Shown: piece by piece, positions 1 to 64,000 of the stretch
Layout: every line of letters begins with the position of its first letter
How positions within the stretch are numbered: position 1 is the stretch's first letter
Source of the DNA: Hydrogenophaga sp. SL48
GTDB lineage: Bacteria; Pseudomonadota; Gammaproteobacteria; Burkholderiales; Burkholderiaceae_C
DNA: 64,000 nucleotides
Assembly: GCF_021729865.1 (NCBI RefSeq)
Contig: NZ_CP063400.1
Span: 3,968,001-4,032,000, forward strand
Reading direction: 5' to 3'
The notes under the pieces: model-generated
Told to the model about the DNA's origin: nothing
The model's input: the letters and a program-made list of their open reading frames with translations, nothing else
Database searches by the model: none
Made by a program: the position numbers and the translations under genes

Positions 1-708
1 GCCTTCCAGGCCCTCAAGGGCGTGGACCTGGACATCCAGCAGGGCGATTTCGTGGCCATCATGGGCCCCAGCGGCTCGGGCAAGTCCACCGCGATGAACA
101 CGCTGGGCTGCCTGGACGTGCCCACCACGGGCGACTACCTGTTCCGTGGCGTGCACGTGGAAGCGCTCTCGCGCGACGAACGTGCGCGCCTGCGGCGGCG
201 CTTCTTCGGCTTCGTGTTCCAGGGCTTCCATTTGCTCGCGCGAACCTCGGCGCAGGAGAACGTAGAGCTGCCGCTGGTCTACCGCGGCGAGCCCGCGGCC
301 TCGCGCCACAGCCTGGCCCAGCGCGCGCTGGAAAAGGTCGGTCTCAAGGGCTGGGAACACCACACGCCCGGCGAACTCTCGGGCGGGCAGCAGCAGCGCG
401 TGGCCATCGCGCGCGCCATCGTCACAGAGCCGCAGGTGCTGTTGGCCGACGAGCCCACGGGCAACCTCGACACGCACCGCAGCCAGGAAATCATGGAACT
501 GCTCTGGCGCCTGAACGCCGAACAGGGCATCACCGTGCTCATGGTCACGCACGAACCCGACATGGCCGCCTACGCCAAGCGCATCGTGCGTTTCGTGGAC
601 GGGGTGGTGGCGAGCGACGAGCGCAACCCGCACCCGGTGGCGCTGCAGGCCGGACCTGCCCACGCCACCGCCAGCGACTTCAGCGGGGAGGTGGGTCATG
701 TGGCTTAA
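1..708 (+). CDS. MacB-type ABC transporter ATP-binding protein, 5'-truncated by window edge
   Basis: ATPase subunit of a MacB/LolD-type exporter that would energise the FtsX-like permease encoded next. The reading frame is open from base 1 (AFQALKGVDL before the first GTG at 22), so the true start lies outside the window. Seen: Walker A GPSGSGKST, Q-loop region VFQGFHLL, signature LSGGQQQR, Walker B VLLADEPTGNLD, and H-loop MVTHEPD. The C-terminal 30 residues after the H-loop region are low in conservation. It overlaps the next gene by 11 bp, which implies translational coupling. In this family the ATPase and permease usually work with a periplasmic MacA-like adaptor; that gene may lie just upstream, but this cannot be seen. 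Confidence 0.93.
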   Translation, partial: AFQALKGVDLDIQQGDFVAIMGPSGSGKSTAMNTLGCLDVPTTGDYLFRGVHVEALSRDERARLRRRFFGFVFQGFHLLARTSAQENVELPLVYRGEPAASRHSLAQRALEKVGLKGWEHHTPGELSGGQQQRVAIARAIVTEPQVLLADEPTGNLDTHRSQEIMELLWRLNAEQGITVLMVTHEPDMAAYAKRIVRFVDGVVASDERNPHPVALQAGPAHATASDFSGEVGHVA

Positions 709-1906
709 CACCCTGCTGCTCGCGCTCCGCTCGATCCGCCGCAACCTGCTGCGCTCCTTCCTCACCATCCTGGGCATCGTGATCGGCGTGAGCGCGGTGA
801 TCACCATGGTCACCGTCGGCAACGGCGCCACGCTGGCGGTGCAGAACCAGATCTCGGGCCTGGGCACCAACCTGCTGCAGATCCGCCCCGGCCAGCGCAT
901 GGGCCCCGGCGGCAGCGGTGCCAGCGCCCCGGCGTTCAAGGAAAGCGACGGCGACGTGATCGCGGCCCAGGTGGCCGGCGTCGCCGCGGTGGCGCCCGAA
1001 GCGCGCAGCGGCGTCACGCTGGTGGCCAACGGCCGCAACTGGACCAGCAGCGTCATCGGCAGCACCAACGCCTGGCTCACCACCGGCAACTGGAAGCTGG
1101 CCGACGGCCGCGAGTTCTCCGACGACGAGCTGCGCGCCGGCGGCGCGGTCTGCCTGATCGGCAGCACCGTGCAGCGCGAGCTGTTCGGCAGCACCAGCGC
1201 CACCGGCGGACAGCTGCGCGTGAAGGCCATGAGCTGCGAGGTCATCGGCACGCTGCAGTCCAAGGGCCAGGGCGCCTTCGGCAACGACCAGGACGACATG
1301 GTGCTGATGCCCATCAAGACGCTGCAGCGGCGCATCACCGGGCACACGCGGGTGAACACGCTGCTGGTCTCGATGAGCGAGGGCAGCAACGCCACCAGCG
1401 TCACCGCCAGCCTCACGCAGCTGCTGCGCGAGCGGCGCAAGCTGTCCGAGACCGACGAAGACAACTTCAACGTGCTCGACACCAAGCAGCTCGCCGAAAC
1501 GCTCTCGGGCACCACCAAGATCCTCACCATGCTGCTGGGCGCGGTGGCGGCCGTGAGCCTGCTGGTGGGCGGCATCGGCATCATGAACATCATGCTGGTG
1601 AGCGTGACCGAGCGCACCCGCGAGATCGGCCTGCGCCTGGCGATTGGCGCGCTGGAGCGCGAGGTGCTGCTGCAGTTCCTGATCGAGGCCGTGGTGCTGG
1701 CCGCGCTCGGCGGCCTGATCGGCATCGTGCTCGCCACCGGCGCCTCGATCGGCCTGTCGGCGCTGATGAACGTGCCCTACCAGTTCAACCTGAGCGTGAA
1801 CCTGCTGAGCTTCCTGTTTTCCGCGGCCATCGGCGTGCTGTTCGGTTTCTTCCCGGCGCGGCGCGCGGCGCGGCTGAACCCGATTGACGCGCTGAGGCAC
1901 GAATAG
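698..1906 (+). CDS. MacB/FtsX-type ABC transporter permease
   Basis: Inner-membrane permease of 402 residues with the MacB layout. One N-terminal TM segment (about 20-42, ending in the TILGIVIGVSAV motif) is followed by a periplasmic MacB_PCD-like domain of about 230 residues. Three C-terminal TM segments then form an FtsX domain containing GGIGIMNIMLVSVTERTREIG and ending FFPARRAARLNPIDAL. These two motifs are diagnostic for the MacB/YknZ branch. It pairs with the overlapping ATPase upstream. Family members export macrolides, peptides or toxins, or move lipoproteins; the substrate here is unknown. A dispersed repeat begins two bases after the stop codon. Confidence 0.93.
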   Translation: MWLNTLLLALRSIRRNLLRSFLTILGIVIGVSAVITMVTVGNGATLAVQNQISGLGTNLLQIRPGQRMGPGGSGASAPAFKESDGDVIAAQVAGVAAVAPEARSGVTLVANGRNWTSSVIGSTNAWLTTGNWKLADGREFSDDELRAGGAVCLIGSTVQRELFGSTSATGGQLRVKAMSCEVIGTLQSKGQGAFGNDQDDMVLMPIKTLQRRITGHTRVNTLLVSMSEGSNATSVTASLTQLLRERRKLSETDEDNFNVLDTKQLAETLSGTTKILTMLLGAVAAVSLLVGGIGIMNIMLVSVTERTREIGLRLAIGALEREVLLQFLIEAVVLAALGGLIGIVLATGASIGLSALMNVPYQFNLSVNLLSFLFSAAIGVLFGFFPARRAARLNPIDALRHE

Positions 1907-1907
1907 G

Positions 1908-1992
1908 CCCACCCCCGCGCCGCCTGCGGCGTCACCCCCTCAAGGGGGCGGCACTGGCGGCCCGGCAAAGCCGGTTCCGCGGTGCCCTGGGC
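1908..1992. repeat. Dispersed 3'-end repeat, copy 1
   Basis: Copy of the window-wide repeat family: CACCCCCGCGCCGC end, small GCCGCC/GGCG hairpin, CCCCCTCAAGGGGG hairpin, and CCGGCAAAGCCGG hairpin. The C-rich end directly follows the stop of the MacB permease. It faces copy 2 as an inverted pair. Confidence 0.85.
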
Positions 1993-2029
1993 CCGACTCC
2001 CCCTCCGGCGTGAAGTACCTTGTTCGAGG

Positions 2030-2106
2030 ATGCGGTGGAACCGGCTTTGCCGGGCCACTCGCATCGCCCCCTTGAGGGGGTGACGCCGCAGGCGGCGCGG
2101 GGGTGT
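2030..2106. repeat. Dispersed 3'-end repeat, copy 2 (inverted relative to copy 1)
   Basis: Same repeat in opposite orientation. Its C-rich end (read on the minus strand) abuts the TAG stop of the small membrane protein gene at 2107. Copies 1 and 2 therefore sit between two convergent genes, each attached to its own gene's stop codon. Confidence 0.85.
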
Positions 2107-2379
2107 CTAGATCAGGGGCCCGAAGATCCAGGCCATCAGGACCAGCCACCACACAGCCCCGGCCCAGCCGACCCAGCGCGGCGGCAACCACACCAGCAAG
2201 GGCAAGGCCGCCAGCAACACCACAGTCTGACCGACCCACACCGCGTCGGAGCCAAACACGGTCACGACGCCCTGGTAGCGCGTGGAGCTGGTGTGCACCT
2301 CGGTGACGATGGCGAGGGTGCCCGCTGCGGCCAGCACCAGCGCGATGGCGGTGAACAGCAGCTTGGCCGAGGTCTTCAT
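2107..2379 (-). CDS. Small two- to three-TM membrane protein, unknown function
   Basis: Predicted 90-residue protein beginning MKTSAKLLFTAIALVLAAAG. It has an N-terminal hydrophobic helix (6-25), a short polar loop (27-38) and two further hydrophobic segments (about 40-63 and 70-90), with a Trp-rich C-terminus (GAVWWLVLMAWIFGPLI). No family is recognised. The start was chosen because it gives a clean N-terminal TM helix and lies 23 bp after the purT stop, suggesting cotranscription with purT. The frame stays open upstream across purT, but that part is the antisense-like shadow of purT and was discarded. Confidence 0.6.
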   Translation of the reverse strand: MKTSAKLLFTAIALVLAAAGTLAIVTEVHTSSTRYQGVVTVFGSDAVWVGQTVVLLAALPLLVWLPPRWVGWAGAVWWLVLMAWIFGPLI

Positions 2380-2402
2380 GCCGGCCCGCAGGTCTTGACC
2401 TC

Positions 2403-3629
2403 TCAGGCCGTGCGCGGCTTGACTTTGGAGGCCGCCAGCTTGGCCTGCGTGCGCGCGACCTCGACGTCCGCATCGTGCACCAGCGCCACGCCCATGCGGC
2501 GTTTCACGAAACTCTCGGGCTTGCCAAACAGGCGGATCTCGCTGTTCGGTACGCGCATCGCTTCGTCCACGCCGTCGAACACGATGCCTTTCGCTTCCAC
2601 GCCACCGTAGATCACAGCGCTGGCGCCGGGGCTCTTGAGCGCGGTGCTGACCGGCAGACCGAGGATGGCGCGGGCGTGCAGCTCGAACTCGTTCTGCCAC
2701 TGCGTGATCATGGTGACCATGCCGGTGTCGTGCGGGCGCGGGCTCACCTCGCTGAACCAGACCTGGTCGCCCTTGACGAACAGCTCCACACCGAACAGGC
2801 CGAGACCCGAGGGCTGGCCGTCGTGGCCCATGCCGAGATCGTCCGTCACCGCCTTGGCGATGCGGCGCGACTCGGCCAGCGCGGTCGATGTCATGGGGTG
2901 CGGCTGCCAGCTCTCCACGTAGTCGCCACTCACCTGCACGTGGCCGATGGGGTCACAGAAGTGCGTTTGAATCTGGCCGTCGGCACCGCGCGCGCGCACG
3001 GTGAGCTGCGTGATTTCGTAGTCGAAGTCGATGAAGCCTTCGACGATGATGCGGCCCGGGCCGACGCGGCCGCCCGACATCGCGTAGTCCCACGCGGTTT
3101 TCACATCGGCCGGGCCGTCGATCTTGCTCTGGCCTTTGCCCGAGCTGCTCATCACCGGCTTGACGATGCAGGGGTAGCCAATGCCACCTTCGATCGCGGC
3201 CTGCAGCTCTTCGAGCGAGTCGCAGAACTGGTAGGGGCTGGTCGGCAGGCCCAGCGTTTCGGCGGCCAGGCGGCGGATGCCCTCGCGGTCCATGGTCAGG
3301 CGGGCGGCGCGCGCGGTCGGGATCACGCGCACCACGCCGGCGGCCTCCAGTTCCTGCAACACGGGCGTGGCGATCGCCTCGATCTCGGGCACCACCAGCT
3401 GCGGTCGCTCGGCCTCGATCAGCGCTTTCAGCTGAAGCGCGTCGCGCATGGTGATGGTGCGCGCGTGGTGCGCCACCTGCTGGCCCGGCGCGTTCTCGTA
3501 GCGGTCCACCGCGATGGTCTCCACGCCCAGGCGCTGCAGGGCGATCAGCACCTCCTTGCCCAGCTCGCCGGAGCCGAGCAGCATCACGCGGGTGGCCGAA
3601 GGAGACAGCGGGGTGCCGATCATGGTCAT
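2403..3629 (-). CDS. purT: Formate-dependent phosphoribosylglycinamide formyltransferase (GAR transformylase 2)
   Basis: Catalyses the third step of purine synthesis using formate and ATP instead of 10-formyl-tetrahydrofolate: 5-phosphoribosylglycinamide to its formyl derivative, in the cytosol. The 408 residues are about full length. Visible: N-terminal preATP-grasp motif [13 protein letters not shown], the ATP-grasp segment [17 protein letters not shown], and the metal-site region [24 protein letters not shown], all typical of PurT and distinguishing it from PurK. Two in-frame ATGs are possible (3629 and 3623); an AAGG lies six bases before the first. Followed by a small membrane protein gene. 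Confidence 0.97.
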
Positions 3630-3651
3630 GGAAAACCTTGAAAAAAGGGGT

Positions 3652-4518
3652 TCAGGGAATCATCCGGCCCATGGCCTCGCCCATGCGCACATCGCGCTCG
3701 GGCGTCCACGTCGGGTTGAAGTCAATCGTGTTTTTGGGCCAGAGCAGCACCACGGTGGAGCCCAGCAGGAAACAGCCCATTTCTTCACCGCGGCCGAGCA
3801 TGCAGGGCTCGTCGTCGTAGGTCCACTCGCGCACGGCCTTCGTGCGCGGCGGGTTCACCACGCCGTGCCACACGGTGGCCATGCTGCCGACGATGGTGGC
3901 GCCCACCAGCACCTGCACGAAGGGACGGGTTTCGCCTTGGTCACCGTGCGGCACGTCGAACACGCAGACCACGCGCTCGTTGCGCGCAAACAGGCCAGGC
4001 ACGCCACGCGCCGTGGTCGGATTGACTGAAAACAGCTCGCCGGGCACGTAGATCATGCGGCGCAGGCGCGCGGCGGCGGGCATGTGGATGCGGTGGTAGT
4101 CCTTGGGGCTGAGGTAGATCGTGGCGAAATTGCCGTCCTGGAACTGCGCCGCCAACCGGGCATCGCCGCCCACCAGGGCGCGCGTGCTGTAGCTGTGGCC
4201 CTTGGCCTGGAAGATCTGGTCCTTCTTGATGGCACCGAGCTGGCTGATGGCACCGTCCACCGGGCAGACCCACCCGCTGGGGGCCAGAGGCCGCACCCCG
4301 GCCTTGAGCGGCCGGGTGAAGAACTCGTTGAAGGTCGCGTAGCCCTTGGGATCGGGGTTGGCCGCATCGGCCATGTTCACGCCATAGCGGCGGATGAACC
4401 AGGGGATCACGTTGTGGACCCACCAGGTGGCGCGCGAGTGGGCACACCAGCCCGCGAACACGTTGATGGCGCGCTTGGGCAGCAGGTATTGCAGGGCAAC
4501 AGCGGGAGGAACAGACAC
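3652..4518 (-). CDS. psd: Phosphatidylserine decarboxylase proenzyme
   Basis: Converts phosphatidylserine to phosphatidylethanolamine at the inner membrane. The 288-residue product carries the GST self-cleavage motif ([10 protein letters not shown], near residue 250) that generates the pyruvoyl cofactor. It also has conserved [10 protein letters not shown] and the histidine-rich [12 protein letters not shown] motif. No ATG exists near the N-terminus; a GTG at 4518 gives [18 protein letters not shown], matching the family's usual beginning. The open frame upstream to 4650 has atypical composition and overlaps the divergent gene's promoter, so it was not used. The stop is 22 bp before purT, same strand, so the two may be cotranscribed. 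Confidence 0.95.
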
Positions 4519-4619
4519 TTCGAAGCGCGCACAAGGCGGCAAAAAGACCGGCCGGTCGGGTGGCGCCCATTGTAGGGCGCGCGCCCTCAGCGCCCGAGGG
4601 GCGGCGGGGCGCGGGCACA

Positions 4620-5564
4620 ATGCCGGCCATGCCCTCACCGCTCTTTGCATGCCAGCACCTCGTCAAGCGTTTTGGCGGGCACACCGTCGTCAACGACCTG
4701 TGTTTTGCCATCGACCCGGGCGAGTGCCTGGGCGTGATCGGACCCAACGGCGCGGGCAAGACCACCACCATCCGCATGTGCCTGGGCCTGACCGCGCCCG
4801 ACGAAGGCCGAGTGAGCGCCTTCGGTCTCGACATGCCGCGCGATGCGCTCGCGATCAAGGCCCGGCTGGGTGTGGTGAGCCAGATGGACACGCTGGACCC
4901 CGACTTCAGTTGCGCCGAAAACCTGCTGGTCTATGGCCGCTACTTCGGCATGAGAGACCGCGACATCCGCGCCCGCATCCCGCAGCTGCTGGAGTTCGCC
5001 GCGCTGACCCACAAGGCCGACGCCAAACCGGGCGAACTCTCTGGCGGCATGAAGCGGCGGCTGTCGCTGGCGCGAGCACTGGTCAACGACCCGCAGCTCC
5101 TGCTGCTCGACGAACCCACCACCGGCCTGGACCCGCAGGCCCGCCACCTGATGTGGGAGCGCCTGCAGATGCTGCTGCAGCAAGGCAAGAGCATCCTGCT
5201 GACCACGCACTTCATGGACGAGGCCGAGCGCCTGTGTTCGCGCCTGCTGGTGCTGGACCACGGCCGCAAGATCGCCGAAGGCCGCCCGCGTGAACTGATC
5301 GCACAGCACCTGGAGCCCGATGTGGTGGAGGTCTACGGCAACGGCGCGACCGCGCTGGCGCAGGCGGACGCACACGCCGGCTTGCGGGCGATGGCCGCGC
5401 GCGTGGAGGTGAGCGGCGAAACCGTGTTTTTCTACACAGCCCAGGCTCAGCCACTGCTGGCGGCGTTGGGCGCACACCACGAACTGCGCACCCTGCACCG
5501 GCCCGCGAACCTGGAAGACCTGTTTTTGAAGCTCACCGGACGCCAGATCCGGGAAGAAGGATGA
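4620..5564 (+). CDS. ABC-2 transporter ATP-binding protein, NodI-like
   Basis: ATPase of an ABC-2 exporter. Seen: Walker A GPNGAGKTTT, signature LSGGMKRRLSLARAL, Walker B LLLLDEPTTGLDPQ, H-loop LLTTHFMDEAERL, and the NodI-branch segment VVSQMDTLDPDFSCAENLLVYGRYFGM. The C-terminal extension ends NLEDLFLKLTGR. Two starts are possible, 4620 (MPAMPSPLF) and 4629 (MPSPLF); both lack a strong ribosome binding site. It overlaps the permease gene by ATGA. From family knowledge, rhizobial NodI/NodJ export Nod factors and are thought to descend from Burkholderiales ABC-2 pairs of this type. The cargo here is unknown and no nodulation genes are present. Confidence 0.93.
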   Translation: MPAMPSPLFACQHLVKRFGGHTVVNDLCFAIDPGECLGVIGPNGAGKTTTIRMCLGLTAPDEGRVSAFGLDMPRDALAIKARLGVVSQMDTLDPDFSCAENLLVYGRYFGMRDRDIRARIPQLLEFAALTHKADAKPGELSGGMKRRLSLARALVNDPQLLLLDEPTTGLDPQARHLMWERLQMLLQQGKSILLTTHFMDEAERLCSRLLVLDHGRKIAEGRPRELIAQHLEPDVVEVYGNGATALAQADAHAGLRAMAARVEVSGETVFFYTAQAQPLLAALGAHHELRTLHRPANLEDLFLKLTGRQIREEG

Positions 5565-6379
5565 ACACGATGACCTCCTCCCACTGGGCGTTACCCCGGC
5601 TGTCCCTGCGCTGGTGGCCCGTGTTCCAGCGCAACTTCCTGGTCTGGAAAAAACTCGCCGTGCCCAGCCTGGTCGGCAACATCGCCGAACCGCTGATGTG
5701 GCTGGTGGCGTTCGGTTACGGCATGGGCGCACTGGTGGGACAGGTGAACGTCGCCACACCCGAAGGCAGCACGGCCGTGCCCTACATCCTGTTCCTGGCC
5801 AGCGGCAGCATCTGCATGAGCGCGATGAACGCGGCGAGCTTCGAGGCGCTGTACTCGGCGTTCTCGCGCATGCACGTGCAGAAAACCTGGGACGGCATCC
5901 TGAACGCGCCGGTGCGGCTGGACGACGTGGTGCTGGCCGAAATGTTGTGGGCCGCCTTCAAGGCGCTGTTCACCGTGGTGGCGATCATGGGCGTGATGCT
6001 CGCCCTGGGCATCAGCCACAGCCCCAAGCTGCTGCTGGCCCTGCCGGTGCTGCTGTTCGCCGGCATCACCTTCTCGTGCATCGCGCTGGTGTTCAACGCG
6101 CTGGCGCAGGGTTACGACTTCTTCACCTACTACTTCACGCTCTTCCTGACCCCGATGATGTTCCTCTCCGGGGTCTTCTTCCCGCGTGAACAGCTGCCGG
6201 CGGTGGTGCGCGTGATCTCGGACTGGCTGCCCCTCACCAACGCGGTGGCCCTCGTTCGACCCCTGTTCATGGACCAGTGGCCCGAGAGGCCTTGGTTGCA
6301 CCTGGCGGTGCTGGCGGTCTATGCGGTGGCGGCCTTCTGGCTGGCACTGGCACTCACGAGGAAGCGCTTCGCCAAATAG
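5561..6379 (+). CDS. ABC-2 type permease, NodJ-like
   Basis: Integral membrane partner of the preceding ATPase, 272 residues with six hydrophobic segments. It carries ABC-2 membrane domain features such as SLVGNIAEPLMWLVAFGYGMG near the first TM and the FLTPMMFLSGVFFPREQLP motif in the C-terminal half, which is characteristic of NodJ/DrrB-type permeases. The ATG overlaps the ATPase stop (ATGA), so the two subunits are coupled. A dispersed repeat copy follows, but it belongs to the opposite-strand gene beyond it. Confidence 0.93.
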   Translation: MNTMTSSHWALPRLSLRWWPVFQRNFLVWKKLAVPSLVGNIAEPLMWLVAFGYGMGALVGQVNVATPEGSTAVPYILFLASGSICMSAMNAASFEALYSAFSRMHVQKTWDGILNAPVRLDDVVLAEMLWAAFKALFTVVAIMGVMLALGISHSPKLLLALPVLLFAGITFSCIALVFNALAQGYDFFTYYFTLFLTPMMFLSGVFFPREQLPAVVRVISDWLPLTNAVALVRPLFMDQWPERPWLHLAVLAVYAVAAFWLALALTRKRFAK

Positions 6380-6422
6380 AAACAATACAAATCAACCTCA
6401 CCGGAGCACGTGTCCCAGCCGT

Positions 6423-6498
6423 GAACGCGGCGGAGCTGGCTCTGCCAGGCCGCTCGCGTTGCCCCCTTGAGGGGGTCGCGCGCAGCGCGGCGGGGGTG
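6423..6498. repeat. Dispersed 3'-end repeat, copy 3
   Basis: Contains CGGAGCTGGCTCTGCCAGG (a variant of the CCGG-AAA-CCGG hairpin), CCCCCTTGAGGGGG and GCGCGCAGCGCGGCGGGGGTG. The G-rich end abuts the minus-strand stop codon at 6504. Confidence 0.8.
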
Positions 6499-6503
6499 TG
6501 TCC

Positions 6504-6770
6504 TCAGTGCACTGCGTGCAACGCAGGCTGCGCGTCCACCCAGCTCTCGATGCCGCTGTCCATGAATTCTTCGTTGTCGATCACGGCGTCGAACTGGGTC
6601 AGCAACACGCGGTCCAGACCATGGGTCTTGGGAATCAGGGGCTTGTCCAGAGGGCGGCAGATGCGGTGGCGCAGGCCACGCAGGTTCATGCTGCCTTCCA
6701 TGGCGCTGATCACGGCTTCCGGATCAAGCATGAGGACGAAGGGGTTGAGGCGGCTGTGGATCGAGTTCAT
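6504..6770 (-). CDS. Small conserved-looking hypothetical protein
   Basis: Predicted 88-residue soluble protein, MNSIHSRLNPFVLMLDPEAV onward, with no signal peptide, TM segment or recognised domain. The ATG at 6770 is preceded on the minus strand by AGGA eight bases upstream. Sequences resembling a sigma70 promoter lie 50-90 bp upstream (TTGACA around 6814-6819), which argues for a real gene. The C-terminus is acidic. The frame continues upstream to 6869 without another convincing start. Function unknown. Confidence 0.6.
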   Translation of the reverse strand: MNSIHSRLNPFVLMLDPEAVISAMEGSMNLRGLRHRICRPLDKPLIPKTHGLDRVLLTQFDAVIDNEEFMDSGIESWVDAQPALHAVH

Positions 6771-6909
6771 GGCGGTGTCCTGGAGAAAAGCGGGGTGAAA
6801 ACAACTTGTTTGTCGATGTGTCAAACTGTATTCATCCTGTTTCAAGACGTTAAGTCGGCGCACCCCCATTCAGCGTGTAGGAAGTTGCCTGACAAGACCT
6901 GAGAAGGCC

Positions 6910-6955
6910 GGAAAACACCCTGCTGTTTTCCCCCGTTCCTGCGCCGGCAGGAACG
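6910..6955 (-). terminator. Two adjacent perfect hairpins downstream of ybdK
   Basis: GGAAAACA/TGTTTTCC (6910-6917 with 6924-6931) and CGTTCCTGC/GCAGGAACG (6934-6942 with 6947-6955, loop GCCG). They lie 15 bp beyond the ybdK stop on the minus strand. They probably end the antiporter-ybdK transcript, although a clean U-tract is missing. Confidence 0.5.
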
Positions 6956-6970
6956 CGTCCGCCGCCCGCC

Positions 6971-8089
6971 TCAGGCCCGCAGGGCCTCGACCGCGGCCGC
7001 CACCACCCCCTGCACGCTGCCGCTCGCTCCGTAACACTTTCGAAGGAAGCTGGCGTGGTTGCCATCGCGCGCAGCAGTACGTTCGATTTCATCGAGCGCG
7101 GCCTGGGCGTTGAGGGCGTCGGCGTGTGGACCGAGCACGCGCAGGGTGGCCAGGATGTCTTCGCGGATGCTGATCTGCTCGCGGGTTTTGGGGTTGACCA
7201 TCATGCCGTCGAGGCCGAAACGGCAGGCCTGGAACCGGTTGTAGGTGTACACAAGGTAGTCGTCTTCTTCGGGCGCGGGCTCCTCGCGCTGTAACAGGTG
7301 GCGGCACAGACTCTGCAGGTAACAGGCCAGCCCGGCGGCGCGTTCCACGGTCAGCGGCGTGTCGCACACCCGCAACTCGATGGTGCCGTACTCGGGCTTG
7401 GGCCGAATGTCCCAGTAGAAGTCCTTCATGGACTTGACCACGCCCGTGCTCTCCATCTTGGTGAAGTACACGTTGGCGAACTCGTCCCAGCTCAAGGTGA
7501 ACGGCGCGCGGCCGCTCAAGGGAAAGGCGAACACCGAGTTGAGCCGCGCCGAATCGAACAGCGTGTCCACGCCCTGCGAGAACGGCGACGAGGCCGAGAG
7601 CGCAATGAAGTGCGGCACGTAGCGGTTGAGCGAGTGCAGCAGGAACAGCGCCTCGTCGGGCGAGCTGCAGCCCACGTGCACATGCTGCCCGAACACGGTG
7701 AACTGCTTGGCGAGGTAGCCGTACAGGCCCGACAGCTCCTGGAAGCGCGGCTTGGAGAAGATGCGCTGCTCGAACCAGCGCTGGAACGGGTGGGTGCCGC
7801 CACCCGCGATGGCGATGTTGAGGCGGTCGCCCGCGTGCACCAGGGTGTCGCGGATCTCGCGCAACTGGCCCAGCAGGGGGCCGTGTTCGGTCTGCACGTC
7901 GGTGGCGATCTCGATCATGCTCTGCGTCATCTCGGGCGTGACCACGCCGGGGAAGGGCTTGCGTCGCAGCAGCTCCAGCAGGTCGTTGGCGCTGCTGGAG
8001 AGGTCCATGTCGTAGGTGTTGACGAGCTGCAGCTCCAGCTCCACGCCGAGGGTGAGCGATTTCGAGGCTTTGAAGGTTTCGAGCGGCAT
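6971..8089 (-). CDS. ybdK: YbdK-family carboxylate-amine ligase (glutamate-cysteine ligase GCS2 family)
   Basis: 372 residues matching the YbdK/GCS2 family: N-terminal [22 protein letters not shown], and the [25 protein letters not shown] region containing HVHVG. The E. coli relative has weak gamma-glutamylcysteine ligase activity; the physiological substrate is not established, so this may or may not contribute to glutathione synthesis. The start ATG at 8089 lies three bases after the stop of the antiporter gene, with AGGA seven bases upstream, so both genes form one transcription unit. Confidence 0.9.
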
Positions 8090-8092
8090 CGC

Positions 8093-9280
8093 TTATTCCT
8101 GTGTCACGTGCGTTTCGGCCGCGGCATTGAGGGCGCGCTGGGTCACCAGCGGTCCGAACAGTTCCTGCACCAGCATCATGAAGGCCAGCGCGGTGAGCAC
8201 CTGCTGCGCCGGCTCGAAGCCGTAGAGGCGGCTCTGTTCCAGCAGCAGGATGGCGAAGGCCGACATGGGCGTGAGCGCCAGGCCGGTGAGCAGGCCCTTG
8301 CGCTCGGTGCTGCCCGAGAGCCGCGCCGCCGCCACGTTGCACAGCACCTTGGAGGCCGTGCGCACAACAATCAGCGCCAGCCCCAGCAGCACGCCGCCGC
8401 CCACGTCGCTCCAGTCCAGCAGCGCGGCGATGTAGACGAACAGGAACAGCGTGAGCAGGTCACCCGCGGTGCCGAAGCCGCGTTGCGCGTTGGTCAGGTG
8501 CACCCGGCGTTCGCGCGCCACGATGCCGAAGGTGAGCGCGGCCAGCAGCGGCGAGAGCTTGAACCCGTAGGCCATGGTGGTGAGCAGCACCACGGCGAGC
8601 GCAAACACCAGGGTCACGTCGCGCTCCTGGATGCGCTGCGCGCGCAGCAGCGCCGGCATGGCCATGCCGAGCAGCGCGCCGACCGCGACCGAGGTCACCA
8701 GCACGTGCACGCTGCCAAACGCGGCCATCACCAGGTCGCCGGAGGTCGACAGGTGCCAGTAGCCCACCACCAGCTTGAGCGCGAGCACCGCGACCAGGCA
8801 GTTGATGGCGCAGAGGTGCAACACGCGCTCGGTCACCTGGCCCGCGCTGCGCAACTCGTTGGCCACGCGAAGGATGCCGGCGGGCGAAGCCGACACCGAC
8901 AGCGCCGCGACGATGAGCCGGGTGTCGGTGGACAACGCGAAGAACCCCGAGGCCAGGTAGACCACGCTGAAGGTCACCACCGACTCCACCAGACCGAGCG
9001 CGAGCACCCAGGGGTTGTGGCGGAACCAGCGCAGGTGGATGCGGTAGCCCAGCTCGAACAGGATGAGCGAGAGCGCCACGTTCGCGAGAAACGGCAGGCC
9101 GGGCACCGCGTCCGTCAGACCCGGCAGGTTGATCAGGCTGGCCAGCAGGCCGACCGTCACGTAGCTGCTCACACGCGGGATGCGCGCGGCCTCGTGAAGG
9201 CGTTCACCCAGGAACCAGGCCACCAGCAGCACCAGGGGCCAGGCCATGGACTGCAACAGAAAAGACACATCAGACACCAT
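8093..9280 (-). CDS. Cation:proton antiporter (CPA2-type Na+/H+ exchanger family)
   Basis: About 395 residues with 11-12 predicted TM helices and no cytoplasmic TrkA-N domain. It begins MVSDVSFLLQSMAWPLVLLV and contains VALSLILFELGYRI and LTFGIVARERRVHL typical of the monovalent cation:proton antiporter (KefB/NhaP-like) superfamily. The start was placed at 9280 because the N-terminal TM helix begins there; upstream sequence is non-membrane-like and crosses a palindrome-rich region. It probably exchanges Na+ or K+ for H+ across the inner membrane. Ion specificity cannot be read from sequence. It shares an operon with ybdK. Confidence 0.9.
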   Translation of the reverse strand: MVSDVSFLLQSMAWPLVLLVAWFLGERLHEAARIPRVSSYVTVGLLASLINLPGLTDAVPGLPFLANVALSLILFELGYRIHLRWFRHNPWVLALGLVESVVTFSVVYLASGFFALSTDTRLIVAALSVSASPAGILRVANELRSAGQVTERVLHLCAINCLVAVLALKLVVGYWHLSTSGDLVMAAFGSVHVLVTSVAVGALLGMAMPALLRAQRIQERDVTLVFALAVVLLTTMAYGFKLSPLLAALTFGIVARERRVHLTNAQRGFGTAGDLLTLFLFVYIAALLDWSDVGGGVLLGLALIVVRTASKVLCNVAAARLSGSTERKGLLTGLALTPMSAFAILLLEQSRLYGFEPAQQVLTALAFMMLVQELFGPLVTQRALNAAAETHVTQE

Positions 9281-9320
9281 GAGACAACACTTGGAAACGG
9301 GACCGCGTCCCGGAGCGACT

Positions 9321-9354
9321 GTGTAACACCTGCAGCGCAGGCAGCTTGTAACAA
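9321..9354 (-). promoter_or_regulatory. Twin TGTAACA palindromes upstream of the antiporter
   Basis: GTGTAACAC (9321-9329) and TTGTAACAA (9346-9354) are each palindromic around a central A and lie 25 bp centre to centre, about two and a half helical turns. They sit between the lipoprotein stop and the antiporter start. An operator is plausible; the regulator is unknown. Confidence 0.35.
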
Positions 9355-9365
9355 GACGAAAGGAC

Positions 9366-10877
9366 CTAGGGTTTGTCCAGAAGTTCAAACCGCTGTTCCA
9401 GCAGCCGCGCGTCATCGAAGTGCCGCCGGCCCACAAAGGCCGTGGGATGGCGACCCCATTGCCGCATCGCGCCCGGGCTCGCGATGCCCATCGGCCAGAA
9501 CAGCGCACGTTCGCCCCGTTCGGTGCCGGGCATGATGCCATGGGACCAGAAGGCGCTGCGCCGGCCGCCGTCCGGCGTGGGCAGGCTGCGCAAGCCGTCT
9601 TCGTCGGTCAGCGTGTAGGGCACCGCGTCCACGCGGACGGAGCCGCCCCCATCGGGTTGCGCCCCGACGACCTGGTGGTCGGCCGACGACAGGCGCACGC
9701 GCAGACGCTGCCCGGCGGCCATCGCCGGCAGGGTCGCGGGCACAAAGGCCCACTCCGTGCGCGCCTCGGGCGGGGGCTTCAGGGCCATGGACGGCGTGGG
9801 CACGAACAGGTGGTAGCAGCCACAGCCATGGATGCTGTCGAGCATCAGCACGCGGCCATCGCCGGACAGCGTGAGGCGCAGCACCACGGCGTCGATCCGC
9901 CCGGCCAGCAGGTCCAGTCCCGACCGGGCGGGCCGCTCGCTGAACCAGACGCTGTAGACCAGCTGCATCAGGGTCTGGTCGCCGTGACGGGTGTGGGCGA
10001 TGCGCTGGTAGACCACCGGTTCGCGGGTGTTCACGTCGGGCGCGGGGCCCTGGGTCCAGCGCAGCGCTCCAGGGCGATCGAAGTCCCCGCGGGTCTCGAT
10101 GTCCAGCACCGGGGCATGGGCCTGCAAGAGACGCTGTGCGGTGGCCTCGTCGGGCTGCGGAATGCCGAGGGCGTCCCGAGGCACGGCGCGAACCAGCGCC
10201 CCGACCTCGGCCGCGCCCAGCGGCGACGCCGTGTTCTGGTAACGCACCCAGCCCGGCATCGGGTCGGGCACCGCCGCCAGCGCCGCCCAACGCGCCTGCC
10301 AGTGCCGTTGCTCGCGCTCGACGCCGCCGAAGAACGGCCGCCGGCTCAAGGGGTACAGCCCGAGGGTGCGCATCAGCGCGCTGTAGTCGTCGGGCACGCG
10401 GGCGGTGGCCTGGAGCCGCTCGCGTTGAGTGGCATCGGCCGAAGTCGCGGCCCACAAGCGCGCGCCGCAGTCGCGCACGCGGGCCTTCGCCGCGGCCGGG
10501 TCGGGCACCGCCAGCGAAGCCATCACCCAGGGCGGCAGGTGGTCGATTTCCAGGGCGCGTGCCTGGGCATCCAGCGCGAGCAAGCCCGCCCCCCAGTCCC
10601 GCCACCGCGCGTCGCCGTGCCCGGCCTCGTCGCGGAACGACGCCAGCAGGCGGTCCACCCGCAGGAAACGGAAACCCGGCACGGGGGCCGCACCACCGTC
10701 ACGCACCGCCTGCGCGTCCACATGCCCGTCCAGCCGCTCCAGCCAGCGCCGGCATTCGGCGACGGCGACGGGCTCCACGGGCGCACGGGCCGGGGTCGCA
10801 CAGGCGCCCAGGATCAGGAGCAGAGCCACACCGACCACGGCCCGAATGGGGCGGGCAAGGAGGTACGAAAGCGACAT
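9366..10877 (-). CDS. Large predicted lipoprotein, unknown function
   Basis: 503-residue protein with a type II signal peptide: MSLSYLLARPIRAVVGVALL, then lipobox LGAC with Cys26. The mature part is soluble and rich in Ala, Arg and Pro. It includes a CGCYHLF segment and the aromatic patch FWSHGIMPGTERGERALFWP near the C-terminus. No catalytic motif or family is recognised. The start at 10877 was chosen because the signal peptide begins there. Probably anchored in the outer membrane facing the periplasm. It is divergent from the DUF2059 gene across a 76 bp region containing an 11 bp inverted repeat. Confidence 0.75.
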   Translation of the reverse strand: MSLSYLLARPIRAVVGVALLLILGACATPARAPVEPVAVAECRRWLERLDGHVDAQAVRDGGAAPVPGFRFLRVDRLLASFRDEAGHGDARWRDWGAGLLALDAQARALEIDHLPPWVMASLAVPDPAAAKARVRDCGARLWAATSADATQRERLQATARVPDDYSALMRTLGLYPLSRRPFFGGVEREQRHWQARWAALAAVPDPMPGWVRYQNTASPLGAAEVGALVRAVPRDALGIPQPDEATAQRLLQAHAPVLDIETRGDFDRPGALRWTQGPAPDVNTREPVVYQRIAHTRHGDQTLMQLVYSVWFSERPARSGLDLLAGRIDAVVLRLTLSGDGRVLMLDSIHGCGCYHLFVPTPSMALKPPPEARTEWAFVPATLPAMAAGQRLRVRLSSADHQVVGAQPDGGGSVRVDAVPYTLTDEDGLRSLPTPDGGRRSAFWSHGIMPGTERGERALFWPMGIASPGAMRQWGRHPTAFVGRRHFDDARLLEQRFELLDKP

Positions 10878-10881
10878 CACG

Positions 10882-10950
10882 GCATGGTAACGGCCCGTTA
10901 CGCAACGCTCCCGTCCCGTGAGAACCACCCCACGGCCAGCGTTACCATGC
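10882..10950. promoter_or_regulatory. Inverted repeat in the divergent intergenic region
   Basis: GCATGGTAACG (10882-10892) is perfectly inverted as CGTTACCATGC (10940-10950), and GTAACG-GCC-CGTTAC forms a second palindrome at 10887-10901. The arms lie within about five bases of both divergent start codons. Could be a shared operator or a translation-level structure. Confidence 0.4.
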
Positions 10951-10953
10951 ACC

Positions 10954-11592
10954 ATGCCCTACATCCCACGCTCCTCCCTGGCGCTCGCACTGGTGCTCGT
11001 CACCGGCGGCGCCCACGCCCAATCAACACCCGCCCCGGCTGCGCCGGCCTCCGCGTCCGCACCCGCGCCCTCCAGCCCTGCGAAAAAAGAACTCGTGCAG
11101 CGCGTGCTCAAGCTCCAGCAAAGTGGCATCGAGCGATTGGCCACGGCCATGACCGAAGAACCGGCGGTGGTGCTGGTTGAGCGCGCGTCGATGATGATCG
11201 CGGCCAACGTGCCCAAGGAGCGCCAGGAAGCCATCTCCAAGGAGATCCAGGCCGACGTGCAGAAGTACCTCAAAGACACCGTTCCGCAGGTGCGCAAGAG
11301 CGCCCAGCAGCTCGCCCCATCGACCATCGGCGCGGTGCTGGAGAGCAAGTTCAGTGAAGAAGAGCTGCGTCAGGTCGTGGCCGTCATGGAGTCACCGGCC
11401 TACGCCAAGTACCAGCAACTCAGCGGCGAGATGCAGCAGACCCTGCAGGCCAAGCTGGTGGACGACACCCGCGCCACCGTCGAGCCCCGGGTGCAAGCCC
11501 TGGAAAAGACGCTCGGCGACCGCCTCAGGGTAGCCACGCAGGCCTCAGCCCCCGCCACCAAACCGGCGGCGCCGGCCAAGCCCGCCAAGTGA
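10954..11592 (+). CDS. DUF2059-type exported protein
   Basis: 212 residues. A signal peptide (about 1-22, ending AHA-QS) is followed by a low-complexity Ala/Pro linker. The helical domain (about 45-190) contains ESKFSEEELRQVVAVMESPAYAKYQQL, typical of the DUF2059 family of periplasmic proteins. The tail is Lys/Ala/Pro-rich (ATKPAAPAKPAK). Biochemical role unknown. The ATG at 10954 gives the signal peptide; an out-of-frame ATG lies eight bases upstream. A 9-bp hairpin at 11666-11689, at the outer edge of a repeat copy, may end its transcript. Confidence 0.8.
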   Translation: MPYIPRSSLALALVLVTGGAHAQSTPAPAAPASASAPAPSSPAKKELVQRVLKLQQSGIERLATAMTEEPAVVLVERASMMIAANVPKERQEAISKEIQADVQKYLKDTVPQVRKSAQQLAPSTIGAVLESKFSEEELRQVVAVMESPAYAKYQQLSGEMQQTLQAKLVDDTRATVEPRVQALEKTLGDRLRVATQASAPATKPAAPAKPAK

Positions 11593-11664
11593 AGCGAAAA
11601 GGTCCGCGTTGACGGCCCGTCGATATCTGTTTTCCATGGCGCCGGAGCACCTTCCCGGAGCGTG

Positions 11665-11840
11665 AGGCGGTGCCACCCAGGGCACCGCCGGGCCGGCTGT
11701 GCCGGACGGCCAGTGCGCCTTGCAGGCCGCAGCTTCGCCAGAGGCGAGGCTTCTTCGGGCCGTCCAAGCCTGCGCAGGCAGGCTCGGAGCCGCGGCCCTC
11801 AGCCCCCTGGAGGGGGTCGCGCGCAGCGCGGCGGGGGTGG
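11665..11840. repeat. Dispersed 3'-end repeat, copy 4 (extended, composite)
   Basis: Starts with hairpin GGCGGTGCC/GGCACCGCC, then CCGGGCCGGCTGTGCCGG, about 80 extra bases rich in short dyads, then CCCCCTGGAGGGGG and GCGCGCAGCGCGGCGGGGGTG. The G-rich end abuts the minus-strand stop at 11842. It looks like a repeat with an internal insertion. Confidence 0.75.
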
Positions 11841-11841
11841 G

Positions 11842-12714
11842 TCAAACCCCGAAGCGTTCGCTCAGCGGCTGCAAGCCCAGTTCATCAAGGATCTGGCCCA
11901 GGCGCTCAAGGGAGCGTTCACGCTGGGCGCGGGGCGCCTCGTTGCGGCGCGCCAGGATCAGTTCGTTCTTCATCGAGTGCTCCCAGCCCACCAGCTCGGT
12001 CACGGTCACGCTGTAGCCGTGGGCTTCGAGCTGCAGGCAGCGCAGCACGTTGGTGATCTGGCTGCCGAACTCGCGCGTGTGCAGCGGGTGGCGCCACAGT
12101 TCGGCCAGCGGCGTGCGCGACAGCGAGAGCGCCTTGTGCTGCCGCATCACCGACGCGACCTCGGCCTGGCAGCACGGCACCAGCACCATGAAGCGCGCCT
12201 GCCGCGCCAGCCCGAAAGCAATGGCGTCGTCGGTGGCCGTGTCGCAGGCGTGCAGCGCGGTCACCACGTCGATCTGCGCGGGCAGCTCGGGGTGGTTGAG
12301 CGCCTGTTGCACCGTCGTGGCCAGAAAGGCCATGCGGTCAAACCCCAGCCGCGCCGCCAGCGCCTTCGATTTCTCGACCAGCTCGGCGCGGGTCTCCACA
12401 CCCACGACGCGGCCCACCGGCTTCGCTTTGAAAAACAGGTCGTACAGGATGAAGCCCAGGTACGACTTGCCCGCGCCGTGGTCGGCCAGGGTCACGTCAC
12501 CGCGCTCCTTCAGCACCTCGGCCAGCAGCGGCTCGATGAACTGCACCAGGTGGTAGACCTGCTTGAGCTTGCGCCGCGTGTCCTGGTTGAGCTTGCCCTC
12601 GCGGGTGAGGATGTGCAGCTCCTTGAGCAGTTCGACGGACTGGCCTTCGCGCAGTTCGGGCAGTTGCTCCTGCAGGGTTTTGGGCGGCTGGTGGGGGGCC
12701 TTGGTGGTTTTCAC
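11842..12714 (-). CDS. SAM-dependent methyltransferase (Methyltransf_32-like)
   Basis: 290 residues. Motif I-like sequence DVTLADHGAGKSYLGFIL (about 73-90) is followed by VVGVETRAELVEKSKALAARLG as the acidic SAM-binding loop, VVTALHACDTATDDAI, and LVPCCQAEV (about 178-186). The last two are typical of the class I Methyltransf_32 group. The substrate is unknown; RNA or protein methylation has been proposed for relatives. The start is a GTG at 12714, overlapping the TGA of the upstream channel gene by four bases (GTGA), which supports this start and translational coupling. Confidence 0.85.
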   Translation of the reverse strand: MKTTKAPHQPPKTLQEQLPELREGQSVELLKELHILTREGKLNQDTRRKLKQVYHLVQFIEPLLAEVLKERGDVTLADHGAGKSYLGFILYDLFFKAKPVGRVVGVETRAELVEKSKALAARLGFDRMAFLATTVQQALNHPELPAQIDVVTALHACDTATDDAIAFGLARQARFMVLVPCCQAEVASVMRQHKALSLSRTPLAELWRHPLHTREFGSQITNVLRCLQLEAHGYSVTVTELVGWEHSMKNELILARRNEAPRAQRERSLERLGQILDELGLQPLSERFGV

Positions 12715-13163
12715 GGACGGGTCTTTTCGGATGGTTGTGTGGCGGTGTGCGCGGGTCCGTTCAGCCGCTGATCGAGGGCCTGCACCTGCTCGCGCAGCGC
12801 ACGGATTTCGCGCATGAGTTCGTGTTCGATCTGGCGCTCTTCGGTGTGGACCTCGTCCTCCACCTCCTGCTCCACGAAGATCGCCGCCAGCGACGCAGTG
12901 ACCAGCGACAGCACCGCCAGACCCAGCAACACCATCAGCGCGGCGAACACGCGACCGGCCTGGGTGTGCGGCACCACGTCGCCGTAGCCCACGGTGGCGG
13001 CGGTCGTGAAGGCCAGCCAGAGGCCGTCCTGCAGGGTGATCACCTGCGGCTCCAGCATCCAGAAACCGACACCGCCGAACAGCATGATGACCAGGCACAA
13101 CGCCAGCGAGTACCACAGGCCTCGGCGCATGATGTGCCGACGGCGTTGTCTTGAACGTGTCAT
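12711..13163 (-). CDS. Two-TM potassium channel with C-terminal coiled coil
   Basis: 150-residue protein: TM1 (about 15-37), pore helix with selectivity filter TVGYGD (57-62), TM2 (about 71-97), then a charged coiled-coil tail (QEVEDEVHTEERQIEHELMREI, 99-120) with no TrkA or RCK domain. The filter is diagnostic of K+ channels. It probably forms a homotetramer in the inner membrane. The coiled coil may set gating or assembly. Start at 13163; M12 is an alternative. Coupled to the methyltransferase by a 4-bp overlap and divergent from srkA. Confidence 0.9.
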   Translation of the reverse strand: MTRSRQRRRHIMRRGLWYSLALCLVIMLFGGVGFWMLEPQVITLQDGLWLAFTTAATVGYGDVVPHTQAGRVFAALMVLLGLAVLSLVTASLAAIFVEQEVEDEVHTEERQIEHELMREIRALREQVQALDQRLNGPAHTATQPSEKTRP

Positions 13164-13193
13164 CGTTGGATTCTGGCACGCCCCAAGGCGACA

Positions 13194-14249
13194 ATGCCCC
13201 TCATGCACTCCCCAGAACCGTCGGCAGCCACCCACCCCTACACCGCCCTCACACCCGATGTGGTGCAGGACGCGCTGGGCCACATCGGCCTGTGGGGCGA
13301 CGGCCGGCTGGCCGCACTCAACAGCTTTGAAAACCGGGTCTACCAGATCCACCTCGAATCCCCGTTCGACGGCCACGCCCAGGTGGTGGCCAAGTTCTAC
13401 CGCCCCGGGCGCTGGAGCGACGCGCAGATCGCAGAAGAACACGGCTTCGCCGCCGAGCTGGTGGCGGCCGAAATCCCGGCCGTGCCGCCGCTGGCGGTGA
13501 ACGGACAGACGCTGCACCACTTCGGCGGGTTCGCGTTCGCCGTGAGCCCACGCCGCGGCGGGCGGCGGCCCGAGCTGGACGACTTCGAGGTGCTGGAGTG
13601 GATCGGCCGTTTTCTGGCGCGCATCCACAGCGTGGGCGCGGCTCGCCCCTTCGTGGCCCGCCCGGCGCTGGACGTGGCCGGCTTCGGCCACGAGCCGCGC
13701 GACTGGTTGATCGAACACCGCATGGTCTCTCCCGAGGTGCAGACCGCCTGGTCCGCCGCGCTGGCCGAAGCGCTGGCGCTGATCGACGCCCACCCGGTGC
13801 TGCGAGCCCATCCGCCGGCCGATGAAGACGGCATCCAGTGCATCCGCCTGCACGGCGACTGTCACCCCGGCAACATCCTCTGGACGCCCGAGGGCCAGCC
13901 CGGCGCCGGCCCGCATTTTGTGGACCTGGACGACGCTCGCACCGGCCCGGCTGTGCAGGACCTCTGGATGCTGCTCTCTGGCGACCGGCGCCAGCAGAAC
14001 CAGCAGCTCGGCGCGCTGGTCGACGGCTACGAACAGTTCCGCCCGTTCGACCGGCGCGAGCTGGCCTTGATCGAACCGCTGCGCACGCTGCGCCTGATCC
14101 ACTACAGCGCCTGGATCGCGCGGCGCTGGGAAGACCCGGCCTTCCCGATCAACTTCCCCTGGTTCGGCAGCCGCGACTACTGGCAGGGCCAGGTGGACAT
14201 GCTGGTGGAGCAGATCGAGGAAATGCAGAACCCGCCGCTGGTGGCTTGA
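13194..14249 (+). CDS. srkA: Stress response serine/threonine kinase A (YihE family)
   Basis: 351 residues with aminoglycoside-phosphotransferase/kinase fold: N-terminal lobe containing FENRVYQIHLE and VVAKFYRPGRWSD, catalytic loop HGDCHPGN (H220, D222, N227) and metal-binding VDLDDA (about 243-248). The C-terminus INFPWFGSRDYWQGQVDMLV is characteristic of SrkA. In E. coli this cytosolic kinase counters stress-induced death involving the MazEF toxin. Start 13194 has AAGG five bases upstream; 13203 is the alternative start. A repeat copy follows the stop. Confidence 0.95.
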   Translation: MPLMHSPEPSAATHPYTALTPDVVQDALGHIGLWGDGRLAALNSFENRVYQIHLESPFDGHAQVVAKFYRPGRWSDAQIAEEHGFAAELVAAEIPAVPPLAVNGQTLHHFGGFAFAVSPRRGGRRPELDDFEVLEWIGRFLARIHSVGAARPFVARPALDVAGFGHEPRDWLIEHRMVSPEVQTAWSAALAEALALIDAHPVLRAHPPADEDGIQCIRLHGDCHPGNILWTPEGQPGAGPHFVDLDDARTGPAVQDLWMLLSGDRRQQNQQLGALVDGYEQFRPFDRRELALIEPLRTLRLIHYSAWIARRWEDPAFPINFPWFGSRDYWQGQVDMLVEQIEEMQNPPLVA

Positions 14250-14256
14250 GGGGCAT

Positions 14257-14343
14257 CCACCCCCGCGCCGGGCTGCGCCCGTCACCCCCTCAAGGGGGCA
14301 ACGCGAGTGGCCCGGCAAAGCCGGTTCCACCGCGTTCTGGGCA
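14257..14343. repeat. Dispersed 3'-end repeat, copy 5
   Basis: CACCCCCGCGCCGGGCTGCG, CCCCCTCAAGGGGG and CCCGGCAAAGCCGG in order, starting eight bases after the srkA stop. Confidence 0.85.
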
Positions 14344-14388
14344 AGACATCGCGATCGACATTGACCACGCTTGTTTAAAGGTTTTCAT

Positions 14389-14414
14389 CAATTCAATTGC
14401 ACACAATTCAATTG
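14389..14414 (+). promoter_or_regulatory. Tandem OhrR operator-like palindromes
   Basis: CAATTCAATTG occurs at 14389-14399 and again at 14404-14414. Each is CAATT-N-AATTG, the core of known OhrR operators. They are 15 bp apart and end 18 bp before the regulator's ATG, as expected for autoregulated repression of ohrR-ohr. Confidence 0.7.
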
Positions 14415-14432
14415 ACAGCTACAGTTCACCCC

Positions 14433-14894
14433 ATGGTCACGCAAAACACCCCTCGGAACACCTTGTCGGACCAGGCCCTGCGCCTGGACAACCAGCTCTG
14501 TTTCGCGCTGTATTCGGCCTCGCTGGCCATGACCAAGCTCTACAAACCGCTGCTCGAAGACCTGGGTCTGACCTACCCGCAGTACCTGGCGCTCCTGGTG
14601 CTGTGGGAACAGGATGGTTTGACCGTGTCCGAGCTGGGCGCTCGCCTGAGCCTCGACTCCGGCACCCTCACCCCCCTGCTCAAGCGCATGGAGGCCGCCG
14701 GCCTGGTGTCGCGGCTGCGCGATGCGGCCGACGAACGCCGCGTGCTGATCCGCCTCACCGCCGAGGGCCGCCAGCTCAAGGCCCGTGCGCGCCGCATCCC
14801 GGGCTGCGTGCTGGAAGCCTCGCAGTGCGATCTTGCCGAGATCACGGCACTCACCCGCCAGGTGCAGGTGCTGCGCGACCGGCTCACCGCCTGA
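14433..14894 (+). CDS. ohrR: MarR-family organic hydroperoxide-sensing regulator
   Basis: 153 residues with a winged helix-turn-helix: LTYPQYLALLVLWEQDGLTV, then LGARLSLDSGTLTPLLKRME as recognition segment, and the wing DAADERRVLIRLT. The redox Cys sits in QLCFALY at position 23, matching the peroxide-sensing Cys of OhrR. Further Cys residues near 125-135 (GCVLEASQC) could form the two-Cys disulfide. Start at 14433 rather than the in-frame ATG at 14397, because the earlier start would overlap the operator. It precedes ohr by 54 bp and should repress both genes until oxidised by organic peroxide. Confidence 0.93.
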   Translation: MVTQNTPRNTLSDQALRLDNQLCFALYSASLAMTKLYKPLLEDLGLTYPQYLALLVLWEQDGLTVSELGARLSLDSGTLTPLLKRMEAAGLVSRLRDAADERRVLIRLTAEGRQLKARARRIPGCVLEASQCDLAEITALTRQVQVLRDRLTA

Positions 14895-14948
14895 CCCCCC
14901 CTTTTTTCACCCCGCTTCACCGAAGCAACCAACCACCAAGGAACCACC

Positions 14949-15365
14949 ATGGCATCCCTCGACAAAGTCCTCTACACCGCCCGCACCCACACCACCGGGG
15001 GCCGCGACGGCGCGTCCAAGTCCGACGACGGCCGCCTGGCCGTGACCCACACGCCCCCCGGCGCGCCCGGCACCGGCACCAACCCCGAGCAGCTGTTCGC
15101 CGCCGGTTATTCCGCCTGTTTCATCGGCGCCATCAAGGCCGTGGCCGGCAAGATGAAGCTGGCCGTGCCCGCCGACGTGGCGGTGGACGCCGAGGTGGAC
15201 CTGGGCCCCGTGGGCCAGGCCTACGGCATCGCCGCGCGCCTGACGGTGCACCTGCCCGGCATGGACCGCACCCAGGCCCAGTCGCTGGTGGACGCTGCCC
15301 ACCAGGTCTGCCCCTACTCCAACGCCACGCGCGGCAACATCGACGTGACGATCACGCTCGCCTGA
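14949..15365 (+). CDS. ohr: Organic hydroperoxide resistance protein Ohr (OsmC/Ohr family)
   Basis: Thiol peroxidase that reduces organic hydroperoxides, using a lipoyl-linked reductant in characterised Ohr proteins; cytosolic homodimer. 138 residues with both catalytic cysteines: C57 in GYSACFIGA and C121 in HQVCPYSNATRGN. The N-terminus is the usual LDKVLYTARTHTTGGRDG. Controlled with ohrR by the upstream operators. A strong hairpin terminator starts 20 bp after the stop. Confidence 0.97.
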   Translation: MASLDKVLYTARTHTTGGRDGASKSDDGRLAVTHTPPGAPGTGTNPEQLFAAGYSACFIGAIKAVAGKMKLAVPADVAVDAEVDLGPVGQAYGIAARLTVHLPGMDRTQAQSLVDAAHQVCPYSNATRGNIDVTITLA

Positions 15366-15385
15366 TTTCGCGAACACCATGAAAA

Positions 15386-15417
15386 GAGGCCCTTCCCGGG
15401 CAACCGGGAAGGGCCTC
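15386..15417 (+). terminator. Terminator after ohr
   Basis: Perfect 14-bp stem GAGGCCCTTCCCGG/CCGGGAAGGGCCTC with loop GCAA, preceded by AAAA. The T-tract after it is weak (TGTCATT), so it is only moderately canonical. Confidence 0.75.
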
Positions 15418-15458
15418 TGTCATTCAGGCAAGGTCTGCAGCGTTGAGCAATGCAGCCA

Positions 15459-15538
15459 AGAGGCACCGCCGGGCCGGCTTTGCCGGACGGCCAGTGCCGC
15501 CCCCCTTGGGGGGGGACGCGAAGCGGCGCGGGGGGTGT
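15459..15538. repeat. Dispersed 3'-end repeat, copy 6
   Basis: CACCGCCGGGCCGGCTTTGCCGG, CCCCCCTTGGGGGG and GCGAAGCGGCGCGGGGGGTG. The G-rich end lies six bases from the minus-strand stop at 15545. Confidence 0.85.
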
Positions 15539-15544
15539 TTCCTG

Positions 15545-16435
15545 CTATCCGCGTTTCTGGATCGTGTTGGCCAGGTGGCGCTCGCGGAAGCGGCGCATCG
15601 CGCGGAACAGGATGGGCGGTGTGTAGTCCTGCGAAATCTTCCAGCGCAGGCCCCCGATCTTTTCGTTGGGACGCTCGGCGAAGATCGTCGTGTGTGCCCC
15701 GTTGACCTCGGCCTCGGGTCGCCCGTTGGTGTAATAGAACAAGGCCAGCGACTTGCGGGAGTCACCCTCGGGGCAGGTGAGCGGATCGGGGTGGCCGTGG
15801 AAGGTGTTGCTGGTCGGCGAGAAGATGGCCAGGCGGTTGAAGACGGGCAGGATCTTGGCGCCGCAGTAGGTGACCTCGCGGTCCCACAGCTCCAGGCTGC
15901 CGCCGTACTCTTCCTTCCAGTCCTTGTTCATGTAGAAGATGACGTTGATGCGGCGGTCCAGGAAGTTGGCATCGTGTTTGTTGAAGTCTGCGTGCAACTT
16001 CAGCAGGCCACCGCGCGGTGTCTGGTGCAGACCGCCCCCGCGCATGCTCGGGTCGGCGATCATGTTGTCGATGCCGGTGACCTTCTCCAGGAAGCGAAGG
16101 AACGGGGCGGAATTGAACTGGTACAGCATCTGCCGGGTGACCGGCCCGAACTTGGTTTCGTCCACGCACACCAGCTTGCGCTCGGCAGGCCGGTTGTAGT
16201 TGTGCCACTGAATCTCCTGCGCCTTGGGAAACTCCTGCCACATCGCCTCGGCGATGTCCGGCGGCAGGAAGTTGTCGAACGCCATGTGGTTGAAAGGGGT
16301 GCCCAGCTTGTACTGGGCCTCACCCTCCAGGGCGAGTTGCGCGTAGCGCGGGTCATCGAACACAAACCGGTTGGCCAGATCTTTCAGTTCCACCAGGGAC
16401 TCCTTGGACACGGGGCCGAACGCCGGCCCCTTCAC
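15545..16435 (-). CDS. 2-oxoglutarate/Fe(II)-dependent oxygenase
   Basis: 296 residues with a double-stranded beta-helix of the prolyl-4-hydroxylase-like class. The iron triad is visible as H148xD150 (LKLHADFNKH) and H213 (NTFHGHPDP), with R227 (DSRKSLALFYY) positioned to bind 2-oxoglutarate. Substrate unknown; relatives act in sugar, lipid or small-molecule modification. The start is a GTG at 16435 preceded by CAGGA. It follows the flippase-like gene by 33 bp on the same strand, so both may belong to one unit that could extend from the phc operon. Confidence 0.88.
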   Translation of the reverse strand: MKGPAFGPVSKESLVELKDLANRFVFDDPRYAQLALEGEAQYKLGTPFNHMAFDNFLPPDIAEAMWQEFPKAQEIQWHNYNRPAERKLVCVDETKFGPVTRQMLYQFNSAPFLRFLEKVTGIDNMIADPSMRGGGLHQTPRGGLLKLHADFNKHDANFLDRRINVIFYMNKDWKEEYGGSLELWDREVTYCGAKILPVFNRLAIFSPTSNTFHGHPDPLTCPEGDSRKSLALFYYTNGRPEAEVNGAHTTIFAERPNEKIGGLRWKISQDYTPPILFRAMRRFRERHLANTIQKRG

Positions 16436-16468
16436 AAAAAAGTCCTGAAACGATGGCCAGCGGCAGGA

Positions 16469-17428
16469 TCAGCCCGGCAGCTCCTGCGACTTGCGGGACT
16501 GCAGGTGACGCCCCAGCACGCCCACCAGCACGGTGAGCCCATCCCCCAGCAGCGTGGTGAGACGCATGCTGACGGCCAGCCCGGTCGCCACCGCACCGCC
16601 GGTGAGCGGAGACAACAACACCACCATCATGGCCTCACGGACACCCAGGCCACCGGGTGCACCCGGCACCACATAACCGACCACCCAGGCACTGCTGAAC
16701 AGCAGGGTGATGCTGAACCAATCGACATCAGGACGCGCGAAAAACACTTCAGCCTGCAATTTCAGCACGTACCCCAGGATCATGAAATTGACCAGGATCA
16801 ACAGGGACACAAGTAACGATGTCCGCAGACGCGGCAGGCGCAGCAGCTGGCCGCCACCGATCTTCATGCTGAGCTTGGGCAGCACGGTGTTGAGCACCTT
16901 GATGCCCAGCCAGGGCAGCACCAGCGCCAGCGGCAGCAGCCAGGCCGCCTGCGCGGTGAAGCCCGGGCTGACCGCCTGCACCGTGTTCAGGTCCCAGAGC
17001 ACCCAGGTGGACAACAAGGCCAGCGACAGGCTGATGATCAGGTTCCAGATGCCCTCGAACACCGCCGTGCCCACCGCCACGCCGACGGGAATGCCGGTGG
17101 ATTTCGCCAGCACGCCGCGCCCCAGGAACTGCCCGACGTTGCCCGGCAGGTACTTGCCCAGCTGGGAGATGAAAAACACCTGGACCGCGAGCCGCGTGGG
17201 CACGCGGTGCCCCTGGTCGGACATCAGCAACCGCCAGACGTGGGTGCCGAAGAAGTGGGTGAGCACCACGCTGCAGATGCTCAGGATGGCCACCGCCACG
17301 GTCTTGGGATTGAAGGCGATCGGTGGCAGCTGTTCGACGTGCTTCTTGAACGCCAGCAGGAAATAGGCGAAGGAGACCAGGACGGCTGCGTACATCAGCC
17401 ACTTGAACAGGGTCTTGGCGTGCTTCAT
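16469..17428 (-). CDS. Flippase-like membrane protein (UPF0104/LPG synthase TM-domain family)
   Basis: 319 residues with about eight TM helices. It contains QLGKYLPGNVGQFLGRGVLA and VVGYVVPGAPGGLGVREAMM, both signatures of the lysylphosphatidylglycerol synthase TM region/UPF0104 family. It lacks the cytoplasmic aminoacyl-transferase domain of MprF, so it is probably a lipid-linked substrate flippase rather than a synthase. Inferred location: inner membrane. Upstream lies a 168 bp gap after phcQ with one 7-bp stem (17466-17495) but no strong terminator. Confidence 0.85.
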   Translation of the reverse strand: MKHAKTLFKWLMYAAVLVSFAYFLLAFKKHVEQLPPIAFNPKTVAVAILSICSVVLTHFFGTHVWRLLMSDQGHRVPTRLAVQVFFISQLGKYLPGNVGQFLGRGVLAKSTGIPVGVAVGTAVFEGIWNLIISLSLALLSTWVLWDLNTVQAVSPGFTAQAAWLLPLALVLPWLGIKVLNTVLPKLSMKIGGGQLLRLPRLRTSLLVSLLILVNFMILGYVLKLQAEVFFARPDVDWFSITLLFSSAWVVGYVVPGAPGGLGVREAMMVVLLSPLTGGAVATGLAVSMRLTTLLGDGLTVLVGVLGRHLQSRKSQELPG

Positions 17429-17596
17429 GAGATCGGTTGTCGAGGGAGCGGGATCACCCGGAGCGGCACCCGCCGGTCAGCGGGGCGCCGGGTGCAGGCG
17501 CCGCGAATGCGGTGTGCTCGGCGTGGCGCGGGAAGGCCCGAGTGTACCGACCCCACCACGGACAGCCCCTTGACGCAGGGCAAACGCCGGTCGACG

Positions 17597-18550
17597 TCAG
17601 GCGGTGCGCCCGAGCCGCTCCATCGCGTCGGCCAGCCAGTCCGGCGGCAAAGCCACGGGCCCGGTGAGGCTCACGCGCCAGCCGCCCGGCTCCGCCGCCA
17701 CCTCGGCGGCGCTCCCGCACCAGAGCAGCCACGCGAACCAGGCGCAGGCCGGCGCCGGTGCCGCCTCGCCCGCGGGCGCGGCCAGCAACGCGGTCAGACC
17801 CGCCGCGTCCGGCAGGTGCACGGCCCCGCCCCGGACCGCGCCGCCCAGCGCCTGCGCCAGCACCGTCAGCGCCTGGTCGTCGTCCGCGCGGGCGCCCCAC
17901 TGCTGCATCCGGTGGCGCAGATGGGTGGCGATGCCCGCGCCGCGCCGCGCTTCGGCCTGCAGCAGGTCGGCGTGGTCCCAGCGGTTCCAGTCCACCGCGG
18001 GTTCGATCCCGCCCACCACCAGGGCCGCGCGGGCAAAACCGGCCACGGCGGCCTCATGGGCCGTCTCGTGCACGGCGGCGGCGATCGTCAGCAGCGAGCC
18101 CAGCCGGCTGCCCAGCAGGCGGGACTGCTGCGCGAGCAGCTTGTCGCGCACGAGCCCGTCGCGCTCGCTGCGCAGCTCGGCCAGTTCCATGGCGTTCTTG
18201 AGGTCGGTACGCAGGCTCTCCAGCTCCCAGGGCTTGGCGATGTAGCGGTAAATCTCGCCGGTGTTGATGGCGTCGATGGCCTCGCCCAGCTCGGAGTAGG
18301 CGGTGGTCAGCATGCGCACGATGTTCGGGTAATGCTGGCGCGCATGGCGCAGCAGCTCGTTGCCGCGCTCACCCGGCATGCGCTGGTCACACACCAGCAC
18401 CGCGATGTCGGCGTGGTGCGCGCTGAGCACCGCGCGGCCTTCTTCGACCGAATTCGCCGTGAGCACGGGCGCCAGCGGTCCCACCAGGCGCTCGAAATAC
18501 TTCAATGCAATCGGTTCATCGTCAACGTAGAGGATTTTGGTGGGTGTCAT
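17597..18550 (-). CDS. phcQ: Response regulator of a phc-type quorum-sensing system (PhcQ-like)
   Basis: 317 residues. N-terminal receiver (1-118): LYVDDEP (D10, D11), phosphoacceptor D55 in LVCDQRMPG, and K106 in YIAKPW. A helical segment follows (RTDLKNAMELAELRSERDGL), then a poorly conserved region starting VHETAHEAAVAG that resembles a degenerate kinase H-box without a recognisable ATP-binding half. There is no DNA-binding domain. Identification rests on the receiver type plus gene order with phcR, phcS and phcB. In Ralstonia, PhcQ modulates quorum-sensing-dependent genes. It overlaps phcR by ATGA at 18547-18550. Confidence 0.75.
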   Translation of the reverse strand: MTPTKILYVDDEPIALKYFERLVGPLAPVLTANSVEEGRAVLSAHHADIAVLVCDQRMPGERGNELLRHARQHYPNIVRMLTTAYSELGEAIDAINTGEIYRYIAKPWELESLRTDLKNAMELAELRSERDGLVRDKLLAQQSRLLGSRLGSLLTIAAAVHETAHEAAVAGFARAALVVGGIEPAVDWNRWDHADLLQAEARRGAGIATHLRHRMQQWGARADDDQALTVLAQALGGAVRGGAVHLPDAAGLTALLAAPAGEAAPAPACAWFAWLLWCGSAAEVAAEPGGWRVSLTGPVALPPDWLADAMERLGRTA

Positions 18551-19752
18551 GTCGGTTCCTCGTCTGGGTGTTCTTGGATAGGGGGAAAGTACAGACTGAC
18601 CACGGTGCCGCCATCCGGGCCCGACCGGACCTCGATCGTGCCGCCCATCGAGGTCATCACCCGCTGGCAAAACACCAGGCCCATGCCGCTGCCGCCGCTG
18701 GTCGCGCGGGTGGTCACCGGTTCGTGGGTCAGGCGCCGCAACACCTCGGGGGCGATCCCGGGGCCGTTGTCGATCACCCGGATCACCGATTGCGGGGGTA
18801 GGCCCGGGGCGGGCGCCCCCAGTTCGAGCAGCAGGTGGACGCGGGGCTGCCCGGGTGGCGCAGCCCGTAGGGCCATCAGCGCGTTCTTCACCAGCGTGCA
18901 GATCACGAGATACAACAGATCGCGCCGCCCCGGCAGCGTGAAATCGCGCGCCAGATCGCAGCCGAGCCACACGGACTCCCCCTCCTCGAAGGGGTACTCG
19001 TCCAGCACCGCCTGCACCAGGTCGCTGGCCCGCAAGCTGGCCGAACTGTCGGCATGGTAGGCGTCACGGGCGGTTTGCACAAACGAGGACACCAGCGACT
19101 GGGCGTAGTCCGACCGGCGCAGCGCGGCCTCCAGCATGGCCTTGACTTCACCCGGACGGCGCTGGCCGATGCAGGCCACCTCGGGCTTGCAACCGATCGC
19201 ATCCAGGTGCCGGTCGCGCATCGCGGTGAGGTAACCGCTCACGGTCGCCAGCGGTGTCGTCACTTCGTGGGCCAGAAACCCCAGGGTCTCGCGCAAGGTG
19301 GCCTCGCGGCGCTCGATGAGCGCCTTGTCGCGCGCCCGCTCGCGGCTGTTGGCCAGCGCGCTGCGCAGGGCCTGGCGCGTGATCGTTTCGTCCAGCGGCT
19401 TCTCCAGGATGGCCTCCACATGCCCCTGGTTGACCGCGGCCATGGCCACGTCCTTGTCGGCGCAAGCTGACACCAGGAGGCGCGACACGTGGGGGTGTTC
19501 GCGCCGTGCGGTGCTCAGCAGCGCCACGCCGTCCTGGCCCGGCATGCTGTAGTCGGTCAGCAGCACCGCCACCTCGTGCCCACGTTGTGCCAGCAGGTCG
19601 AGCGCCTGCGCGACCCCGCCGGCCGTGAGCACGACAAACTCGTCGCCGTACTGTCTCGCGAACCACTTGAGGGCCATGGGCTCGTCATCGACCAGCAGGA
19701 TGGCGTGGGCGTCCAGCGCGGAGGGCTTTGCACCCGGGGTGTCGGACATCAT
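18547..19752 (-). CDS. phcR: Receiver-histidine kinase hybrid of a phc-type quorum-sensing system (PhcR-like)
   Basis: 401 residues with an inverted hybrid layout. N-terminal receiver: LLVDDEP (D22, D23), D67 in LLTDYSMPG, K118 in EKPL. A cytosolic histidine kinase follows: H162 in FLAHEVTTPLATVSGY, N-box TLVKNALMAL, G1 VIDNGPGIAP, G2 SGGSGMGLVF. There are no TM segments. A response regulator ending in a kinase domain is the unusual hallmark of Ralstonia PhcR. By analogy it is phosphorylated by PhcS at high cell density and relieves repression of PhcA activity. Overlaps both neighbours by 4 bp. Confidence 0.8.
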   Translation of the reverse strand: MMSDTPGAKPSALDAHAILLVDDEPMALKWFARQYGDEFVVLTAGGVAQALDLLAQRGHEVAVLLTDYSMPGQDGVALLSTARREHPHVSRLLVSACADKDVAMAAVNQGHVEAILEKPLDETITRQALRSALANSRERARDKALIERREATLRETLGFLAHEVTTPLATVSGYLTAMRDRHLDAIGCKPEVACIGQRRPGEVKAMLEAALRRSDYAQSLVSSFVQTARDAYHADSSASLRASDLVQAVLDEYPFEEGESVWLGCDLARDFTLPGRRDLLYLVICTLVKNALMALRAAPPGQPRVHLLLELGAPAPGLPPQSVIRVIDNGPGIAPEVLRRLTHEPVTTRATSGGSGMGLVFCQRVMTSMGGTIEVRSGPDGGTVVSLYFPPIQEHPDEEPT

Positions 19753-21077
19753 GTGGACGGCCTCGGCAGATCAAAGGTGAACTCGGTCCATTCACCCCAC
19801 ACGCTGTCCACGGCCAGGGTTCCGCCGTGGCGCTGCACGATGCCGTAGCTCACGCTCAGCCCCAGGCCCAGTCCGGCACCGACATCGCGGGTGGTGAAAA
19901 ACGGCTCGAACACCCGCCCGATGTGGGCCGGATCGATGCCCGGCCCGTTGTCTCGCACCGAAACCGCCAGCCGCTCGCCCTGCTGCTGGACGCGCACCAC
20001 GATCTTCGCCCCCAGGCGCTGCACCGCCTGCAACGCGTGCGCCGCGTTGCTCAGCAGGTTGATCAGCACTCCGATGATGGCCGGCTCGTCGCCCAGCACG
20101 TGGGTGTCCTGTGGCAGGTCCACCGTGACCTCGATGCCCTTGAGTTCGTAGCCCGCGAGCCGCAGCGCCGAGCGCACCGCGTTCTCCAGCAGGAACGGGC
20201 GCTGGCTGTCTTCCCCGGGTTTCTGGTAGGCGAAGGTCTTGAGGTCGGAGACGATGTTCTGCACCCGGGTCATGCCTTCGAGCGCGTCGTCCAGGCTCTC
20301 CTTGAGCATGGGGTCGGTCTTGGCCGCGGGCACCATCAGGCCCATGTTGATCGCCATCAGGCTGTAGTTGACCGGGTTGTTCAGCTCGTGCAGCAGGCCG
20401 GCGGAGAGCGTGCCGATGGCGGCCATCTTTTCGCGCTGCAGCAACTGGCCCTTGACTTCGGCCAGGGTGCGGTTGGTTTCCTTCAACCGCTCGTTCTGCT
20501 CCGCCACCTGCTCCCGGAGGGCAAACAGGCGCAGGCGGCTCAACTCGGCAAAGTAGGTGCAGCCCACGCAGATGATGGCCGAGAAGGCCGTGAACAGCAG
20601 GTGCGCGACGAACTGGCCCGTGGTGACGATGCCGCCCGCGTGCCAGAAGCAGGCCACGGCATAGATGAGGCAGGTGAACACCCCGAACGCCAGCCCTTCG
20701 AGGTAGCTGATGGGCACGATCATGCCCACGGCGTACAGCGCCAGATGAAGCCCCACGAAGTAGATGGACGCCGCCCCTTCGGTCTGGGCGATCATCCAGG
20801 CGATCATGACCTGCGGCAGGACCAGCCACAGCAGGGTCAGCATGCGCACATGGCGCCGCCCGAACTCGCCCTGGATGACCCAGAGGATCAGCAGGGTCGC
20901 CACCGCCACCAGCGCACGCACCAGCAGAAACACGGTCGCCTGCTCGGGATAGATCGCCATGTCCAGCCCGATGCCCGCCAGCACCAGCACGGCCGAGGTG
21001 ACGCAGCCGGTCTTGCTGAACGCCAGCCGCACGTCCTGCACCGCCGCACCCAGTGACTGAACGGAGGCGTCGGTCAT
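19749..21077 (-). CDS. phcS: Membrane sensor histidine kinase of a phc-type quorum-sensing system (PhcS-like)
   Basis: 442 residues. The N-terminal sensor has about six TM helices (25-175) with only short loops, and a coiled coil (180-215) leads to the kinase core. H-box SAGLLHELNNP with H230, N-box NLLSNAAHAL, G1 RDNGPGIDP, F-box EPFFTTRDVG, G2 GLGLGLSVSYG. The sensor lacks a periplasmic domain, as expected for a hydrophobic signal perceived in the membrane. In Ralstonia PhcS senses 3-hydroxy fatty acid methyl esters. It follows phcB with a one-base overlap (TGATG) and overlaps phcR by 4 bp. Confidence 0.82.
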   Translation of the reverse strand: MTDASVQSLGAAVQDVRLAFSKTGCVTSAVLVLAGIGLDMAIYPEQATVFLLVRALVAVATLLILWVIQGEFGRRHVRMLTLLWLVLPQVMIAWMIAQTEGAASIYFVGLHLALYAVGMIVPISYLEGLAFGVFTCLIYAVACFWHAGGIVTTGQFVAHLLFTAFSAIICVGCTYFAELSRLRLFALREQVAEQNERLKETNRTLAEVKGQLLQREKMAAIGTLSAGLLHELNNPVNYSLMAINMGLMVPAAKTDPMLKESLDDALEGMTRVQNIVSDLKTFAYQKPGEDSQRPFLLENAVRSALRLAGYELKGIEVTVDLPQDTHVLGDEPAIIGVLINLLSNAAHALQAVQRLGAKIVVRVQQQGERLAVSVRDNGPGIDPAHIGRVFEPFFTTRDVGAGLGLGLSVSYGIVQRHGGTLAVDSVWGEWTEFTFDLPRPST

Positions 21078-22549
21078 CAGGCCGTGACGCGCTCAAGCGC
21101 TGGGACGAGGAAGGACGCGAACACGTTCACGCCGGTGGCGTCGGTGAAGATCTTCTCGTCGCTGCGCCGGCTCGGAAGCACCCCCTGAAGGCGGGCCTCA
21201 TCGCGGTAGATCAGGTACCACTCCAGCACATGCTCCATCACCCCGCGCTGCGAGTTGCTGGCGTGCACGTTGGTCACCAGCACCTGGCCGCCCGGCAGGG
21301 TTCTGGCGTGCAGGTACTCCAGCAGGCGGCTGCAGACCTTGTCCGACAGGTAGTCGAACAGACCGGCGCAGTAGGCAAAGTCGTAGGCCTCGCTCGCCTC
21401 CGTGGCGTCGGCCCGGGTGGCCCGCTTGAGCAGGTTGTGCACCGAGTCGTTGACCAGCTGGAACTGCACCGGCTTGCCCAGCTGGCGCCCCACCTCCAGC
21501 ATCTTGGCGCGGGTGTGCTCCAGGGTCACTTCGCTGAAATCCAGCAGCGTGAAGTGCACGCTGTCCGGGTCGCCGCCGCCCAGCAGGAAGCGCTCGACCT
21601 CCACCGCCGGCCCGCAACCGATGTTCAGGATGCGCACCGGCCGGCCCAGGGTCCGCGCCCGGGCGCTGACTTGCTTCAAATGGTCCACCAGGATGTCGAT
21701 GCGGTTGCGATGCGCCTGGGCCACAGCGGACTGCAGGAACAAGGCGTTGATCATCTGGAAGTAGGTGGTGGCCCCTTGCTGGGGGTCTGACAGGATCTGG
21801 TTCACCATCTCGTAGTCACCGGCATAGCCCAGTGGCTTGGCAAACGTGCGGTACACGAAAGGCGCGCGCAGCAGCAGGGGGTGCAGGGAGGCCTGGGCGA
21901 AACTGCGGTAGGTGGCCAGGTCTTCCTCGGGCACATCCTGGGTTTCGGCCTCCAGCGCGGCGAAATAACCGGCCGCCGCCGCCATCACCGGCGACGCGAT
22001 TTCCTGGAACACCGCCGGCGACACGCGGCCGTCAGCGTCCCTCGGCAGGGCACTGGAAAAATCGGCGTGGTCGGTCCACCGGGACACCTCCGTGAGATAG
22101 GCGCGGATCTCGCTCACCGCCACCAGGTAGCCCCGCTTGATCTTGAAGCGCCCGAACCAGTCCTCCACGAACCGCTGGGCCTGCTGGCCCACACTGCCCG
22201 AGTCGCCCCGGGCCATGCTCAGATCGGACCACTCGTCGATCAGGGCCAGCGACACCACGGCCATCAGCCCGGTGTTGAGCAGGCTCACCACCACCGCCTT
22301 GCCCTTGTAGATGCTGCGGTCGCCCGAGCGGATGTTCAGCTCGGTGAGCACCTCGCTGACCTGGACGATGGAGTAGGGGTTGTAGACCTCCATCGCCAGC
22401 GAGCGCCGCTGCAGGCTCGTCAGGGTTCCGCGTGCAACCTCACCCTGGCTGTTGCGGAAAGTGACGACGGGGTCGAATGGACGCTGGAGTTGCACGGCGG
22501 AGTTGCTATCAATAAGGGAGAGGCCGAGCAATGCATCGACCGTAAACAA
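21077..22549 (-). CDS. phcB: SAM-dependent methyltransferase, quorum signal synthase-like (PhcB-like)
   Basis: Up to 490 residues. The C-terminal half is a class I methyltransferase: motif I RILNIGCGPAVEVERF (306-321), acidic loop TLLDFSEVTLEHTRAKM, motif IV region YDFAYCAGLFDYLSD, and post-motif LPGGQVLVTNVH. The N-terminal region (about 20-105) resembles a small beta-barrel, perhaps PilZ-like. Ralstonia PhcB methylates 3-hydroxy fatty acids to the diffusible ester signal; the chain length here cannot be predicted. The start is uncertain: the longest frame begins with TTG at 22549, and GTG at 22495 (then QLQRPFDPVVTF) is a good alternative. Neither has a clear ribosome binding site. First gene of the four-gene unit. 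Confidence 0.8.
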   Translation of the reverse strand: MFTVDALLGLSLIDSNSAVQLQRPFDPVVTFRNSQGEVARGTLTSLQRRSLAMEVYNPYSIVQVSEVLTELNIRSGDRSIYKGKAVVVSLLNTGLMAVVSLALIDEWSDLSMARGDSGSVGQQAQRFVEDWFGRFKIKRGYLVAVSEIRAYLTEVSRWTDHADFSSALPRDADGRVSPAVFQEIASPVMAAAAGYFAALEAETQDVPEEDLATYRSFAQASLHPLLLRAPFVYRTFAKPLGYAGDYEMVNQILSDPQQGATTYFQMINALFLQSAVAQAHRNRIDILVDHLKQVSARARTLGRPVRILNIGCGPAVEVERFLLGGGDPDSVHFTLLDFSEVTLEHTRAKMLEVGRQLGKPVQFQLVNDSVHNLLKRATRADATEASEAYDFAYCAGLFDYLSDKVCSRLLEYLHARTLPGGQVLVTNVHASNSQRGVMEHVLEWYLIYRDEARLQGVLPSRRSDEKIFTDATGVNVFASFLVPALERVTA

Positions 22550-22634
22550 AGAGCCCGAGCGCCAGTGTAGTCATCTGCGGCCGATGGCGTCCGGATCGAC
22601 TGCCGATCCGCCGCACCCACCCCCTTTAGGCGAA

Positions 22635-22667
22635 AGAGCCCGACCGGGATTTCACCGGCCGGGCTCT
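22635..22667 (-). terminator. Terminator after htpG
   Basis: 13-bp stem with one G-T pair: AGAGCCCGACCGG (22635-22647) and CCGGCCGGGCTCT (22655-22667), followed on the minus strand by TTTCGCC. It separates htpG from the phcB promoter region. A second stem (GCGGCG/CGCCGC, about 22695-22714) lies between it and htpG. Confidence 0.75.
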
Positions 22668-22718
22668 CTGTGCCCCCCGCAAAGGGGCTGTTGCGGCGGC
22701 TTTGCGCCGCCGCGCCGT

Positions 22719-24668
22719 TCACACCAGCAGGGCATTCACCCGCTTGACATACTCGGCAGGGTTTTCCGGCAGGCCGCCTTCGGCCAGCAGGGCCTGGTCA
22801 AACAGGATGTGGGCCAGGTCGTCGAAGTGGGCGCTGCCCTCCAGCTTCTTCACCAGCGGGTGCTCGGCGTTCACCTCCAGGATGGGCTTGCTGGCCGGCG
22901 CCTGCTGGCCGGCGGCCTTGAGCATGCGAGCCAGCTGGTTGGAGAGGTCACCCTCGCCCACCACCAGGCAGGCCGCGGAATCGACCAGGCGCGTGGTCAC
23001 GCGCACGTCCTGCGCCTTGTCCTTGAGCGCCTCCTTGAGCTTGTCGAGCATGGGCTTGAAGCTCTCGGCGGCGGCTTCGGCGGCCTTCTTCTCTTCTTCG
23101 TCCTGCAAGGTGCCCAGATCCACCGCGCCCTTGGCCACGCTCTGCAGCGGCGTGCCGTCGAAGTCGTGCAGGTGCGACACCGCCCACTCGTCCACGCGGT
23201 CGGCCATCAGCAGCACCTCGATGCCCTTCTTCTTGAACACTTCGAGCTGGGGGCTGTTCTTGGCGGCGGCGATGCTGTCGGCCGTGATGTAGTAGATCGC
23301 GGCCTGGCCTTCCTTCATGCGCGCCTTGTAGTCCGCCAGGCTCACGCTCACCGCGTCGCTGGTGGTGGAGGCAAAGCGCAGCAGCCTGGCGATCTTCTCG
23401 CGGTTGGCGAAATCTTCGCCCAGGCCTTCTTTCAACACGGCGCCGAACTCGGCGTAGAAGGCCGAGTACTTGCCGGCGTCCTTCTCGGCCGCGGCCTTCT
23501 CGTCGTCGCTCAGCACGTCGGTCACGCCGTCCGCGCCCTCTTCGGCCTTCGGCGCCACGTCCTTCTTCGCCAGGTCTTCCAGCATGGCCAGCACGCGGCG
23601 CGTGTTGCCTTCGCGGATCGCCTTCACGTCGCGGCTTTCCTGCAGCAGCTCGCGGCTCACGTTGAGCGGCAGATCGGCCGAATCGACCACGCCCTTGACC
23701 CAGCGCAGGTACGAGGGCATCAGCGCCTCGGCCTCGTCCATGATGAACACGCGGCGCACGTAGAGCTTGATGCCGGCCTTGCGGTCGCGGTTCCACAGGT
23801 CCATCGGCGCCTTGGCCGGGATGTAGAGCAGCTGCGTGTACTCGGTGCTGCCTTCCACCCGGTTGTGGCTCCAGGCCAGCGGGGCCTCCTGGTCGTAGCT
23901 GATGTTCTTGTAGAAATCGGCGTACTGCTCGTCGGAAATGTCCTTCTTGCTGCGCGCCCACAGCGCGTTGGCCGAGTTGGCGGCTTCCCACTCGTCCTGC
24001 GTCACGTACTCGCTCTTCTCGGCGTCCCACGCTTCCTTCTGCATCAGGATCGGCAGGCTGATGTGGTCGGAGTACTTGGTGATGAGCGACTTGAGCTTCC
24101 AGTGGCTCAGGTACTCGCCCGCGTCGTCGCGCAGGTGCAGGGTGATGGTGGTGCCGCGCGCGGCGCGCTCGATGGTCTCCACCTCGAACTCGCCCGTGCC
24201 GCCGCTGGTCCAGCGCACGCCCTCGGCCGCCGGCAGGCCGGCGCGGCGCGACTCGACCGTGATCTTGTCGGCCACGATGAAGCCCGAATAGAAGCCCACG
24301 CCGAACTGGCCGATCAGCTGCGCGTCCTTCTTCTGGTCACCGCTCAGGTGGCTCATGAAGTCCTTGGTGCCGCTCTTGGCGATGGTGCCCAGGTGCTCCA
24401 CCGCTTCGGCCTGGCTCATGCCGATGCCGTTGTCGGTGATGGTGATGGTCTTCGCTTCCTTGTCGAAAGCCACGCGCACGTCGAGGTTGGGCGCGTCTTC
24501 GAACAGCGCGGCGTTGTTCAGGCCTTCAAAGCGCAGCTTGTCGCAGGCGTCAGACGCGTTGGACACCAGCTCGCGCAGGAAGATCTCGGGGTTGGAATAC
24601 AGCGAATGGGTGACGAGGTGCAGCAGCTGCGCCACCTCGGCCTGGAAAGACAGGGTTTGTTTGCTCAT
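22719..24668 (-). CDS. htpG: Chaperone HtpG (Hsp90)
   Basis: ATP-dependent cytosolic Hsp90 chaperone. 649 residues, full length. The N-terminal GHKL ATPase shows [32 protein letters not shown] and [17 protein letters not shown]. The middle domain has [18 protein letters not shown], and the dimerisation domain is at the C-terminus. The ATG at 24668 gives the canonical [11 protein letters not shown] beginning; upstream open frame was discarded. Separated from the LysR-type gene upstream by 122 bp. Confidence 0.98.
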
Positions 24669-24790
24669 GATTTCAGTTGGCTGGAAAACGACAGACCGGC
24701 GCACACCGGATCGAATAGCGCGTGGCGCGGACCGGCATTCTGGCACCGGACCGCAGATCCGCTCACCAGATGGCGGTGGCCGGGCCCGTT

Positions 24791-25714
24791 TCAAGAGGCG
24801 GCCAGCAGCCTGGGCAGCCTTTCCCCGAGCAGGTCCAGCACCACCCGGGTCTTCAAGGGCAGGCGCCGGCTGTGCGGCCACAGCAGGTGCATGGGGAAGC
24901 CGAACGGCTCCGGCTCGTCAAACACCTGCAGCAATTGCCCCGAGGCCACGTCCGGCGCCACCAGCCATTTCGGCAGACGCACCAGCCCCAGCCCCGCCAC
25001 GCCCGCGGCGCACATGGCCTCGAGGCTGTCGAACACCAACGCCGGCGCGGGAATGGGCAGCGTGTCTTCAGCCCGTTCGCCTTGGCCGAACTGCCACAGC
25101 TTGGCGGCCCCGTCGCGACCATAGGCGATGAAGCGGTGCGCAGGGCATTGCGCGCGCAGGTCGGCCAGGCCTGCGGGCCTGCCTCGGGTGGCCAGGTAGG
25201 CCGGCGCGGCATACAACCCCATCCACTGGTGTCCGACGGACCGGGCCGACAGCACCGCGCTGTCGGGCAGCTCGCCACTGCGCAACGCCACGTCCACCCC
25301 GTCTTCCACCAAGTCCACACGCCGGTCGTTCAGCGACACCTCCAGCACCAGCTCGGGGTGCTGCTGCGCCAGCTCCAGCAGCAAGGGCACCACACACCGG
25401 CGCCCCACCACGTCGGGCAACGACACGCGCACGCGCCCGGTGGGCACCAGCCGGCCCGCATCGATCTCCTGCCGCGCGGCCTCCAGTTCCTGCAGTGCGC
25501 GGCGGCAGCGTTCGTAACAGGCAGCACCCTCGTCGGTCAGGCTCTGGCTGCGGGTGGTGCGGTGGAACAGCCGCACACCCAGGCGCGACTCCATCACCGA
25601 AATGCTCTTGGCCACCGCCGAGCGGGTGATGTGCAGGCGCTGCGCCGCTTGCGCAAAGCTGCCGGCCTCCACCGCCGCCACGAACTCTTCCACGCCCCTG
25701 AAACTTTCGCTCAT
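24791..25714 (-). CDS. LysR-family transcriptional regulator
   Basis: 307 residues. N-terminal winged [46 protein letters not shown]. The effector-binding domain belongs to the substrate-binding-fold type, starting near 90. It is divergent from an alcohol dehydrogenase-like gene over 102 bp, the classic LysR arrangement, so that gene is its probable target along with itself. The effector is unknown. ATG at 25714. It is not close to phcA in context: it sits beyond htpG and faces the dehydrogenase. Confidence 0.93.
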
Positions 25715-25727
25715 TGACAACCCCAAA

Positions 25728-25742
25728 TCAACAATGTGTTGA
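25728..25742. promoter_or_regulatory. Candidate LysR-type operator
   Basis: TCAACA-ATG-TGTTGA, a perfect dyad with 6-bp arms, lies in the middle of the LysR/dehydrogenase divergent region 13 bp from the regulator's start codon. It fits autoregulation plus control of the dehydrogenase. Confidence 0.5.
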
Positions 25743-25816
25743 AAATTATCCACCACACAGCAATCTTTGGAACCAATAGCATCGGTCGCTGGTTTCAACC
25801 CTTCAAGCAACACACC

Positions 25817-26830
25817 ATGACGGACGCACCCAACACCCTTTCCCGCTGGCAACTCAGCGCCTATGGCCGCCAGCACCTCAGCCACGTCGAGGCCCCCATG
25901 CCCACCCCGGGGCCGGGCCAAATCCTGGTGCAGGTGGCCGCCGCTTCGCTCAACTACCGCGATCTGCTGATGATTCACAACGGCATGGGCACGCCCTTCA
26001 CCGCCCCCTGGACGCCCGGCTCCGACATGGCCGGCCGCGTGCTCGCCGTGGGCGACGGCGTCAAGCGCTGGCAAGCCGGCGACGCAGTGATCAGCAGCTT
26101 CTACGCTGGCTGGATCGACGGCAAACCTTCGCCCGAGGTCTTTCCCCTGGGCGGACCCGGCCCCGGCATGTTGGCATCCCACGTGCTACTGGACGCGCAA
26201 TGGGTCGCGGCCGCGCCCACCACGCTGAGCCCTGCGCAGGCCAGCACCCTGCCCTGTGCGGCCCTGACCGCCTGGTTTGCCCTGATCGAACAGGGCGGGC
26301 TGCGCGCCGGCCAGACCGTGCTGATCCACGGCACCGGCGGCGTCGCGCTGTTCGGCCTGCAACTGGCACGCTTGCACGGCGCGCGCACGGTGGTGGTCTC
26401 GGGCGACGCCAGCAAACGCGAGCAGGTGCTGGCGATGGGTGCCACCCATGCCCTGGCGCGGGATGGCGACTGGGTCGCCGAGCTGCACCAACTGACCCAG
26501 GGCCACGGCGCGGACCACGTGCTGGAACTGGTGGGCGGCGCCAACGTGGAGCGTTCGGTGCAAGCCCTGGCGGCAGGCGGACGGCTGTCGGTCATTGGCG
26601 TGCTGGACGGCGACCGCATCGGCACGTCCGCCTACCCGCTGATTCGCCACCGGACCGTGCTGCAAGGCATCAACGTGGGGCACCGCCGTGCCCTGGAGGA
26701 TCTGGTGCGCGCCATCGACGTGAACGGGCTCACGCCCACCGTGGCCGCCACCTACAAGGCCAGCGAGCTGACCGCCGCGCTGGACCACCTGGCCCGAGGC
26801 GCTTTCGGCAAGATCGTGGTCACGTTCTGA
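25817..26830 (+). CDS. Zinc-type alcohol dehydrogenase/quinone reductase family NAD(P)-dependent oxidoreductase
   Basis: 337 residues of the MDR superfamily. GroES-like N-terminal domain: ASLNYRDLLMIHNGMG and PGSDMAGRVLAVG. Rossmann domain with VLIHGTGGVALFGLQLARLHGARTVVVSGDASK. The structural zinc cysteine cluster is absent and the usual catalytic Cys is replaced by Asn-Tyr in SLNYRD, as in zinc-free quinone reductase-like members. It probably reduces an enone, quinone or aldehyde using NADPH. Start at 25817 (MTDAPNTLSRW); the upstream frame reads through the operator. Controlled presumably by the divergent LysR regulator. Confidence 0.88.
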   Translation: MTDAPNTLSRWQLSAYGRQHLSHVEAPMPTPGPGQILVQVAAASLNYRDLLMIHNGMGTPFTAPWTPGSDMAGRVLAVGDGVKRWQAGDAVISSFYAGWIDGKPSPEVFPLGGPGPGMLASHVLLDAQWVAAAPTTLSPAQASTLPCAALTAWFALIEQGGLRAGQTVLIHGTGGVALFGLQLARLHGARTVVVSGDASKREQVLAMGATHALARDGDWVAELHQLTQGHGADHVLELVGGANVERSVQALAAGGRLSVIGVLDGDRIGTSAYPLIRHRTVLQGINVGHRRALEDLVRAIDVNGLTPTVAATYKASELTAALDHLARGAFGKIVVTF

Positions 26831-26882
26831 CGCAGGGAGCCCGAGCGCCGGGGCTTTGGGCCACACCCCGCCCGGCGAACGC

Positions 26883-28151
26883 TCAGGCCGTGGGTGCCAG
26901 CCAGTGCAGGAGCTGCTGCGCCACCACCGGGCTGGAGAGCAGCTCCAGGTGGCCGGTGCGGTAGACGATGTGCTGGCTGTCCTTCGCAAACACCAGCCGG
27001 CGCGCGGGCTCGTCGTGCTGGCCCAGCGCGCTGCGGAGCGGCACCAGGCCATCGCCCATCAACCGGTCGGCCAGCAGTCCGCGCTGACCGACCAGCGAGG
27101 CCGCCACGGTGAAACAGGCCACGCCCTCGGGCAGCGGCAGCGGCACGCGGTGGTCGTCGGGCGAATCGAACTGGTCACGGCTCTGCCAGTCCACATCCTG
27201 AACATGGCCGTGGCGCAGGTCGGTGATGCCCGCGCTGCGGATGCGGCCCAGCCGGGCGAACGGCGCCGTGTGCGGCGAGGACGCCAGCAGCAGGTCCACC
27301 CCGTGGCCCGCGCGCTCCAGCGGCGCGCCGTGGTGCGGCGTGCCCAGAAACACCAGCTCGCGCAGCAGCCCCGGCCAGCGCTGGCCCGCCTCGCGCGCCA
27401 CCTGCACGGCCGAACGCGCCACCAGCCCGCCCATGCTGTGGCCCACGATCGTGATGCGCTCCAGCGGCACCGGCCAGGCCGCCACCAGCCGGTCCATCAA
27501 CGCGGCCAGTTCACGGCCGTTGACGGAGGTGTGCAGGCCGGAGTTGTAGCGCAGGTAGACCGGCGTGCAGCCGAGTGCCCGTGCGAGGAATTGGCCATGG
27601 TCATGCCCACTGCGGCGCCATTGCGTGTCGCTCATGCACAGGCCATGCGCCAGCAAGAGCAGGTGCGAACCCGTCGCCGTGCCGAGCGATGCGGCCAGCG
27701 CATCGGCCTCGCCCAGCGACAGCGTCGCGCCATCGAAGCGCAGCTCCATCGGCTGCGCCAGCGGGTTGCCCATGGCCAGCAGCTTGTCGCCCAGCACGCC
27801 GTTCAGCGCCGCCAGCACCGCCTCACGCGCGGGCGAAGCCTCGGGGTGCTTGGCAGGGTCGTCCAGCAGCGGCAGCAACAGGCCCAGCACGGTGTCCGTG
27901 CCGCGGCCCACCAGCCGGGTCACACCGCGCACAGCCTGGTACACCTGCCCGGTCAGTCCACCGGCCTGCTCAGCGGAAGCCCCGTTCGACATTCCCAGCC
28001 GCCGCCGCACCGACTGATGCACCCCCTCGGTGATGTTGATGGCGCCCTGCGTCGCCTGCAGGATCAGCTGCGCCACGGCCTTCAGGTCCGATGGGCGCAC
28101 ATGGCGCAACACGGCGTGTTGGGGGGTGGTGGGTGGGGTGGGAGCGGTCAT
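26883..28151 (-). CDS. Alpha/beta hydrolase, PGAP1/lipase-like
   Basis: 422 residues. Nucleophile elbow GHSMGGLVAR inside VPLERITIVGHSMGG, oxyanion region LLLLAHGLCMSD, and a late His in KDSQHIVYRTGHLEL that could complete the triad. An N-terminal helical extension of about 150 residues precedes the hydrolase fold. No signal peptide is seen. Probable cytosolic or peripheral esterase/lipase of unknown substrate. Start 28151 (MTAPTPPTTPQ) is chosen over the longer frame to 28190 because of composition. The 234 bp upstream (28152-28385) hold no recognisable gene. Confidence 0.85.
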   Translation of the reverse strand: MTAPTPPTTPQHAVLRHVRPSDLKAVAQLILQATQGAINITEGVHQSVRRRLGMSNGASAEQAGGLTGQVYQAVRGVTRLVGRGTDTVLGLLLPLLDDPAKHPEASPAREAVLAALNGVLGDKLLAMGNPLAQPMELRFDGATLSLGEADALAASLGTATGSHLLLLAHGLCMSDTQWRRSGHDHGQFLARALGCTPVYLRYNSGLHTSVNGRELAALMDRLVAAWPVPLERITIVGHSMGGLVARSAVQVAREAGQRWPGLLRELVFLGTPHHGAPLERAGHGVDLLLASSPHTAPFARLGRIRSAGITDLRHGHVQDVDWQSRDQFDSPDDHRVPLPLPEGVACFTVAASLVGQRGLLADRLMGDGLVPLRSALGQHDEPARRLVFAKDSQHIVYRTGHLELLSSPVVAQQLLHWLAPTA

Positions 28152-28385
28152 GGGGCATTGTGGCGGTGGCCATGGAGCGACGGTAGACACGCCTCACCAA
28201 TGGTGCCAAGGGTTAGAAACTCGCAAAAACACGACCACGGCGTCCCCCGAAGGCGGCCTCGTGCCTGTCAGTCGGAAACGGCTCCGGCCATGAAGCCAGA
28301 TCAGCAATACGCCCTTGGACTGGGCCGAGACTCATTGGAAGTCCGTATCAAATGACCGCCACGTTCAATGCCGCTGCCAAGGGGC

Positions 28386-29645
28386 TCAGAAACTCTCCCC
28401 AGCCCCCAGATACCGCCACTGCCCCACCGGCAGATTGCCCAGCACCACGTTCCCGATGCGGATGCGCTTGAGGCCCACCACGTGCAGGCCGACCTGTTCG
28501 CACATGCGGCGGATCTGGCGCTTCTTGCCTTCTTTCAATATGAAGCGCAGCTGCTCGGGGTTCATCCAGTCCACCTGGGCGGGCTTCAGGGGCTGGTCGT
28601 CCAGGCTCAGTCCGTGGCGCAGCCGGGCCAGCTGGGCGGCGGGAAAAACGGACTGCACGTCCTGCGTGACCACGCCCGCGCCGTGCGGGCCGTTGGGTGC
28701 GTAGTGCACGCGCACCAGGTATTCCTTTTCGATGCCGCTGCTCTCGCCGATGAGCTGGCGCGCGATGCGGCCGTCCTGCGTGAGCACGAGCAGGCCGACG
28801 GAGTCGATGTCGAGGCGGCCACAGGGCGCGAGGCCGCGCGTGTGTTCGGGGGCGAAACGGCGGCCGTCGGCCGGGTGGCGGGCATCGCCACGCCACTGGC
28901 TGGGTGCGCCGATCAGCGTGGCGGCGGCTTCGTGGCCGTCTTCGGGCTGGCCGCTCACGTAGCCCATGGGCTTGTGCAGCAGGATCGTCACCTGGCCCGC
29001 CTGCTGGTGGCGCGCCTGGGGCAGCACCTCCACGTTGGCGTCGGGCGCCACGGGCATGCCCATGACGGCGGGCTCGCCGTTGACCAGCACCCAGCCGCGC
29101 GCGATCCACTCGTCGGCCTCGCGGCGCGAGCACAGGCCGAGGTCGGCCATGCGTTTGTTGAGGCGGATTTCACCGCGCACGTTGCCCACGCGGGCGAGGT
29201 CGGGCCGGTGCGGCTGCACCGGGCGCGGGGCAGCGGACGGCGCGCGTTGCGGGCGGTCGGCCGCGCCATAGGGTGCGTCGCGCGGGTCGGCGCGGCGCGG
29301 GGCCGGACGCTCGCTCCAGCCACGGTCGTCACCGCGCGGTGCGGCTCCGGGGCCTGAGCGCGGGCGGTCGCCGGTGGGTCGGGGGCCTGTGGGCCGGTCG
29401 CTGCCCGGGCGGTCGGCGCCATAGCGGGGCCGCTCGGCACGCTCGCCTTCGGGGCCAGCCCGTTGGGCACCGCGGCCAGGTGAGGGTTCACGCGGCGGCT
29501 TGGGGGCGGAGGCCGACACGCTCTTGGCGCGGGCCGGACCGGGCGGGCGCACCGGGGCGCGGCGCGGCGCGAAGGGGTCGGGGGCGGTCTTTTTGGCGGC
29601 GCCCGGGGTGAGCTTGAGGGTGCGTGCGGGCTTGTCGGTGGTCAT
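28386..29645 (-). CDS. 23S rRNA pseudouridine synthase, RluF/RluB type, with disordered N-terminal extension
   Basis: 419 residues. Residues about 1-150 are Arg/Pro/Gly-rich and repetitive ([10 protein letters not shown] style) and probably disordered and RNA-binding. An S4 domain follows ([24 protein letters not shown]), then the catalytic domain with the RsuA-family motif [19 protein letters not shown], where the Asp of GRLD is catalytic. Binding segments [11 protein letters not shown] and [17 protein letters not shown] are also present. The [11 protein letters not shown] segment resembles RluF-like enzymes, but the exact uridine cannot be assigned. Start 29645 gives [15 protein letters not shown]. 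Confidence 0.93.
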
Positions 29646-29722
29646 GGAGGGGATCATCCCAGATTGGCGCGGCGGCATCGGCACAATCGACGGTTTGTGA
29701 CCCCAGATCAAGGTGCCTCTCG

Positions 29723-30073
29723 ATGAAACGTTTCCCTGCCACCTGCGCAGCTTTGAGCCTCCTGCTGCTGAACGCGTGTGCCGCGCGGTCCAACCCGGAT
29801 GCAGAGCCACCGATTTCCGAGCGCACCTACGCGGATCACGGCTGCGCCGACCTGGGCGAGGCCTGGCGCGACATGCGCGACCACGAAGACCAGCTGAGCG
29901 GCGAGGTCGCGCGCATCGCGAGCGGGCAGCCGGTCACCGATTCCCCGCGTCCGCCGAAGGACCGCGGCCACGCCCAGGCGCTGGACGCGGTGCGCGCCCA
30001 CCTGGACGCGATCCGGGCGCGCGCCAGCCGCACGGCCTGCACCTTGCCGACGGGCACCACGGCGCGCAATTGA
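29723..30073 (+). CDS. Small predicted lipoprotein
   Basis: 116 residues. Signal peptide [16 protein letters not shown] followed by lipobox LNAC with Cys19. The mature part is short and charged with two further cysteines ([10 protein letters not shown] and RTACTLP) that could form a periplasmic disulfide. Family and function unknown. The start was chosen for the signal peptide; no strong ribosome binding site is visible. It is divergent from the pseudouridine synthase gene. Confidence 0.65.
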
Positions 30074-30140
30074 GGTTCACGAGGCCTGCCTCCGGAGCGT
30101 GCCTCAATCTGGAAACCCCACCGGAGCGCGTGCCTCAACC

Positions 30141-30219
30141 CAGAACGCGGTGGAACCGGCTTCGCCGGGCCACTCGCGTTGTCCCCCCGGGGGGAAGCCG
30201 CGAAGCGGCGCAGGGGGGC
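30141..30219. repeat. Dispersed 3'-end repeat, copy 7
   Basis: GGAACCGGCTTCGCCGGGCC, CCCCCCGGGGGG and GCCGCGAAGCGGC. It ends immediately at the TAG stop (30220-30222, minus strand) of the Crp-type gene. Just outside, CCGGAGCGYGCCTCAA is repeated twice (30090-30140). Confidence 0.85.
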
Positions 30220-30945
30220 CTACAACTCGCCTTGCCGCAGCGCCGCAAGGTCCAGCACCCGCAGGCCGCCGTACTCGATGCGGATCCAGCCCTTCTCAGC
30301 CAGCGTGGACAGCGCTTCGTTGACCCGCTGGCGCGAGAGGCCGACGAGGTACGCCAGCTCCTGCTGGGTGATGCGCAGGATGCCGCCCACGTTGGGCGAG
30401 AGCAACGGGTGAAACAGCGCCGCGAGGTTGCGCGCCACGCGCAGGTCGGGGTTGTTGATGCGGTCGATCTCGCGCGCGGCGATGAACTGGCCCAGCCGCT
30501 CGTTGAGCTGGAACATGACAAACCGGTTGAACCCGATCGAGTGGTCGAGCAGCCAGTCAAAGGTCTCGACCGGCAGGCCGGCCACGTGGCTGCGGCGCAG
30601 GGCCTGGATGTTGTAGCGGTACTGCTCGTGTTTGAGCACCGTGCCTTCGCCGAACCAGCCGCCCGGCGCCACACCGGTGAAGGTGATCACCGGGCCTTGC
30701 GAGTCGTCGTTGCTCATCTTGAGCAGACCGTCGACCAGGCCGAACCAGTAGGTCACGGGCCGGCCGATGCGGCAGATGTAGTCGCCGACCTGCGCCTGCG
30801 TCACCACCAGCGCGTCGACCGCGCGCTGCCGCTCGCTCTCGGTCAGGCGCTGCAACCAGGGAATCTGGGCCAGTTCGCTGGCCTCAGGCGCACGGGCGCG
30901 CTCTCGCAGCGCGGCACCGGAGCGCAGGGGTGTCATGGGCGCCAT
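30220..30945 (-). CDS. Crp/Fnr-family transcriptional regulator
   Basis: 241 residues. Cyclic-nucleotide-binding-like beta-roll (about 35-150: VGDYICRIGRPVTYWFGLVDG, PGGWFGEGTVL) and a C-terminal winged HTH (ITQQELAYLVGLSRQRVNEALSTLAEKGW). The Cys cluster that holds an Fe-S centre in Fnr is absent. The effector is unknown; the R/S pair that binds cAMP is not evident. Start MAPMTPLRSG at 30945 has AGGA eight bases upstream. An alternative ATG at 30975 directly follows a perfect hairpin that would block initiation. Confidence 0.88.
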   Translation of the reverse strand: MAPMTPLRSGAALRERARAPEASELAQIPWLQRLTESERQRAVDALVVTQAQVGDYICRIGRPVTYWFGLVDGLLKMSNDDSQGPVITFTGVAPGGWFGEGTVLKHEQYRYNIQALRRSHVAGLPVETFDWLLDHSIGFNRFVMFQLNERLGQFIAAREIDRINNPDLRVARNLAALFHPLLSPNVGGILRITQQELAYLVGLSRQRVNEALSTLAEKGWIRIEYGGLRVLDLAALRQGEL

Positions 30946-30977
30946 GGCGTTGGTCCTGTCACTCGTGATGTCCATGT

Positions 30978-30999
30978 CGGGGGGCCGAACGGCCCCCCG
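30978..30999 (-). terminator. Perfect GC hairpin between the ubiA-like gene and the Crp-type gene
   Basis: CGGGGGGCCG/CGGCCCCCCG with an AA loop. It lies 23 bp beyond the UbiA-like stop on the minus strand. No U-tract follows. It may end the upstream transcript, or attenuate read-through into the Crp-type gene. Confidence 0.5.
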
Positions 31000-31021
31000 C
31001 TCCTGAAACGGCGGCACGTTG

Positions 31022-31912
31022 TCATGTCAACAGCACGGACATGATCATGACGGCACCCATGCCCGCGTACAGCGCACGGTAGCGGATCTGCAGTCGGCGC
31101 ACGCTCTGGAACGGCAGGCCCTCACGCATCGCCTGCAGCGTCCAGTGGAGATGCAAGGGGTAGATCGCGGCGACGACAAGGGCCAGCCCTTGCGGCACGG
31201 CGCCGTTCAAAGCCAGCAGGATCAACAGCGCGTCGGCGAAGTTGAACAGCGCGAAGCTGACGATGAAGACCCGCTTCTTGCCGAACTTCACCGCGTTGGT
31301 GTGGATGCCGTTGCCCAGGTCGGCCTCGCGGTCGCGAACCTCCTGTGTCAGGTGCCCCGCGCTGAAGATCACGGCAAAGAACAGCGCAATCTGCAGGCCA
31401 TGGATGTCGGGGCTTCGAAACACGGAATAGCCCAGCAAGAAGTGCAGCACGCCACTGACCAGGTGCAGCGCCGAGCTGACCAGGGGGACACCCTTCATAT
31501 AGACATGGGGGACGGAGTACAGCGCGCTCGCGACGGCGATCATCAGCCCCAAGCCCAGCGTTGCAGGCCCCAGCTGGCTGAAGGCCATCAAGCTCAACAG
31601 GAGCAGCAGCAGGAGCAAGGCCGCGACCTCATGGCGCCGAATGCCTCGGTTCAGGAACACGCCCGCCGAACGTGCGGGGTCCCGAAGGTCCTGGTGGACG
31701 CCGGCCCAGTCGTTGAGCAAAAAGACGTGAGCCACCAGGAAGGCGTTGCCGGCCGCCAGCAGCATGAGCGCCATCACGCTCTGGTTCGTGAGCTGGCTCA
31801 TCGCGAACACGGCACCCAGCAGGGGCGTGCCCTGAAGCACCAGGACCTCGTCGAACCGGATGCACGACAACAGACGCAGCGCCCAAGGCGCAACGGGAGA
31901 CCGATCCGTCAT
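31022..31912 (-). CDS. UbiA-family prenyltransferase
   Basis: 296 residues, eight to nine TM helices. The first Asp-rich motif is NDWAGVHQDLRDP (the usual NDxxDxxxD with Gly at the fifth position). The second is EVRDREADLGNGIHTNAVKFG. These place it in the UbiA superfamily, which transfers prenyl groups from allylic diphosphates or makes lipid-linked sugars (DPPR synthase). The acceptor cannot be inferred: flanking genes are not ubiquinone, heme or menaquinone genes. The gene overlaps the 3' end of the 1157-codon gene by 4 bp (ATGA), so the two products very likely act together. Confidence 0.88.
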   Translation of the reverse strand: MTDRSPVAPWALRLLSCIRFDEVLVLQGTPLLGAVFAMSQLTNQSVMALMLLAAGNAFLVAHVFLLNDWAGVHQDLRDPARSAGVFLNRGIRRHEVAALLLLLLLLSLMAFSQLGPATLGLGLMIAVASALYSVPHVYMKGVPLVSSALHLVSGVLHFLLGYSVFRSPDIHGLQIALFFAVIFSAGHLTQEVRDREADLGNGIHTNAVKFGKKRVFIVSFALFNFADALLILLALNGAVPQGLALVVAAIYPLHLHWTLQAMREGLPFQSVRRLQIRYRALYAGMGAVMIMSVLLT

Positions 31913-34900
31913 GGCTGGCGACCCGCGCTGTTCAGATACAGCCGCAGCCAGATGGCGTACCCCACATCCTCTGACCAGTACAGCCGCGACACCGAGGCGC
32001 TGAGGTCGTTGTGGTAGAGCATGGGCGGATTCTGTCTCACCGCGGAAAACCCGTCGTCCGAGAGCGCCTGCAGCAATTGAAGCACCTGGGCCTGGGAAGG
32101 CACCTGATCCCCGCCCCCTTCCAGCGCCACCAGCATCCGGGCCGCATCCAGCCAGACGCGCTGCTCTGGAATGTCGGTCTGCACCCGGGTCGGCGGCAGC
32201 TGCAAGTCGCAGCCCACGGCTTTCAGGTCCGTCTGGCGCATCACGGGCACCAGCGGCGCCTTGCGGTAATAGACCCAGAGGCGTTCCTGATCGATGGTGT
32301 TGCGCAGCGCCGTACACAGCGCTCGGGCGGCTGGCGGGTCCACCTGGGCCAGCCACATGAGCAGGTGCATCTGGATGCCCACATCCGGAGGGTTCGGGTC
32401 GGCGCCGGGGTTGAGGCAGCTGTACCCGCTTTGCGGCGCCAGCCAGGTCTGGTACAGACCTTCAGCGGTGCGGTAGCGTCGCAGCGTCTCCAGAGCGGCC
32501 GGTCGCAGCGAATCGGCGCCCGGCGCCAGGCGCCACACCAGCGCGGTGTCGTCGGTGTCCGGCGTGATGGTGCACATGCCGTTCTCTTTCATGGCGCGTC
32601 CACCGGGCTTGCCGTGGTACCGGACCAGGCCACTGGACTCGATCTGCTGTTGCAGATGGTTCCGGGCCAACGCCAGGCTGCCCGCCAGACCCACGTTGTC
32701 GGCCTTGCTCCCGAGCACATCGACCATCAGGGCGGTGACGTAGGTGTTCATCTCTTTCACAGGCTGCTCAAAGCGTGTCCCGGTGGTGTGTGAAGTGAGC
32801 CAGTAACCGTCGGCCTGCTGCCGGCGGTGGATCAGCCCCACGGCCAGCCCTGCGCGTCGGGCCAGCTCACCGTCTGGCGTGCGGGCTTCAGGGTCCTCGG
32901 CAATCCCTGCCTGTGCCGGTTCGACACGGATGTCGCTCAGGCCAAGAACCAGGTTCCGGGCATCGCCACTGGGCAAGGGATTGACCGTGGCGCTGTCCAG
33001 CGCCAGGAGGTTGATGAGGTTGCGTCCCGCGTGGAGGCGGGTGCGCACCACGACAGAGGCTGCACCCTCGAAGGTGCGCTCCCGTCCCACCGGCAGACCA
33101 TCGTGGAGCAACAGGAACCTGCGATCGGAAGTGGTGAGACCGGGGCCGGGCACCACATCGAGCCGCAGGTCCACGTCGCGGTCCTGCCGCGACCACAGCG
33201 CAAACTCGATCCCTTCGGCGGCCCCCTGCCCCAACCACAGGAACCCGCGCTCCTGGCCTCCATGGTCTTCCACGGGCCAGGGTGTCTGCCACATCGCGGG
33301 ATCAATCCCCACCTGGTTCATGAGCGGGGGCGCGACCCTCACCAGGGGCAACGCGGCGGGAACTTCCGTGTGGGCCAACGGCAGCTCGTTCATGGGCGAG
33401 CCCTTCACCTCGTACAGCCGCTGACCCGGCGAGCGCAACGGGATGTCCCTCAGGTTCGCATCCTCGTTGAGCCACCGCACGAACTCGCGGGTATCGTGGG
33501 CCGGCGACCAGAGAAAGCTGGCCCGCTTATCGTTGTGGATCAACACATGGGTCACCCGCTCCGTGTCCATGATCCGGCGCATCCGGACCGGGTCGAACCG
33601 GCCGTTCCCCCAGGGAATCACCGCGTTGGCGTAGTGCGTTTCCGGTGAAAAGAGGGGGTATTCGCGCGAATCCCTGTCCCCCACGAGCAGCACACGGGAC
33701 CCGGAGGGCAACACCGATCTGGTCACCTCGCTGAACGGTTCGCTGAGCACCACACCGGTCGCCGCCCCGGAAGCCGGTTGCCACACGTTCTGGACCAGAG
33801 ACCGGATGGGCTGGAACGCGGCGTACACGACCGCCAACGCCGCCAATGCCCTGGCAACGCGGCTGCCCGACAGGCGTGGGGCCAGCACCGCGATGCCCAG
33901 AGTCAAGGCCAGCGCATAGGCGCCCACCAGAAACCGCCCGGGCACGTCCGAATGGACCATCCAGCGCGCCCCGAACAGAATCGCCGCCCACAGGGGAATG
34001 GCCAGCAAGGCCAGCACCGAGACATCGGTCAGCCTGACGCGGGGCCATGTCGACACCAGGTTGCGCGCCAGGTGCACCAGCGCGACCAGCAGCACCGGCA
34101 TCCAGAGCAGCCCCCACAGCGAATACCGGGCGGCCTGCTCTGGCAGCGTGTAGGCAAACAGGCCCGGCCAGGATTGGTCCTTCTCGCCCAGCAAGGGCTC
34201 GCCCGCCCCCAACGCGGCCATCGCCTGGTTGGCCGCCCGACTGAAGCCGGCGCGAGCTTCCTCAGAAACAGGCACGACAGGCAACTCCAGCGTCTGGAAG
34301 GCAAAGCGCACCGCGTGCGTGTACATGACTTGTGGCTCGATCTGCGCTTTCACCGCCTGTTGCGCCAGCTCGGGCCCCATCGGGTGACCGTGGTTGACGG
34401 TGTTGAAGACCAAGGGGATCAGCAGCGCGCTCAACAGTCCTCCACACAGTCCTCCTGCGGCCAGGAACTTCAGCTGCCGGACACGTGACACCTCGCCGGA
34501 CGCCCACCACACGATCAGCACCAGGCTGGGCAGCAGCACCACCGGGAACGACCGGACATTGATGCTCAGGACCGCGAACACGCCCAGGAAGAAACACCGG
34601 ATCGGCCCCGGCGCGGCACCCACCGTCACCGCCCAGTGAGCGAGACCGAGCAAGGTCAGGATCGCCCAGATTTCCGGCTTGAGGCCCATCGCGCTGGAGA
34701 GCACCAGTGGCGTCGAGACCAGGACCAGCACACCCGCCAGGGCCGCGGTCTGCCCCAGCCTCAATGCGCGCAAGAGCAGGTACTGCCCGACGGTCGCCAG
34801 CGGCAACGCCAGCCCGAACACCAGACGGCCGACCAGCTCCGACTTGGTCAGCAACACCGGCCACAGGAAAAACAGCTCACTGCCGAACGGCACGATGTTC

Positions 34901-35382
34901 TGCTGGATGATGTGCGCGCTGTAGGGAAACACGCTGCGGTTCTGGATCCAGTGGATGACCCGCGTGGCGTGATACAGCCAGTCGTCCGAGTTCCGCAGCG
35001 GCTCCATCCCCTGCCGCACCATCGCCAGCAGGACGACCGCGCCGATGACGCACAGGAGCAGGAGGCCCCACACCGAAAGCCCCCCGACAAACGCCGCCAA
35101 CCCCGAGCGCAGCCGGCTCACAGCCTGTTCGACACCTTGCCGCGTGGGCCAGTGCCAGCCGCCCGTGAACCGCAGGGTCAGTGCGCACAACAGCCCCTGA
35201 AACAGCAACCACCCCGCCGGGGTCAGCTGGTGAACCAAGGAGGTCAGGCTGGTGATCGCACCGACCTGCAGCATCACGCTGGCCACAAAGATCCAGTAGC
35301 CGTCGGCCGGTGTGCGAGCGAGTCGCGAGGCCCAGCGCAGCGAGACCCAGACCATCAACAGCAGGGAGATGAAAAAAAACAT
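31909..35382 (-). CDS. Large GT-C-like membrane protein with C-terminal terpene-cyclase-like domain
   Basis: 1157 residues. Residues 1-530 hold about 12 TM helices, with an acidic first loop (NSDDWLYHATRVIHW, 131-145) of the kind seen in GT-C glycosyltransferases. Residues 540-830 are soluble and beta-rich, including VLLVGDRDSREYPLFSP. Residues 840-1157 form a helical domain with QQADGYW (855-861), like a QW repeat of squalene/terpene cyclases. DTDDTA at 942-947 matches the class II cyclase acid motif DxDDTA. I do not know a characterised protein with this fusion. Start 35382 (MFFFISLLLMV) begins at the first TM. Coupled to the UbiA-like gene downstream. Confidence 0.8.
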   Translation of the reverse strand: MFFFISLLLMVWVSLRWASRLARTPADGYWIFVASVMLQVGAITSLTSLVHQLTPAGWLLFQGLLCALTLRFTGGWHWPTRQGVEQAVSRLRSGLAAFVGGLSVWGLLLLCVIGAVVLLAMVRQGMEPLRNSDDWLYHATRVIHWIQNRSVFPYSAHIIQQNIVPFGSELFFLWPVLLTKSELVGRLVFGLALPLATVGQYLLLRALRLGQTAALAGVLVLVSTPLVLSSAMGLKPEIWAILTLLGLAHWAVTVGAAPGPIRCFFLGVFAVLSINVRSFPVVLLPSLVLIVWWASGEVSRVRQLKFLAAGGLCGGLLSALLIPLVFNTVNHGHPMGPELAQQAVKAQIEPQVMYTHAVRFAFQTLELPVVPVSEEARAGFSRAANQAMAALGAGEPLLGEKDQSWPGLFAYTLPEQAARYSLWGLLWMPVLLVALVHLARNLVSTWPRVRLTDVSVLALLAIPLWAAILFGARWMVHSDVPGRFLVGAYALALTLGIAVLAPRLSGSRVARALAALAVVYAAFQPIRSLVQNVWQPASGAATGVVLSEPFSEVTRSVLPSGSRVLLVGDRDSREYPLFSPETHYANAVIPWGNGRFDPVRMRRIMDTERVTHVLIHNDKRASFLWSPAHDTREFVRWLNEDANLRDIPLRSPGQRLYEVKGSPMNELPLAHTEVPAALPLVRVAPPLMNQVGIDPAMWQTPWPVEDHGGQERGFLWLGQGAAEGIEFALWSRQDRDVDLRLDVVPGPGLTTSDRRFLLLHDGLPVGRERTFEGAASVVVRTRLHAGRNLINLLALDSATVNPLPSGDARNLVLGLSDIRVEPAQAGIAEDPEARTPDGELARRAGLAVGLIHRRQQADGYWLTSHTTGTRFEQPVKEMNTYVTALMVDVLGSKADNVGLAGSLALARNHLQQQIESSGLVRYHGKPGGRAMKENGMCTITPDTDDTALVWRLAPGADSLRPAALETLRRYRTAEGLYQTWLAPQSGYSCLNPGADPNPPDVGIQMHLLMWLAQVDPPAARALCTALRNTIDQERLWVYYRKAPLVPVMRQTDLKAVGCDLQLPPTRVQTDIPEQRVWLDAARMLVALEGGGDQVPSQAQVLQLLQALSDDGFSAVRQNPPMLYHNDLSASVSRLYWSEDVGYAIWLRLYLNSAGRQP

Positions 35383-35718
35383 GCGTGGCGTTTCGAGGTG
35401 TGGTCTCGTCCGTGGACGGTCTGCGCTGCGGTGGCGGCCTGCCCCCATTGTCGGGTGCACCCATGCGCGCCCTCGCGCGGCATCCAGAGGTTCGACAGCC
35501 AGCGCCGCGGCTTGAATGGCGGGGTGCCGTTCGGGCGCTTGCTGGGCGGGGCGCCCCTAGGGAAAGTCCTAGCAGGGGTCAACCCTCAATTGTCGTCGTA
35601 CCGACAACATAACGTCAAACATCTGCCTACCATCGCGACCAGAGTGATTTGAACGTGGGGTGCCCCACAGATCCCGGAAGCGGTCTGTCCCGACCCTCGG
35701 ACCCAGGAGATTTTGGCA
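35383..35718. other. Divergent intergenic region without a gene
   Basis: 336 bp between the large membrane protein gene and the acyl-CoA synthetase gene. No convincing coding sequence is present. The plus-strand half is less GC-rich and holds a dyad TTGTCG/CGACAA (35590-35607) about 110 bp before the synthetase start, a possible operator. An AGGAG at 35705-35709 is the synthetase ribosome binding site. Confidence 0.5.
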
Positions 35719-37665
35719 ATGCAAACGACTTTCCCCCGGCTTTTGCTGGCTCACGCGAAGCAGCGTCCCGACGCGGCCGCGATGCGCGAAAAGGAATACG
35801 GTATCTGGCAAACCACGACCTGGGCCGCCATGGCGCAGCTGGTGGAAGCCATCGCCTGCGGCCTGCATCAGGCGGGCCTGCAGCGCGGTGAGCACATGGT
35901 GGTGATCGGCGCCAACCGCCCGCGCCTCTACGCCACCATGCTGGCCGCGCAGTCGCTGGGCGCGATTCCGGTGCCGCTGTACCAGGACGCCGTGGGCGCC
36001 GAATGCGTGTTCCCCATCAACAACGCCGAGGTGCGCTTCGCGGTGGTGGAAGACCAGGAGCAGGTCGACAAGATGCTCGAAATCCGCGACCGCTGCCCGC
36101 AGCTCTCGCACATCTACTACGACGACCCGCGCGGCCTGCGCCACTACGACCAGCCCGGCCTGGGCGCGCTGGAAGAACTCATCGGCGCCGGCCAGGCGTT
36201 TGCCAAGATCCACCCCCAGCTGTTCCAGCAGCAGGTGGACATGGCGCAGCCCGACGACGTGGCCGCGATGTTCTTCACCTCGGGCACCACCGGCAACCCC
36301 AAGGGCGTGGTGCACACGCACCACACGCTGATCAACCGCGCCGACGTGGGCGCGCGCTTCGACAAGCTGACCAGCGCCGACGAGGTGCTGGCCTACCTGC
36401 CGCCGGCCTGGATCGGCCAGAACATCTTTTCGTATGCACAGTGGCTGGTGGCCGGCTACGTGGTGAACTGCCCGGAGTCGGGCGCCACCGTCACCATCGA
36501 CCTGAAGGAAGTCGGCCCCACGTATTACTTCGCGCCGCCGCGCGTGTTCGAGGGCCTGCTCACCACGGTGATGATCCGCATGGAAGACGCGGGCACGATC
36601 AAACGCAAGATGTTCCACGCCTTCATGGACGTGGCACGTCGCGTCGGCCCGGCCAAGATGGACGGCAAGTCGGTCGGCTTTCTGGACGGCCTCAAGTACG
36701 CGCTGGGCAACCTCTTCGTGTACGGCCCGCTGCGCAACAGCCTGGGCCTGTCCCGCGTGCGCGTGGCCTACACCGCCGGCGAGGCCATCGGGCCCGACCT
36801 GTTCAGCTTCTACCGCTCCATCGGCATCAACCTCAAGCAGCTCTACGGCTCGACCGAAACCGCCGTGTTCGTCTGCCTGCAGCCCGACCACGAAGCGCGC
36901 GCCGACACGGTGGGCGTGCCTTGTGAGGGCGTGGAGATCAAGCTCAGCGAGACCGGCGAGATCCTGGTCAAGTCGCCCGGCCTGCTCAAGGGTTACTACA
37001 AGAACCCCGAGGCCACGGCCGAGGTGCTCACCGCCGACGGCTGGTACCACACCAGCGACGCCGGCTTCATCGACGCGTCGGGCCACCTGAAGATCATCGA
37101 CCGCGTGAAAGACGTGGGCCGCATCAAGGGCGGCAGCAACGACGGCGCCATGTTCGCGCCCAAGTACGTGGAGAACAAACTCAAGTTCTTCTCGCAGATC
37201 AAGGAGGTGGTGGCCTATGGTGACCAGCGCGAGAAGGTCTGCGTGATGGTCAACATCGACTTCGAGGCCGTGGGCAACTGGGCCGAGCGCCGCAACCTGC
37301 CCTACGCCGGCTACACCGACCTGGCGCAGAAGCCTGAGGTGTACGAGCTGATCCGTGAGTGCGTGGAGAAAGTCAACGCCGACCTGAGCCGAGACGAGCT
37401 GCTCGCCGGCAGCCAGATCAGCCGTTACCTGGTGCTGCACAAGGAGCTGGACGCCGACGACGGCGAGCTGACCCGCACCAACAAGGTCCGTCGCGGCTTC
37501 ATTGCCGACAAATACAGCGCCCTGGTCGACGCCCTCTACAGCGGCAAGACCGAGCAGTACATCGAAACCCAGGTGAAGTTCGAAGACGGCCGCACCGGCA
37601 GCGTGAGCGCCACGTTGCAGGTGCGCGATGCGAAAACCTTTGCTCCTGTGAAAGCTGCGGCATGA
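35719..37665 (+). CDS. AMP-dependent acyl-CoA synthetase (long-chain/aryl acid CoA ligase family)
   Basis: 648 residues. Adenylation motifs FTSGTTGNPKGVVHTH (P-loop), YGSTETAVF (A5) and GWYHTSDAGFIDASGHLKIIDR (A7/A8) are present, and the C-terminal subdomain is extended relative to typical aryl ligases. It forms acyl-AMP and then acyl-CoA from a carboxylic acid. Position directly before livG, with ATGA overlap, says it activates the acid imported by this ABC system. In related clusters that is an aromatic or branched organic acid. ATG at 35719 has AGGAG nine bases upstream; a TTG at 35713 is disfavoured by spacing. Confidence 0.9.
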   Translation: MQTTFPRLLLAHAKQRPDAAAMREKEYGIWQTTTWAAMAQLVEAIACGLHQAGLQRGEHMVVIGANRPRLYATMLAAQSLGAIPVPLYQDAVGAECVFPINNAEVRFAVVEDQEQVDKMLEIRDRCPQLSHIYYDDPRGLRHYDQPGLGALEELIGAGQAFAKIHPQLFQQQVDMAQPDDVAAMFFTSGTTGNPKGVVHTHHTLINRADVGARFDKLTSADEVLAYLPPAWIGQNIFSYAQWLVAGYVVNCPESGATVTIDLKEVGPTYYFAPPRVFEGLLTTVMIRMEDAGTIKRKMFHAFMDVARRVGPAKMDGKSVGFLDGLKYALGNLFVYGPLRNSLGLSRVRVAYTAGEAIGPDLFSFYRSIGINLKQLYGSTETAVFVCLQPDHEARADTVGVPCEGVEIKLSETGEILVKSPGLLKGYYKNPEATAEVLTADGWYHTSDAGFIDASGHLKIIDRVKDVGRIKGGSNDGAMFAPKYVENKLKFFSQIKEVVAYGDQREKVCVMVNIDFEAVGNWAERRNLPYAGYTDLAQKPEVYELIRECVEKVNADLSRDELLAGSQISRYLVLHKELDADDGELTRTNKVRRGFIADKYSALVDALYSGKTEQYIETQVKFEDGRTGSVSATLQVRDAKTFAPVKAAA

Positions 37666-38444
37666 CCAAAAAGATTGGCGACGTCATCCTGGACGTGCAA
37701 AACATCAGCCTGCGCTTCGGCGGCGTGAAGGCGCTGACCGACATTTCCTTCAACGTGAAGGAACACGAGGTGCGAGCCATCATCGGCCCCAACGGCGCGG
37801 GCAAGAGCTCCATGCTCAACTGCATCAACGGCGTGTACCAGCCGCAGGAGGGCAGCATCAGCTTCCGCGGCCAGACCTTCAAGCACATGAACAGCCGGCA
37901 GGTGGCCGAGATGGGCATCGCGCGCACCTTCCAGAACCTGGCGCTGTTCAAGGGCATGAGCGTGATCGACAACATCATGACCGGCCGCAACCTGCGCATC
38001 AAGAGCAACCTCTTCCTGCAGGCGCTGCGCCTCGGCCCGGCCCAGCGCGAAGAAGAGCAGCACCGCGAGTTCGTCGAACACATCATCGACTTCCTGGAAA
38101 TCCAGGCCTTCCGCAAGACGCCCGTGGGCCAGCTGCCCTACGGCCTGCAAAAGCGCGTGGACCTGGGGCGCGCCCTGGCGATGGAGCCGCAGGTGCTGCT
38201 GCTCGACGAGCCCATGGCCGGCATGAACCTGGAAGAGAAGCAGGACATGAGCCGCTTCATCCTGGACGTGAACGACGAGTTCGGCACCACCATCGTGCTG
38301 ATCGAACACGACATGGGCGTGGTGATGGACATCTCCGACCGCGTGGTGGTGCTCGACTACGGCAAGAAGATCGGCGACGGCACCCCGGAAGAAGTGCGCA
38401 ACAACGAAGAAGTCATCAGCGCGTACCTCGGCACATCTCATTGA
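37662..38444 (+). CDS. livG: Branched-chain amino acid-type ABC transporter ATP-binding protein LivG
   Basis: 260 residues. Walker A GPNGAGKSS, signature-like LPYGLQKRVDLGRAL, Walker B VLLLDEPMAGMN, and H-loop VLIEHDMGVVMDISDRVVVLDYG. The PYG form of the signature is normal for LivG/BraF. It energises the LivH-LivM pore together with LivF. Overlaps the synthetase stop by ATGA. Substrate is more likely an aromatic or organic acid than an amino acid, given the neighbours. Confidence 0.95.
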   Translation: MTKKIGDVILDVQNISLRFGGVKALTDISFNVKEHEVRAIIGPNGAGKSSMLNCINGVYQPQEGSISFRGQTFKHMNSRQVAEMGIARTFQNLALFKGMSVIDNIMTGRNLRIKSNLFLQALRLGPAQREEEQHREFVEHIIDFLEIQAFRKTPVGQLPYGLQKRVDLGRALAMEPQVLLLDEPMAGMNLEEKQDMSRFILDVNDEFGTTIVLIEHDMGVVMDISDRVVVLDYGKKIGDGTPEEVRNNEEVISAYLGTSH

Positions 38445-38493
38445 TGGGACAGACCATGTATCAGAACAACACACCAGTCCACCTGAAGGAGCG

Positions 38494-38590
38494 CCAACCC
38501 AGGGCGCCGCAGATCCGGCTTTGCCGGGCTGCCAGCGCCGCCCCCTTGAGGGGGGATGCGGCTACGCGCAGCGAGCAAGCAACGGGGGGG
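38494..38590. repeat. Dispersed repeat, copy 8, providing the livH ribosome binding site
   Basis: CAGATCCGGCTTTGCCGGGCTG, CCCCCTTGAGGGGG, GCGGCTACGCGCAGCGAGCAA and a terminal run of seven G. This orientation is reversed relative to the stop-codon rule: here the G-rich end continues into GGAGATAACTC-ATG, the ribosome binding site of livH. Confidence 0.8.
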
Positions 38591-38599
38591 AGATAACTC

Positions 38600-39529
38600 A
38601 TGGCTTTTTTTCTGGAAACTTTGCTGGGCGGCCTGATGGCCGGCATGCTGTATTCGCTGGTCGCGCTCGGCTTTGTGCTGATCTACAAGGCTTCGGGCGT
38701 CTTCAACTTCGCGCAGGGCGCGATGGTGCTGTTCGCGGCGCTGGCCATGGCCCGCTTCTCGCAATGGATCCCCGAGTGGCTGGGCTTGGACAACAAGTTC
38801 CTCGGCAACGTGCTCGCCTTTGCCGTCGCGGCGGCCTGCATGTTCGTGCTGGCCTGGCTGATCGAACGGCTGGTGCTGCGCCACCTGGTCAACCAGGAAG
38901 GCGTGACGCTGTTGATGGCGACGCTGGGCATCACCTACTTCCTCGACGGCCTGGGCCAGACCATCTTCGGTTCGGACATCTACCAGATCGACGTCGGCAT
39001 GCCCAAGGACCCGATCTTCCTGCTCGAAGGCGTTTTCGAAGGTGGCGTGCTGGTGAACCTGGAAGACGTGTACGCGGCCTGCGTCGCGGCCTTGCTGGTG
39101 GTGGTGTTGTCTCTGTTCTTCCAGAAGACCAGCACCGGCCGCGCGTTGCGCGCCGTGGCCGACGACCACCAGGCAGCGCAGTCCATCGGCATCCCGCTCA
39201 ACCGCATCTGGGTCATCGTCTGGTTCGTGGCCGGAATCACCGCGCTGGTGGCCGGGATCATCTGGGGCTCCAAGATGGGCGTGCAGTTCTCGCTCACCAC
39301 GGTGGCCCTGCGCGCCCTGCCCGTGATCATCCTGGGCGGCCTGACTTCGGTGCCCGGCGCCATCATCGGCGGCCTGATCATCGGCGTGGGCGAGAAGCTC
39401 TCCGAGGTCTACCTCGGCCCCATGGTCGGCGGCGGCATCGAGATCTGGTTCGCGTATGTGCTGGCGCTGGTGTTCCTGCTGTTCCGGCCGCAAGGACTGT
39501 TCGGCGAGAAGATCATCGACCGCGTGTGA
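38600..39529 (+). CDS. livH: Branched-chain amino acid-type ABC transporter permease LivH
   Basis: 309 residues, about eight TM helices. N-terminal LLGGLMAGMLYSLVALGFVLIYKASGVFNFAQG and C-terminal ILGGLTSVPGAIIGGLIIGVGEKL are signatures of the LivH permease. Forms the inner-membrane channel with LivM. A 155 bp gap containing a repeat separates it from livG. The GGAG at the end of the repeat is seven bases from its ATG. Confidence 0.95.
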   Translation: MAFFLETLLGGLMAGMLYSLVALGFVLIYKASGVFNFAQGAMVLFAALAMARFSQWIPEWLGLDNKFLGNVLAFAVAAACMFVLAWLIERLVLRHLVNQEGVTLLMATLGITYFLDGLGQTIFGSDIYQIDVGMPKDPIFLLEGVFEGGVLVNLEDVYAACVAALLVVVLSLFFQKTSTGRALRAVADDHQAAQSIGIPLNRIWVIVWFVAGITALVAGIIWGSKMGVQFSLTTVALRALPVIILGGLTSVPGAIIGGLIIGVGEKLSEVYLGPMVGGGIEIWFAYVLALVFLLFRPQGLFGEKIIDRV

Positions 39530-39562
39530 CCGCACAACGAAAACAAAGAAAGGGCTCGCACC

Positions 39563-40639
39563 ATGTTCTATCGTGAAAACGGTCAATTCAAGACCTCCTA
39601 CCGCACCGACCAGCAGATCTTCCCGATCGCGCAGGACCGCTGGGCCATCCTCGCACTGATCGCGTTCGCCTTCATCGGCGTGCCGTTCCTGGTGGACGAG
39701 TACATGTTCCGCGCCATCCTGATTCCGTTCCTGATCCTGGCGCTGGCCGCGCTGGGCGTGAACATCCTGGTGGGCTACTGCGGCCAGATCTCGCTGGGTT
39801 CGGGCGCCTTCATGGCCGTGGGCGCCTACATGGCCTACAACACCTACATCCGCATCGAAGGCATGCCGCTGGTCATCGCCCTGCTCTCGGGCGGCTTCTT
39901 TGCCACGCTGGTGGGCATGTTCTTCGGCATCCCCAGCCTGCGCGTCAAGGGCCTGTACCTCGCGGTGGCCACGCTGGCAGCGCAGTTCTTCTGCGACTGG
40001 GCCTTCCTGCGCATCGGCTGGTTCACCAACAACAACGCCTCGGGCTCGGTGTCGGTGTCCAACATGCAGATGTTCGGCATGCCGATCGAGACGCCGGTGC
40101 AGAAGTACCTGTTCTGCCTGAGCTTCCTGGTGGTGTTCGGCCTGCTGGCCAAGAACCTGGTGCGCTCGGCCATCGGCCGCGAGTGGATGGCGATCCGCGA
40201 CATGGACGTGGCGGCCGCCGTGATCGGCATCCGCCCGATGTACGCCAAGCTCAGCGCGTTCGCGGTCAGCTCCTTCATCGTCGGCGTGGCGGGCGCGTTG
40301 TGGGCCTTCGTGCACCTCGGTTCGTGGGAGCCGGCCGCCTTCTCGATCGACCGCTCGTTCCAGCTGCTGTTCATGGTGATCATCGGCGGCATGGGTTCGA
40401 TCATGGGCAGCTTCTTCGGCGCGGCCTTCATCGTGGTGCTGCCCATCTTCCTGAACCAGTTCCTGCCCGCGCTGGGTTCGCTGTTGGGCGTGGAGATTTC
40501 CACGGCGACCGTGTCGCACACCGAGTTCATGGTGTTCGGCGCGCTGATCGTGTGGTTCCTGATCGTGGAACCCCATGGCCTCGCCAAGCTCTGGAGCATT
40601 GCGAAGCAGAAGCTTCGCCTGTGGCCCTTCCCGCATTGA
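39563..40639 (+). CDS. livM: Branched-chain amino acid-type ABC transporter permease LivM
   Basis: 358 residues, nine to ten TM helices. Contains LGVNILVGYCGQISLGSGAFMAVGAY and GGMGSIMGSFFGAAFIVVLP, typical of LivM permeases. Follows livH by 33 bp; AAAGAAAGG precedes the ATG. The C-terminus ends EPHGLAKLWSIAKQKLRLWPFPH. Confidence 0.95.
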   Translation: MFYRENGQFKTSYRTDQQIFPIAQDRWAILALIAFAFIGVPFLVDEYMFRAILIPFLILALAALGVNILVGYCGQISLGSGAFMAVGAYMAYNTYIRIEGMPLVIALLSGGFFATLVGMFFGIPSLRVKGLYLAVATLAAQFFCDWAFLRIGWFTNNNASGSVSVSNMQMFGMPIETPVQKYLFCLSFLVVFGLLAKNLVRSAIGREWMAIRDMDVAAAVIGIRPMYAKLSAFAVSSFIVGVAGALWAFVHLGSWEPAAFSIDRSFQLLFMVIIGGMGSIMGSFFGAAFIVVLPIFLNQFLPALGSLLGVEISTATVSHTEFMVFGALIVWFLIVEPHGLAKLWSIAKQKLRLWPFPH

Positions 40640-40646
40640 GATGGCT

Positions 40647-40730
40647 ACCCCCTGCGCCGCTTCGCGTCTTCCCCCTGGAAGGGGGACGCTCCCTGTGGCC
40701 CGGCGAAGCCGGTTCCACGGGAGCCCTGGC
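40647..40730. repeat. Dispersed 3'-end repeat, copy 9
   Basis: ACCCCCTGCGCCGCTTCGCG, CCCCCTGGAAGGGGG and CCCGGCGAAGCCGG, beginning seven bases after the livM stop. Confidence 0.8.
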
Positions 40731-40811
40731 AGGTGCACGTGCCCCGGTTACAGATGTGATTTTGAGTGATGGTTTTCTGTGTGTTTGTTTGAACGTTCCT
40801 TTAGGAGACAA

Positions 40812-42146
40812 ATGATGAAGATGCGCAATCTGGTTCTTTCTGTGTCCATGGCCTGTGGTGCCCTTTCCGGCGCTCTGGTCCCGACGGCTGCCATGGCCCA
40901 GGCCAAGGAGCAGTTCTTCCCGGTGCTGGTGTACCGCACCGGAGCCTACGCGCCCAACGGCGTGCCGTTCGCCAATGGCTATGTGGACTACCTCAAGCTG
41001 GTGAATGCGCGCGGCGGCATCAACGGCGTCAAGATCTCCTTTGAAGAGTGCGAGACCGGCTACGCCACCGACCGTGGCGTGGAGTGCTACGAACGCCTGA
41101 AGGGCAAGGGCGCCACGGTGTTCCAGCCGCTGTCGACCGGCATCACCTTCGCGCTGACCGAGAAGGCCCCCAATGACAAGATTCCATTGATCACCGCCGG
41201 CTATGGCCGCAGCGAGTCGTCGGACGGCGGCGTGTTCAAGTGGAACTTCCCCATCGCCGGCACCTACTGGGTCGCAGCCGATGCGCTGGTCCAGCAGATC
41301 GCCAAGAAAGAAGGCGGCATGGACAAGCTCAAGGGCAAGAAGATCGCGCTGGTTTACCACGACAGCCCGTTTGGCAAAGAGCCGATCCCGCTGCTGCAGG
41401 AGCGTGCTGCCCAGCTCGGCTTCCAGCTCAGCCTGCTGCCCGTGACCGCCCCTGGCGTCGAGCAGAAAGCCACCTGGCTGCAGGTGCGCCAGCAGCGCCC
41501 TGACCACGTGATGCTGTGGGGCTGGGGCGTGATGAACTCCACCGCCCTGAAGGAAGCACAGGCGACCGGCTACCCGCGTGAAAAGATGTGGGGCGTGTGG
41601 TGGGCCGGTGCCGAGCCGGACGTGAAGGACGTGGGCGCGGGCGCCAAGGGCTACAACGCCGTGACCATGCAACACGGCACCGAGAAGGGTGCGGACGTGG
41701 TCAAGGAAGTGCTGGCGAAGCTGCACGACAAAGGCCAGGGCACCGGACCGAAGGAAGAGGTCGGCGACGTGCTGTACATGCGCGGCCTGATGAGCGCCAT
41801 GTTCGGCGTGGAAGGCGTGCGCGCTGCCCAGGAACGCTTTGGCAAGGGCAAGGTCGTGACGGGTGAGCAGGCCCGCTGGGGCTATGAAAACCTGAACCTG
41901 ACGCAGCCCAAGCTGGACGCGCTGGGCTTCAAGGGCGTGATGCGCCCGATCTCCACCAGCTGCCAGGACCACATGGGCGCCAACTGGGCCCGCGTGCACA
42001 CCTGGGACGGTGCCAAGTGGCAGTTCTCCAGCGAATGGCTCCAGGCCGACGAGCAGGTGCTCAAGCCCATGGTCAAGGCCGCCGCCGACAAGTACGCGGC
42101 CGAGAAGAAGCTGACCCGACGCGCGCCGGCCGACTGCCAGAGCTGA
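40812..42146 (+). CDS. ABC transporter substrate-binding protein (LivJ/Peripla_BP_6 type)
   Basis: 444 residues. Signal peptide (about 1-30, cleavage after PTAAMA) and a periplasmic type I binding fold: EQFFPVLVYRTGAYAPNGVPFANGY, LVNARGGINGVKISFEECETGY, and KKIALVYHDSPFGKE. This delivers substrate to LivHM. The cysteine pair in CETGYATDRGVEC could form a disulfide. Two adjacent ATGs (40812, 40815) follow AGGAG; the second has the better seven-base spacing. Relatives sit in gene clusters for aromatic or organic acids, so an aromatic acid is the likely ligand. Confidence 0.92.
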   Translation: MMKMRNLVLSVSMACGALSGALVPTAAMAQAKEQFFPVLVYRTGAYAPNGVPFANGYVDYLKLVNARGGINGVKISFEECETGYATDRGVECYERLKGKGATVFQPLSTGITFALTEKAPNDKIPLITAGYGRSESSDGGVFKWNFPIAGTYWVAADALVQQIAKKEGGMDKLKGKKIALVYHDSPFGKEPIPLLQERAAQLGFQLSLLPVTAPGVEQKATWLQVRQQRPDHVMLWGWGVMNSTALKEAQATGYPREKMWGVWWAGAEPDVKDVGAGAKGYNAVTMQHGTEKGADVVKEVLAKLHDKGQGTGPKEEVGDVLYMRGLMSAMFGVEGVRAAQERFGKGKVVTGEQARWGYENLNLTQPKLDALGFKGVMRPISTSCQDHMGANWARVHTWDGAKWQFSSEWLQADEQVLKPMVKAAADKYAAEKKLTRRAPADCQS

Positions 42147-42152
42147 TCGGAA

Positions 42153-42230
42153 TCACCCCCGCCGCGCTTTGCGCGACCCCCTCAAGGGGGCGACACCAGC
42201 GGCCCGGCAAAGCCGGTTCCGCGGTGTCCC
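42153..42230. repeat. Dispersed 3'-end repeat, copy 10
   Basis: CACCCCCGCCGCGCTTTGCGCG, CCCCCTCAAGGGGG and CCCGGCAAAGCCGG, beginning seven bases after the binding-protein stop. Confidence 0.85.
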
Positions 42231-42350
42231 TTGATGGGGTCACTTCGTCTGCGGCGGGACGTGCTGAAGATTGATCCGGGCTGACCTGCTCAGCCCCCAT
42301 CCGAAAGGTCGGTTCGCCACACCTTTCGAATGGCTCCCAAGGAACACACC

Positions 42351-43160
42351 ATGACGACTCCCAACATCGTTCTCAACGTCAACGGCATCGAGGTCATCTA
42401 CAACCACGTGATCCTCGTGTTGAAGGGCGTTTCGCTCAACGTGCCCGAGGGCAAGATCGCGGCGCTGCTGGGCGGCAATGGCGCGGGCAAGACGACCACG
42501 CTGCGCGCCATCTCCAACCTGCTCAAGGCCGAGCGCGGCGAGGTCACCAAGGGCAGCGTGGAGCTGCGCGGCGAGCGCATTGAAAACCTCACGCCCGCCG
42601 ATCTGGTGAACCGCGGGGTGGTGCAGGTGATGGAAGGGCGCCACTGCTTCGCCCACCTGACCATCGAAGAGAACCTGATGACCGGTTCTTACACGCGCAC
42701 CGACAAGGCCGAGATCGCGCGCAACCTGGAGAAGGTCTACAACTACTTCCCGCGCCTGAAGACGCGCCGCACCTCGCAGGCGGCCTACACCTCGGGCGGC
42801 GAGCAGCAGATGTGCGCCATCGGCCGCGCGCTCATGGCCAACCCCAGCGTGGTGCTGCTCGACGAACCCTCGATGGGCCTGGCGCCACAGATCGTGGAAG
42901 AGGTGTTCGAGATCGTGAAAGACCTCAACACCAAGGAAAAGGTCACCTTCCTGCTGGCCGAGCAGAACACCAACATGGCGCTGAAGTACGCCGACTACGG
43001 CTACATCATGGAAAGCGGCCGCATCGTGATGGACGGCGCTGCCGCCGACCTGCGCAACAACGAAGACGTGAAAGAGTTCTACCTCGGCATGGGCGGCGGC
43101 GAGCGCAAGTCGTTCAAGGACGTGAAAAGTTACAAGCGCAGGAAGCGTTGGCTCGCGTAG
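42351..43160 (+). CDS. livF: Branched-chain amino acid-type ABC transporter ATP-binding protein LivF
   Basis: 269 residues. Walker A GGNGAGKTTT, signature TSGGEQQMCAIGRAL, Walker B VVLLDEPSMGLAP, and H-loop region LLAEQNTNMALKYADYGYIMESG with Gln replacing His, as usual in LivF. Start 42351 has AGGA about eight bases upstream. The C-terminus is longer and more basic than usual (KSYKRRKRWLA), and the final codons and stop lie in a perfect hairpin. Confidence 0.95.
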   Translation: MTTPNIVLNVNGIEVIYNHVILVLKGVSLNVPEGKIAALLGGNGAGKTTTLRAISNLLKAERGEVTKGSVELRGERIENLTPADLVNRGVVQVMEGRHCFAHLTIEENLMTGSYTRTDKAEIARNLEKVYNYFPRLKTRRTSQAAYTSGGEQQMCAIGRALMANPSVVLLDEPSMGLAPQIVEEVFEIVKDLNTKEKVTFLLAEQNTNMALKYADYGYIMESGRIVMDGAAADLRNNEDVKEFYLGMGGGERKSFKDVKSYKRRKRWLA

Positions 43161-43169
43161 CGAGCCAAC
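43147..43169 (+). terminator. Hairpin enclosing the livF stop codon
   Basis: GTTGGCTCGC-GTA-GCGAGCCAAC, a perfect 10-bp stem. The TAG stop occupies the loop and the first base of the 3' arm. No U-tract follows; it could slow ribosomes, protect the mRNA end or terminate transcription. Confidence 0.5.
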
Positions 43170-43181
43170 AGCTTCTGCTGG

Positions 43182-43263
43182 CCCACCCCTGCGCCGCCTT
43201 CGGCGTCACCCCCTCAAGGGGGCAACGCGAGTGGCCCGGCAAAGCCGGTTCCACCGCGTTCTT
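43182..43263. repeat. Dispersed 3'-end repeat, copy 11
   Basis: CACCCCTGCGCCGCCTTCGGCG, CCCCCTCAAGGGGG and CCCGGCAAAGCCGG, 22 bases after the livF stop. Nearly identical in its second half to copy 5 (GGTTCCACCGCGTTCT). Confidence 0.85.
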
Positions 43264-43302
43264 GGTTCAAGACACCTCCCTCCACCTTTTGTCGCTGCTG
43301 CC

Positions 43303-44550
43303 ATGACCGACTTCTTTGACCGCCTGGAAACCCGTTCACCCGCTGATCGTGAAGCCGCTCAGATGGCCGCGCTGCCGGGTCAGCTGGCGCACGCCAAGCA
43401 GAACAGCGCGGCGTTCGCCGACATCCTGCGGGACATCGACGTCTCGGGCATCCAGAGCCGCGCCGCGCTGACCCGCATCCCGGTCACGCGCAAGAGCGAG
43501 CTGCTGGAGCGCCAGAAGGCCAAGCGGCAGCACGATGCGTTCGGTGGTTTTTCCGCCCTGCTGCGCGGGCCGGCGATGTCGCGCATCTTCGCGTCGCCGG
43601 GCCCGATCTACGAACCTGAAGGCGCGAGCAAGGACTACTGGCGCGCCGGCCGCGCCCTGTTCGCCGCCGGCTTCCGCTCCGGCGAGCTGGTGCACAACAG
43701 CTTCAGTTACCACATGACACCGGGTGCGTTCATCCTGGAGTCGGGCGCGCACGCCGTGGGTTGCACCGTGTTCCCGGCCGGCACCGGCCAGACCGAGCAG
43801 CAGCTCGAAGCCATGGTGGACCTCAAGCCCAACGGCTACACCGGCACGCCGAGCTTCCTGCGCATCCTGCTGGAGAAGGCCCGCGACACCGGTTCGGACG
43901 TGCGCAGCCTGAGCAAGGCCTCGGTCGGTGGCGAGGCCTGCCCCCCCAGCCTCACGGCCTGGTTCAAGGAACAGGGCGTGGACGTGTACCAGACCTACGC
44001 CACCGCCGACCTCGGTCTGGTGGCCTACGAGACCGCGGCGCGCGAGGGACTGGTGCTGGAAGAGGGCGTGATTGTCGAGATCGTGCGTCCCGGCACGGGC
44101 GACCCGGTGGCGGAGGGCGAGGTGGGCGAACTGGTCGTGACCAGCCTCAACCCGGCCTACCCGCTGATCCGCTTCGGCACCGGTGACCTCTCGGCCGTGT
44201 TGCCTGGCACCTGCCCCACGGGCCGCACCGCGCCACGCATCAAGGGCTGGATGGGCCGCGCCGACCAGACCACCAAGATCAAGGGCATGTTCGTGCACGC
44301 GGCCCAGGTGGCCGACATCGCCAAGCGCTTTCCGCAAGTGCACAAGGCCCGTCTGGTGGTCAGCGGCGAAATGGCGAACGACCAGATGTGCCTGCAGGTG
44401 GAAGCCAGTGATGTGGGCGAAGGACTCCGCGAACAGATCGAGGCCGCCATGCGGGAGGTCACCAAACTGCGTGGGCAGGTGCAGGTGGTGCGCCCGGGCA
44501 GCCTGCCCAACGACGGCAAGGTGATCGAGGACGCCCGCAGCTACCGTTGA
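43303..44550 (+). CDS. PaaK-like (phenylacetate-CoA ligase family) ANL-superfamily protein
   Basis: 415 residues resembling PaaK: YATADLGLVAYET, VTSLNPAYPLIRFGTGDLSAV, RIKGWMGRADQTTKIKGMFVHAAQV and the ACT-like C-terminal end. The Thr/Ser/Gly-rich ATP phosphate-binding loop (SSGTTGKPT in true PaaK) is replaced by ASPGPIYEPEGAS, so adenylation activity is doubtful. Start 43303; the open frame upstream runs through a repeat and was discarded. It sits just downstream of livF, a frequent arrangement in this type of uptake cluster. It may be a divergent CoA ligase or a binding/regulatory protein. Confidence 0.82.
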   Translation: MTDFFDRLETRSPADREAAQMAALPGQLAHAKQNSAAFADILRDIDVSGIQSRAALTRIPVTRKSELLERQKAKRQHDAFGGFSALLRGPAMSRIFASPGPIYEPEGASKDYWRAGRALFAAGFRSGELVHNSFSYHMTPGAFILESGAHAVGCTVFPAGTGQTEQQLEAMVDLKPNGYTGTPSFLRILLEKARDTGSDVRSLSKASVGGEACPPSLTAWFKEQGVDVYQTYATADLGLVAYETAAREGLVLEEGVIVEIVRPGTGDPVAEGEVGELVVTSLNPAYPLIRFGTGDLSAVLPGTCPTGRTAPRIKGWMGRADQTTKIKGMFVHAAQVADIAKRFPQVHKARLVVSGEMANDQMCLQVEASDVGEGLREQIEAAMREVTKLRGQVQVVRPGSLPNDGKVIEDARSYR

Positions 44551-44674
44551 TCTGGCGCAAACACCTGTCACGAAAGGGTTTTCCCCTGTGGCCGGCTACG
44601 TAATTACCGCGATTCCAGGCCCGGGTTTGAGGGCTACCATGCAGCGTCGAACATCCCATCCTAGGAGCAACTGC

Positions 44675-45658
44675 ATGAAAAAGATCCTGGCCCTTGCACT
44701 GACCGCCGCCGTCTCGGCCGGCGCCTTTGCCCAAGCCTTCCCCTCCAAGCCCATCACCCTCGTGGTGCCTTTCGCCGCCGGCGGCCCGACCGACCTCGTC
44801 GCGCGTCAGCTGGCCGAAGCCATGCGCAAGCCCCTGGGCGGCGCCACGGTGGTGGTGGAAAACGCGGCCGGTGCCGGTGGCACCATCGGTGCCGCCAAGG
44901 TCGCCCGTGCCGCACCCGATGGCCACACCCTGCTGGTCTGGCACATCGGCATGGCCGCCACGGCCGGCCTGTACCGCAAGCTGCCCTACAAGCCGCTGGA
45001 AGACTTCGAGTACCTCGGCATGATCAACGACGTGCCGATGACGCTGCTGGGCGCGCCCAAGCTGCCCGCCGCCACCTACCGCGACTTCGAGAATTACATC
45101 AAGGCCAACGGCGGCAAGCTCAACCTGGCCCACGCCGGGCTGGGTTCCGCCTCCCACCTGTGCGGCCTGATGTGGCAGTCGGCGATGAAACTGGACAAGT
45201 CCATGACCACCATCGCCTACCGCGGCACGGGCCCGGCCATGAACGACCTGCTGGGCGGCCAGGTGGACGTGATGTGCGACCAGACCACCAACACCACGGC
45301 GCAGATCGAAGCCGGCCGCGTCAAGGCCTTCGCCGTGACCACCGCCAAGCCGCTGAGTGGCCACAAGCTGCTCAAGGACTACCCATCGCTGCAGGAAATG
45401 GGCCTCAAGGGCTTCAACCTGACGATCTGGCACGCCATGTACGCACCCAAGGGCACGCCGGCCGACGTGCAGAAGAAGCTCAACGACGCCCTGCAGGTCG
45501 CGCTGAAGGACCCTGAGTTCGTCAAGAAACAGAATGAACTCGGCGCCATCGTCGTGACCGACAGCCGCGTGACCCCAGCGGGCCACAAGGCGTTCGTGGC
45601 CAGCGAAATCACCAAACTGAAGGCTGTGATCGACGCTGCCGGCCAGTTCGCCGACTGA
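44675..45658 (+). CDS. Bug/TctC-family periplasmic solute-binding protein
   Basis: 327 residues. Signal peptide MKKILALALTAAVSAGAFA, then the Bug signature FPSKPITLVVPFAAGGPTDLVAR, GAGGTIGAAKVARA, and YRGTGPAMNDLLGGQVDVMCDQ. Binds a carboxylate (aromatic acid, citrate-like or amide) in the periplasm. No TctAB-type membrane genes are next to it, as is common for Bug proteins in Burkholderiales. TAGGAG lies eight bases upstream of the ATG. A strong terminator follows. Confidence 0.95.
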   Translation: MKKILALALTAAVSAGAFAQAFPSKPITLVVPFAAGGPTDLVARQLAEAMRKPLGGATVVVENAAGAGGTIGAAKVARAAPDGHTLLVWHIGMAATAGLYRKLPYKPLEDFEYLGMINDVPMTLLGAPKLPAATYRDFENYIKANGGKLNLAHAGLGSASHLCGLMWQSAMKLDKSMTTIAYRGTGPAMNDLLGGQVDVMCDQTTNTTAQIEAGRVKAFAVTTAKPLSGHKLLKDYPSLQEMGLKGFNLTIWHAMYAPKGTPADVQKKLNDALQVALKDPEFVKKQNELGAIVVTDSRVTPAGHKAFVASEITKLKAVIDAAGQFAD

Positions 45659-45702
45659 AGCGCCGGGCACCCGCGCCCGGTCGGGCGCAGGCCAACCCAG
45701 CA

Positions 45703-45725
45703 AGCCGCCTTCGGGCGGCTTTTTT
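45703..45725 (+). terminator. Rho-independent terminator after the Bug gene
   Basis: AGCCGCC-TTCG-GGCGGCT stem followed by TTTTT. Canonical. Confidence 0.9.
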
Positions 45726-45753
45726 GCGCCCGCCGAACAACCCTTGCCAGGGG

Positions 45754-46080
45754 TCAGGTGCCCCAGACGATCGCCACGTCCGCCGTCTGGCAGCGCTGCA
45801 TCATCTCGATGAAGGGCGCACAACGCATGCGCAGGCTGACCGTCTCGAACTCCGGTTCGGGTTCGCCCTTGGCCCGGGCCTCTTCCTTGAGGCGCTGGTG
45901 CAGGGCTTCTTCGACCACCGCCGCCTCGCGCAATGCCTCGACCGCACCGGGAAACTCGGCCGGTTGAAGGATGCCGGGCCCGGCGGGGTCTTTGCCCAGG
46001 ATTTCAAGGATGCGCTTGCCGGTGGGCTGGAGCATCACGAGGTCGCCCGTTTCTCGGGACTTGAATCGGTACAGGGACAT
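45754..46080 (-). CDS. DUF1840-family protein
   Basis: 108 residues, MSLYRFKSRETGDLVMLQPTG onward. The start motif and the segment RILEILGKDPAGPGILQPAEFPGAVEAL are typical of DUF1840, a small cytosolic family common in betaproteobacteria with no assigned role. The C-terminal half is charged and ends in a hydrophobic VAIVWGT. AGGAG lies eight bases upstream of the ATG. Divergent from the monooxygenase gene and convergent with the Bug gene. Confidence 0.85.
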   Translation of the reverse strand: MSLYRFKSRETGDLVMLQPTGKRILEILGKDPAGPGILQPAEFPGAVEALREAAVVEEALHQRLKEEARAKGEPEPEFETVSLRMRCAPFIEMMQRCQTADVAIVWGT

Positions 46081-46168
46081 GTGGAACTCCTAGGTTGAAC
46101 GGGTCCATTCTTGCACCGTGGGCGCGCAGAAGATACCGGGTCCATCAACGCGGTTCGGGTTTACCCGG

Positions 46169-46202
46169 TTGGTCGAATATATTTCAGGTCTAAACTAATT
46201 AG
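46169..46202 (+). promoter_or_regulatory. Candidate promoter and palindrome before the monooxygenase/reductase gene
   Basis: TTGGTC (46169-46174), 16 bp, TAAACT (46191-46196). The expected start of transcription is within a few bases of the ATG at 46205, and no ribosome binding site is visible, so a leaderless mRNA is possible. The palindrome CTAATTAG (46195-46202) overlaps the -10 and could bind the MarR-type regulator. Confidence 0.4.
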
Positions 46203-46204
46203 GC

Positions 46205-48670
46205 ATGAACACCTCTCATCCAGCGCTGCGGCGCATCCTGTGCATCGGTGGTGGGCCTGCGGGCCTGTATTTCGCGCTGCTCATGAAGCGGCGCGACCCC
46301 TCGCTCACCGTCACGGTGGTCGAGCGCAACCGGCCGTTCGACACCTTTGGCTGGGGCGTGGTGTTCTCCGACCAGACGCTGCAGAACCTGAAGAAGGCCG
46401 ACCCGGAATCGGCCCAGCAGATGGCCGACGCCTTCAACCACTGGGACGACATTGAGGTCTTCTACAAGGGCGGCCGCGTGCGCTCCGGTGGTCACGGCTT
46501 CATCGGCATCGGGCGCAAGCGCCTGCTCAACATCCTGCAGGAACGCTGTCTGGCCCTCGGTGTGGACCTGGTGTTCGAGACCGACGTGACCGACGACCAG
46601 GCACTGGCGCAGCAGTACAACGCCGACCTCGTGATCGCGAGCGACGGCCTGAACAGCCGCATCCGCACGCGCTACGAGAGCACCTTCCAGCCCGACATCG
46701 ACACCCGCCAGTGCCGCTTCGTCTGGCTGGGCACCAGGAAGACCTTTGACGCCTTCACCTTCGCGTTCGAACAGACCGAGCACGGCTGGTTCCAGGCGCA
46801 CGCCTACAAGTTCGACGACGAGACCTCAACCTTCATCGTTGAAACGCCGGAAGACGTGTGGAAGGCGCACGGCATCGAAGACATGAGCCAGGAAGACGGC
46901 GTGGCGTTCTGCGAAAAGCTGTTCGCGAAGTACCTGGATGGCAACGCCCTGATCAGCAACGCCAAGCACCTGCGCGGCTCGGCCAACTGGATCCGCTTCC
47001 CACGCGTGATCTGCCACACCTGGGTGCACTGGCAGGACATTGCCGACCCCCACGCTCCACCGCTGCGCGGGTCGCTGCCCCCCGAGGGGGCTGGTCCGGC
47101 TTGGGGCGGCCCGGCGCCGGCCCCTGTCCGCCGCGTTCCCATCGTGCTGATGGGCGACGCCGCGCACACCGCGCACTTCTCCATCGGCAGCGGGACCAAG
47201 CTCGCGCTGGAAGACGCGATCGACCTGGCCGACGAGTTCACGCGCCACGCCAACGCCGACATGGCCGAGGTGCTGCAGGGCTACGAAGCGCGCCGCAGTG
47301 TCGAGGTGCTGAAGATCCAGAACGCGGCGCGCAACTCCACCGAGTGGTTCGAGAACGTCGACCGCTACACCGGCATGGACATTGAGCAGTTCAGCTACTC
47401 GCTGCTCACGCGCAGCCAGCGCATCAGCCACGAGAACCTGCGGCTGCGCGATGCGAACTGGCTCGAAGGCTACGAGGCATGGCTGGAGTCCAAAGCCGCA
47501 CCCGGCACCGCGCCCAAGAAGCACCCCACGCCGCCCATGTTGCTGCCGCTGAAGGTGCGCGGCGTCGAGCTGAAGAACCGCATCGTCGTCTCGCCCATGG
47601 CGCAGTACAAGGCCACGGATGGCGTGGCCGGCGACTGGCACCTGATGCACCTGGGCGCGCGCGCTGTCGGTGGTGCGGCACTGGTGATGGTGGAGATGAC
47701 CAGCCCCACGCCCGAAGGCCGCATCACCCCCGGCTGCCCGGGCCTGTGGAACGACGTGCAGCAGGCCGCCTTCCAGCGCATCGTGGACTTTGCGCACAGC
47801 AACAGCCACGCGAAGATCGGCATCCAGCTCGGCCACAGCGGACCCAAGGGCTCCACGCAGCTCGGCTGGGAGACCACCGACGAGCCACTGCAGCAAGGCA
47901 ACTGGCCGCTGCTCTCGGCCAGCGCCGTGCCCTATGGCGAGCAGAACCAGGTGCCCCAGGCGATGACCCGCGCCGACATGGACACGATGACCGCGGCCTT
48001 TGTGGCGTCCACGCAGCGCGCCGCCGCCGCCGGCTTCGACTGGCTGGAGCTGCACGCCGCCCACGGCTACCTGCTCTCGGCCTTCATCTGCCCGCTCACC
48101 AACCAGCGCACCGACGACTACGGCGGCTCGCTCGAAAACCGCTGCCGCTACCCGCTGGAGGTGTTCGCCGCCATGCGCGCCGCGTGGCCCGCCGACAAGC
48201 CCATGAGCGTGCGCATCTCGGCGCACGACTGGGCGCCCGGTGGCAACACGCCCGACGACGCGGTGGCCATGGCGCGGCTGTTCAAGGCCGCCGGCTGCGA
48301 CGTGATCGACGTGTCTTCGGGCCAGACCACGCGCCAGGCCAAACCCGTCTATGGCCGCATGTACCAGACACCCTTCGCCGACCGCGTGCGCAACGAGGTG
48401 GGCATCCTGACCATGGCGGTGGGCGCCATCAGCGAGGCCGACCACGCCAACAGCATCATCGGCGCTGGCCGCGCCGACCTCTGCGCCGTGGCCCGTCCGC
48501 ACCTGGCCGACCCGGCCTGGACGCTGCACGAAGCGGCCAGGTTGCAGACCCGTGCGGTGGACTGGCCGCTGCCTTACCTGAGCGGGCGCGACCAGCTCTA
48601 CCGCGAGATCGCGCGCCAGCAGGCGCTGCAGGGCACCGTCGCCACGCAAGACCCCGCCGAGGCCCAGTGA
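46205..48670 (+). CDS. abmA: Bifunctional 2-aminobenzoyl-CoA monooxygenase/reductase (salicylyl-CoA 5-hydroxylase/oxidoreductase family)
   Basis: 821 residues, two flavoenzymes fused. Residues 1-430 form an FAD aromatic hydroxylase: [20 protein letters not shown] and [21 protein letters not shown] (317 on). Residues about 440-805 form an Old Yellow Enzyme domain: [51 protein letters not shown]. In Azoarcus evansii this enzyme hydroxylates and then reduces 2-aminobenzoyl-CoA, removing aromaticity. Residues about 281-310 ([18 protein letters not shown] region) are encoded by an in-frame copy of the dispersed repeat, just before the FAD GD motif; homologues should lack this. Neighbouring ligase and beta-oxidation genes support the anthranilate assignment. 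Confidence 0.88.
47045..47121. repeat. Dispersed repeat (subtype B) inside the monooxygenase/reductase coding sequence
   Basis: CCCCCACGCTC, then TCGCTGCCCCCCGAGGGGG and CTTGGGGCGGCCCGGCG, matching copy 13 at 50119-50195 element by element. It is in frame and adds about 25-30 Pro/Gly/Ala-rich residues. Confidence 0.8.
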
Positions 48671-48737
48671 CATGAGCGCAGCACCGGGCCGCCCCCAGCC
48701 AGCTCGCACCGCAGCCCGATAGGGCGAAGGAATTTCC

Positions 48738-49241
48738 ATGCTCACCGACACCCTCGATCTCGAAGCCCGCGCCCACAGCGAACACGCGCAGGAGCTGCGC
48801 CTCTGGTTGCGCCTGCTCACCTGTTCACAACTGATCGAAAAGCGCGTGCGCGTGGGCCTGCGCGAACAGTTCGACACCACACTGCCCCGCTTCGACCTGA
48901 TGGCCCAGCTGGAACGCCACCCCGAGGGCCTGAAGATGAAGGAGCTGTCGCACCGGCTCATGGTCACCGGCGGCAACGTCACCGGCATCACCGACCAGCT
49001 GGTGGCTGAAGGGCTGGTGGAACGCATGGCGGTCGAAGGCGACCGCCGCGCCTTCCTCGTGCGCCTCACCCCCGAGGGTCGCAGCGCCTTCGAGCGCATG
49101 GCGGCGCAGCACGAGCAGTGGATCGTCGAAGCCTTCGACGGCCTGTCACCGCGCGATCTCGACCAGCTGCACAAGCTGCTGGGCAAAGTGAAACAACACC
49201 AACGGGACCTGAACCAGCGCACCGTCACAGAAGCAGAGTAA
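48738..49241 (+). CDS. MarR-family transcriptional regulator of the aminobenzoate operon
   Basis: 167 residues. Winged [44 protein letters not shown] and wing [16 protein letters not shown]. No Cys redox switch is seen at the OhrR position. Probably a ligand-responsive repressor, perhaps sensing an aryl-CoA as in BadR/GenR-like MarR proteins. GAAGGA precedes the ATG. It lies within the operon, 67 bp after the monooxygenase gene and 7 bp before the hydratase gene, so it likely controls its own unit. Confidence 0.88.
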
Positions 49242-49248
49242 ACACGCC

Positions 49249-50103
49249 ATGAAACACCCCATCCCAGATCACAACCCCATGCGTGCGCAGTACAGCGCGA
49301 TGGCCGGCGCCACCCCCAGGCACTTCGCCCTCAGCGTCGCCGACGGCGTGGCCACCCTCACGCTGAACCGGCCCGAACGCAAGAACCCGCTCACCTTCGA
49401 CTCCTACGCCGAACTGCGCGACTGGTTCCTCGGCCTGCAGCGCGCCACCGACATCAAGGCGGTGGTGCTCACCGGCGCGGGCGGCAACTTCTGCTCGGGC
49501 GGGGACGTGCACGAGATCATCGGCCCGCTCACGAAGATGACGATGCCCGAGCTGCTGGCCTTCACCCGCATGACGGGCGCCCTGGTCAGCGCCATGCGCG
49601 CCTGCCCGCAGCCCATCGTGGCCGCGCTCGACGGCGTGTGCGCCGGGGCCGGCGCGATGATGGCGCTGGCCTCGGACCTGCGCCTGGGCACCCCCGGGGC
49701 CACGGTCGCTTTCCTGTTCACCCGCGTGGGCCTGGCCGGCGCCGACATGGGCGCCTGTGCCCTGCTGCCACGCATGATCGGCCAAGGCCGTGCGAGCGAG
49801 CTGCTCTTCACCGGCCGCGCCATGACCGCAGCGGAAGGCCACGCCTGGGGCTTCTTCAACGCGCTGCATGAGAGCGATGCGCTGCTGCCTGCCGCGCACA
49901 AGCTGGCATCCCAACTGGCGCAGGGCCCGACCTTCGCGCACGGCATGACCAAGACGATGCTGCACCAGGAGTGGGCCATGACGCTGGACCAGGCCATCGA
50001 GGCCGAGGCGCAGGCCCAGGCCATCTGCATGCAGACGCAGGATTTCACCCGTGCCTACGAGGCGTTCGCCGCCAAGCAGCGCCCGGTCTTCGAAGGCGAT
50101 TGA
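49249..50103 (+). CDS. Enoyl-CoA hydratase/isomerase family protein
   Basis: 284 residues of the crotonase fold: [23 protein letters not shown], the oxyanion-hole segment [40 protein letters not shown] (second oxyanion hole) and the active-site helix [18 protein letters not shown]. Probably acts on the non-aromatic CoA thioester made by the monooxygenase/reductase, in beta-oxidation-like ring degradation. Located directly after the regulator gene. A repeat copy follows the stop. Confidence 0.92.
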
Positions 50104-50118
50104 GGACAACAACATGCA

Positions 50119-50195
50119 CCCCCACGCTCATCACTTCGTGTATTCGCTGCCCCCCAAAGGGGCGCTGGCCACCCTTGGGGCGGCCCGGCGGGAGT
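50119..50195. repeat. Dispersed repeat (subtype B), copy 13
   Basis: CACCCCCACGCTC, TCGCTGCCCCCCAAAGGGG and CTTGGGGCGGCCCGGCGGGAG. It begins 12 bases after the hydratase stop, and its terminal GGGAG serves as the ribosome binding site for the acyl-CoA dehydrogenase at 50202. Confidence 0.8.
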
Positions 50196-50201
50196 CCTGA
50201 C

Positions 50202-51407
50202 ATGGTCGCCTTCGAACACCCCCACCCACACGGCGCGCTGGCGCCGACCGCACACCTCGAACTGCCCTTCTTCGATGACGCCCACCGCGCGCTCGCCAAT
50301 GGTCTCGTGACCTGGGCGCGCGAGCAGCACGTCGACGAGTCCGACGACCGGGCCGCCTGCCGTGAATGGGTGCAACGCCTGGGCGCCGCCGGCTGGCTGC
50401 GTTACTGCGTGCCCGAAGCCCACGGCGGCGCGCTGCCCACGCTGGACTCGCGCGCGCTGGTGATCCTGCGTGAGACCCTGGCCTTTCATTCACCGCTGGC
50501 CGACTTCGCCTTCGCCATGCAAGGCCTGGGCAGCGGTGCCATCACGCTGGCCGGCACGCCCGCCCAGCAGTCGCGCTACCTGCGCGCCGTGGCCAGCGGC
50601 GAGAAGATCGCGGCCTTTGCCTTGAGCGAACCCGATGCCGGCTCCGACGTCGCCGCGATGGCGTTGAGCGCCACGCAGACAGCGACCGGCTGGCAACTGA
50701 ACGGCCAGAAAACCTGGATCAGCAATGGCGGCATGGCGGACTTCTACGTGGTGTTCGCCAAGACCGATCCGGGCGCAGGCGCGCGCGGCATCAGCGCCTT
50801 CATCGTCGACGCTGATGCGCCGGGCCTGGACAGCAGCGCCCACATCCAGGTGATGGCGCCTCACCCGCTGGCCACATTGGCTTTCAGCGACTGCACCATC
50901 GCCCATGACGCACTGGTCGGCAGCGTGAACGGCGGTTTCAAGCTCGCCATGCAGACGCTGGACATCTTCCGCGCCTCGGTCGCCGCCGCTGCGCTGGGCA
51001 TGGCGCGCCGCGCCTTTGCCGAGGCGGTGGCCCACGCCAAGAGCCGCAAGATGTTCGGGCAGACCCTGGCCGACTTCCAGCTCACGCAGGCCAGGCTGGG
51101 CGAGATGAGCGCGCTGATCGACGCCGCCGCCCTGCTCACCTACCGCGCCGCCTGGCAACGCGACTGCAGCAGCACCAGCGGCGCCGGCACACCGGCCTAC
51201 ACCGCCGCGGCCGCCAGCGCCAAGCTCACCGCCACCGAGAACGCACAAAAGGTCATCGACATGGCGCTGCAGATGTTCGGCGGCCGCGGCGTGCAGGTCG
51301 GCCAGACCATCGAACACCTCTACCGCGACATCCGCTCGCTGCGCATCTACGAAGGTGCGAGCGAGGTGCAGCTGCTCATCCTGGGCAAGAACGCCCTGAA
51401 AGCCTGA
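50202..51407 (+). CDS. Acyl-CoA dehydrogenase
   Basis: 401 residues, complete fold: [15 protein letters not shown] (flavin and substrate contact), [26 protein letters not shown] segment near 350, and catalytic Glu in [20 protein letters not shown]. Oxidises the CoA thioester after ring reduction in the aminobenzoate pathway, passing electrons to ETF. The start is 50202 ([11 protein letters not shown]); the upstream open frame runs through the hydratase gene and repeat. The GGAG eight bases upstream comes from the repeat. Confidence 0.93.
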
Positions 51408-51421
51408 GTCTGGAGAACAGC

Positions 51422-53080
51422 ATGGAAACCCACCCTTCTGCCCAACCCGACCGTTTCGTCCATGAGCGCCTGCCGTCGCGTGAACAATGGCCCGAGCTGT
51501 GCTACGACCTGCCCGAGCTGCAACAGCTGCCCGCGCAGCTCAACGTGGTGCAAAGGCTGTTTGACCGGGCCACGGGGCACGGCCACGCGGACCGACCCTT
51601 CCTGCGCAGCGACGAGCGCACACTGAGCTACGCGCAAGCCCGGGCCGAGGTGAACCGACTCTCGAACGTGCTGGCCCAGATGGGCCTGCAACCCGGCAAC
51701 CGTGTGCTGCTGCGAGGCGGCAACTCGGTCGCGATGGCGCTGGCCTGGCTGGCCGTGGTGCAGAGCGGGCTGATCGCGGTGGCCACCATGCCGCTGCTGC
51801 GCGCCACGGAGCTCAAGGCCATCATCGACAAGTCGAAGCCTTCAGTGGCGCTGTGCGACGTGAAGCTGCAGGACGAGCTCAAGGCGGCCCTGGCCCTGAG
51901 TCCGGACACGGCAGGCCTGCCGCTGCGCCTGTTCAACACCGGCGACGCGGCCGTGGTGCTCGGCGATTCGCTCGAAGCGCTGGCCCGCCACGCCAGTGAC
52001 CAAGCCTCCCCCTGCCCCACCAGCGCCGACGACATCGCGCTGCTGGCCTTCACCTCCGGCACCACCGGCAGCCCGAAGGCGGCGGTGCACACGCACCGCG
52101 ACGTGCTGGCAGCCTGCGAAACCTGGCCGCGCCACGTGCTGCGCGCCACGCCGGACGACATCGTCATGGGCTCACCCCCGCTGGCCTTCACCTTCGGCCT
52201 GGGTGGCCTGCTGGTGTTCCCCATGTGGGCGGGCGCCTCGGTCTACTTCCCGGGCATTCCCTACACGCCCGAGGCCATGGTCAAGCTCATCGGCCAGGTG
52301 GGCGCCACCATCTGCTACACGGCGCCCACCTTCTACCGCCAGATGGCCGCGTTCGCGAAACAGCACGGCATCGGCCGTTTGCGCATCAGCGTCAGCGCCG
52401 GCGAGGGCTTGCCCGACGCCACGCGCCAGCTCTGGAAGGAGGCCAGCGGCCTGGAGATGCTCGACGGCATCGGCGCCACCGAGATGTTCCACATCTTCAT
52501 CTCATCCCCACCTGAGTCCGTGAAGCGCGGTGCGATCGGGCAAGTGGTGCCTGGCTACCAGGCGAAGATCGTCAACGAGCAGGGGGAAGAGCTGCCGCGT
52601 GGCCAGGTCGGCCGCCTGGCCGTGAAAGGCGCGACAGGCTGCAAGTACCTCGACGACGCGCGCCAGGCGGTGTATGTGCAGGACGGCTGGAACTTCCCGG
52701 GCGATGCCTTCAGTCAGGACGACGACGGCTATTTCGTCTATCAGGCCCGCACCGACGACATGATCATCACCGCCGGCTACAACGTGGCCGGTCCCGAAGT
52801 GGAGGCGGCCCTGATGCAACATCCGGCGGTGGCCGAATGCGGCGTGGTCGGGCGTCCCGACGACGAGCGCGGCATGGTGATCCTGGCCTACGTGGTGCTC
52901 AAGCAAGGACAGACCGGCGACGACGCCCAGATCAAGCTCCTTCAGGACCATGTCAAGCACTCGCTGGCCCCCTACAAGTACCCGCGGGAGGTGCGTTTTG
53001 TCACCGCCCTGCCGCGCACCGAGACCGGCAAGCTCCAGCGCTTTGCGCTGCGCAAGATGGCCATCGACACCAACGCCTGA
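51422..53080 (+). CDS. abmG: 2-aminobenzoate-CoA ligase (benzoate-CoA ligase family)
   Basis: 552 residues of the aryl-CoA ligase family. P-loop FTSGTTGSPKAAVHTHRD, aryl-binding region SPPLAFTFGLGGLLVFPMWAG, A5-like GIGATEMFHIFISSPP, A7 GWNFPGDAFSQDDDGYFVYQARTDD, and catalytic Lys in PRTETGKLQRFALR. The N-terminus QWPELCYDLPELQQLPAQLN resembles 2-aminobenzoate-CoA ligases. Forms 2-aminobenzoyl-CoA, the substrate of the monooxygenase/reductase. Activity on benzoate or salicylate cannot be excluded. GGAG lies six bases upstream of the ATG. Confidence 0.88.
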   Translation: METHPSAQPDRFVHERLPSREQWPELCYDLPELQQLPAQLNVVQRLFDRATGHGHADRPFLRSDERTLSYAQARAEVNRLSNVLAQMGLQPGNRVLLRGGNSVAMALAWLAVVQSGLIAVATMPLLRATELKAIIDKSKPSVALCDVKLQDELKAALALSPDTAGLPLRLFNTGDAAVVLGDSLEALARHASDQASPCPTSADDIALLAFTSGTTGSPKAAVHTHRDVLAACETWPRHVLRATPDDIVMGSPPLAFTFGLGGLLVFPMWAGASVYFPGIPYTPEAMVKLIGQVGATICYTAPTFYRQMAAFAKQHGIGRLRISVSAGEGLPDATRQLWKEASGLEMLDGIGATEMFHIFISSPPESVKRGAIGQVVPGYQAKIVNEQGEELPRGQVGRLAVKGATGCKYLDDARQAVYVQDGWNFPGDAFSQDDDGYFVYQARTDDMIITAGYNVAGPEVEAALMQHPAVAECGVVGRPDDERGMVILAYVVLKQGQTGDDAQIKLLQDHVKHSLAPYKYPREVRFVTALPRTETGKLQRFALRKMAIDTNA

Positions 53081-53100
53081 CGGCACAGAGAAAGCACCCC

Positions 53101-53493
53101 ATGCAAAAACTGCAACCGCCCGGCTGGGCCACCCCCAAGGGCTATGCCAACGGCGTCTCCGCCCGCGGAACACTGGTTTTCGTCGGCGGCCAGATCGGCT
53201 GGAACGCCGCTCAGGAGTTCGAAAGCGACGACTTCATTCACCAGACCAAGCAGGCGCTGCAGAACGTGCATGCCGTGCTGACCAGCGCCGGTGCCGGCCC
53301 CGAGCACATGGCGCGCATGACCTGGTACATCACCGACCGCGACGAATACAACACCCGTCTGCGCGAACTGGGATCGGCCTACCGGGACGTGATGGGCAAA
53401 CACTTCCCGGCGATGACCTGCGTGGAGGTCAGTCGCCTGGTGGAAGCGCGCGCCAAGGTGGAGATCGAAGTGACGGCGGTGCTGCCAGATTGA
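53101..53493 (+). CDS. RidA (YjgF/UK114) family protein lacking the catalytic Arg
   Basis: 130 residues, chorismate-mutase-like trimer fold: RGTLVFVGGQIGWNAAQEF, QTKQALQNVHAVLTSAGAG, and FPAMTCVEVSRLVEARAKVEIEVTAVLPD. In E. coli RidA the imine-hydrolysing Arg lies in PARSCVEVARL; here the aligned residue is Met (PAMTCVEV), which puts it in another Rid subgroup. RidA-like genes accompany the Azoarcus anthranilate clusters, where an enamine/imine intermediate may need hydrolysis. Starts 20 bp after the ligase gene. Confidence 0.9.
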   Translation: MQKLQPPGWATPKGYANGVSARGTLVFVGGQIGWNAAQEFESDDFIHQTKQALQNVHAVLTSAGAGPEHMARMTWYITDRDEYNTRLRELGSAYRDVMGKHFPAMTCVEVSRLVEARAKVEIEVTAVLPD

Positions 53494-53560
53494 GGCACCG
53501 CTCCATTGGGAGCACCACGGGGCAGATCACAGGCCCCATCTGCCATCTCGCAGAAACAAC

Positions 53561-53583
53561 AAAGCCCGCTGAAAGCGGGCTTT
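53561..53583. terminator. Bidirectional terminator between the aminobenzoate operon and tRNA/rplQ
   Basis: AAAGCCCGC-TGAAA-GCGGGCTTT, perfect 9-bp stem. T-rich on both strands (TTTGTTG on plus; TTTGTTGTTT on minus), so it can end both convergent transcripts. Confidence 0.9.
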
Positions 53584-53610
53584 GTTGAGGAACTCTGGTC
53601 AGTTCCGGAT

Positions 53611-53687
<77 letters not shown>

Positions 53688-53704
53688 TCAAGCCTTGTAT
53701 TCTA

Positions 53705-54100
53705 TCACGCTTTCGCGTCATCTGCCGCCGGAGCAGCTTCTTCTGCGCGATCCACCAGTTCGACGAGCGCCATCGGAGCGTTGTCGCCCACGCGGTAACC
53801 CATCTTCAGAATGCGGGTGTAGCCACCAGGACGAGCGGCAAAGCGCGGGCCCAGTTCGTTGAACAGCTTCACGACCACATCGCGGTCACGCAGGCGGTCA
53901 AATGCCAGGCGGCGGTTGGCCACGGTGGCCACTTTGGCCAGGGTGATCATGGGTTCGACCACACGGCGCAGCTCTTTGGCCTTGGGCACCGTGGTCTTGA
54001 TGACTTCGTGCGTGAGCAGCGAGTTCATCATGTTGCGCAGCATGGCGAGGCGGTGCTCGCTCGTGCGGTTGAGTTTGCGAAGTCCGTGTCCGTGACGCAT
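53705..54100 (-). CDS. rplQ: 50S ribosomal protein L17
   Basis: 131 residues. [20 protein letters not shown] is the universal L17 start, and [20 protein letters not shown] is a longer acidic C-terminus. Located at the nascent-peptide exit side of the 50S subunit. Last protein gene of the alpha operon, 73 bp after rpoA; initiator tRNA follows. Confidence 0.98.
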
Positions 54101-54173
54101 TTCATGTTCCTTTCAGTGTTTTGCCCCCAGCCGGATCAGGTACTGGGAGTTCGTCCGACGTTGATCGACGGGA

Positions 54174-55160
54174 TCAGTGTTTGTCGAGACCGGCCGGCGG
54201 CCAGTTTTCGAGCTTCATACCCAAGGTGAGACCGCGAGAAGCGAGCACTTCCTTGATTTCGTTGAGCGACTTTCGACCCAGGTTGGGGGTCTTGAGCAGC
54301 TCGTTCTCGGTGCGCTGGATCAGGTCACCGATGTAATAGATGTTCTCGGCCTTGAGGCAGTTGGCCGAACGAACCGTAAGTTCCAACTCGTCCACCGGAC
54401 GCAGCAAGATCGGGTCAAACTGCTGCGAGCTGCGCTGGGCCGGTGCGTCGAAAGCGGAGAGCTCCACACCTTCGAGTTGTGCAAACACCGCGAGTTGCTC
54501 CACCAGAATCTTGGCTGATGCCCGCACGGCTTCTTCAGGACCAATGGAACCGTTGGTCTCGATCTCCAGCACGAGCTTGTCCAGGTCGGTGCGCTGCTCG
54601 ACGCGAGCGCTCTCAACGGTGTAGCTCACGCGCTTGATCGGCGAGAACGATGCGTCGAGCACGATGCGACCCAGCGAGCGCGACTGGTCGTCGTTGCGAC
54701 GCAGGCTGCCCGGCACGTAACCACGGCCTTTTTCGACCTTGATCTGCATATCCAGCTTGGCACCGGCCGACAACGTGGCGATCACGTGACCCGGGTTGAC
54801 AATTTCCACGTCGTGCGGGGTCTGGATGTCGGCAGCAGTGACCAAGCCTTCGCCATCTTTACGCAAGCTCAGGGTGACTTCATCGCGGTTGTGCAGTTTG
54901 AAGACCACGCCCTTGAGGTTCAGAAGCATGTTGACCACGTCTTCCTGGACGCCGTCAATGGAAGAGTACTCGTGCACCACGCCAGCGATGGTGACCTCGG
55001 TCGGCGCATGGCCGGTCATGGAGGAGAGCAACACGCGACGCAGGGCATTGCCCAGGGTGTGACCATAGCCACGCTCGAAAGGCTCCAGGGTCACCTTGGC
55101 GCGGTTGGTCGAGAGTTGCTCGACGTTGATGGTTTTGGGCTTGAGCAGATTGTTCAACAT
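54174..55160 (-). CDS. rpoA: DNA-directed RNA polymerase subunit alpha
   Basis: 328 residues. The N-terminal dimerisation domain ([33 protein letters not shown]) assembles RNA polymerase. The alpha-CTD (about 245-328, [47 protein letters not shown] in family alignment) contacts UP elements and activators. Complete length for betaproteobacteria. Between rpsD and rplQ in the alpha operon. Confidence 0.99.
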
Positions 55161-55253
55161 TCAGACTTCCTTCAGTACCCTCGGCTCGTTACACCGATAA
55201 GGCAGACGGAGCATGGCCCGGCCACCACCCTCAGGTGGAAACCGGGAACGAAA

Positions 55254-55877
55254 TTAACGGGAATACAGTTCGACGATCAGCGATTCGTTGATGTCGGAAC
55301 CAAACTCGTCGCGGTCGGGCGATTTCTTGAACACGCCCTCAGCCTTGTCGGAGGCCACGTCCACCCAAGCAGGGAAGCCAATCTGTTTGGCCAGCTCCAG
55401 GGCTTCGATCACACGAGCCTGCTTCTTGGATTTCTCGCGCACGGCGATCACATCGCCTGCCTTGACCGAGTAGGACGGAATGTTCACGGACTTGCCGTTG
55501 ACTGTGATCGCCTTGTGCGACACGATCTGACGCGCTTCAGCGCGGGTCGAGGCGAAGCCCATGCGGAACACGACGTTGTCCAGACGCGCTTCCAGCAGGA
55601 ACAGCAGGTTGGCACCGGTGTTGCCACGACGGCGATCGGCTTCGGCGAAGTAGCGGCGGAACTGGCGCTCCAGCACGCCGTAGGTGCGCTTGACCTTCTG
55701 CTTCTCGCGCAGCTGCAGGCCGAAATCGGAGGTGCGCTGACCCGAGGTGCGGCCATGCTGACCTGGTTTGGAGTCGAACTTGGCCTTGTCGCTGATGGAG
55801 CGGCGAGCGCTCTTGAGCAATAGGTCGGAGCCTTCACGGCGGGAAAGTTTGGCCTTGGGGCCGAGGTAACGTGCCAC
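55254..55877 (-). CDS. rpsD: 30S ribosomal protein S4
   Basis: 207 residues. [19 protein letters not shown] start and an S4 RNA-binding domain ([31 protein letters not shown]). Binds 16S rRNA early in assembly and in E. coli represses the alpha operon. Start codon is GTG at 55877 with AGGA seven bases upstream. The 163 bp leader between rpsK and rpsD contains a promoter-like sequence followed by a strong terminator, unlike the rest of this tightly packed operon. Confidence 0.98.
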
Positions 55878-55954
55878 GTTGATGTCCTATGGTTTCTACC
55901 GCAACCGAGATGTCGCGGGAGCCGTCCTTCGCAAAGGATGGCGGTGGGCTTAGC

Positions 55955-55985
55955 AAAAAATGCCACCGCAGGCGACTGCGGTGGC
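55955..55985 (-). terminator. Rho-independent terminator/attenuator between rpsK and rpsD
   Basis: Minus strand reads GCCACCGCAG-TCGC-CTGCGGTGGC followed by ATTTTTT: a perfect 10-bp stem with U-tract, 77 bp before the rpsD start. It would stop most read-through from rpsK unless antiterminated. A further imperfect hairpin (55921-55942) lies between it and rpsD. Confidence 0.8.
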
Positions 55986-56002
55986 GCTCAAAAAAGCTTT
56001 TG

Positions 56003-56032
56003 ATTGTACCGCGTGAGCGGCAGCACCGTAAA
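56003..56032 (-). promoter_or_regulatory. Candidate promoter of the rpsD-rpoA-rplQ segment
   Basis: On the minus strand TTTACG (56027-56032), 18 bp, TACAAT (56003-56008). Initiation would fall about 10 bases before the terminator stem, giving a short attenuated leader ahead of rpsD. Confidence 0.5.
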
Positions 56033-56040
56033 ACGGTGGG

Positions 56041-56445
56041 TCAGATGCGGCGACGCTTCTGAGGGCGGCAACCGTTGTGAGGCACCGGGGTCACGTCAGC
56101 AATCGAGTTGATGCGGATGCCCAGCGCGCCGAGAGCGCGCACCGAGGACTCGCGACCTGGGCCGGGGCCCTTGATCTCGACGTCCAGATTCTTGATGCCC
56201 TGCTCAATGGCGGCACGGCCAGCAACTTCCGAGGCCACCTGGGCAGCGAACGGGGTGGACTTGCGCGAGCCCTTGAAGCCCTGACCACCCGACGATGCCC
56301 ACGACAAAGCATTGCCTTGGCGGTCGGTGATGGTAATGATGGTGTTGTTGAACGACGCGTGCACGTGCGCGATGCCGTCAGCAACGTTCTTGCGAACCTT
56401 CTTGCGAACGCGAGCGGATGCGGCGCTGGAGGGAGACTTGGCCAT
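56041..56445 (-). CDS. rpsK: 30S ribosomal protein S11
   Basis: 134 residues. [26 protein letters not shown] and [16 protein letters not shown], ending [12 protein letters not shown] as in all S11. Platform protein of the 30S subunit near the P site. Separated from rpsM by 18 bp. Confidence 0.99.
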
Positions 56446-56463
56446 AAGGGTCCTTCAATCCGA

Positions 56464-56829
56464 TTATTTCTTCAGCGACTGGGCGGCCTTGCGGGGACCC
56501 TTGCGCGTACGTGCGTTGGTCTTGGTGCGCTGACCGCGAACCGGCAGACCACGGCGGTGACGGAAACCACGGTAGCAACCGATGTCCATCAAACGCTTGA
56601 TGTTCATCGTGGTTTCCCGGCGCAGATCGCCTTCGATCGTGTACACGCCGACCTGATCACGGACTTTTTCCAGTTCCGCGTCGTTCAGATCCTTGATCTT
56701 TTTGGTGTAGTCGATACCGCAAGCCTCGCAAATCTTGCGAGCGCGTGTACGGCCGATGCCAAAAATTGCCGTCAAGCCGATTTCGGCGTGCTTGTGCGGC
56801 GGAATGTTGATGCCTGCAATACGAGCCAT
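56464..56829 (-). CDS. rpsM: 30S ribosomal protein S13
   Basis: 121 residues, [20 protein letters not shown] to the basic tail [21 protein letters not shown]. Head protein contacting P-site tRNA and the L5 bridge. The start at 56829 gives the universal N-terminus; the frame extends upstream but without homology. Confidence 0.99.
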
Positions 56830-56852
56830 GTTGGGTCCTCTGAACTTCCGAA

Positions 56853-56966
56853 TCAGCCTTGACGCTGTTTGTGGCGCGGGTCTGTGCAAATGACTCGCAC
56901 GACGCCTTTGCGCTTGATGATCTTACAGTTGCGGCACATTTTCTTGACCGACGCCGAAACTCTCAT
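56853..56966 (-). CDS. rpmJ: 50S ribosomal protein L36
   Basis: 37 residues, too short for most ORF screens: [20 protein letters not shown] and then [15 protein letters not shown]. It keeps all four zinc ligands (Cys, Cys, Cys, His), i.e. the zinc-containing C+ form. Lies between infA and rpsM, as in other Burkholderiales. Confidence 0.97.
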
Positions 56967-57008
56967 AGTCTTCTCCTAGATATTCAAAAACATTCAACCT
57001 CTGACCTG

Positions 57009-57235
57009 TCACTCCGCGCAGAACCAGATCCGCGCCCTGGTCAGGCCGTAGGGCGTGAGCTCCACTTTGACCTTGTCATCCGGCAGGATCCGGATGGAAT
57101 GCATCCGCATCTTGCCGGACATGTGGCCCAGAACCACATATCCATCTCATTTTTCAGCTTGACCCCGCCGGTTGGGTTGGGCAGGTTTTCAACCACCACC
57201 ACCCCTTGCATCTCAATCACATTGTCTCTAGACAC
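57009..57235 (-). pseudogene. infA: Translation initiation factor IF-1, frameshifted/diverged copy
   Basis: The first frame reads MSRDNVIEMQGVVVVENLPN up to KLKN (residue 29). The next 11 nt (expected 6) shift the frame, and the rest continues in another frame as [20 protein letters not shown] through [15 protein letters not shown], ending at TGA 57009. The unshifted frame stops at 57041 with a nonsense C-terminus. Both halves also carry unusual substitutions (PTGG for ATFR, IWFCAE for IVFRAK), so decay is more likely than a single sequencing error. IF-1 is essential, so an intact infA is expected elsewhere. Position between secY and rpmJ is the normal one. Confidence 0.8.
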
Positions 57236-57251
57236 ATGATCAAAAGCAGGA

Positions 57252-58559
57252 TCAATTTTTAAAGCTGGCCTTCTTCAACAACGATTCGTATTGCTGAGAC
57301 ATCATGTAGTTCTGCACTTGGGCCATGAAGTCCATGGTAACCACCACAATGATCAACAGCGACGTACCACCGAAGTAGAAAGGCACGTTGTATTTCAGAA
57401 TCAGGAACTCGGGCAACAAACAGACTGCAGTGATGTAAATGGCACCAGCCAGCGTCAGTCTCAGCAAAATCTTGTCGATGTAGCGCGCCGTCTGGTCACC
57501 GGGACGAATCCCGGGAATGAAGGCTCCGCTCTTCTTCAGGTTGTCCGCGGTTTCACGGCTGTTGAACACCAGCGCTGTATAGAAGAAACAGAAGAAAACA
57601 ATGGCAGCAGCGTACAGAGCGACGTAGATCGGCTGGCCCGGCGACAGGGCCGAAGCAATGTCACGCAACCAACGGGTCGAATCACCCGTGCTCACCCAGC
57701 TGACCACCGTGGTCGGCAGCAGGATGATGCTGGACGCGAAAATCGGTGGGATCACACCTGCCATGTTCAGCTTGAGCGGCAGGTGCGACGATTGCCCGCC
57801 ATACACCTTGTTCCCCACCTGACGGCGAGCGTAGTTGACCAAGATCTTGCGCTGACCACGCTCGACAAACACCACGAAGTAGGTCACCAGGACCACCAAC
57901 GCGATGATGAAAATCGACACCAAGATGTTCATGGCGCCGGTGCGGACCAACTCCAACAACCCGCCGATGGCGCTGGGAAGACCCGCAGCAATACCCGCAA
58001 AGATCAGGATCGAAATGCCATTGCCCAAGCCACGCTCGGTGATCTGCTCACCCAGCCACATCAGGAACATCGTTCCAGCCACCAGACTGACCACAGCGGT
58101 CAGTCGGAAACCCATCCCCGGGTCAATCACCAGACCGGCTTGACCTTCCAGCGCAAGGGCAATGCCCGTCGCCTGAAAGATGGCCAATGCCAAGGTGCCA
58201 TAACGGGTGTACGAAGTGATCTTGCGGCGACCTGCTTCGCCCTCCTTCTTCATTTGCTCAAACGTGGGCACCACGTAGGTCATGAGCTGCATGATGATCG
58301 AGGCCGAGATGTAAGGCATGATCCCCAGAGCGAACACGGTGAACCGTGAGAGAGCGCCGCCGGAGAACATGTTGAACAAGCTCAGGATGCCGCCCGCCTG
58401 GCCCTTGAACAATTGTTCGAGCTGCGCGGGGTCGATGCCAGGCACGGGAATGTGCGCACCGATGCGATACACCACCAGCGCCAGCAGCAGGAACACAAGC
58501 CGGCGACGCAGGTCACCGAACTTGCCTGTCTTGGCCAGGGTAGGGGAGGCAGTTGCCAC
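57252..58559 (-). CDS. secY: Preprotein translocase subunit SecY
   Basis: 435 residues, ten TM helices. [29 protein letters not shown] start, plug-region [23 protein letters not shown], and [19 protein letters not shown] near the C-terminus. Forms the protein-conducting channel with SecE and SecG. 16 bp upstream of the damaged infA copy and 23 bp after rplO. Confidence 0.99.
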
Positions 58560-58582
58560 AGCGTTCTTCCGCTCGTGTCCGA

Positions 58583-59014
58583 TCAGGCCAGCGTGCCGCC
58601 AGCGGCTTCGATCGAGGCCTTGGCACCGGCAGTGGCGCCAATGTTCTTGAGCGTGACGGCGCGCGTGATCTCACCGGTCTTGATGACCTTGACGCGTTTG
58701 GCCAGGTGGGCCACGAGGCCAGCCTGCTTCAGCACCAGAATGTCCACTTCTGCAACATTCAGGGCATTGATGTCGGCCAACGTCACTTCAGCGCTGAACT
58801 GCAGTTGCGCAGATTTGAAACCGCGCTTGGGCAGGCGACGCTGCAAAGGCATCTGACCGCCTTCAAAACCCACCTTGTGGTAGCCACCCGAACGCGACTT
58901 CTGACCTTTGTGACCGCGGCCGGCTGTCTTGCCCAGGCCAGAGCCGATGCCGCGGCCCACGCGACGCTTGGCGTGTTTGGCGCCTTCTTGGGGCTTGATG
59001 CTATTGAGTTCCAT
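58583..59014 (-). CDS. rplO: 50S ribosomal protein L15
   Basis: 143 residues. [41 protein letters not shown] in family alignment, with the Gly/Arg-rich N-terminal extension that penetrates 23S rRNA. A late 50S assembly protein. Follows rpmD by 16 bp. Confidence 0.99.
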
Positions 59015-59030
59015 GTCTTGCGACTCCGGT

Positions 59031-59219
59031 TCAGAGTACCTTGACCAGGTAGCTGATCTTGTTGATCATGCCGCGGACGGCAGGCGTGTCCTGCAGCTCA
59101 CTGGTGCTGTTGAGCTTGCGCAGGCCGAGGCCCCGCACGGTGTCGCGGTGCGACTGCTTGGTTCCAATGGGGCTGCGCACCAGTTGGACCTTGACGGTGT
59201 TTTGAGTAGGGGTGGTCAT
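59031..59219 (-). CDS. rpmD: 50S ribosomal protein L30
   Basis: 62 residues: [20 protein letters not shown] and [24 protein letters not shown]. Small alpha/beta protein of the 50S subunit. Eleven bases downstream of rpsE. Confidence 0.98.
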
Positions 59220-59230
59220 GGTCGCTCCGA

Positions 59231-59749
59231 TCAGCCCAGGATGTCTTCAACCGACTTGCCGCGCTTGGCAGCAACGCTGGCCGGCGTGGTCGAGTTCTGC
59301 AGTGCGTCCAGCGTGGCGCGCACCAGGTTGTAGGGGTTGCTCGAGCCATGGCTCTTCGCCACGACGTCGGTGATGCCCAGCACTTCAAAGACAGCGCGCA
59401 TCGGGCCGCCAGCGATGATGCCGGTACCTTTGGCCGCAGGCAGCATCATGACGTTGGAAGCACCGTGTTCGCCATGCACGCTGTGGTGCAGCGAACCGTT
59501 CTTCAGCGACACCTTGATCATGTTGCGACGGGCTTTTTCCATGGCTTTCTGCACAGCCACCGGAACTTCCTTGGCTTTGCCCTTGCCCATGCCGACGCGA
59601 CCGTCGCCATCACCGACCACGGTCAGTGCAGCGAAGCCGAGAATGCGACCGCCCTTGACCACCTTGGTCACGCGGTTGATCGCGATCATCTTCTCGCGCA
59701 GACCGTCGTCGCTCGCTTCGTTTTTTACATTAGCCGTAAATTTAGCCAT
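59231..59749 (-). CDS. rpsE: 30S ribosomal protein S5
   Basis: 172 residues. Double-stranded RNA-binding N-terminal domain ([21 protein letters not shown]) and C-terminal domain ([28 protein letters not shown]). Involved in decoding accuracy and mRNA entry. Confidence 0.99.
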
Positions 59750-59767
59750 TTTGTGTATTCCGTTTGA

Positions 59768-60133
59768 TCAGAACTGCAGACCGGCTTCACGGGCCGCGTC
59801 TGCCAGGGCTTTCACCCGGCCGTGGTAAGCAAAACCGGAGCGGTCAAACGCCACTTTCTCGATACCTGCGGCTTTGGCCTTTTCAGCGATGCGCTTGCCC
59901 ACCAGGGCGGCAGCAACGGCGTTGCCGCCCTTGCCAGCGCCGCCGATCTGGGCACGCACTTCCGCTTCGGCCGTCGAAGCCGAAGCCAGCACCTTGGAAC
60001 CGTCGTCGGAGATGACGCTGGCGTAGATGTGCAGGTTGGTGCGGTTCACGGTCAGGCGGACAGCGCCCTGCTGCGCAATGCGGATGCGCGTCTGGCGGGC
60101 ACGACGGAGACGTTGCTCTTTTTTGGTCAACAT
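59768..60133 (-). CDS. rplR: 50S ribosomal protein L18
   Basis: 121 residues. [31 protein letters not shown] and C-terminal [24 protein letters not shown], the 5S rRNA-binding protein. Precedes rpsE by 18 bp. Confidence 0.99.
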
Positions 60134-60144
60134 GATCCTGATCC

Positions 60145-60678
60145 TTATTTCTTCTTGGTTTCCTTGATCGTGATCTTCTCATCCGCATAACGGATGCCCT
60201 TGCCCTTGTAGGGTTCGGGGGGGCGCACTGCACGCACCTCAGAAGCGATCTGGCCCACGCGCTGACGGTCCGATCCCTTGATCAGGATTTCGGTCGGCGT
60301 CGGGGTTTCCACCTTGATGCCGGCCGGCATATCCATCACCACAGGGTGCGAATAGCCGACCGTGAGGTTGAGCTTGGCGCCTTGGGCCTGGGCTTTGTAG
60401 CCCACACCGATCAGCGTCAGCTTCTTTTCGAAGCCTTTGCTCACACCATTGACCATGTTGTTCACCAGCTGACGCATGGTGCCGGACATGGCATTGGCTT
60501 CGCGTGATTCGTTCACCGGGGTGAACGACAGCGAACCCGCGTTGTTTTCCACCTTGACCAGCGCGTTCTGCGCCAGCGCCAAGGCACCGAGGGCACCCTT
60601 GACGTTGATCAGGTTGTCTTTGACGGCCACTTCCACCCCAGCCGGGACAGAAACGGGCAACTTTCCAATACGTGACAT
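60145..60678 (-). CDS. rplF: 50S ribosomal protein L6
   Basis: 177 residues, [20 protein letters not shown] start and the second-domain signature [18 protein letters not shown]. Binds the sarcin-ricin loop region of 23S rRNA. Eleven bases upstream of rplR. Confidence 0.99.
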
Positions 60679-60702
60679 TTCAGTAGCTCCTCAATGCCCG
60701 CA

Positions 60703-61098
60703 TCAGGCGACGTAACACAGGACTTCACCACCGACACCGGTGGCGCGCGCCTTGCGGTCGGTCATCACACCCTGTGGCGTGGTGACGATCGCCACACCCA
60801 GGCCGTTTTGAACCTGGGGGATGGCATTGCGACCACGATAGACGCGCAGGCCTGGACGGCTGACACGCTCAATGCGCTCGATCACAGGACGGCCAGCGTA
60901 GTACTTGAGGGAAATCTCAAGTTCGTTCTTGCCATCATTGCTCTTGACCTGGAATCCGTCGATGTAACCCTCGTCCTTCAGGACCTGGGCAATCGCGGTT
61001 TTGACCTTGGAGGCCGGCATCGTCACACTGGCTTTTTCAACCATTTGTGCATTGCGGATGCGGGTCAACATGTCAGCGATAGGATCACTCATGCTCAT
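60703..61098 (-). CDS. rpsH: 30S ribosomal protein S8
   Basis: 131 residues. [20 protein letters not shown] and [21 protein letters not shown] with the C-terminal [11 protein letters not shown]. Binds 16S helix 21; in E. coli it is the repressor of the spc operon. Two ATGs (61098, 61092); AGGAG is eight bases before the first. Confidence 0.99.
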
Positions 61099-61116
61099 TT
61101 GTGGTTCTCCTAGTGC

Positions 61117-61422
61117 TTACCAGCTGGCTTTGGTGATGCCGGGAATTTCACCGGCAAAAGCCATTTCACGGACCTTGGCACGGGCCAGGCCGAAGTGGGC
61201 GAACGTGCCACGCGGACGACCGGTGATCTCGCAGCGGTTGCGCTGGCGGGTCGGGTTCGCGTTGCGAGGCAGCTTCTGCAGCGCCAGACGGGCCGCATCG
61301 CGCTCTTCGTCGGAATGCTTGGCACTGGTCGAAACCGACTTGAGCTCAGCGTATTTCTTGGCGAACTTGGCTGCGAGTTTTTCGCGCTTGATTTCGCGTT
61401 GGAGTAGTGCTTGTTTAGCCAC
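61117..61422 (-). CDS. rpsN: 30S ribosomal protein S14
   Basis: 101 residues, the long zinc-free type, ending [39 protein letters not shown] in family alignment. The start codon is GTG at 61422 ([16 protein letters not shown]), with GAGGTGG upstream, partly inside the rplE end; no ATG is available. Confidence 0.98.
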
Positions 61423-61430
61423 GCGCCACC

Positions 61431-61970
61431 TCAGTTCTTGAACGGGAAACGGAAACCAACCAGCAGAGCCTTGCACTCTGCGTCGTTTTTGGCGGTCGTC
61501 GTGATGCTGATGTTGAGGCCGCGCAAGGCATCCACCTTGTCGTACTCGATCTCAGGGAAAATGATCTGCTCTTTGACGCCGATGTTGTAATTGCCACGGC
61601 CATCAAACGCCTTGCCCGAAATACCACGAAAGTCGCGCACACGGGGCAATGCCACCGTGACAAAACGGTCGAGGAATTCGTACATGCGGGCACCGCGCAG
61701 GGTCACCATGCAGCCGATGGGCTGCTGCTCACGAATCTTGAAACCCGCAATGGCTTTGCGGGCCTTGGTCACCACCGGCTTTTGACCAGCGATCTTGGTC
61801 AGGTCGCCCACGGCGCTGTCCATGACTTTCTTGTCGGCAACCGCCTCGCTCACACCCATGTTGAGCGTGATCTTGGTGATGCGCGGGACTTCCATGGCCG
61901 ACTTGTAGCCAAACTGCTCAATCAGACCAGGGGCGATCTTGTCGCGGTAAATTTCTTGCAAGCGTGTCAT
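61431..61970 (-). CDS. rplE: 50S ribosomal protein L5
   Basis: 179 residues. [21 protein letters not shown], then the P-site tRNA-contact loop region and [21 protein letters not shown]. 5S rRNA-binding protein of the central protuberance. Two-base gap from rplX. Confidence 0.99.
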
Positions 61971-61972
61971 GT

Positions 61973-62293
61973 TCAGGCCGCCTTGATTTCGTCGCCGCTG
62001 GACTTGAAGACGCGCACTTTCTTGCCGTCCGCCAGAAGCTTGATGCCCACACGATCAGCCTTGCCCGTGGCGCCATTGAAGATGGCCACATTGGACTGGT
62101 GGATCGGCATGGTTTTTTCCACGATGCCGCCGGTCACACCCTTCATGGGGTTCGGCTTGGCATGCTTTTTCACGATGTTGACACCTTCGACAACCAGCTT
62201 GCTGTCGTCGGCGCGCAGCACCACTTTGCCGCGCTTGCCTTTGTCGCGGCCGGCAATCACGATGACTTCATCGCCACTACGGATTTTGTTCAT
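61973..62293 (-). CDS. rplX: 50S ribosomal protein L24
   Basis: 106 residues, KOW domain: [21 protein letters not shown] and [16 protein letters not shown]. Assembly initiator of the 50S subunit at the tunnel exit. Nine bases after rplN. Confidence 0.99.
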
Positions 62294-62302
62294 GGTGATT
62301 CC

Positions 62303-62671
62303 TCAAAGAACCTCGGGCGCCAGCGACACGATCTTCATGAACTTTTCGGTGCGCAGCTCGCGCGTCACCGGTCCGAAGATGCGGGTGCCAATGGGCTCCA
62401 GCTTGGCGTTGAGCAACACGGCTGCGTTGCCATCGAATTTGATCAGAGCACCGTCTTGACGACGAATGCCCTTGGCGGTACGAACGACCACAGCGTTATA
62501 GACCTCGCCTTTTTTGACGCGGCCACGGGGCGCTGCTTCTTTGATGGTGACTTTGATGACGTCGCCCACGCTGGCATACCGGCGCTTAGAGCCACCGAGC
62601 ACCTTGATGCACATCACGGACTTGGCGCCCGTGTTGTCAGCAACATCGAGTCGAGATTGCGTTTGGATCAT
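62303..62671 (-). CDS. rplN: 50S ribosomal protein L14
   Basis: 122 residues. [42 protein letters not shown], and [13 protein letters not shown]. First gene of the spc operon. No S10-operon genes precede it: the neighbour upstream is glpD, and a strong promoter lies 165-190 bp upstream of its start. Confidence 0.99.
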
Positions 62672-62834
62672 TTGATTTAAGTCCCAACTTGAATCCCTTC
62701 AGCCACCACGGCCGAAAGTGATCAGTCTTGGGCCCGTCGTTGCAAGTCGCGATCGGCCTGCAGACTGACTGCTTACCGAATCACAACCAGCGTCGCTGGG
62801 CGGATACCTTCACTTTTTTAGAGCGAAGCCGCAA

Positions 62835-62863
62835 ATTATCGCACTGCGTTATCGACTTGTCAA
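62835..62863 (-). promoter_or_regulatory. Sigma70 promoter of the spc operon
   Basis: On the minus strand: TTGACA (62858-62863), 17 bp, GATAAT (62835-62840). This is an almost perfect consensus match. The leader to rplN is about 155 nt. Confidence 0.88.
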
Positions 62864-62883
62864 CTAACTCTTGTGTTTTGCAC

Positions 62884-64000
62884 TCACAAATGTGTGGCTG
62901 GAGGCAGGTAGTGGGCACACAGTGCCTCAAAACGGTCCAAGGCCGGCGCGGCGCAGCGCTCGTCTTCCAGGATTTCCGCCACAGCAGGGGCCATCGCTGC
63001 GGCTCTTCTTGCATCGAGGAACAGGGCGCGCCAGCGTCGGGCCAGGACGTCTTCCACCGTGTGTGCGTGCTCACATCGAACCGCATGCCGGACCATGGCC
63101 TCGGTCAGACCCAGTCCCAGGTCGCGCGCGCCACCCGGGCACCGGGCGACCTGGGGCGCCTGGGCACCATACATATGTGGTCCAGGCGCCTGGTGCAAGG
63201 GCGTGGTGGGGGTCGACGCATCGGTTGCGCCGACCAGGGTGTGGTGTTCGCTCAATCCGCCTGCGCGCGCTGGCAAGAGCCCACCGGCAAAACAACGCGC
63301 GAGCACGTCCTCGGCCATGGCACGGTAGGTGGTCCATTTGCCACCGGTGACCGTGACCAGTCCGTTGCCGTCGACCACGATGGTGTGCTCGCGCGACAGC
63401 ACCTTGGTGCCACCTTCGGCGGTGGACGGTGGCGCCACCAGGGGGCGCAGCCCCACCCAGATGCTGCGAATGTCCTCGGTGCGAACCGGGCGGCTCAGCA
63501 CCCTGCCCGCTTCGCCCAGGATGAAATCGAGCTCCTCGGAAAACGCCTGGGGCTCACGCGGCAGATCCTGGCGCGGCGTGTCGGTGGTGCCGAGGATCAG
63601 CTTGCCCAGCCACGGCACAGCAAACAGCACGCGACCGTCGCGGGTCTTGGGCACCAGCAGGGCGTGATCGCCCGGCATGAATTCGCGGTCCACCACGACG
63701 TGCACGCCCTGACTGGGGCTGACCATGCGCTCGGGCAGCGGGTCCTGCCCCACCCGGCAGGCCTTGGCGCGCAGATCGTCCACCCAGACCCCGGTGGCAT
63801 TCACCACGCACCGGGCCCTGACGCGATGGAGATCGCCGGTGAACACGTCACGCACGTCGAGTTCGGTCAGGGAGGGAGAGGCATCGGCAAGGCGCTGGAT
63901 GCCGGTGACCTGCGCGTAGTTGATCACCCGAGCGCCTGCGGCCTCTGCGGTGAGCGCCAGCGCCAGCGCCAGGCGGGCGTCGTCAAACTGTCCGTCCCAA
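62884..64000 (-). CDS. glpD: FAD-dependent glycerol-3-phosphate dehydrogenase, N-terminus outside window
   Basis: The C-terminal 372 or so residues are present, and the frame is open to base 64000, so the N-terminal FAD GxGxxG motif is not visible. Seen: CVVNATGVWVDDLRAKACRV, PSQGVHVVVDREFMPGDHALLVPKTRDGRVLFAVPWLGKLILGTTDTP in family order, GLRPLV, SREHTIVVDGNGLVTVTGGKWTTYRAMAEDV, and the C-terminal helical domain typical of GlpD. Oxidises sn-glycerol 3-phosphate to dihydroxyacetone phosphate at the inner membrane, passing electrons to quinone. Confidence 0.95.
   Translation of the reverse strand, partial: WDGQFDDARLALALALTAEAAGARVINYAQVTGIQRLADASPSLTELDVRDVFTGDLHRVRARCVVNATGVWVDDLRAKACRVGQDPLPERMVSPSQGVHVVVDREFMPGDHALLVPKTRDGRVLFAVPWLGKLILGTTDTPRQDLPREPQAFSEELDFILGEAGRVLSRPVRTEDIRSIWVGLRPLVAPPSTAEGGTKVLSREHTIVVDGNGLVTVTGGKWTTYRAMAEDVLARCFAGGLLPARAGGLSEHHTLVGATDASTPTTPLHQAPGPHMYGAQAPQVARCPGGARDLGLGLTEAMVRHAVRCEHAHTVEDVLARRWRALFLDARRAAAMAPAVAEILEDERCAAPALDRFEALCAHYLPPATHL

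What the first reader, a model, noticed from the sequence alone, without database searches (positions are those of the whole stretch)
17597..22549. A complete phcBSRQ-type quorum-sensing operon outside Ralstonia
Seen: four genes overlapping by 1 to 4 bp in the order methyltransferase, 6-TM histidine kinase without periplasmic domain, response regulator fused to a C-terminal kinase, and stand-alone receiver. Known: this order and the rare receiver-then-kinase layout are the Ralstonia solanacearum phcBSRQ system, which makes and senses 3-hydroxy fatty acid methyl esters and controls PhcA. Inference: this organism makes a related lipid signal. The downstream flippase-like and 2OG-oxygenase genes could be extra members.
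Basis: partly seen in the sequence, partly recalled or inferred. Interest (0 to 1): 0.8.

Follow-up and report, generated by a model that had tools for sequence, protein, structure and literature searches.

The report
PhcA-less lipid quorum-sensing operon with dialects
Four genes in a Hydrogenophaga-type bacterium are a true copy of the lipid "head-count" signalling operon known from the bacterial-wilt agent, but the usual master regulator is missing and the part that makes and senses the signal looks swapped between species like a dialect cassette.

Summary
Observation confirmed: phcBSRQ at 17597-22549, minus strand, overlaps 1/4/4 bp; phcB more likely starts at GTG 22495. PhcB is 56% identical over 461 aa to R. 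pseudosolanacearum PhcB; phospho-sites are intact. Genome: one 5.43 Mb contig, Hydrogenophaga by its relatives. "Outside Ralstonia" is not new: 247 stretches in the species-genome collection encode relatives, and a 2023 paper names Hydrogenophaga. The PhcA link fails: no PhcA orthologue was found here, in 0 of 25 same-family genomes with phcB, or in 19 of 36 named genomes; the 17 that have it are Ralstonia, Cupriavidus or group with them. New here: the 3' part of phcB plus the 5' (sensor) part of phcS form one variable block between conserved flanks. Two Hydrogenophaga genomes share 97% PhcS kinase, 95% PhcR and 94% PhcQ but 39% sensor and 62% PhcB, with sharp DNA edges. The pattern recurs in Ralstonia, Cupriavidus and two other family genera and recalls agr pherotypes. 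R. solanacearum's two signal types and balancing selection on phcB/phcS are published; the wider mosaic I did not find in 8 open-literature searches. A 2OG-oxygenase gene is phc-adjacent in 11 of 13 Hydrogenophaga genomes with a close copy. Signal, output and specificity remain untested.

The parts
   Evidence: 56% identity over 461 aa to R. pseudosolanacearum PhcB P0124; alignments A1 and A3; AlphaFold model pLDDT 86.2 with a class I methyltransferase fold at about 213-466; only copy in the genome
19749..21077 (-). phcS: membrane histidine kinase, 442 aa, phospho-acceptor H230
   Evidence: Pfam; H230 in all 107 aligned PhcS, the same number as the H230 shown to matter in R. pseudosolanacearum (PMC11960443, passages); hydrophobic peaks
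18547..19752 (-). phcR: receiver followed by histidine kinase, 401 aa
   Evidence: Pfam; D67, K118, H162, N290, D328, G330, G332, G356, G358 in 81 of 81 full-length PhcR after dropping 3 loci whose R hit was PhcQ
17597..18550 (-). phcQ: receiver plus a conserved C-terminal domain without Pfam family, 317 aa
   Evidence: Pfam receiver in 42 of 42 members; R149 invariant in 42 aligned PhcQ, by alignment probably the R154 whose change impairs PhcQ in GMI1000 (PMC6989110, passages); AlphaFold model pLDDT 89.4
20463..22243 (-). variable block: phcB from about codon 85 to its end plus phcS codons 1-205 (sensor)
   Evidence: boundaries transferred from relatives: identity profiles and DNA windows
16469..17428 (-). 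F: LPG_synthase_TM (PF03706) flippase-like membrane protein, 319 aa, possible accessory gene
   Evidence: next to phc in 4 of 5 Hydrogenophaga loci (window included), on either side; 168 bp after phcQ
15545..16435 (-). O: 2OG-Fe(II) oxygenase (PF13640), 296 aa, possible accessory gene
   Evidence: adjacent to phc in 11 of 13 genus genomes with an orthologue of at least 79% identity

Best explanation
A true PhcBSRQ signalling unit that works without PhcA. [quoted passage not shown] no PhcA orthologue found. Inferred: PhcB methylates a 3-hydroxy fatty acid (or close relative) to a diffusible ester, the PhcS membrane domain senses it, H230 is phosphorylated and the phosphate goes to PhcR and PhcQ; PhcQ then acts on signal production and/or on another, unidentified output. 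The phcB-3'/phcS-5' block is exchanged or diverges as a unit, so that synthase and sensor stay matched, giving at least five sensor types among 11 Hydrogenophaga loci; this window carries one of them, shared with three others.
For: Order and overlaps. PhcB 56%/461 aa to PhcB of R. pseudosolanacearum. Conserved sites. PhcA: the true orthologue scores 550-792 bits (74-100% identity; one partial copy 584 bits) in Ralstonia/Cupriavidus, the best LysR here 110 bits/30%; 0 of 25 same-family phcB genomes above 129.5 bits/33%; 17 of 36 named genomes positive at E<=1e-60; reverse test: that LysR's best Ralstonia match is another LysR (49%, 305 bits), PhcA only 29%, 105 bits. PhcQ can act on signal production apart from PhcA (PMC6989110, passages). 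Block: G822/G840 htpG 98, PhcB 62, sensor 39, kinase 97, R 95, Q 94%; DNA 47-73% inside, mostly 89-98% outside; partial Mantel r(PhcB,sensor | kinase,PhcQ) 0.91, 0.87, 0.95, 0.86 in four groups of 11, 16, 37 and 33 loci, 0 of 2000 permutations each; block and relay trees reject each other (AU p 4e-6 and 3e-33); of 330 pairs with kinase>=90% and PhcQ>=85%, 29 have sensor <=65%, 300 >=80%, 1 between.
Against: No chemistry, expression or phenotype is known for this organism. The output is unknown. In the same AU tests the PhcB C-part and sensor trees also reject each other, though by 34 log units against 429-763, so the two halves do not share one history throughout. In triples where relay and sensor disagree, PhcB sides with the sensor in 3611 and with the relay in 1707 (not independent). 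Donors of the blocks were not found. PhcQ in R. pseudosolanacearum is reported to bind PhcA (PMC13320629, abstract), which cannot be its role here.
Confidence: 0.7

Rival explanations
1. The variable block arises by fast local divergence (diversifying selection on synthase and sensor together) rather than by recombination between lineages.
For: The closest block to G840's is G597's at only 75% PhcB and 56% sensor, so no recent donor is seen; edges are less sharp in Ralstonia L097/L113; in genus g202 (L187/L191) the PhcB start and PhcR have diverged as well.
Against: Identity drops from 89-98% to about 62% within one 150-bp step in G822/G840; the window and G048 share an 86-87% block although PhcR/PhcQ are 67/70%; tree conflict.
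Confidence: 0.25
2. PhcBSRQ reports through the Lqs-type set of the same genome (kinase, LqsR-like protein, aminotransferase), which takes PhcA's place.
For: A kinase/receiver/aminotransferase set lies about 58 kb away (L196); LqsR-family PhcX sits beside phcB in Ralstonia loci and in three f37 genomes, counted once each, and is a global regulator in R. solanacearum (PMC10653808, section 17 and passages).
Against: Not adjacent here; similarity to PhcX is 34% over 162 aa and the receiver match is below Pfam's cut-off; coexistence of Lqs and Phc is common in Betaproteobacteria (PMC10653808, section 17).
Confidence: 0.12
3. PhcB here methylates something other than a 3-hydroxy fatty acid and the operon is not a quorum sensor.
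For: Sequence cannot tell the acceptor; extraction of 3-OH PAME from Cupriavidus metallidurans failed although activity was seen (PMC2864759, passages).
Against: 56% identity over nearly the whole protein to PhcB and the matched change of synthase and sensor fit a signal-receptor pair.
Confidence: 0.12

Closest known systems
[quoted passage not shown]
   Same: Four orthologous genes, same order, overlapping; H230 of PhcS and other phospho-sites; PhcB/PhcS vary by signal type while PhcR/PhcQ follow phylotype (PMC8578825, passages), as here.
   Different: No PhcA orthologue found; LqsR-family PhcX not adjacent; larger block divergence (sensor down to 33% within Hydrogenophaga); extra F and O genes.
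Phc of Cupriavidus (C. metallidurans, C. taiwanensis)
   Same: phcBSRQ conserved; functional in C. metallidurans and C. taiwanensis according to PMC2864759 and PMC10653808 (passages).
   Different: Cupriavidus genomes tested here have PhcA.
Staphylococcal agr / Bacillus ComQXP pherotypes (recalled)
   Same: A contiguous variable segment covering the synthase end and the receptor sensor, between conserved flanks. The agr comparison for phcB/phcS balancing selection within R. solanacearum is already in PMC6580516 (passages).
   Different: Not homologous; lipid ester instead of peptide; specificity and cross-inhibition untested.

Membership tests
Phc quorum-sensing system | PhcB orthologue of the characterised methyltransferase | tested here: met
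   56% over 461 aa to a protein named PhcB of R. pseudosolanacearum
Phc quorum-sensing system | PhcS membrane histidine kinase with H230 | tested here: met
Phc quorum-sensing system | PhcR: receiver then kinase | tested here: met
Phc quorum-sensing system | PhcQ: receiver plus conserved C-terminal domain | tested here: met
Phc quorum-sensing system | B-S-R-Q order in one overlapping operon | tested here: met
Phc quorum-sensing system | PhcA as output regulator | tested here: not met
   no orthologue found in the one-contig genome
Phc quorum-sensing system | 3-hydroxy fatty acid methyl ester made and sensed | not testable with these tools
   needs chemistry and mutants
agr-like pherotype locus (works like, not member) | contiguous variable synthase-end/sensor segment between conserved flanks | tested here: met
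   tree conflict
agr-like pherotype locus (works like, not member) | each type makes and answers its own signal | not testable with these tools
   needs extracts, mutants and block swaps
PhcQ C-terminal domain as degenerate histidine kinase | profile similarity to the PhcR/PhcS kinase | tested here: inconclusive
   apparent match came from PhcQ rows mixed into the PhcR set and vanished without them; structure search covered the receiver only

The most novel reading that the evidence does not exclude
PhcBSRQ is a widespread Burkholderiales lipid-signal module to which PhcA was joined only in the Ralstonia/Cupriavidus line, and its phcB-3'/phcS-5' block is a recombining dialect cassette, so that close species speak mutually unintelligible 3-hydroxy fatty acid ester signals; in Hydrogenophaga the neighbouring oxygenase may tailor the ester further.
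Probability: 0.45. Interest if true: 0.75.

Novelty: new variant of a known kind. Interest (0 to 1): 0.58.

Why it matters
If right, a system described in print as genus-specific to Ralstonia (PMC8578825, passage) is a general module whose master regulator is an add-on, which changes what PhcQ is thought to be for. A natural set of matched synthase-sensor blocks in non-pathogens would let the specificity of a lipid signal be mapped by swapping one 1.8-kb piece, as was done for agr peptides (recalled).

Tried and rejected
PhcQ C-terminus as a degenerate kinase: an hhalign match to the PhcR kinase (probability 98) proved an artefact of three loci whose best PhcR hit was PhcQ itself (L108, L186, L193); removed, it fell to 0.15. 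Foldseek and VIA rows for the PhcQ model concern the receiver, so the C-terminal fold is untested; no kinase or transferase row was judged for it. PhcB N-terminal barrel (model residues 10-85) as PilZ: no PilZ among the 25 of 26 Pfam families shown for 37 PhcB members, and the fold search covered 213-466; left open.

Own LysR at C1:4052446 as PhcA: rejected by the reverse search, although in several same-family genomes the best LysR lies within some 35-65 kb of phcB, which I first took as a hint.

Window LysR (24791-26182) was not pursued as PhcA: it was not among the listed own-genome PhcA matches, whose list was cut. Viral contigs: no relative. Plasmids: 138 records, only 1 covering 80% of PhcB. 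Promoter/terminator scan: nothing beyond chance.

In one search a few windows outside the block are also low (45, 75 and 28%).

In one search up to 58 candidates per genome were scored, so a missed orthologue is unlikely but not excluded. Only 30 loci of the 35 oxygenase matches were examined.
Full report
What is there. Four overlapping minus-strand genes at 17597-22549 encode a methyltransferase, a membrane histidine kinase, a receiver-kinase and a receiver protein. PhcB matches a protein named PhcB of R. pseudosolanacearum at 56% over 461 aa; lengths (472, 442, 401, 317 aa) are close to those printed for the R. solanacearum complex (PhcB 464-468, PhcR 368-374, PhcQ 336-337; PMC8578825, passages). 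PhcS keeps H230 in 107 of 107 aligned sequences, the residue shown to matter in strain OE1-1 (PMC11960443, passages). PhcR keeps its receiver and kinase sites in 81 of 81 full-length sequences. PhcB R22, mutated in evolved GMI1000 lines (PMC6989110, passages), is R22 here and conserved in at least 90% of rows; PhcQ R149 is invariant in 42 rows and by alignment probably corresponds to their R154.

Where it is. The genome is a single 5.43 Mb contig with one PhcB. A same-genus genome (G048) has a 4,391,519-base contig, the length given for the Hydrogenophaga sp. PBL-H3 protein P0005, so the genus is Hydrogenophaga by inference.

How common. In 399 genomes of the order, 16 had a match at E<=1e-3, of which 10 (own included) are strong, 55% identity or more; in 399 of the family, 25, in 8 of 141 genera. 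In the named species collection 247 stretches encode relatives; the best 80 were kept, from Cupriavidus, Ralstonia, Paraburkholderia, Oxalobacteraceae and unnamed Burkholderiales. All 80 have S and Q in order; 56 have a full PhcR; 24 lack the PhcR kinase part, 21 of them Paraburkholderia-type loci with a receiver-only PhcR. Of 20 further same-family loci, 16 are complete, 2 end at contig ends after S, 1 (L193) has S and Q without a PhcR kinase, 1 (L186) is cut. This fits the genetics: phcQ matters more than phcR in OE1-1 (PMC8578825, abstract passage). PMC10653808 (section 17 read whole, passages otherwise) already reports phc clusters beyond Ralstonia and names Hydrogenophaga in its figure legend; its figure, which may show phcA by genus, could not be seen.

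No PhcA. In R. pickettii and Cupriavidus a LysR gene of the PhcA type lies beside fur, as described for phcA (PMC2864759, passages). Used as a query it finds orthologues of 561-792 bits in 4 of 12 genomes, all Ralstonia or Cupriavidus, while this genome's best LysR has 30% and 110 bits, no better than paralogues inside Ralstonia and Cupriavidus (109-125 bits). In 36 named genomes, 17 have it (E<=1e-60): 9 labelled Cupriavidus, 5 labelled Ralstonia and 3 labelled only Burkholderiaceae, whose PhcS types group with those genera; 19 do not: 14 Paraburkholderia, 2 Oxalobacteraceae, 3 MAGs. Of 25 same-family phcB genomes none exceeds 129.5 bits and 33% (23 of the 25 are at least 90% complete with low contamination). 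The reverse search settles the best candidate: its Ralstonia counterpart is another LysR (49%, 305 bits). So PhcQ, reported to bind and stabilise PhcA (PMC13320629, abstract), must do something else here; a role in signal production, reported in PMC6989110 (passages), needs no PhcA.

The variable block. Within 11 Hydrogenophaga loci the genes do not diverge together. G822 and G840: htpG 98, PhcS kinase 97, PhcR 95, PhcQ 94, oxygenase 97%, but PhcB 62 and PhcS sensor 39%. The window and G048 show the reverse: PhcB 86, sensor 87, against PhcR 67 and PhcQ 70% (htpG 87). Per 40 residues the G822/G840 PhcB starts at 100 and 92% and falls to about 50% from residue 80; the sensor runs at 25-62% and jumps to 88-100% from residue 200. 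In DNA the low stretch spans about 1.8 kb, 47-73%, between stretches mostly at 89-98%. Similar profiles occur in Ralstonia (L113 against 8 others, sensor 47-48, kinase 92-95%), in family genus g230 (L194), in Cupriavidus (sensor 56-61% between two types), and less cleanly in g202 (L187), where PhcB's start and PhcR diverge too. Of 330 pairs with kinase >=90% and PhcQ >=85%, sensors are <=65% in 29, >=80% in 300 and between in 1; PhcB is 62-85% (median 74) in the first set and 84-100% (median 95) in the second; PhcB residues 7-80 stay at 97 and 99% median, residues 121-460 at 69 and 94%. PhcB and sensor distances stay correlated after allowing for kinase and PhcQ in four groups (partial Mantel 0.91, 0.87, 0.95, 0.86; 0 of 2000 permutations each). 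Block and relay trees reject each other. Against strict co-inheritance: PhcB-part and sensor trees reject each other too, by 34 log units, and 1707 of 5318 conflicting triples side with the relay. Two R. pseudosolanacearum PhcBs (P0124, P0125) show the same layout, 98-100% in the first 120 residues, 64-95% beyond 160; in that complex PhcB and PhcS follow signal type while PhcR and PhcQ follow phylotype (PMC8578825, passage, citing Kai 2015, not seen), and phcB/phcS show balancing selection, with agr named as the functional analogue (PMC6580516, passages). So the principle is known inside one species complex; its depth, its edges and its spread across genera, with and without PhcA, I did not find in searches of open papers (subscription papers such as Ujita 2019 and Wakimoto 2020 were not seen).

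Accessory genes. F and O are absent from the flanks of 89 loci outside the window but in Hydrogenophaga F-O follows phcQ or F-O/O precedes phcB, between htpG and phcB. Among 67 genus genomes 22 have an O match (E<=1e-20), 13 at 79% or more; 11 of the 13 are phc-adjacent, 6 after phcQ and 5 before phcB; in the other 2 no phc gene lies in the stretch taken. G048 has phc without either. Linkage on both sides suggests a shared role, but these genes may simply be island neighbours; tailoring or export of the ester is speculation.

Verdict. A new variant of a known kind: a Phc system minus PhcA, with a dialect-like block. The interest lies in the block and the missing regulator, not in the presence of the operon.

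Noticed in passing
L078-L105 in part, L110, L112: In 21 Paraburkholderia-type loci PhcR is reduced to a receiver (best ORFs 140-253 aa; the kinase part is gone).
   Followed up: partly
L108 and L193: B-S-Q loci with no separate PhcR gene found.
   Followed up: partly
L076 and L090 (one contig): Paraburkholderia translucens carries two phcB loci about 10 kb apart on opposite strands, one with full PhcR and one without.
   Followed up: no
L196:9195-12814 (own genome C1 about 3924194-3927813, outside the window): A kinase, LqsR-like receiver and class I/II aminotransferase set, Lqs-like, about 58 kb from phc.
   Followed up: partly
L211, L220-L227; own genome L228:6678-9673: A second 2OG oxygenase (65-68% to O) lies within 1.5 kb of a histidine-kinase match in all 9 loci seen; here the neighbour is a PAS kinase of 602 aa.
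   Followed up: partly
window 21077-22495 (PhcB) and 17597-18550 (PhcQ): Models show an N-terminal beta-rich domain in PhcB (residues 10-85) and a helical plus alpha/beta C-terminal domain in PhcQ, both without Pfam family.
   Followed up: partly
plasmid collection: 138 plasmid records, 121 Rhizobium, hold weak PhcB-like methyltransferases; among the 20 listed most are about 28% over half the length.
   Followed up: no
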